DNA of 20,195 nucleotides, from the IMG/VR virus record IMGVR_UViG_3300035670_008229, positions 1 to 20,195 of that record. The stretch is one strand, 5' to 3'. The notes under the pieces were generated by a model that worked only from the letters and a program-made list of their open reading frames with translations, did not search any database and was not told where the DNA came from. Source of the stretch: a virus. This document shows, piece by piece, positions 1-20,195 of this stretch (its first letter is position 1; the number at the start of each line of letters is the position of its first letter). The position numbers and the translations under genes are program-made.

Positions 1-1
1 A

Positions 2-415
2 TTATCAAATTATATTGGTAGTCCGGAAGATTTTATTTATCTTGTGAATGAGTATTTTGGTATAGAGGAGTTGAAGCAAAGATTGGTTGAGAATTTATTA
101 AAAGCTGATGGACGGTATATATTGAACCACTATGGTCGTCCTATCTTTTGTGAAGACACCAAGCCTTATGCGCTTTTAAATTATTATGTTCAATCAACGG
201 CAGTTGATGTAGCGATGATGGGATTTATGAATATTATAAATCGGTTGAAAGAATATCAATTGACGGATATGATAAAACCAGTTTTCATATTACATGATGC
301 ATTGATATTAGATATTCATGAAGACGCATATCATATAGTTCCCAAAATAGAAAAATTGGGTTCTAAAAACATCAAAAAATTTGAAAATGTAGATTTTTAT
401 TTAAGATCGGAGTAA
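2..415 (+). CDS. DNA polymerase family A, C-terminal part (5' partial)
   Basis: The reading frame is open from base 2 to the TAA at 413-415 and continues upstream out of the window, so only about the last 137 residues are present. A GTG at 44 lies inside this frame and is probably not the start. The stretch NYYVQSTAVDVAMM matches the family A fingers/palm segment usually written N-x-x-IQ-x-TAAD, and ILHDALILDI matches motif C, where the His-Asp pair holds a catalytic metal ligand. Family A enzymes normally have HDE; here the residue after HD is Ala, as in some phage enzymes. The product would be the phage replicative or repair polymerase. T4 itself uses a family B polymerase, so this phage combines a family A polymerase with T4-like accessory proteins. 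The next gene begins within a few bases, suggesting one operon. Confidence 0.8.
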   Translation, partial: LSNYIGSPEDFIYLVNEYFGIEELKQRLVENLLKADGRYILNHYGRPIFCEDTKPYALLNYYVQSTAVDVAMMGFMNIINRLKEYQLTDMIKPVFILHDALILDIHEDAYHIVPKIEKLGSKNIKKFENVDFYLRSE

Positions 416-423
416 GATTGAAT

Positions 424-678
424 ATGTTGAGTCTATTTAACTGCTGGACATGCGATAGGAGGTTAGCCCCAGGGGAAGTATCGGAAGAATATTTCTTTTG
501 GTGTAATAAAGAGTGTTATGATAAAGATGATAGATACCACAATAGACAGCAAAATAGAGAAGAAGTTGCAAGATCAAAACCAGAGATTACAAGTCAAGCT
601 CCAACAAATGAGAAAGAGCAAAGAAAACTTAGAATACGTGAGACTCTTGCTAAAATCAATGGAAAAAATAAAAGTTGA
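424..678 (+). CDS. small zinc-ribbon-like protein
   Basis: This is a small protein of about 84 residues. The N-terminal half has two cysteine pairs, CWTC and CNKEC, about 20 residues apart, a spacing typical of a zinc ribbon or treble-clef knuckle. The C-terminal half is hydrophilic, rich in Arg, Glu, Lys and Gln, and probably disordered or helical. The start is uncertain. GGAG at 409-412 lies 11 bases before the ATG at 424 but only 5 bases before a TTG at 418 in the same frame. I chose the ATG by codon preference; the TTG would add two residues. It directly follows the polymerase gene. No function can be assigned; nucleic-acid binding is only a guess from the zinc motif. Confidence 0.6.
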   Translation: MLSLFNCWTCDRRLAPGEVSEEYFFWCNKECYDKDDRYHNRQQNREEVARSKPEITSQAPTNEKEQRKLRIRETLAKINGKNKS

Positions 679-715
679 ATACATTGATAATGAAAAGAAA
701 TCTGAGGAAAACTAA
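518..715 (+). CDS. possible overlapping coiled-coil protein
   Basis: This 65-codon frame overlaps the last 160 bases of the zinc-ribbon gene in another frame and ends two bases before the ATG of the M23 peptidase gene. The product would be almost entirely helical and charged, with hydrophobic residues spaced as in a coiled coil (IEKKLQ, LQVKLQQM, YVRLLLKSM). It has no cysteine motif, signal peptide or membrane segment. Support comes from its protein-like composition and its tight spacing to the next gene. Against it are the weak ribosome binding site (AAAGAG shortly before the ATG) and the extensive overlap. Either frame alone could account for this DNA in the overlap. Confidence 0.4.
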   Translation: MIKMIDTTIDSKIEKKLQDQNQRLQVKLQQMRKSKENLEYVRLLLKSMEKIKVEYIDNEKKSEEN

Positions 716-717
716 AA

Positions 718-1323
718 ATGACTGCTATATCCACGCCGGTTATAGTATTTCCGGTTAAAGTATCTGAGGGATTTAAGCCAGCTTCTGTATCACATTTAAA
801 AGCTGATGGAAAGCCTTGTCCTTGTCAACAATCTCCGTATAAGCCTTTATGGGGAGCTGGTTTTAGAGCCAAGCGTGGGGATTTTGATCATGCGGCGGTA
901 GATATAATGGCGGCTGAGGGGACTCCGATATTAGCTCCTTGTGATGGGACTATAGCCATTTCATATCGTTTAAAAATGGATAATGTAATGAGGGAACAGC
1001 CAGGGGTAGGAACTGGAGTTAAAGCTGGAAATTATTTTTTATTAATTTCTAAAGATAGTAATTGGTTATGGTATGGTTGTCATTTGATGCAACCATCGCA
1101 TTTAAAGCCTGGTGATGTAGTTAAGGCTGGAGATTTGCTTGGATATGTAGGAGCTACTGGTAATGCTAAGACCAAGAATGGCAGGGGATGTCCGCATTTA
1201 CATTTAGCGTTAACGGCTCTTACAAAGGAAGCCAAGGCGGCTGTTAAAAAAGATGGTGTAGATCATAATGCTGCTGGAAAAGTGGATCCGGTTCCTTATT
1301 TAAAGCCTCTTGAACCAAAGTGA
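718..1323 (+). CDS. M23-family zinc metallopeptidase (LytM-like)
   Basis: The 201-residue product carries the M23 (lysostaphin/LytM) peptidase signature. His58 and Asp62 lie in FDHAAVDI, where the family has H-x-x-x-D. His160 and His162 lie in CPHLHLAL, the H-x-H motif. His122 in YGCHLM is the usual additional active-site histidine. Typical flanking glycine-rich strands are present (GTPILAPCDGTI, GDLLGYVGATG). Enzymes of this family cut peptide cross-links of peptidoglycan. No signal peptide or membrane segment is visible, so it could be a holin-dependent endolysin or a virion-associated enzyme for wall penetration. GAGGA at 704-708, nine bases before the ATG, is the ribosome binding site. 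It sits among small uncharacterised genes rather than in a visible holin or spanin cassette, so its stage of action is not settled. Confidence 0.88.
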   Translation: MTAISTPVIVFPVKVSEGFKPASVSHLKADGKPCPCQQSPYKPLWGAGFRAKRGDFDHAAVDIMAAEGTPILAPCDGTIAISYRLKMDNVMREQPGVGTGVKAGNYFLLISKDSNWLWYGCHLMQPSHLKPGDVVKAGDLLGYVGATGNAKTKNGRGCPHLHLALTALTKEAKAAVKKDGVDHNAAGKVDPVPYLKPLEPK

Positions 1324-1338
1324 GAAAGAAATAAAAAT

Positions 1339-1563
1339 ATGAAAAAGAGATTTTCTTGTTATCATAGGGGTAAAGGTAAATTTTGTCATAGGTGTCGTCA
1401 AGCAGAGGCTTTAGAAGCTCGTATAGAGGTTTTAAAAGTTTCTAAGGACAAAGCTGCTAAGGAACAGATAAAGGCTCTTACAGAGGAAGCTAAACGTCTT
1501 AGAACTGAAGGTAAGGGTGGTTCTTCAACATCATATGATGAACCTGAGAAGACTGTTGAGTGA
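1339..1563 (+). CDS. small Cys-motif protein with coiled-coil tail
   Basis: This 74-residue protein begins with a compact Cys/His cluster (CYHRGKGKFCHRC) that could bind one zinc ion. A predicted helix rich in Ala, Glu, Lys and Leu follows over residues 22-58, then a Ser/Gly-rich tail. It lies 15 bases after the M23 peptidase gene and probably shares its transcript. The ribosome binding site is weak (GAAAGAAA about 8 bases before the ATG). I do not recognise a named family. The zinc head plus helical tail suggests a small nucleic-acid or protein adaptor, but that is a guess. Confidence 0.6.
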   Translation: MKKRFSCYHRGKGKFCHRCRQAEALEARIEVLKVSKDKAAKEQIKALTEEAKRLRTEGKGGSSTSYDEPEKTVE

Positions 1564-1618
1564 AAGAAAGTTATTCATAATGGTTTAATGATAAAATGAT
1601 TTATCATAGACTTGAGTT

Positions 1619-2266
1619 ATGAATAAGAAAAATGAAAATGATCAAGAATTGATTTTGAAGCGTGTTCAAGAGAATTGGGCTACGTTGAAGGGTCTTATTA
1701 ATCGTATAGAGAGTGCTGAGATTCGTGCGTCGTCTAATGAATTATGTGATGATTTGCATGATAGATTTGCTGTAGCGCCTGCATCAACCAAATTGGAATA
1801 TGTTGGATGTTTTGTTGGTGGATTGGTTTGGCATTCTTTAAATGTTCTTCGTATTATGAAAAATTTACGAAGTTCATTAGATTTGGAACGTGTTATAAGT
1901 GCGGATAGTTTAATTGTTTTGAGTTTATTTCATGATATTGGTAAACTTGGTAATGAGGATGAGGATTATTATTTACCGCAGCGTAGTGAATGGCATCGTG
2001 ATAAATTGGGACAATTGTATGAGATCAATGAGGAATTGAATAATGTTAGTGTTCCGATACGTAGTTTATGGTGGATGAATCGTTATGGTATATTGTTGAG
2101 TGAAAATGAATTATATGCTATTCAATCGTTATCTGTGAGATCTGGGGAACAAATAAGTTTTAGTCTATCATTGAGGGATCCTTGGGAAGCTTATTTATTG
2201 CAGAGTGCGGTTAGGGGTGCGTGTATAAAACACAAGGGAATAACCAGTTTAACTCAAACAGTTTAA
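1619..2266 (+). CDS. HD-domain phosphohydrolase-like protein
   Basis: The 215-residue product has the order of metal-binding residues of the HD superfamily: His72 in LVWHSLNV, the His105-Asp106 pair in LFHDIGKLG, and Asp187 in SLRDPWEAY as a candidate last ligand. HD proteins are mostly metal-dependent phosphohydrolases acting on nucleotides or cyclic nucleotides; the substrate cannot be read from this sequence. Length and motif order suggest a single HD domain with no attached sensor or nuclease domain. It is the last gene of the first plus-strand group and is followed at 2282 by a strong inverted-repeat terminator. A 55-base gap separates it from the preceding gene, and no clear Shine-Dalgarno is present beyond TTGAG just before the ATG. 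Confidence 0.75.
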   Translation: MNKKNENDQELILKRVQENWATLKGLINRIESAEIRASSNELCDDLHDRFAVAPASTKLEYVGCFVGGLVWHSLNVLRIMKNLRSSLDLERVISADSLIVLSLFHDIGKLGNEDEDYYLPQRSEWHRDKLGQLYEINEELNNVSVPIRSLWWMNRYGILLSENELYAIQSLSVRSGEQISFSLSLRDPWEAYLLQSAVRGACIKHKGITSLTQTV

Positions 2267-2281
2267 TTTAATAGAAAGAAG

Positions 2282-2313
2282 AACGCCGCCCTGATTGATT
2301 TCGGAGCGGCGTT
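2282..2313. terminator. bidirectional inverted-repeat terminator between convergent genes
   Basis: AACGCCGC (2282-2289) pairs with GCGGCGTT (2306-2313), and a CC/GG pairing inside extends the stem across a bulged A. On the plus strand it is followed by TTTAAACTT. On the minus strand the stem runs into a TTCTTCTTTC stretch. It lies between the HD gene (+) and the tagged minus-strand gene ending at 2340, so it can serve both. It belongs to a family of at least four such hairpins in this window. Confidence 0.8.
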
Positions 2314-2339
2314 TAAACTTATATATCAACTAAAGTTAA

Positions 2340-2627
2340 TCAACCTCGAACCCGCCGATTAAAACCTCTATATAGACGTTTTTGCCATTCTTCATTTTCT
2401 TCACGGTCACGACGATATCGTTCCGCTGCATCTGGGTTGGCTGCTCGGTATTCGGGACTGTCACGTTCAAGAGCTCTACGATCCCTCTCGTTCGCCGCTG
2501 CGATGAGCTCCTCGCTCGGCTCCTCGCCCTGGATGGCGGCTTCGAGATCTTCTTCTGAATATTCCCTTGTTATTTCTTCAACTTGTTCACGAATAAGTTG
2601 CTTAAGTTGTTTTAATGAAATTCTCAT
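2340..2627 (-). CDS. tagged small charged protein of unknown function
   Basis: This 95-residue product starts with MRISLKQLKQLIREQVEE, an amphipathic helix almost identical to the starts of two other minus-strand genes nearby (at 5478 and 5945). The rest is extremely charged (Glu, Arg, Asp, Ala) and probably helical, with no catalytic motif. The helix contains I-R-E, matching the (L/I)-x-E rule of T4-type prohead proteases. I infer that the tag targets the protein to the phage head, with the remainder as cargo. The cargo portion (about 2435-2556) is visibly GC-richer than the tag and the neighbours, which hints at a separate origin. AAGGA seven bases before the ATG is a good ribosome binding site. 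A frame on the opposite strand (2437-2649) is rejected as its shadow. Confidence 0.75.
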   Translation of the reverse strand: MRISLKQLKQLIREQVEEITREYSEEDLEAAIQGEEPSEELIAAANERDRRALERDSPEYRAANPDAAERYRRDREENEEWQKRLYRGFNRRVRG

Positions 2628-2634
2628 TTTATAT

Positions 2635-2670
2635 TCCTTTCTCTTATAAGAGATTTGTTTTCTTTAAATA
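2635..2670 (-). promoter_or_regulatory. conserved leader upstream of a tagged gene (copy 1)
   Basis: Read on the minus strand, this leader runs TATTTAAA (plus 2663-2670), then ACAAATCTCTTA, then AGAGAAAGGA with the Shine-Dalgarno, and the ATG follows seven bases later. Nearly the same string precedes the tagged gene at 5945. TATTTAAA could be the -10 element of a phage-specific promoter, compared with TATAAATA in T4 late promoters, but no transcript start is visible. Confidence 0.45.
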
Positions 2671-2744
2671 TTGCTTAGATACCAATATTCTTTTTTTTTA
2701 ATTTGGTTTATCTTTAAATGTTCTTGATGTAGATTAAAGCAATA

Positions 2745-2773
2745 GAGACAAATAAACGGTTCTGTATTATAAT
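2745..2773 (+). promoter_or_regulatory. candidate sigma70-type promoter for the gp32-like gene
   Basis: GAGACA (2745-2750, four of six matches to TTGACA) and TATAAT (2768-2773, six of six) are separated by 17 bases. Transcription would start near 2780, at the foot of the hairpin at 2779-2839. The previous plus-strand group ends in a terminator at 2282 and the divergent gene reads away, so a promoter is expected here. Confidence 0.5.
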
Positions 2774-2778
2774 TAAAT

Positions 2779-2839
2779 GCAGAGGTTATTATAAGTTTTT
2801 TTTCCGATGGTGGATTTCATGACTTATATTTTCCTCTGC
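2779..2839 (+). promoter_or_regulatory. leader hairpin in the 5' UTR of the SSB gene
   Basis: GCAGAGG (2779-2785) pairs with CCTCTGC (2833-2839). After a 4-by-4 internal loop, TATAAGT (2790-2796) pairs with ACTTATA (2822-2828), enclosing a 25-base loop rich in T. The structure ends 38 bases before the SSB start codon. T4 gene 32 is autoregulated through a structured leader bound by gp32, so a similar role is plausible here, though not shown. Confidence 0.5.
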
Positions 2840-2876
2840 GTTATTAAAGACCCAATGGGCGATATAGGTGAAAAAT

Positions 2877-3704
2877 ATGTATAATTTGGATGCTATTAAG
2901 GCAAAGATCAATCAACTATCTGGAGTTCGTGGTTCAACAACTGGTCAGAAAGTAGAGAAAGCAAAGATTAATTGGTGGAAGCCGCAGCTTGGACAGCATG
3001 ACATTCGCTTTCTTCCATATCAAGATCGTAATGGTCAGCCTTTTCATGAGGTAAGTTATTATGACAGTCGTCTTCTATCAGAACGCCGATTTGTAGCCGG
3101 TTGTCAATTTGAAGATACAGTAGATCCAGTATTTAATCTTCTTACAGAACTTAAAAAGGATCGTAGTAAAGAAGCTTGGCAGCTTTGGCGCAATCTTCAA
3201 CCCAAAGAGCGTTATTATGCTCCAGTTCTTGTTCGTGGTGAAGAGGAAAAGGGCGTTCAACTTTGGGAACTAAACAGTAAACTCGTAAAAGATATCTATA
3301 GTGTTCTTGCTCATCCAGATTATAAGGATGAAAATCTTATGGATCCAGAAACTGGATATGATTTTACTGTAACTGTATCTCCAACTGACAAGACTTTTGC
3401 TGGTAATCCAGTTAAGGACATTAAGCTTCAGCCACGTCGTAAGCCTACACCTCTTACCAAGAATGCTGAGACTTCTGAGAAGATTTTGGCTGGGATTCCG
3501 AATCTTGAGGCATATTTTAAGGCTCAAGTAAAGAGTGAGGAGGAGCTTAAGACGATGTTGGAGAATTTCCTTGCTGGTAATGGTTCATCTACTGAGGTAT
3601 CTGAGGATGATGAGACTGTTGAGGAGGTAAAGGACAAGTCGGTATCTGATGCAAAGGTAAAGAAGGCGAAGCGTTCCATAGACGACGCATTTGAGGGACT
3701 ATAA
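2877..3704 (+). CDS. gp32-like single-stranded DNA-binding protein
   Basis: The 275-residue product has the overall plan of T4 gp32. A short N-terminal segment (YNLDAIKAKINQLSG) resembles the cooperative-binding arm. A central OB-type core is rich in aromatic and basic residues (KINWWKPQLGQHDIRFLPY, QLWRNLQPKERYYAPVLVRG). The C-terminal tail is acidic and low in complexity (SEDDETVEEVKD) and ends in a Lys/Asp-rich helix (RSIDDAFEGL). It would coat single-stranded DNA at the fork and recruit replication and recombination proteins through the acidic tail. The Cys/His zinc-site cluster of T4 gp32 is not evident; only one cysteine stands in the corresponding region. The ATG at 2877 is preferred over a GTG at 2868 because AGGTG sits six bases before it. 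A terminator follows at 3745. Confidence 0.82.
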   Translation: MYNLDAIKAKINQLSGVRGSTTGQKVEKAKINWWKPQLGQHDIRFLPYQDRNGQPFHEVSYYDSRLLSERRFVAGCQFEDTVDPVFNLLTELKKDRSKEAWQLWRNLQPKERYYAPVLVRGEEEKGVQLWELNSKLVKDIYSVLAHPDYKDENLMDPETGYDFTVTVSPTDKTFAGNPVKDIKLQPRRKPTPLTKNAETSEKILAGIPNLEAYFKAQVKSEEELKTMLENFLAGNGSSTEVSEDDETVEEVKDKSVSDAKVKKAKRSIDDAFEGL

Positions 3705-3744
3705 TTTATAAAACCTCTTCTATATTTTGAGGATTGAATAATAG

Positions 3745-3778
3745 AAACGCCGCCCCAGAAAAATCTGGGGCGGCGTTT
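3745..3778 (+). terminator. intrinsic terminator after the SSB gene
   Basis: This is a perfect 15-bp stem (3745-3759 with 3764-3778) with an AAAA loop, followed by AACTTTTTAAA. It has the same ACGCCGCC/GGCGGCGT core as the hairpins at 2282, 5003 and 9222, and is the strongest member of that family. Confidence 0.9.
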
Positions 3779-3810
3779 AACTTTTTAAATATTTCATATA
3801 TTTAAACGAT

Positions 3811-4977
3811 ATGTCAACCGCAAACTTAAAAATATTATTAGAATATTTGTTTGAAAAAACAAACACTAATGTATTTGGTAATTCATTTAACGATCCAGAT
3901 AAAAAGCGTCCAATAAGTGATCCTCCAGAGAAGAACACGCCAGAGGAACAAAAGTTTGTTGATAAGCTTGACAAATGGTTTAATAGCCACTTGGTTGCCA
4001 GTAGTTTAAATAACTTTGCCGATGAAATAGCACGGCTAATGCCGCTTGTTAGGTCTGGCAAATATCCAGAGTTAACACCGCCTTCTGGTAATGTTTATAG
4101 AGGTATGACGTTGACACTAGAACAGCTTAAGAATTTCTTAGGTTTAGAAGAATTTACTATCAAAGCTGGCGAGTATAAGGTTATCAAAAAGGGTGGTGTT
4201 TTAACGCCTCAAAAAATAAAGTATTATAAAGCAGGCAAACCTATAAGTTCTTGGTCTACTGATGCTCGTGAGGCCGCACACTTCGCACTTAGTGATGGCA
4301 AGAAGCTCAATGGAATTGAGTTAAATGTTGTATTTATTGCAAATACAAATGATTCGGCAAATAATTTTATTCTCAATCCAGATAAACTTTTAAAATCTTA
4401 TGTTCATCCTATAACAAAATATGTGAATGAAAAAGAAGTTTTAGGTATTGGACCGGTTAATTTTAATAGTGTTATTGTTTTTAGTAAAGTTGATGTAGTG
4501 CCCGAAGAATCTCCTGCTGCCGAAACAAAAAAGCTTTTGGATGCTGCATTTAATGACATCGTTAATGAAATTAATGCCAGTATTCAAGATACGAAATCGG
4601 AAATTTCTAAAGCTGCACAGAAACTCAGTTTACGATCACCATCAAATATGCGTAAAGTCCCATTGGTTCCGAATTCAGATCCATCTCATTCAATATTGGC
4701 AAATGGAATATATGAAATCATAAAAAGAAATGCAGAACAATATAATCTAAAAACAAAAAAACCTATAGATGCTCTAAAGCAATTGAAAAATAGAATAATT
4801 AGTATGCATACCGACAGAGCTTATGAAGGTATCAGTAGTTTAAGTAGCGTTGGTAACATTGCAGCTCGAGAAGCCCTTGGTTCAAGTATTAGATATGCAT
4901 TAGGCGATAAAGCTAAAAAATACCTACATTTAAATCCGGACACGTTAGCTAAGAAGGCTTCCCGAAAAAGAGCTTAA
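3811..4977 (+). CDS. tagged ADP-ribosyltransferase (R-S-E class)
   Basis: This 388-residue protein has the three signatures of arginine-type mono-ADP-ribosyltransferases in order: Arg97 in NVYRGMT, the Ser-x-Ser strand at 147-149 in ISSWSTD, and the E-x-E pair Glu207/Glu209 in VNEKEVLG. Such enzymes move ADP-ribose from NAD+ to target proteins. In T4, Alt is packaged in the head and injected to modify host RNA polymerase, while ModA and ModB are made after infection. The N-terminus, NLKILLEYLFEK, is an amphipathic helix ending in L-F-E, which fits a prohead-protease site and favours the Alt model. Residues 240-388 are a helical, basic region of unknown role. TATTTAAA lies at 3799-3806, only four bases before the ATG, and no Shine-Dalgarno is visible. 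It sits between two terminators as its own unit. Confidence 0.82.
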   Translation: MSTANLKILLEYLFEKTNTNVFGNSFNDPDKKRPISDPPEKNTPEEQKFVDKLDKWFNSHLVASSLNNFADEIARLMPLVRSGKYPELTPPSGNVYRGMTLTLEQLKNFLGLEEFTIKAGEYKVIKKGGVLTPQKIKYYKAGKPISSWSTDAREAAHFALSDGKKLNGIELNVVFIANTNDSANNFILNPDKLLKSYVHPITKYVNEKEVLGIGPVNFNSVIVFSKVDVVPEESPAAETKKLLDAAFNDIVNEINASIQDTKSEISKAAQKLSLRSPSNMRKVPLVPNSDPSHSILANGIYEIIKRNAEQYNLKTKKPIDALKQLKNRIISMHTDRAYEGISSLSSVGNIAAREALGSSIRYALGDKAKKYLHLNPDTLAKKASRKRA

Positions 4978-4998
4978 GGTATTCTCGAGAATATAAAC

Positions 4999-5032
4999 AA
5001 GAACGCCGCCCTGATTGATTTCGGAGCGGCGT
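4999..5032 (+). repeat. 34-bp exact direct repeat (second copy at 2279-2312)
   Basis: The same 34 bases occur at 2279-2312 and here, each between convergent genes and each next to a gene carrying the MKIS-type tag. The unit contains a full terminator hairpin. Repeats of this length can act as recombination points that let cassettes be exchanged. Confidence 0.85.
5003..5032. terminator. terminator between convergent genes, identical to the 2282 copy
   Basis: ACGCCGC (5003-5009) pairs with GCGGCGT (5026-5032). The 34 bases at 4999-5032 are identical to 2279-2312, including the loop. The hairpin lies between the ADP-ribosyltransferase gene (+) and a minus-strand gene ending at 5065. Exact identity of the unpaired loop points to recent duplication or gene conversion rather than selection on the stem alone. 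Confidence 0.8.
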
Positions 5033-5064
5033 CTTATATAGATATAGAGAAGATTTTTTACCGG

Positions 5065-5424
5065 TCAACGTTTGCTACGTTTGCCCTGAGCGGCCCGAGC
5101 AAGTCCACCGGCCATTTCTCGTGCTTCTCCTTCTGGGTAATTTGTAAGTGAAAGACCATACATATCTTTTGGTTCACTTTCCGCTGGTTCAAAACCAAGA
5201 AGATCCCTAAAAACTGCGTCTGCATGACCCGTTGTATAGTATTCGCCGTTCATCGCTGCGATTTCCATGCTCTTTTCAAGCTCGTCGTCTAACACACCAG
5301 GGTTTTCTTTTACAAAAAGATCATATGCTTTGCCATAAGCATCTTTCAAATCTTTTTTACGATCTCTTATCATATTAGAGTCATCTTTAGGTTTACGTGC
5401 CTCTGGCATACTAGAGTGAGCCAT
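5065..5424 (-). CDS. small unknown protein, tag lost to an upstream stop codon
   Basis: The 119-residue frame begins at the Met that would be the last tag residue (EEMAHSS) of a longer protein. Upstream in the same frame, from the ATG at 5476-5478, the codons read M-K-I-S-A-K-stop-L-K-Q-L-I-R-E-Q-V-E-E. The original start was therefore almost certainly at 5478, and a TAA at 5458-5460 now separates tag from cargo. The cargo is hydrophilic and mixed helical (RDRKKDLKDAYGKAYDLF, DDELEKSMEIAAMNGEYY) with a Lys/Arg-rich end, and matches no family I know. It lies 41 bases downstream of the gene at 5520-5945 in a minus-strand operon. Whether it is still translated depends on restart at 5424, which has only a poor ribosome binding site. 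Confidence 0.6.
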   Translation of the reverse strand: MAHSSMPEARKPKDDSNMIRDRKKDLKDAYGKAYDLFVKENPGVLDDELEKSMEIAAMNGEYYTTGHADAVFRDLLGFEPAESEPKDMYGLSLTNYPEGEAREMAGGLARAAQGKRSKR

Positions 5425-5478
5425 TTCTTCTACTTGCTCACGGATAAGTTGTTTGAGTTATTTCGCTGAAATCTTCAT
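5425..5478 (-). pseudogene. tag sequence broken by an in-frame TAA
   Basis: On the minus strand the 18 codons from 5478 encode the same tag as the genes at 2627 and 5945, except that codon 7, CAA (Gln) in both of those, is TAA here (5458-5460). The 27 bases CTTATCCGTGAG...GAAATG are identical to the corresponding part of the 5945 gene. One C-to-T change explains the stop. AAGAAGAGA upstream of the ATG still resembles a ribosome binding site. A sequencing error or a polymorphism cannot be excluded. Confidence 0.75.
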
Positions 5479-5519
5479 ATTATTAATCTCTTCTTTTTAC
5501 AAGGTTGGATTATAACTTA

Positions 5520-5945
5520 TCACCACCGAGGGCCTTCCCAATCTGCAATCTCGGTATCATTTGTAATGTAATATTGTTCATCAATAACTTTTTTTGTTTC
5601 TGGATTGACCCATTTAACTTGGAACATTAACCTAAATCGACCACCAGGTTCGTAATCGCCATCATCATAATTCCAATTAACGATGGTTGCCTTAGTTACT
5701 GGTATATTATTATAGGTAAGTCCAACAAGTTTTGCACCAACTAACGGAGCAAATGCCGAAGTATAATATTGTTCAACAGCTTTTTTCCATCCATCTTCAA
5801 TATTAGTAGCTTTTGCAAAAAATTGAGTCATGGTTAATTTCTTGCCGCCGCCAGCTTTTGCTGCTTCCATAGCGCCGCTATTTAACGGCATTTCTTCTAC
5901 TTGCTCACGGATAAGCTGCTTAAGTTGTCTTACTGAAATCTTCAT
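5520..5945 (-). CDS. tagged protein of unknown function
   Basis: The 141-residue product begins with the consensus tag MKISVRQLKQLIREQVEE. A Gly/Ala/Lys-rich linker follows (residues 19-36), then a compact-looking domain. This contains a helical part (MTQFFAKATNIEDGWKKAVEQYY) and a beta-rich, aromatic part (LVGLTYNNIPV, RFRLMFQVKWVNPETKKVIDEQYYI) ending DWEGPRW. No catalytic motif is recognisable. The layout of tag, linker and folded domain fits an N-terminal targeting peptide attached to a cargo. It has the conserved leader and AGGA ribosome binding site also seen before the 2627 gene, and is first in an operon with the gene whose tag is broken. Confidence 0.75.
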   Translation of the reverse strand: MKISVRQLKQLIREQVEEMPLNSGAMEAAKAGGGKKLTMTQFFAKATNIEDGWKKAVEQYYTSAFAPLVGAKLVGLTYNNIPVTKATIVNWNYDDGDYEPGGRFRLMFQVKWVNPETKKVIDEQYYITNDTEIADWEGPRW

Positions 5946-5954
5946 AATGTTAAA

Positions 5955-5991
5955 TCCTTTCTCTTTCTAAGAGATTTGTTTCATTTAAATA
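5955..5991 (-). promoter_or_regulatory. conserved leader upstream of a tagged gene (copy 2)
   Basis: On the minus strand it reads TATTTAAA (plus 5984-5991), ACAAATCTCTTA and AGAGAAAGGA (Shine-Dalgarno, plus 5955-5958), then the ATG nine bases on. It aligns almost without change to the leader at 2635-2670. Both are preceded by an A-rich run, which is CTTTTTTTT on the plus strand. A shared promoter and translation signal is the simplest reading. Confidence 0.45.
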
Positions 5992-6033
5992 TTATTTACC
6001 ACGCAAATCTTCTTTTTTTTCATCCCTTTTCAG

Positions 6034-6062
6034 TTTACGTTTAGATGCGTTTAGTATATGAT
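6034..6062 (+). promoter_or_regulatory. candidate promoter for the recA-intein operon
   Basis: TTTACG (6034-6039) and TATGAT (6057-6062) are 17 bases apart and match the sigma70 consensus at four and five positions. A start near 6069 would give a short leader containing the AAGGAAA ribosome binding site of the recombinase gene. Confidence 0.45.
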
Positions 6063-6082
6063 GATTTGAAAGAAGGAAACAC

Positions 6083-6829
6083 ATGGCAAAACCAACAAAA
6101 AAATCAGGAGATACAGTAGCAACAGTTCAAGATACAGTAATAGACGATTTCTCGTCGGATCTTATCAAAGCAATCAATAAAGAACACAATGATAAGATCG
6201 CTTTCAATCTTGGTGTAGATGATGCACCAACATATGTTCATCGCTGGATTTCTACCGGTTCCCGACAACTTGATTATATCATAGCTAATCGTAGAGGTGG
6301 CGGAATGCCAGAAGGACGTATTGTAGAAATACAAGGTCCACCAGGCATAGGTAAATCAACTCTAATGGCTCAAATCGCTCGTTCAACTCAAAGAATGGGC
6401 GGCATTGCTGTTTATATAGATACAGAAAATGCAACCAATCCAGATACACTTTCAAATATGGGAGTTGATGTAGCAAGACGTTTCGTATTCGTTCAATCTC
6501 CTTGCACAGAAGAAATTCTTTCTGTTATAGAAAGCACAATTCTTAAAGCTCGCACAATGACAAAAGATGTTCCAGTAACCGTTATCTGGGATTCAGTTTC
6601 TCAATCTTCTCCAAAAGCTGAATTAGAGGGCGATTATGATCAAAATACCATTGGTCTACAGGCTCGTGTTCTTTCTAAAGGTATGAGAAAAATCGCTAAC
6701 GTTATTGGTGGTCAAAAGGTTCTTTTAGTTCTTGTATCACAACAACGTCAAAAAATTGGTGTAATGTTTGGTGATTCTTGCGTGAGTCCCGATACAATCA
6801 TTAAGATACGTCGTAAAATCGTAGGATGA
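6083..6829 (+). CDS. RecA/UvsX recombinase N-terminal part fused to intein N-fragment
   Basis: Residues 1-232 are the N-terminal part of a RecA-family recombinase. The Walker A loop is GPPGIGKS (85-92), with the catalytic Glu115 in YIDTENA and Walker B in VTVIWD (to Asp170). PKAELEGDYD and QQRQKIGVMFGDS match the region of bacterial RecA leading into loop L2. The protein stops being RecA at residue 233: CVSPDTIIKIRRKIVG followed by TGA is a 16-residue intein N-fragment, starting with the splice-site Cys and the typical block A pattern. The rest of RecA is encoded from 8001. The mature protein would drive strand exchange and recombination-dependent replication. AAGGAAA six bases upstream gives a good start. 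The stop overlaps the start of the HNH gene. Confidence 0.88.
   Translation: MAKPTKKSGDTVATVQDTVIDDFSSDLIKAINKEHNDKIAFNLGVDDAPTYVHRWISTGSRQLDYIIANRRGGGMPEGRIVEIQGPPGIGKSTLMAQIARSTQRMGGIAVYIDTENATNPDTLSNMGVDVARRFVFVQSPCTEEILSVIESTILKARTMTKDVPVTVIWDSVSQSSPKAELEGDYDQNTIGLQARVLSKGMRKIANVIGGQKVLLVLVSQQRQKIGVMFGDSCVSPDTIIKIRRKIVG
6779..6826 (+). other. intein N-fragment (16 residues)
   Basis: The fragment starts with Cys1 directly after extein Gly-Asp-Ser and contains only block A (CVSPDTIIKI) plus a basic tail (RRKIVG) before the stop. Block B, normally on the N-fragment, lies on the other half instead. This matches the atypically split intein class with very short N-fragments known from phage genes in metagenomes. 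The fragment is basic; the partner's N-terminus is strongly acidic. Confidence 0.85.
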
Positions 6830-7647
6830 TGACAACAGAGAGTAAAAATCGGTATAGGAAAGACAAGTTGCCAATCTTTAGCTACTCGGAAGAGAGACGA
6901 AGAAATATTGGCAAAGCACGACTCAAACAACTTGATGCTGAAACTTTGAAACAGCTTCAAGAATATTGGGAAAAGCGATATGTTCCTGAAAAATGGATTT
7001 TAACCACTCTCAACCTGTCAAAGAGGGTCTATTCTCGTTATCTTACGGAACATTGTAAACATGAACAGATAAAGTTTTTGCCACAAAACTTGTCGCCGGA
7101 TGTTTATCAGATGATTATCTCTCGAAGCAAAGAACAAGTCCCATATAAAACAATCGCAGAGGATTTGGACTTGGAATGTCGTCAAGTAAGAAAGATCATC
7201 TGTAAGCTTGCTCCATATTATGATATTGTGCCGGTATCCAAGCCAAGATATGTTCCAGATAAATATCATCGGGTAAAGCTCGCAAATCTTTTAAGCGACT
7301 ATAATCATGCAAATCCAAAAAAGAGAGAACAAAATCCGAATTGGAAAGGCGGCAAAACAAAACTCGTAGAATCAATAAGAAAGCATGATAAATACAAAGC
7401 TTGGCGACTTGATATATTTGAACGTGACAAATTTACATGTATCCTCTGTCAAAATACGAAAGATATTCAGGCAGATCATATAAAGCCATTCTCAGTCATT
7501 CTTTTAGAAAACGGTATATGTTCATTAGAAAACGCTATAGAATGTAAAGAACTATGGAATAGAGATAATGGTAGAACATTATGTAAAACATGTCACCATA
7601 AACAACCAACACATGGAACAGGAGCCCTAAAATGGAAGAATATATAG
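6826..7647 (+). CDS. HNH homing endonuclease between the split intein halves
   Basis: The 273-residue product ends in an HNH nuclease domain: Cys205/Cys208 (CILC), Asp217-His218 (ADHIKP), the asparagine-containing NRDNGRTLC stretch, and Cys253/Cys256-His257 (CKTCHH), giving two zinc-type Cys pairs around the metal site. Before it is NPNWKGG (170-176), a motif common in phage HNH homing enzymes. The N-terminal 130 residues hold two helix-turn-helix-like segments (WILTTLNLSKRVYSRYL, YKTIAEDLDLECRQVRKII) probably used for target recognition. The start ATG overlaps the stop of the recA N-half (ATGA), and its last 16 bases overlap the next gene, so all three are translationally linked. It probably cuts intein-free recA alleles and spreads the element. 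A second ATG at 6829 could be the true start. Confidence 0.85.
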   Translation: MMTTESKNRYRKDKLPIFSYSEERRRNIGKARLKQLDAETLKQLQEYWEKRYVPEKWILTTLNLSKRVYSRYLTEHCKHEQIKFLPQNLSPDVYQMIISRSKEQVPYKTIAEDLDLECRQVRKIICKLAPYYDIVPVSKPRYVPDKYHRVKLANLLSDYNHANPKKREQNPNWKGGKTKLVESIRKHDKYKAWRLDIFERDKFTCILCQNTKDIQADHIKPFSVILLENGICSLENAIECKELWNRDNGRTLCKTCHHKQPTHGTGALKWKNI

Positions 7648-8000
7648 AAGAAGAAATAACATTTAGAGAGTTGGCAAAACGATTAGGAATAGAAGATTTG
7701 GATACTCCAGAAGAGTATGATATCAAAGAAGAAGGATATCAAATCTTATCATATGATGAAGCAACTGGAAAAGAAGTTTGGCAAGCTTTAGAAGCATATG
7801 TAGTTAAAAAGAATGCTGCCGAACATTATCAGCTTAGTACATTACATGGAACCGCCGATCATAAAGTCCTTCTTGGAAAAGAATATGTAAGGCTCGCAGA
7901 TCATCCGGGCGCAGAGTTGGTTAAACAGCCAATCCAAGTTGTTGATTGCCAGGTTGCAAATACACATTGCTACCTTGCTGAAGGTCAAGTAAATCATAAT
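7632..8000 (+). other. intein C-fragment (123 residues) with blocks B, F and G
   Basis: The splice junction is His-Asn | Thr at 7998-8003. Block B (GTADHKVL) lies on this half, showing that the split point falls between blocks A and B. The acidic leader (residues 1-36) could pair with the basic tail of the N-fragment. Confidence 0.85.
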
Positions 8001-8528
8001 ACTACTACATCTGGTGGTATGGCAATTCCTTATTCATCATCTGTTCGTATACGTCTTGATGGTGGTTCAGCTATCAAAGACAAAGAAGATAATGTTATAG
8101 GAATTAATGTTACTGCAAAGACGATTAAAAACAAAGTTGCTAAACCATTTCGTAAGGTTGGATTCCAGATAATGTTTGGTAAGGGTATATTTGAGAATGA
8201 TGAGATATTTGATTTATTGAGAGAATATTGTAAGAGTAGCAAGAGTGGAGTAGTTGTTAATAATAAATCGGTATTAGTAGCTGGAGATGCAGCTTGGAAG
8301 ACGTTTACGATAACGGATTTAAAGACTGGTGAGGTAGAATCTGAAGTTAAATTTTATAAAAATGAATTTTCTCAGAAAGTTTTGAACAAAGCTGAATACT
8401 TAGAGTATGTTAATGCGCTGATGGATGCTGCACTTATCATAAGCGGTAATGAAAATACTGAGGAACATATTACATTTGAAGGTATGACTGAAGGTGATGT
8501 AAGAACTGCTGATGAGTTAAGCGCCTGA
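7632..8528 (+). CDS. intein C-fragment fused to RecA/UvsX C-terminal part
   Basis: Residues 1-123 are the intein C-fragment and residues 124-298 are the C-terminal 175 residues of RecA, starting TTTSGGMAIPYSSSV. That lines up with TTTGGNALKFYASV of bacterial RecA directly after loop L2. The intein part carries block B (T74-A-D-H77), block F around Asp105 (QVVDCQVANTHCYLAEG) and the C-terminal His122-Asn123 before Thr+1. Joining 232 and 175 residues gives a 407-residue recombinase in which MFGDS meets TTTSGG. AGGAG at 7620-7624, inside the HNH gene and seven bases before this ATG, allows independent initiation. The first 36 residues are very acidic. Neither half would be an active recombinase before splicing, because the join lies in the DNA-binding loop. 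Confidence 0.88.
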   Translation: MEEYIEEEITFRELAKRLGIEDLDTPEEYDIKEEGYQILSYDEATGKEVWQALEAYVVKKNAAEHYQLSTLHGTADHKVLLGKEYVRLADHPGAELVKQPIQVVDCQVANTHCYLAEGQVNHNTTTSGGMAIPYSSSVRIRLDGGSAIKDKEDNVIGINVTAKTIKNKVAKPFRKVGFQIMFGKGIFENDEIFDLLREYCKSSKSGVVVNNKSVLVAGDAAWKTFTITDLKTGEVESEVKFYKNEFSQKVLNKAEYLEYVNALMDAALIISGNENTEEHITFEGMTEGDVRTADELSA

Positions 8529-8569
8529 TATTAACATAACATACACAACACACACATAACACCCAAATT

Positions 8570-8626
8570 AAAGGCGATAATCTAAACTAACTGAGAGGTT
8601 AACAACGATTGTCGCCTTTATTTTTT
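8570..8626 (+). terminator. long-stem terminator after the recA C-half
   Basis: AAAGGCGATAATC (8570-8582) pairs with GATTGTCGCCTTT (8607-8619) with a single T-G wobble. The 24-base loop contains a further TAAC/GTTA pairing, and the stem is followed by a run of six T. It resembles an intrinsic terminator, but the ribosome binding site of the dUTPase gene begins immediately after the T run, so it may also act as a processing or attenuation site. Confidence 0.7.
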
Positions 8627-8636
8627 AGGAGAAATT

Positions 8637-9200
8637 ATGAAACACGATCCAAATGAAGCAATTAGATTAATGGAAAAGGAACCTATTGCAAATTCAGATT
8701 ACAAGACACGTGATATGAATTGGATATCACCGAATATTTCAAAACCGGTTTTAGAAATAAAATTTAAATGCATGAATGAAAATGCAAAAATTCCTCATGC
8801 TGTAAGAGAAGGGGATATTGGTTTTGATGTTTATTGTGCTGAGAATATAAATGTTCCGGCAAGAGGATTAGCTAAAATATCAACTGGAATTCAATTAGCG
8901 GACATGCCAGTAATGGATAATGATCGTAATCGTATTTTTATGAAAATTGAAGGACGTAGTGGTTTAGCGAGTAAGGGTATATTTCCAGTTGGTGGAATTA
9001 TAGATCCCAATTATCGTGGTGAGATAGGGGTAACTCTTATTAATCATAGTGTTGTTGATGCTGTATTTAATGTTGGTGATAGGATAGCGCAATTAGTTGT
9101 TTATAAGGTAGCCACGATGGGTGAAGTAGTTATGCAAGAGAGTGATGAGATAACGGAGACAAATCGTGGTTCTGCTGGTTTTGGTTCGTCGGGAAAGTAA
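8637..9200 (+). CDS. dut: dUTP diphosphatase (trimeric dUTPase)
   Basis: All five motifs of homotrimeric dUTPases are present in order: I around residues 58-67 (EGDIGFDVYC), II GRSGLASKG (106-114), III GGIIDPNYRGE (119-129), IV VGDRIAQLV (146-154) and V NRGSAGFGSSG (176-186), the glycine-rich arm that closes over the neighbouring active site. The enzyme hydrolyses dUTP to dUMP and pyrophosphate, keeping uracil out of phage DNA and supplying dUMP. An N-terminal extension of about 40 residues precedes the usual core and is unrelated to the tag found on other genes. AGGAG five bases before the ATG is a strong ribosome binding site. It lies between two terminators, so it can be a single-gene transcript. 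Confidence 0.95.
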   Translation: MKHDPNEAIRLMEKEPIANSDYKTRDMNWISPNISKPVLEIKFKCMNENAKIPHAVREGDIGFDVYCAENINVPARGLAKISTGIQLADMPVMDNDRNRIFMKIEGRSGLASKGIFPVGGIIDPNYRGEIGVTLINHSVVDAVFNVGDRIAQLVVYKVATMGEVVMQESDEITETNRGSAGFGSSGK

Positions 9201-9221
9201 AATAGTTTAATCAAAAAAGAT

Positions 9222-9254
9222 AACGCCGCTTGGAAAAAAATCCTGGCGGCGTTT
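9222..9254 (+). terminator. terminator after dUTPase
   Basis: AACGCCGC (9222-9229) pairs with GCGGCGTT (9246-9253), with inner GGA/TCC pairing around an A-run loop. It shares the AACGCCGC core with the hairpins at 2282, 3745 and 5003, but its loop differs. Confidence 0.8.
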
Positions 9255-9257
9255 CAA

Positions 9258-9288
9258 TTGGTATATCAATTAAAGAACTTGGTATATC
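9258..9288 (+). repeat. 10-bp direct repeat before the 5' nuclease gene
   Basis: TTGGTATATC occurs at 9258-9267 and 9279-9288, a 21-bp period that would place both copies on the same DNA face. They lie between the dUTPase terminator and the nuclease start, where a promoter or operator is expected. Confidence 0.4.
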
Positions 9289-9296
9289 TTCTCTAT

Positions 9297-10307
9297 ATGA
9301 CATCCACCGCAACAGAAAGACCGATTATTCTTATAGACGGTTTTAATAATTTTATAAGACATTTTTTGGTCAATCAAGAAATTAATCTCCGTAGTCAACC
9401 GGTTGGTGGTGTAGTTGGGTTTATTAAATCGGTTGATTATCTTGTTGGAACCTTTTGCCCATCTCGTGTATATGTTGTTTGGGAGAATGGAGGTCCGTCG
9501 CCAAGACGTAGACACATTTCCCCACAATATAAAGCTAATAGAGCCAAGATGAAGGAAGTAAAGAAGATCCAACAAGGCAAGGAGAGCATACGGGATGTTT
9601 TAGCATTAGATGATGAAACCAGAATACAACAAATCACGATGCTAACAGCTCTATTGAAGAGCACTCCCGTATGTCAGGTTTATGTGCAAGATACGGAATG
9701 TGATGATGTTATTGCATATCTTGCTCAAGATAAATTTAGAAATTCCGGATCAAAAAGAATTATTGTTTCAAATGATAAAGATTTTTATCAATTATTGCAT
9801 GATCCTGATATTCAGATATATGATCCGGCTACACGTAAAATTATAGATGACAATGAAGTATTAAACAAATTTGGTATATCTGCAAGAAATTTTTGTTTAG
9901 CTAAGACTATAGCTGGGGATGATAGTGATAATGTGGAGGGGGTTCCTGGTGCTGGATTTAAAACGGTAGCCAAACGATTTCCTATAATGGCTTCTAAGGA
10001 TCAAGATGTTGATATAGCGACTATTCTTTTAGAAGCTCGTGCAGCGAATATAGGAAAGAAAAAACCTATTGCAATATATGATGACATATCCCAATGTGAA
10101 GGTTTGATTAGGCGCAATTGGGATTTAATGTATTTGAATAGTAGCAATCTTAGTGCCAGTCAGATTAACAAAATAAATTACATTGTGGATCATCACGAAC
10201 CCAAGATGGATAAGCTTGGTTTAATTAAAACTGTAATGGAATGTGGTATAAATACTACATTTGATTATGATCGTTTTTGTTCCCAAATGCGTAATTTTGT
10301 CCGATAA
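9297..10307 (+). CDS. 5'-3' exonuclease / RNase H, FEN family
   Basis: The 336-residue product has the acidic metal-binding residues of the flap endonuclease family in order: Asp14 in ILIDGFN, Glu63 in VVWENGG, the cluster QDTECDD (131-137), SNDKDFYQLL with Asp160/Asp162, and GDDSDNVEGVPGAGFKT (207-223), which includes the helix-hairpin-helix DNA-binding turn. It would remove RNA primers and flaps during lagging-strand synthesis, as T4 RNase H does. The basic PSPRRRHISPQYKANR stretch fits the helical arch region. I chose the ATG at 9297 because the in-frame TTG at 9258 lies against the terminator and the protein then starts just before the first conserved strand. No clear Shine-Dalgarno precedes either start. 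Confidence 0.9.
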   Translation: MTSTATERPIILIDGFNNFIRHFLVNQEINLRSQPVGGVVGFIKSVDYLVGTFCPSRVYVVWENGGPSPRRRHISPQYKANRAKMKEVKKIQQGKESIRDVLALDDETRIQQITMLTALLKSTPVCQVYVQDTECDDVIAYLAQDKFRNSGSKRIIVSNDKDFYQLLHDPDIQIYDPATRKIIDDNEVLNKFGISARNFCLAKTIAGDDSDNVEGVPGAGFKTVAKRFPIMASKDQDVDIATILLEARAANIGKKKPIAIYDDISQCEGLIRRNWDLMYLNSSNLSASQINKINYIVDHHEPKMDKLGLIKTVMECGINTTFDYDRFCSQMRNFVR

Positions 10308-10361
10308 TTTCGGTTTTAAATAAATTTTTGGAAATGATGAAGGTTGGATGAAAGGAAGTCT

Positions 10362-11804
10362 ATGAGCGTAGTATTTATGAAAACAATGAACGACAATAAT
10401 GTGAAAACAGATTCCTCAAAAGGGGATGCGGGCAAACATTTCTCTTTTGATAAATCATTTCAAGAAAAGATTGTGCAAGCCGCTTTGATTGATAGAAATT
10501 GGGCTGGACAATTTGCTGAAGTCCTTGATATCAACTTTTTTCAATATGCGTATTTGAAGAAAATTGCTGATACGTATATGTCATATAACAGGAAATATAA
10601 AGAATTTCCTTCAATGCAACTTCTTGCTCAAATTATTGCTTCAGAATTAAAAAATCCTTCAGATTCAATATTGCGTTCTCAAATTCATGATTTCCTTCTT
10701 CGTGTAGAAGAAAATAATAATCTTGGTGATCTTGGATATGTAAAAGAAAAAGCTCTTGATTGGTGTAAGCGTGCAGGGCTTCAAAAGGCTCTGGAAGCCT
10801 CTATAGAGTTTATTGAAACCGAGAAGTATGAGAAGGTGGTAGAGACAATTAAAGCCGCTATAAACGCTGGTAATGAGCATTCTCCAGGTCTTGAACTCAA
10901 AGATGATGTAGAAGCTCGTTATAGTGAGACATTCCGTAGAACGGTAGCGACTGGCGTTAAACAACTTGATGATAAGAAAATTCTTAATGGTGGTCTTGGT
11001 GCTGGTGAGCTTGGCGTGATTATAGCACCAACAGGCGTTGGTAAAAGTCATTTGCTTACCCATTTTGGAGCACAAGCTCTTCTTCAAGGCAAGAATGTAT
11101 TGCATTATACATTTGAGTTAAATGAGAGAGCGGTTGGTATTCGTTATGACAGTCATCTTTTAGAAATTGATAGTATTGATTGTTATGAACACAAAGAAAA
11201 GATCAAGAAGTATTATGAAGATAATGCTGAAACTCTTGGACGTTTAAAGATCAAGTATTATGCTACTGGAACAGCGACGATCAATACGCTTCGTGCTCAT
11301 ATTGATAAACTTGCTAATGAAGGATTTAGACCTGATGTATTAGTAATTGATTATGCTGGAATTATGCGTTCCAGCGAGAAATATGAACTTTTACGTCTTG
11401 AATTAAAGAAGATTTATGAAGAATTGCGTGGTTTTGCTAATGAGATAGACATTCCTGTATGGACGGCATCTCAATCAAATAAAGAGGGTGCCAATAAGGA
11501 TTATGTTGATCTTACAAATATGGCAGAAGCATATGGTCAAGCTCATGTGGCGGATTTTGTTGTTGGACTTGCAAGAAAAAGTATTAATAAGTCTACCGGT
11601 TATGGAAATATTTTCATTGCAAAAAACCGAGCGGGTATAGATGGTGTTCAATTCCAAATACACTTAGATACTGCTCGTTCTAAACTTCGTATCTTAACTG
11701 AAGAAGAATTCAACAGACTTAAATCAGATCAGGAAGAACTTGAAGATGGAAATCTCAAGAACTTCTTCCGAGAAAAAATTAGAGAATATCAAAAAAATCA
11801 TTGA
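10362..11804 (+). CDS. replicative DNA helicase, DnaB/gp41 type
   Basis: The 480-residue product has an N-terminal helical domain (about 25-170) and a RecA-like DnaB motor domain. Walker A is APTGVGKS (222-229), the catalytic-type Glu252 lies in HYTFELNER, Walker B is DVLVIDYAG (to Asp330), and the following sensor is TASQSN (369-374). The arginine-containing AKNRAG lies near the end of the fold. DnaB-family helicases form hexamers that unwind DNA 5' to 3' ahead of the fork and load primase. The ATG at 10362, with AAAGGAAG just upstream, is chosen over an in-frame TTG at 10344. The gene is followed by nrdB with only eight bases between the stop and the next ATG. No primase gene is visible in the window. 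Confidence 0.9.
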   Translation: MSVVFMKTMNDNNVKTDSSKGDAGKHFSFDKSFQEKIVQAALIDRNWAGQFAEVLDINFFQYAYLKKIADTYMSYNRKYKEFPSMQLLAQIIASELKNPSDSILRSQIHDFLLRVEENNNLGDLGYVKEKALDWCKRAGLQKALEASIEFIETEKYEKVVETIKAAINAGNEHSPGLELKDDVEARYSETFRRTVATGVKQLDDKKILNGGLGAGELGVIIAPTGVGKSHLLTHFGAQALLQGKNVLHYTFELNERAVGIRYDSHLLEIDSIDCYEHKEKIKKYYEDNAETLGRLKIKYYATGTATINTLRAHIDKLANEGFRPDVLVIDYAGIMRSSEKYELLRLELKKIYEELRGFANEIDIPVWTASQSNKEGANKDYVDLTNMAEAYGQAHVADFVVGLARKSINKSTGYGNIFIAKNRAGIDGVQFQIHLDTARSKLRILTEEEFNRLKSDQEELEDGNLKNFFREKIREYQKNH

Positions 11805-11812
11805 GAGGTGTT

Positions 11813-12793
11813 ATGTCCTTATTAGAACGTCGTCTTACATACAAGCCATTTTTATATCCTGAAGCTTATTCTTATTGGCTTAAACAACAACAAGCTCATT
11901 GGCTTTCAACTGAAGTAACGTTGAATCAAGATCTTCTTGATTGGAATATGAATTTAACGCCTTCTGAGAAATCTGTAATTGGCGGTATTCTAAAGGGATT
12001 TACGCAGACAGAAATATTTGTTAATGATTATTGGTCAAATAAAGTTGCACGTTGGTTTCGTCATCCCGAGATTGTGATGGCGGCAACAACAATGGCTTCA
12101 TTTGAAACAATTCATACACAAGCTTATAGTTTACTTGATGAGACTCTTGGTTTTGAAAATTATGATGCATTTCTTGCGGAACCAACGATTAAGGCAAAGA
12201 TTGATCGTCTTATAGATACTGGTAATCTTTCGTTAAAAGAAATGACACCAGAGAAAAAAATGATTATGGCAAAATCGCTGGCTGTATTTTCGGCTTTTAC
12301 GGAAGGTGTTAGTCTGTTTTCTTCATTTGCTGTGCTTTTACATTTTTCTCGTTATAATAAAATGAAGGGGATGAGTCAGATTGTTACCTGGAGTATAAAA
12401 GACGAGACTTTGCATTCTGAATTTGGTTGTTATCTTTTTCGCAAATTTATTGAAGAGAATTCAGAAATTTGGACTGATGAATTTAAAAAAGATATCTATC
12501 AAGCGGCAAGAGACACGGTAGCAATAGAAGATAATTTTATTGATAAAGTATTTGAGCATGGAAATATTGAAGGATTGACGAAGGAAGATTTAAAGGATTT
12601 TATTCGTCATCGTGCTAATATGCAACTTGGTAAACTTGGTTTAAAACAAAATTGGAAGAATGTAGATAAAGAAGCATTGAAGCGTATGGAATGGTTTGAT
12701 GCTATTGGTGCTGGAGTTAGACTTGATGATTTCTTTAGTGTTAAACCAACGGACTATAGCCGTGGTGTTGTAAATTTTGATGATATGTTTTGA
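11813..12793 (+). CDS. nrdB: ribonucleotide reductase small subunit, class I
   Basis: The 326-residue product carries the di-iron ligands of class I R2 proteins: Glu34 as the first carboxylate (WLSTEVTLNQD), Glu98 and His101 (FETIH), Glu164 (FTEGVSLF), and Glu198 and His201 (KDETLHSEF). Tyr105, seven residues after Glu98 in ETIHTQAY, matches the radical-bearing tyrosine of E. coli NrdB, so a tyrosyl-radical enzyme is likely. It ends in VVNFDDMF, an acidic and aromatic tail of the kind that docks R2 on the large subunit. Together with the next gene it makes dNTPs from ribonucleotides for phage replication. GAGAGG lies just before the ATG at 11813; a TTG at 11801 is less likely. The gene follows the helicase almost without a gap. 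Confidence 0.93.
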   Translation: MSLLERRLTYKPFLYPEAYSYWLKQQQAHWLSTEVTLNQDLLDWNMNLTPSEKSVIGGILKGFTQTEIFVNDYWSNKVARWFRHPEIVMAATTMASFETIHTQAYSLLDETLGFENYDAFLAEPTIKAKIDRLIDTGNLSLKEMTPEKKMIMAKSLAVFSAFTEGVSLFSSFAVLLHFSRYNKMKGMSQIVTWSIKDETLHSEFGCYLFRKFIEENSEIWTDEFKKDIYQAARDTVAIEDNFIDKVFEHGNIEGLTKEDLKDFIRHRANMQLGKLGLKQNWKNVDKEALKRMEWFDAIGAGVRLDDFFSVKPTDYSRGVVNFDDMF

Positions 12794-12808
12794 ATAAAGA
12801 GAAATATT

Positions 12809-14518
12809 ATGAAGACATTAGAAGAATTAAAAGCTGAAGGGGAAGCGCCGGAATGGCTAACGAGCGATGCATTCCAAATGTTGAATGGCGGTTATCTTTG
12901 GAATGATGAAACTCCAAGAGGGATGTATCAGCGTGTAGCGAGGAGTGTTGCCAATTATATAAAGAAGCCCGAGCTTGAATCAAGATTCTTTGATATAATG
13001 TGGCGAAATTGGTTATGTCCTTCTACGCCGGTTTTATCTAATGCTGGAACAACGAGGGGATTACCGATTTCTTGTTTTTCATCATATATGCCGGATGATA
13101 CATATGAGATTCTTGAGACATTGCAAGAAGTGGCGATGTTATCCAAGTATGGTGGAGGAACTGCGATTCATGTTAATGATGTTCGTCCAAAGGGTGCTGT
13201 GATATCTAAGGGTGGTCATTCTGATGGAGTGGTTCCATTTCTTAAGATGGCGGATAGTGTTATTCTTGGTATATCTCAGGGATCTACACGTCGTGGTGCA
13301 TGTGCGGCATATATTGATATTGAACATGGAGATTTTGATGAATTTCTTCAATCTCGTAGACCGACTGGAGATATTAACCGACAATGTTTAAATTTGCATC
13401 ATGGTGTATGTGTTTCAAATGCGTTTATAGACAAAGTTAAGCTTGGAGATGCTGAAGCCCGTAGACGATGGAAAGAATTGATTAAAAGCCGTGTAGAGAC
13501 AGGGGAGCCTTATATCTTTTTTACGGACAATGCGAATGATCAAGCGCCGGATGTATTAAAAGAAACTGGAATTAAATTAAAAGGATCAAATTTATGTTCT
13601 GAGATCTTTTTGCCAACAGATAAGGATCATAGTTTTGTTTGTTGTCTTTCTTCTCTTAATCTTGCGAGATGGGATGAATGGAAGGATACGGACACTATTC
13701 AACTTTCTGTTTGGTTTCTTGATGGAATAATGGAAGAATTTATTCAAAAAGCGTCTGAACTTCGTGGATTTGAAAGAGCTTTACGTTTTGCTAAAAAATC
13801 TCGTGCTCTTGGACTTGGAGTTTTGGGTTTACATTCTTATTTGCAAAAAAATATGATTGCATTTGATAGTCTTCAAGCTTATCTTGCAAATAAAGTTATA
13901 TTCAAAAATATTCGTTCTGAAGCTGAGTTAGCCACGGCGGCTTTAGCAAAAGAATATGGTGAACCAGAATGGTGTCGTGGTCATAATAGAAGAAATGCAA
14001 CTCTTCTTGCAGTAGCTCCAACTGTATCTAATTCTCTTATTGCATCTAATGTATCTCAAGGTATTGAACCTTGGATTGCTAATGCATTTGCTCAGAAGAG
14101 TGCTAAGGGAACCTTTGTAAGAAGAAATCCAGAACTTGAAAAATTATTGAGTAAATTAGATAAAAACAATGATGAAGTTTGGGGTTCAATTTTAAAGAAT
14201 GATGGAAGTGTTCAGCATCTTGAATTTTTATCTGATCTTGAGAAAGAAGTATTTTATACTGCCAGAGAATTAAATCAATTTGCGATTGTTAAATTAGCTG
14301 CGGATCGTCAACAATTTATTGATCAAGGACAAAGTGTTAATATCTTTTTCCCAGCCAATAGTGATCCAAAGTATATTAATCAAGTTCATTTAGAAGCAGC
14401 TACGAGTGGATTGAAGAGTCTTTATTATCTTCGTTCTACATCTATTTTAAAGGCTGAACAAAATACTAATGCTGTTTACAAGAGGGAATTGACGGAATGT
14501 AGTTGGTGTGAAGGCTAA
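12809..14518 (+). CDS. nrdA: ribonucleotide reductase large subunit, class I (short form)
   Basis: The 569-residue product has the catalytic set of class I R1 proteins: Cys89 (PISCF) and a cysteine of CCLSSLNL (278-279) as the redox pair, NLCSE with Asn261, Cys263 (thiyl radical) and Glu265, the Tyr539-Tyr540 pair (LYYLRS) of the radical pathway, and the C-terminal C-x-x-C (CSWCEG) that shuttles electrons from thioredoxin or glutaredoxin. It reduces ribonucleoside diphosphates together with NrdB, whose gene ends 15 bases upstream. It is about 190 residues shorter than E. coli NrdA. The N-terminal ATP-cone is absent, so dATP should not switch it off through that domain, a condition that suits a phage needing high dNTP levels. 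AAAGAG eight bases upstream serves as the ribosome binding site. Confidence 0.93.
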   Translation: MKTLEELKAEGEAPEWLTSDAFQMLNGGYLWNDETPRGMYQRVARSVANYIKKPELESRFFDIMWRNWLCPSTPVLSNAGTTRGLPISCFSSYMPDDTYEILETLQEVAMLSKYGGGTAIHVNDVRPKGAVISKGGHSDGVVPFLKMADSVILGISQGSTRRGACAAYIDIEHGDFDEFLQSRRPTGDINRQCLNLHHGVCVSNAFIDKVKLGDAEARRRWKELIKSRVETGEPYIFFTDNANDQAPDVLKETGIKLKGSNLCSEIFLPTDKDHSFVCCLSSLNLARWDEWKDTDTIQLSVWFLDGIMEEFIQKASELRGFERALRFAKKSRALGLGVLGLHSYLQKNMIAFDSLQAYLANKVIFKNIRSEAELATAALAKEYGEPEWCRGHNRRNATLLAVAPTVSNSLIASNVSQGIEPWIANAFAQKSAKGTFVRRNPELEKLLSKLDKNNDEVWGSILKNDGSVQHLEFLSDLEKEVFYTARELNQFAIVKLAADRQQFIDQGQSVNIFFPANSDPKYINQVHLEAATSGLKSLYYLRSTSILKAEQNTNAVYKRELTECSWCEG

Positions 14519-14546
14519 TTAATATCTGAAATTATAGGAATATAAA

Positions 14547-15200
14547 ATGTCAGATATTATATTTGAAGTTAGACGTTTTCAAAAATTAGCTGGAATACGT
14601 GAAGCTTTTGAAGAGCGTCCATTACAAATATATTTTGATATGGATGGTGTTCTTGCGGATTTTGAAGGTGGATTTTCAAATAAATCAATTGATATTGCCC
14701 GACGTGATTTAATTGAACTTCAAAATAAAATTCCTGAATTCAAAGGTAAAAGTTTTGATGAATTAAAAGCAATGTTAGCTGGGATTCAAAAAAAGCCTTC
14801 ACATAAAGCTTTGAAAAATGCTTTATATGATATGAATAAAGAGATATATGCAATATCTGGACAAGAGGGATTTTTCTTGAATTTACCAGAAATGCCGGGT
14901 GCCAGAACAATGTTAGAAGTTGCAATACAATTATCTGGTAGATTGCCACATATCTTGACTGCACCAGTAAAATCTGAATTTTGTCAACCAGAAAAAGAAC
15001 AATGGATGATTGATCATTTTGATGGACTTTATGATCAATTCTATTGTCAATCTAATAAAGAAGAATTTGCTAATCCAGATGCTTTATTAATTGACGACAG
15101 AATGAAAAATATCAATATATTCCGAGAAGCTGGTGGACAAGTTATTTATCACACCGATCCAGAAATAACAATTAAAAGACTTAGAGAAATATTTGCTTAA
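14547..15200 (+). CDS. tagged HAD-family 5'-nucleotidase-like protein
   Basis: The 217-residue product has the HAD phosphatase motifs: YFDMDGVLADF with Asp31 (nucleophile) and Asp33, ILTAP (136-140) as motif II, and LLIDDRMKNI with Asp183/Asp184 as motif IV. It resembles the 5'(3')-deoxyribonucleotidase-like proteins common in phages, which dephosphorylate (deoxy)nucleotides. The first 23 residues precede the fold and form an amphipathic helix (FEVRRFQKLAGIREAFEE) with I-R-E, so it may carry a variant of the head-targeting tag. AGGAA six bases before the ATG is a good start signal. Its stop codon overlaps the stop codon of the convergent exonuclease gene by three bases, with no terminator between them. 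Confidence 0.85.
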   Translation: MSDIIFEVRRFQKLAGIREAFEERPLQIYFDMDGVLADFEGGFSNKSIDIARRDLIELQNKIPEFKGKSFDELKAMLAGIQKKPSHKALKNALYDMNKEIYAISGQEGFFLNLPEMPGARTMLEVAIQLSGRLPHILTAPVKSEFCQPEKEQWMIDHFDGLYDQFYCQSNKEEFANPDALLIDDRMKNINIFREAGGQVIYHTDPEITIKRLREIFA

Positions 15201-16024
15201 GGAATATTATAAGTTCCTTTTCTTTCTTCAAAGAATTCTACTAATTTAGATAATATTCCAGCAAGTTGTTCTACGTCTGCTAAGGCATCATGCCAATGTT
15301 CTGTTGATATTTGAAAAGCGGTTCCAAGATTACCAAGACGATTTAAGAATTTCTTTTCTGGTCTTAGAATACGAATCAGAGGTTCAGCAACTGGATCACC
15401 TTGTTTTTCCATTATTTTCAAAAGTGGAAAGAAATAATTTTTATTAAGAGTTAATGTGTCAACAACTGGTAATCTTGGTAATTTAGGGAGATTATTACGT
15501 TCCAATGCTTTACCAATTTGATACATATCAAATCTTGCATTATGTGCAACTAACAAAGGATTTAGACTTTCAAGATTTCTTATAAAGTTCAAAAACTGTT
15601 CCATCATTTCTTTTTCTTCAAGACGAGGAGCAGTTTCTGAATGATAAGCGGTCATTTTCAAGATTTGATCAATTGTTAAACGATCTTTATATTTTGCTGC
15701 CCATGCTCCAGAAGCAACTCTTTCAGCTTCATTTTCCATTCTCTTTTTTACCGCATCAGATAAATTTGCTTTATAATTGATTTGATCAATTTTTTTACCA
15801 CTTCTTGTATCATAAGCTACAGCGGCAATTTGTGTGATCATTACATAATCATTTCGTGGTCCTAAACCGGTAGTTTCGGTATCCAAAAATATTAAAGTTT
15901 TATCCTTGAGTTTATCAACCAATTGTTCTAAATTCAGAAGAGATCTTTCAATTTGACCTTCATCTAAGGATTCATGAACGATTTGTTTGACCTGTAATTT
16001 TATATATTCCTTTAATAAATTCAT
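15197..16024 (-). CDS. tagged DEDDh 3'-5' exonuclease
   Basis: The 275-residue product has the three exonuclease motifs of the DEDDh (DnaQ-like) superfamily: ExoI FLDTETTGL with Asp48 and Glu50, ExoII VAHNARFDM with Asp166, and ExoIII WHDALADVEQL with His245 and Asp250. It would degrade DNA or RNA from the 3' end. The first 24 residues (NLLKEYIKLQVKQIVHESLDE) are an amphipathic helix ending in L-D-E, with the catalytic fold starting near residue 43, so a cleavable targeting tag is plausible. It is the only minus-strand gene between 6 kb and the end of the window. Upstream on the minus strand lie TATTATAC and TATTTAAG (plus 16042-16049), which could form its promoter. No polymerase lies beside it, so a proofreading role is unlikely; degrading host nucleic acid after injection is an inference. 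Confidence 0.88.
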   Translation of the reverse strand: MNLLKEYIKLQVKQIVHESLDEGQIERSLLNLEQLVDKLKDKTLIFLDTETTGLGPRNDYVMITQIAAVAYDTRSGKKIDQINYKANLSDAVKKRMENEAERVASGAWAAKYKDRLTIDQILKMTAYHSETAPRLEEKEMMEQFLNFIRNLESLNPLLVAHNARFDMYQIGKALERNNLPKLPRLPVVDTLTLNKNYFFPLLKIMEKQGDPVAEPLIRILRPEKKFLNRLGNLGTAFQISTEHWHDALADVEQLAGILSKLVEFFEERKGTYNIP

Positions 16025-16096
16025 ATTGGTTTATCTTTTTTCTTAAATATGGTATAATAGATGTTAGGAATATAATCTTTTGAAGAAAAGGTGTCT

Positions 16097-17311
16097 ATGG
16101 GTGGATTAGGTGGACATATGGCGCATCCATATGAAAATATGGATCTTACTTTTGGACAACTCAAGGCTATTTTTCATCAAGCCAGCAAAGGTAAATTGCA
16201 ACAAGTTTCGGAAAAGCTTGATGGACAAAATGTATTTTTCACATATCGCCAAGACGGTTTGAGATTTGCCAGAAATATCACCGATATAAGAAATGGCGGC
16301 ATGAATTATGATGATATCATAACTCGGTGGCGAGATCGGATTCCAAGCATCGCTTCGGCATTTGGCGAGGCTTATAAGGCTTTGTCCATAGCCATAGGGT
16401 CATTGTCATCACGAGAACGTTCCAAGGCTTTTGGAGGCAAAAGAATCATTTGGTATTCAGCAGAAATATTGTTTGCTGTTAGCCGAAACGTTTATAACTA
16501 TGATGGTGATTCTATCGTTATTCATAAAAGTGGAACAATATATGATAATGGCAAACCTCTAAAAATTGATACTACCAGAAATTACAATAATCTAATATCA
16601 TATATTCCAAAAATGGAACGTGCTATTGGAAATACAAATATTCGTATTATGGGTCCAGTATTAGTTTACCTAAATAAACTATCTAATAATGAACCATTGG
16701 AAACTGCTATTGCAGATCTAAATTCTATTATGGTTAAGCACAATCTAAGCAATCAGGACACATTGTCAGATTTCTTCATTGATCATTTGGTAGAAAATCA
16801 ACTTAAAGATTTAAATACTGATTATGACACAAAGCGTTATATTGCTGAATTGATATCTGACATTGATGAACTTATTAATCCTCGTAAGGTTTATTTGAAG
16901 ACTTTGGAACAAGCTGGATTGATTACGAGAGAGGAGAACAAGAATATTTCTGTTTTATTTTCTCAAGCTCCGAAGCTTTATATGGATTTGATTGAACCGA
17001 TTAGAACGATTATGAGGGAATTTTCGGTTGAGTTATTTAATTCGGTTCAAAGTAATTTGATTTTGGATTCGGATATAGAAATTTCACGATTGCGTTTAGA
17101 AGTTCAAAGCGTTAAGCAACGAATTAATGTAAACGGTTCAGATCATCAAAGGGAATTGTTTAATAAAGAATTTGGGCGTTTAAAAAATATTGATAGCATT
17201 ACCAGTTCTATGGAAGGTATTGCATTTAATTTTGATGATCGGGTTTATAAATTTACTGGAGCATTTGGTCCAATGAATGCAATTCTTGGCATTTTCAAAT
17301 ATGACCGATAA
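16097..17311 (+). CDS. DNA/RNA ligase superfamily nucleotidyltransferase-like protein
   Basis: The 404-residue product shows covalent nucleotidyltransferase motifs: motif I SEKLDGQN with Lys40 (K-x-D-G), an Arg in FARN (about 59) as the usual follow-on, motif III YSAEILF with Glu123, motif IV MEGIAFNF with Glu373, and motif V DRVYKFTG with Lys385. The family joins nucleic-acid ends or transfers AMP/GMP through a lysine-nucleotide intermediate. The opening GGLGGHMAHPYEN resembles a group of phage proteins of unknown function that I recall as DUF6267; that name is from memory. About 250 residues separate motifs III and IV, far more than in small RNA ligases, and look mostly helical. The ATG at 16097 has AAAAGG five bases upstream; a GTG at 16091 is the alternative. 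The substrate is unknown. Confidence 0.7.
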   Translation: MGGLGGHMAHPYENMDLTFGQLKAIFHQASKGKLQQVSEKLDGQNVFFTYRQDGLRFARNITDIRNGGMNYDDIITRWRDRIPSIASAFGEAYKALSIAIGSLSSRERSKAFGGKRIIWYSAEILFAVSRNVYNYDGDSIVIHKSGTIYDNGKPLKIDTTRNYNNLISYIPKMERAIGNTNIRIMGPVLVYLNKLSNNEPLETAIADLNSIMVKHNLSNQDTLSDFFIDHLVENQLKDLNTDYDTKRYIAELISDIDELINPRKVYLKTLEQAGLITREENKNISVLFSQAPKLYMDLIEPIRTIMREFSVELFNSVQSNLILDSDIEISRLRLEVQSVKQRINVNGSDHQRELFNKEFGRLKNIDSITSSMEGIAFNFDDRVYKFTGAFGPMNAILGIFKYDR

Positions 17312-17319
17312 TTAACGTT

Positions 17320-18240
17320 ATGTCGGAAAATCTTAGAAAATTATTGGAATATCTTGTTCAAGAAGAGTTAGATGAACAAAATGCTTTAGCTGCTGGTGGT
17401 GTAGCTGCTACATCAACTGGTTTAGCTTTAAATGTAAGAAAATTTCGTCCAGCAGGTAAAAAAAGAAAAAGAAGATTAACGGAAATTAATACTGTATATG
17501 GGACAAATAGCCCCCAAAGTTTTGCAGATATAGAATCCGAGGACATGGATGCGGCAAGAGAAGATGCAGATTTATCTCAAAATGATGATACAAAGAGTCC
17601 GAGAAAAGATTCTGGTCGTGATAGAAAAGACAATAGAAGAAAAAAGAAATTTAAATTTCGTAAAAGCGAGCAAGGTTATAATCCAGTAGCAGATACAATG
17701 TGGAATTATGGTGATAAACCAACAGGAGATACACCGGCTACACGTGTAAAATATATTGCCTTAGAAGAAAGTGTAAATTTAAGAAAAAAACAAACGGTTA
17801 AGGTTATTGTAGATAAACAATTACAACAAAAATCATTTGAAACTATTATTGATTTTATTAAATTCACTAACAGTATATTAAAACTTAATAATCTTCCAGC
17901 AATATATCTTCATACGATAAAGAAACCAGAAATGACGACTGGTATGTTTAATCGTCAAACAAACACATTACATGTTTTAGTTGGTAAACGTCTTATTGTA
18001 GATGTATTAAGAACCATTGCTCATGAGTTGACACATGCCAAACAACATGAAGCGGGTTTATTGGATATTCATTTAGCTAATATTGATTTTAATAATGAGA
18101 TGGCAGATATAGATACGCCTTATGAAAATGAGGCGTATACTCTTGCTGGAAACATTGTAAAAATATTTTGTCGCAAATATCCCAAGATTACCAAGGACGA
18201 ACTATATCAATTAAATGAAGTTGTAAAGAAATTACGATAA
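17320..18240 (+). CDS. tagged zinc metalloprotease (HExxH)
   Basis: The 306-residue product carries His235-Glu236-x-x-His239 in TIAHELTHAKQHE, followed about 30 residues on by YENEAYTLA, whose Glu269 or Glu271 can be the third zinc ligand, as in gluzincin-type peptidases. Residues 1-20 (NLRKLLEYLVQEELDEQ) form an amphipathic helix ending L-D-E, close in sequence to the start of the ADP-ribosyltransferase (NLKILLEYLFE). A long charged, probably disordered linker follows, with basic blocks KKRKRR and RKDNRRKKKFKFRK and an acidic block between. The basic blocks could bind packaged DNA. The protease domain occupies roughly 155-306. The gene starts eight bases after the ligase-like gene and lacks an obvious Shine-Dalgarno. 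Confidence 0.8.
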   Translation: MSENLRKLLEYLVQEELDEQNALAAGGVAATSTGLALNVRKFRPAGKKRKRRLTEINTVYGTNSPQSFADIESEDMDAAREDADLSQNDDTKSPRKDSGRDRKDNRRKKKFKFRKSEQGYNPVADTMWNYGDKPTGDTPATRVKYIALEESVNLRKKQTVKVIVDKQLQQKSFETIIDFIKFTNSILKLNNLPAIYLHTIKKPEMTTGMFNRQTNTLHVLVGKRLIVDVLRTIAHELTHAKQHEAGLLDIHLANIDFNNEMADIDTPYENEAYTLAGNIVKIFCRKYPKITKDELYQLNEVVKKLR

Positions 18241-18253
18241 AATCATATAGCTT

Positions 18254-18290
18254 CCCTCTATTTATATTAGTGTGTTATTGTTGTGGAGGG
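18254..18290 (+). promoter_or_regulatory. possible hairpin masking the ribosome binding site
   Basis: CCCTCTAT (18254-18261) can pair, with two G-T wobbles, to GTGGAGGG (18283-18290), which contains the Shine-Dalgarno of the lipoprotein protease gene. The 21-base loop is AT-rich. Such pairing could hold back translation, but the stem is short. Confidence 0.3.
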
Positions 18291-18294
18291 TGTT

Positions 18295-19041
18295 ATGAAA
18301 TTGTTGGGCGTATTTTTATCATTTTTAATGTTATTTGGTTGTTCGGGTAGCAACGTTAATATTCAAAGATCTGATATGGATCAAGATATATTACGTAATG
18401 CATTACAATCTACAGTTATTATTGTTGAAAACAGAAATGAATCCAATGAAGAAAGCATTGCGGCTGTAGAATGTAGTGGATTTTTCGTTGCTCCAAGAGT
18501 ATTAGTAAGTGCTTTACATTGTTTCCAACGTATCATTAGAATTCAATTAAGAGATGGAGTATTGCAACTTCCTACTCGTCCAGATCCAACTGGCGATGTT
18601 ATTCAATTTGTAAGATATGATGAAATTGATCATATGAGCAGACGATATCTTGTAGATGTAATCAATGAAGCAACTGTTGTCAGAATAGATGCCGATAGAG
18701 ACATTGCAATATTAAATTTAAATCCTGGAACTCAAGATTCTGTTCGGTTTTTGACATTAAGCAATCGTATTCCAGATGTTACTGAGAGAGTTTATTTAAT
18801 TGGTCATCCATTGGAGATGGTTTGGACGGTTGGAGATGGAATTGTTTCTCGTAACGTTATTATTGGGGAACAATTATCTTATATTCAAACAAATATTGGA
18901 TTAGTTGGTGGTTATTCTGGTGGTCCGATGTTAGATATTAATGGTAATGTTTTAGGTATGGCAAATTATTTTGTTGGTCAAATGCATCATTTATCGTTAT
19001 TTGTTTCGGCACAAAGGATATCTAATCTTATAATTAACTGA
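18295..19041 (+). CDS. lipoprotein trypsin-like serine protease
   Basis: The 248-residue product begins with a lipoprotein signal peptide: Lys2, a hydrophobic core and the lipobox LFGC with the lipidated Cys16. The mature part has the catalytic triad of trypsin-like proteases in order: His75 (VLVSALHCF), Asp136 (DADRDIAIL) and Ser208 (GGYSGGP). Cys60 and Cys76 flank the histidine as in the Cys42-Cys58 disulfide of chymotrypsin. It is therefore probably exported and anchored in the cell envelope during infection. Targets could be envelope proteins, with a role in lysis, superinfection exclusion or defence, none of which is shown. GGAGG five bases before the ATG at 18295 is the best ribosome binding site of this region; a GTG at 18283 would lie over the Shine-Dalgarno and is rejected. 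Confidence 0.88.
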   Translation: MKLLGVFLSFLMLFGCSGSNVNIQRSDMDQDILRNALQSTVIIVENRNESNEESIAAVECSGFFVAPRVLVSALHCFQRIIRIQLRDGVLQLPTRPDPTGDVIQFVRYDEIDHMSRRYLVDVINEATVVRIDADRDIAILNLNPGTQDSVRFLTLSNRIPDVTERVYLIGHPLEMVWTVGDGIVSRNVIIGEQLSYIQTNIGLVGGYSGGPMLDINGNVLGMANYFVGQMHHLSLFVSAQRISNLIIN

Positions 19042-19045
19042 TAAG

Positions 19046-19696
19046 ATGCAGACAATTGATATAATCAGATACGGCAATCCAACTAAGTATCAACAAAAAC
19101 GGATAGAAGAAGAAGACGAGTTAACTGCTCGTCTTTTTCGTGCTGGATTATATAAAGAAATTTTAAATCAACCGCCGCCACTTAATTCTTCCATTCAAAC
19201 ACAACAAGAATTAAATGATATCGTATTAAAAGTTAATTCTTTAACAGATAAACAAAAAAAGTTTTGTAAACGAGCTGAACACGATATGTATGGTTTATAT
19301 GTTTCTTTATTAAGAAAACATGGAATAAACAAATATACTCGCATAGATTTTGAAAATTTTTTTGATAAAACCGATCCATTTCTTTTTAGAATCAAATATT
19401 TCTATAATCGTCCAAGACCATATCAACTTGCTGTATATTTGCAACCAGATTTATATTTGCCGATAAAAACATATACAACAATTACACCGGCATATCCAAG
19501 TGGTCATGCATTTGAAGCAACGTTATTGTCTTTGTTATTGAGTAGACATTATCCAAAATTAAGAAAAGAATTAATGAAATTAGCCAAAAATATTTCTGCA
19601 TCAAGAATGTATATTGGTGTTCATTATAAATCTGATTGTATATTTGGAATTAAACTTGCAAGACTAGTTGTTGATTATGTGGATGATTTAAAATGA
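19046..19696 (+). CDS. PAP2-superfamily phosphatase
   Basis: The 216-residue product contains the three-part PAP2/haloperoxidase signature exactly spaced: K-x6-RP (Lys117 to Arg124-Pro125), PSGH (151-154) and SR-x5-H-x3-D (Ser186-Arg187, His193, Asp197). The histidines act as nucleophile and acid/base in phosphate ester hydrolysis. Most bacterial members that act on lipid phosphates have five or six membrane helices. Here no strong hydrophobic segment is visible, so this appears to be a soluble form like the class A acid phosphatases, but without a signal peptide. The substrate is unknown. The gene starts four bases after the protease gene and overlaps the next by four bases (ATGA), so the three are probably co-translated. 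Confidence 0.85.
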   Translation: MQTIDIIRYGNPTKYQQKRIEEEDELTARLFRAGLYKEILNQPPPLNSSIQTQQELNDIVLKVNSLTDKQKKFCKRAEHDMYGLYVSLLRKHGINKYTRIDFENFFDKTDPFLFRIKYFYNRPRPYQLAVYLQPDLYLPIKTYTTITPAYPSGHAFEATLLSLLLSRHYPKLRKELMKLAKNISASRMYIGVHYKSDCIFGIKLARLVVDYVDDLK

Positions 19697-20016
19697 TTAA
19701 TTGGTTTAAGACAATTTTTAAAAAACAAAAAAAACAAGAACAACAGATTGACGTTAAAGACATAGAATTGGGGACTCATTTAAGATTATATTTTAAGGAT
19801 CCTCGTTCTATTGGAATTATTAATTCAGATATGACGTTGAGATATGATCTTGATGATATACAGAAGAAATTTATAACTGGTGCTTTGACAAATCGTAAAA
19901 ACGTTAGAGATATTATTTTTTTAGAATTGGCAACCTATAAATATTTAAATGGCGAACGTAGAGAACGTGTATATACATTAATGCATGAAGAGATAGAAAA
20001 AATAGAAATTTTATAG
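19693..20016 (+). CDS. small protein of unknown function
   Basis: This 107-residue protein starts in a four-base overlap with the phosphatase stop. It has a basic, partly amphipathic N-terminus (NWFKTIFKKQKKQEQQ), then a mixed alpha/beta-looking region (HLRLYFKDPRSIGIINSD, TLRYDLDDIQKKF) and a Glu-rich end. There are no cysteines, signal peptide or known motif. The N-terminal helix lacks an (I/L)-x-E site within its first 20 residues, so I do not count it among the tagged proteins. I do not recognise the family. Confidence 0.6.
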   Translation: MINWFKTIFKKQKKQEQQIDVKDIELGTHLRLYFKDPRSIGIINSDMTLRYDLDDIQKKFITGALTNRKNVRDIIFLELATYKYLNGERRERVYTLMHEEIEKIEIL

Positions 20017-20038
20017 CTAATTAATTCAAAGAGGACAT

Positions 20039-20195
20039 ATGAATAAAAAAATACGTATTAATGAAAAAAATTTAAGTCGCCTTAAAAAACTTATTCGTGA
20101 AGAAATTACATTACAAGAACAAAAACAATTAAATGAAGGAATAATGGATGTTATTGGTGGTGTTGTTGGCAATGCTGCTGGTGGTTTAATTGAAA
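20039..20195 (+). CDS. tagged protein with glycine-rich segment (3' partial)
   Basis: Fifty-two codons are visible before the window ends. The N-terminus holds a tag-like helix (NLSRLKKLIREEITLQEQ) containing both I-R-E and L-Q-E, close to the LKQLIREQVEE of the minus-strand tagged genes. After a short linker comes GIMDVIGGVVGNAAGGLIE, a small-residue-rich, glycine-zipper-like stretch of the kind found in membrane-inserting peptides. GAGGA just upstream of the ATG is a good ribosome binding site. The function cannot be judged without the rest of the gene. Confidence 0.7.
   Translation, partial: MNKKIRINEKNLSRLKKLIREEITLQEQKQLNEGIMDVIGGVVGNAAGGLIE

What the first reader, a model, noticed from the sequence alone, without database searches (positions are those of the whole stretch)
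3811..4977. ADP-ribosyltransferase with a putative packaging tag: a functional analogue of T4 Alt
The R-S-E active site is complete (Arg97, Ser147/Ser149, Glu207/Glu209), and the protein starts with a short helix ending L-F-E. T4 Alt is packaged and acts at once after injection on host RNA polymerase. This protein is about half the length of Alt and has a 150-residue basic C-terminal region with no recognised domain. It is flanked by terminators on both sides, as an exchangeable cassette would be.
Basis: partly seen in the sequence, partly recalled or inferred. Interest (0 to 1): 0.6.

Follow-up and report, generated by a model that had tools for sequence, protein, structure and literature searches.

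The report
Tagged ADP-ribosyltransferase, probable phage-head cargo

Summary
ORF 3811-4977 (388 aa) has a complete R-S-ExE ADP-ribosyltransferase (ART) site (R97, S147/S149, E207/E209). The site is invariant in seven aligned ART sequences, two of them near-identical, that resemble it otherwise by as little as 28-31%. The modelled domain matches Vis toxin (Z 7.0), cholera A, pertussis S1, C3 and KptA. No Pfam, PHROG or named-phage relative was found.

The packaging tag is the stronger half. The N-terminal helix ending L-F-E matches the T4 prohead-protease rule (L/I-x-E). A homologue on a 147-kb phage contig keeps the body (54%) but carries that phage's own, different tag. Non-homologous proteins of this clade share N-terminal tags far beyond chance (113 pairs against 0). 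Related tags occur on proteins beside the prohead protease, scaffold and major capsid protein. One tag type is conserved as peptide (dN/dS-like 0.09).

The ART is a cassette: it sits in another slot in relatives, with the identical 28-base hairpin after it.

Best reading: virion-packaged, injected mono-ART, working like T4 Alt, but a separate family without detectable Alt homology outside the Arg strand. Virion presence, activity, target (RNA polymerase included) and host are untested. The wider tag-plus-payload cassette set may matter more than this one enzyme.

The parts
3811..4977 (+). ADP-ribosyltransferase ORF, 388 aa
3811..3855 (+). N-terminal tag MSTANLKILLEYLFE with predicted prohead-protease site after E15 (L-F-E)
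   Evidence: E15 invariant and preceded two residues earlier by L in the long homologues; tag replaced in L028; similar tags on non-homologous proteins
3940..4506 (+). ART domain, aa 44-232
   Evidence: AlphaFold model pLDDT 75.5, pTM 0.75; Vis 4xzj Z 7.0, rmsd 3.6, 140 aligned
4099..4101 (+). R97, NAD-binding arginine of the YRG strand
4249..4257 (+). S147-W-S149, second conserved ART motif
4420..4437 (+). Y204-x-x-E207-x-E209, aromatic-xxExE turn and catalytic glutamate
4516..4974 (+). basic helical C-terminal region, aa 236-388; poorly conserved, absent from the 239-aa homologue
3745..3778 (+). strong intrinsic terminator between ssb and the ART
5002..5032 (.). hairpin after the ART; its 28-base core is identical to the hairpin after the ART in L017 and L029, and to window 2284-2311
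2282..2314 (.). second copy of the same hairpin, in the slot where relatives carry the ART
2340..2627 (-). small protein with tag MRISLKQLKQLIREQVEE
5065..5424 (-). small protein whose upstream, in-frame tag (5425-5478) is interrupted by a TAA
5520..5945 (-). small protein with tag MKISVRQLKQLIREQVEE
17320..18240 (+). putative metallopeptidase with ART-like tag MSENLRKLLEYLVQEELDEQ
15197..16024 (-). RNase_T-type exonuclease with tag MNLLKEYIKLQVKQIVHESLDE
14547..15200 (+). 5'-nucleotidase with an N-terminal extension shared with an unrelated protein

Best explanation
It is a mono-ADP-ribosyltransferase made as a precursor with a short N-terminal prohead-targeting tag. During head assembly the tag would bring it into the prohead core, and the clade's gp21-like prohead protease would cut after L-F-E15 to release the basic mature enzyme. 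The enzyme would stay with the packaged DNA and enter the host with it, to modify one or more host proteins (probably on arginine, because the site is ExE) before phage genes are expressed. The basic helical C-terminal region probably holds DNA in the head or selects the target. The gene is one of several exchangeable tag-plus-payload cassettes, ended by a recurring hairpin, that occupy variable slots among the replication genes. Shown by computation: the ART fold and intact site, the tag as a module separable from the body, tag sharing with head-cluster proteins, the presence of a gp21-like protease, and cassette mobility. Inferred: packaging, cleavage, injection, catalysis, arginine specificity and host target.
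For: ART: catalytic residues are invariant across divergent homologues; the model matches ARTs with Vis-NAD first (Z 7.0), then KptA, cholera A, pertussis S1, Arr, C3, DarT and PARPs; Foldseek's top three PDB hits are Vis, probability 0.63-0.90. Tag as module: L028 keeps the body but carries MRITEGQLRTIIRQ..., the tag type of other genes of its own contig, and still has LFE at the junction; the 239-aa homologue starts MSIKKLIFE|DA. Tag sharing: among 180 proteins with non-homologous bodies, 113 N-terminal pairs score 40 or more against 0 internal pairs. The L017 ART tag scores 45 against the tag of the SprT-like protein, reached by 0 of 1010 internal windows, and 34 against MKLKLKHLLTELFEQ of a head-cluster gene. 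MKIT-type tag DNA has a dN/dS-like ratio of 0.09. [LI]xE occurs in 83% of 60 LKxLL-type tags against 49% after shuffling, 0 of 1000 shuffles as high. Head assembly: the clade has portal, gp21-like protease, scaffold and MCP, with LFE-tagged genes a few kb downstream of MCP; the MCPs keep L/I-x-E at the position of T4's LTE cut; 14 of 15 protease-bearing loci have a tag-like protein one or two genes after the protease (profile scan). T4 rules: CTS and L/I-x-E (PMC9026906); Alt cut at ITE-6 and LTE-619 (PMC5694885). Cassette.
Against: No virion, proteome or expression data. The single ART tag of the window is only moderately significant by itself: its best match, 36, is reached by 2 of 1010 internal windows. 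A second L-L-E lies at residues 9-11, so the exact cut site is uncertain. P1' is K in the window, not A as at several T4 sites. The gene lies among replication genes, not late genes, and no shared late-promoter motif was established. The model of the tag itself is low confidence. ART domain Z is 7.0, under the usual safe limit of 8, although the match list is almost wholly ARTs.
Confidence: 0.64

Rival explanations
1. An ART made inside the infected cell and not packaged, like T4 ModA/ModB. The N-terminal helix only binds a partner or localises the enzyme.
For: The gene sits among replication genes; T4 itself has two non-packaged ARTs (PMC9503650); no late promoter was identified.
Against: Related N-terminal modules are found on proteins next to the prohead protease, scaffold and MCP and on many unrelated bodies; L028 replaced the tag and kept L-F-E.
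Confidence: 0.2
2. A packaged ART whose job is counter-defence or killing of competitors (for example inactivating a host immune protein) rather than Alt-like reprogramming of transcription.
For: Rare and mobile: ART in 1 of 12 ssb-recA slots, other slots empty or with different tagged genes. T4 internal protein IPI is such an anti-restriction cargo (PMC3012670).
Against: No target information either way; this differs from the best explanation only in target.
Confidence: 0.35
3. The conserved N-terminal stretch is a DNA-level element (recombination or expression signal) that happens to be translated, and the ART is ordinary cytoplasmic cargo of a mobile cassette.
For: Tagged genes often end in the same hairpin (19 of 33 against 35 of 827 others), which suggests cassette recombination.
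Against: Tag DNA varies mainly at synonymous sites (1012 against 390 differences, dN/dS-like 0.09), and the ART's own tag differs in DNA from the MKIT type.
Confidence: 0.05

Closest known systems
T4 Alt (packaged RNA polymerase ADP-ribosyltransferase)
   Same: R-S-ExE ART; short N-terminal propeptide ending in L/I-x-E (ITE-6 in Alt); T4-like phage with gp21-type protease; predicted injection with DNA.
   Different: 388 against 682 aa; no Alt N-terminal region; profile comparison finds only the Arg strand; different gene neighbourhood; basic helical C-terminus; mobile cassette. Target unknown.
T4 internal proteins IPI/IPII/IPIII and their capsid targeting sequence (CTS)
   Same: Short N-terminal peptide shared by otherwise unrelated basic cargo proteins, ending at L/I-x-E; variable payloads (PMC9026906, PMC3012670).
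   Different: Tag sequences differ from T4's; several tag types coexist; payloads include predicted enzymes (ART, exonuclease, nucleotidase, metallopeptidase).
Vis toxin of Vibrio splendidus and the C3/cholera-type R-S-E ARTs
   Same: Closest solved folds (Vis-NAD Z 7.0 over 140 residues; Vis also solved with agmatine); same R-S-ExE layout.
   Different: About 17% identity; no secretion signal; fused to a phage-type tag and a basic helical tail.
Mobile regulatory cassettes (stem-loops) of T4-type phages (Arbiol et al. 2010; only the reference was seen)
   Same: Hairpins bounding exchangeable genes in variable slots of a T4-like genome.
   Different: Here the hairpin is terminator-like and follows tagged genes; the paper itself was not held, so the comparison rests on memory.

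Membership tests
ART superfamily, R-S-E clade | Arg strand, S-x-S/T type motif and ExE glutamate conserved | tested here: met
   Invariant in seven aligned sequences; 0 of 200,000 shuffles
ART superfamily, R-S-E clade | ART fold | tested here: met
   Domain model pTM 0.75; nearly all 50 listed matches are ARTs, best Z 7.0
ART superfamily, R-S-E clade | NAD-dependent ADP-ribosyl transfer | not testable with these tools
   Needs biochemistry
T4 Alt family | Detectable sequence/profile homology to Alt proteins | tested here: not met
   hhalign of A5 against seven Alts: probability 1.6%, 22 columns around the Arg only; ART part alone, probability 4.5%, 24 columns
T4 Alt family | About 680-aa architecture with Alt N-terminal region | tested here: not met
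   388 aa; the Alt alignment shows a conserved N-terminal half with no counterpart here
T4 Alt family | Present in virion and acts on host RNA polymerase | not testable with these tools
   No virion or biochemical data
T4-type capsid targeting sequence | Short N-terminal peptide shared by proteins with unrelated bodies | tested here: met
   tag replacement in L028
T4-type capsid targeting sequence | L/I-x-E site at the end of the peptide | tested here: met
   LFE-15 in the window, LLE-14, LFE-34 and IFE-9 in homologues; enrichment in LKxLL-type tags
T4-type capsid targeting sequence | A gp21-type prohead protease and L/I-x-E maturation in the same phages | tested here: met
   Protease in clade contig G017 and L/I-x-E at the MCP cut position; the window's own contig is a fragment without head genes
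T4-type capsid targeting sequence | Actual cleavage and packaging | not testable with these tools
   Needs virion mass spectrometry

The most novel reading that the evidence does not exclude
These large freshwater and marine T4-like phages run a general head-cargo system: interchangeable cassettes of conserved targeting tag, arbitrary payload and terminator hairpin. Several tag types are also used on prohead core proteins, and dozens of different enzymes and small proteins, including this new ART family, are packaged and injected.
Probability: 0.5. Interest if true: 0.78.

Novelty: new variant of a known kind. Interest (0 to 1): 0.6.

Why it matters
If right, a short N-terminal peptide marks which unknown phage proteins are injected into the host. 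That turns many orphan genes of abundant uncultured T4-like phages into a testable list of early host-takeover and counter-defence proteins. The ART itself would be a packaged ADP-ribosyltransferase family unrelated by sequence to Alt. Packaged phage ARTs are an accepted idea (PMC9503650), so the enzyme alone is not a surprise.

Tried and rejected
Relatives of the ART by single sequence in viral contigs and named phages: none. Short ART and second ART against named phages: none. Further viral scan with the ART domain alignment: only already known members. PDB by sequence: only chance allophycocyanin hits. First full-length model: too weak for its ART part, where Vis was the only ART listed. 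Pfam PF03420 search for the protease: the control also failed to ring, so it was uninformative; replaced by comparison with T4 and Mel-JY01 proteins. The MKIT tag as a 20-aa tblastn query against named phages: no match, but short queries are insensitive. Late-promoter motif: ATATTTAA-like sequence near the starts of the ART and some tagged genes but not near MCP; not pursued. No Alt structure appeared in the fold lists; this is not evidence against kinship. Host assignment: one homologue lies in a contig binned to a Rickettsiaceae MAG (L031), but the contig is phage DNA and the bin is not trusted. Papers linking CTS with metagenomic phages: none found.

Full report
Setting. The window is a whole IMG/VR viral contig of 20,195 bases. 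It holds T4-like replication genes (gp32-like ssb, UvsX/RecA-like with an HNH insertion, gp41-like helicase, RNase H, dut, nrdA/B). It has no match among named phages by megablast, but many close relatives in IMG/VR.

Observation. ORF 3811-4977 and the stated residues are real: R97, S147/S149 and E207/E209, with an aromatic residue at 204 completing a YxxExE turn. No profile library or PDB sequence recognises the protein. Homologues were found in relatives L017/L029 (one lineage), in L031 (a contig binned to a Rickettsiaceae MAG), on a 147-kb phage contig (L028/G013), and as a 239-aa form in L148-L150. G013 carries a second, diverged ART right after the first. Across these the ART site is invariant while most other positions vary.

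Fold. A model of the whole protein was weak in the ART part (pLDDT 62.5). A domain model (aa 44-232, seven sequences) reached pLDDT 75.5 and pTM 0.75. Among PDB chains it aligns best to Vis toxin with NAD (Z 7.0, rmsd 3.6, 140 residues), then KptA, cholera A, pertussis S1, Arr, C3, DarT and PARPs. Foldseek alone ranks Vis first at probability 0.63-0.90; among viral models it lists mostly uncharacterised proteins and one annotated T4-type RNA polymerase ART at low confidence. I take the ART fold as established for practical purposes; activity is not shown. ExE rather than QxE, and Vis being solved with agmatine, point to arginine as acceptor; this is inference from family knowledge.

Tag. The N-terminus MSTANLKILLEYLFE|KTN ends in L-F-E. 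T4's prohead protease cuts after L/I-x-E (PMC9026906), and Alt itself is cut at ITE-6 and LTE-619 (PMC5694885). Five lines support a targeting tag. First, swap: L028 has a body 54% identical overall but starts MRITEGQLRTIIRQVLFRLTE..., the tag of other genes on its contig, and still has HLFE at the junction. Second, sharing: among 180 proteins of the clade with non-homologous bodies, 113 N-terminal pairs score 40 or more, against none for internal segments. The ART tag matches the tag of the SprT-like protein and of a head-cluster gene. Third, selection on peptide: 23 MKIT-type tags have a dN/dS-like ratio of 0.09. Fourth, cleavage motif: [LI]xE is in 83% of 60 LKxLL-type tags against 49% in shuffles. 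Fifth, head genes: contig G017, whose tail-tube gene is nearly identical to that of relative G005, has portal, gp21-like protease, scaffold and MCP, and a few kb after MCP three genes starting SLKWLFEQ, SLKWLFEQ and LKHLLTELFEQ. The His and Ser surroundings of gp21 are conserved and MCP keeps L/I-x-E at the T4 cut position. In 14 of 15 loci with the protease, one or two genes downstream lies a protein with an MKxT-type N-terminus. A profile of the MKIT tag scores 12 or more in 3.4% of 2028 N-termini against 0.06% of internal windows.

Cassette. In 12 loci covering the ssb-recA interval, five are nearly empty, six hold only tagged small genes, and only the window holds the ART. In L017/L029/L031 the ART sits in the HD-ssb interval instead. 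The 28-base hairpin after the ART is identical in the window and L017/L029, and occurs again at window 2284-2311 in the other slot. MKIT-tagged genes are followed by such a hairpin in 19 of 33 cases against 35 of 827 other genes. Movement by recombination at hairpins is plausible; it is inference.

Relation to Alt. Seven Alt proteins were aligned. Profile comparison finds only the Arg strand, at probability 1.6-4.5%, and the architecture and neighbourhood differ. So this works like Alt, if packaged, but is not shown to be an Alt. Packaged phage ARTs have been proposed broadly (44% of phage ARTs in packaging contexts, PMC9503650).

Conclusion. ART fold and intact site: about 0.95. N-terminal peptide a prohead-targeting tag: about 0.75. 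Packaged, injected ART acting on host proteins early: 0.64. RNA polymerase as target: untested. The rival that differs only in target (counter-defence) overlaps with the best explanation, so the confidences are not exclusive. The novelty lies in the tag-and-payload cassette system and in an ART family without Alt homology, a new variant of a known kind.

Noticed in passing
window 5425-5478 (minus strand): The tag in front of the 5065-5424 gene reads MKISAK, then TAA, then LKQLIREQVEEM: a stop inside an otherwise conserved tag; the ORF can restart at the Met after it.
   Followed up: partly
window 2284, 3748, 5004, 9224: Four hairpins with CGCCGC stems (none expected by chance); those at 2284 and 5004 are identical over 28 bases.
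   Followed up: yes
L028 1915-3063: A second, diverged ART directly after the first, with a long N-terminal part that weakly matches a transglutaminase core.
   Followed up: partly
window 6083-8528: RecA/UvsX-like gene interrupted by an HNH-containing insertion (probably an intein) that several relatives lack.
   Followed up: no
L006 12465-15275 and L018 8500-11283: nrdA match split after residue 263 by about 1 kb of extra DNA at the same point in both (intron or intein).
   Followed up: no
window 14547-18240: Predicted 5'-nucleotidase, RNase_T-type exonuclease and SprT-like metallopeptidase each carry a tag-like N-terminus, so enzymes other than the ART may be head cargo.
   Followed up: partly
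G017 38158-39903 (in L228): A 581-aa ORF that looks like a GroEL-type chaperonin in the clade's head-gene contig.
   Followed up: no
window 19046-19696: Protein with an RPRP...YPSGHA pattern like PAP2-type phosphatases, next to a trypsin-like lipoprotein (18283-19041).
   Followed up: no
L031: A 5.6-kb contig of this phage clade is binned in a Rickettsiaceae genome assembly, probably by misbinning.
   Followed up: no
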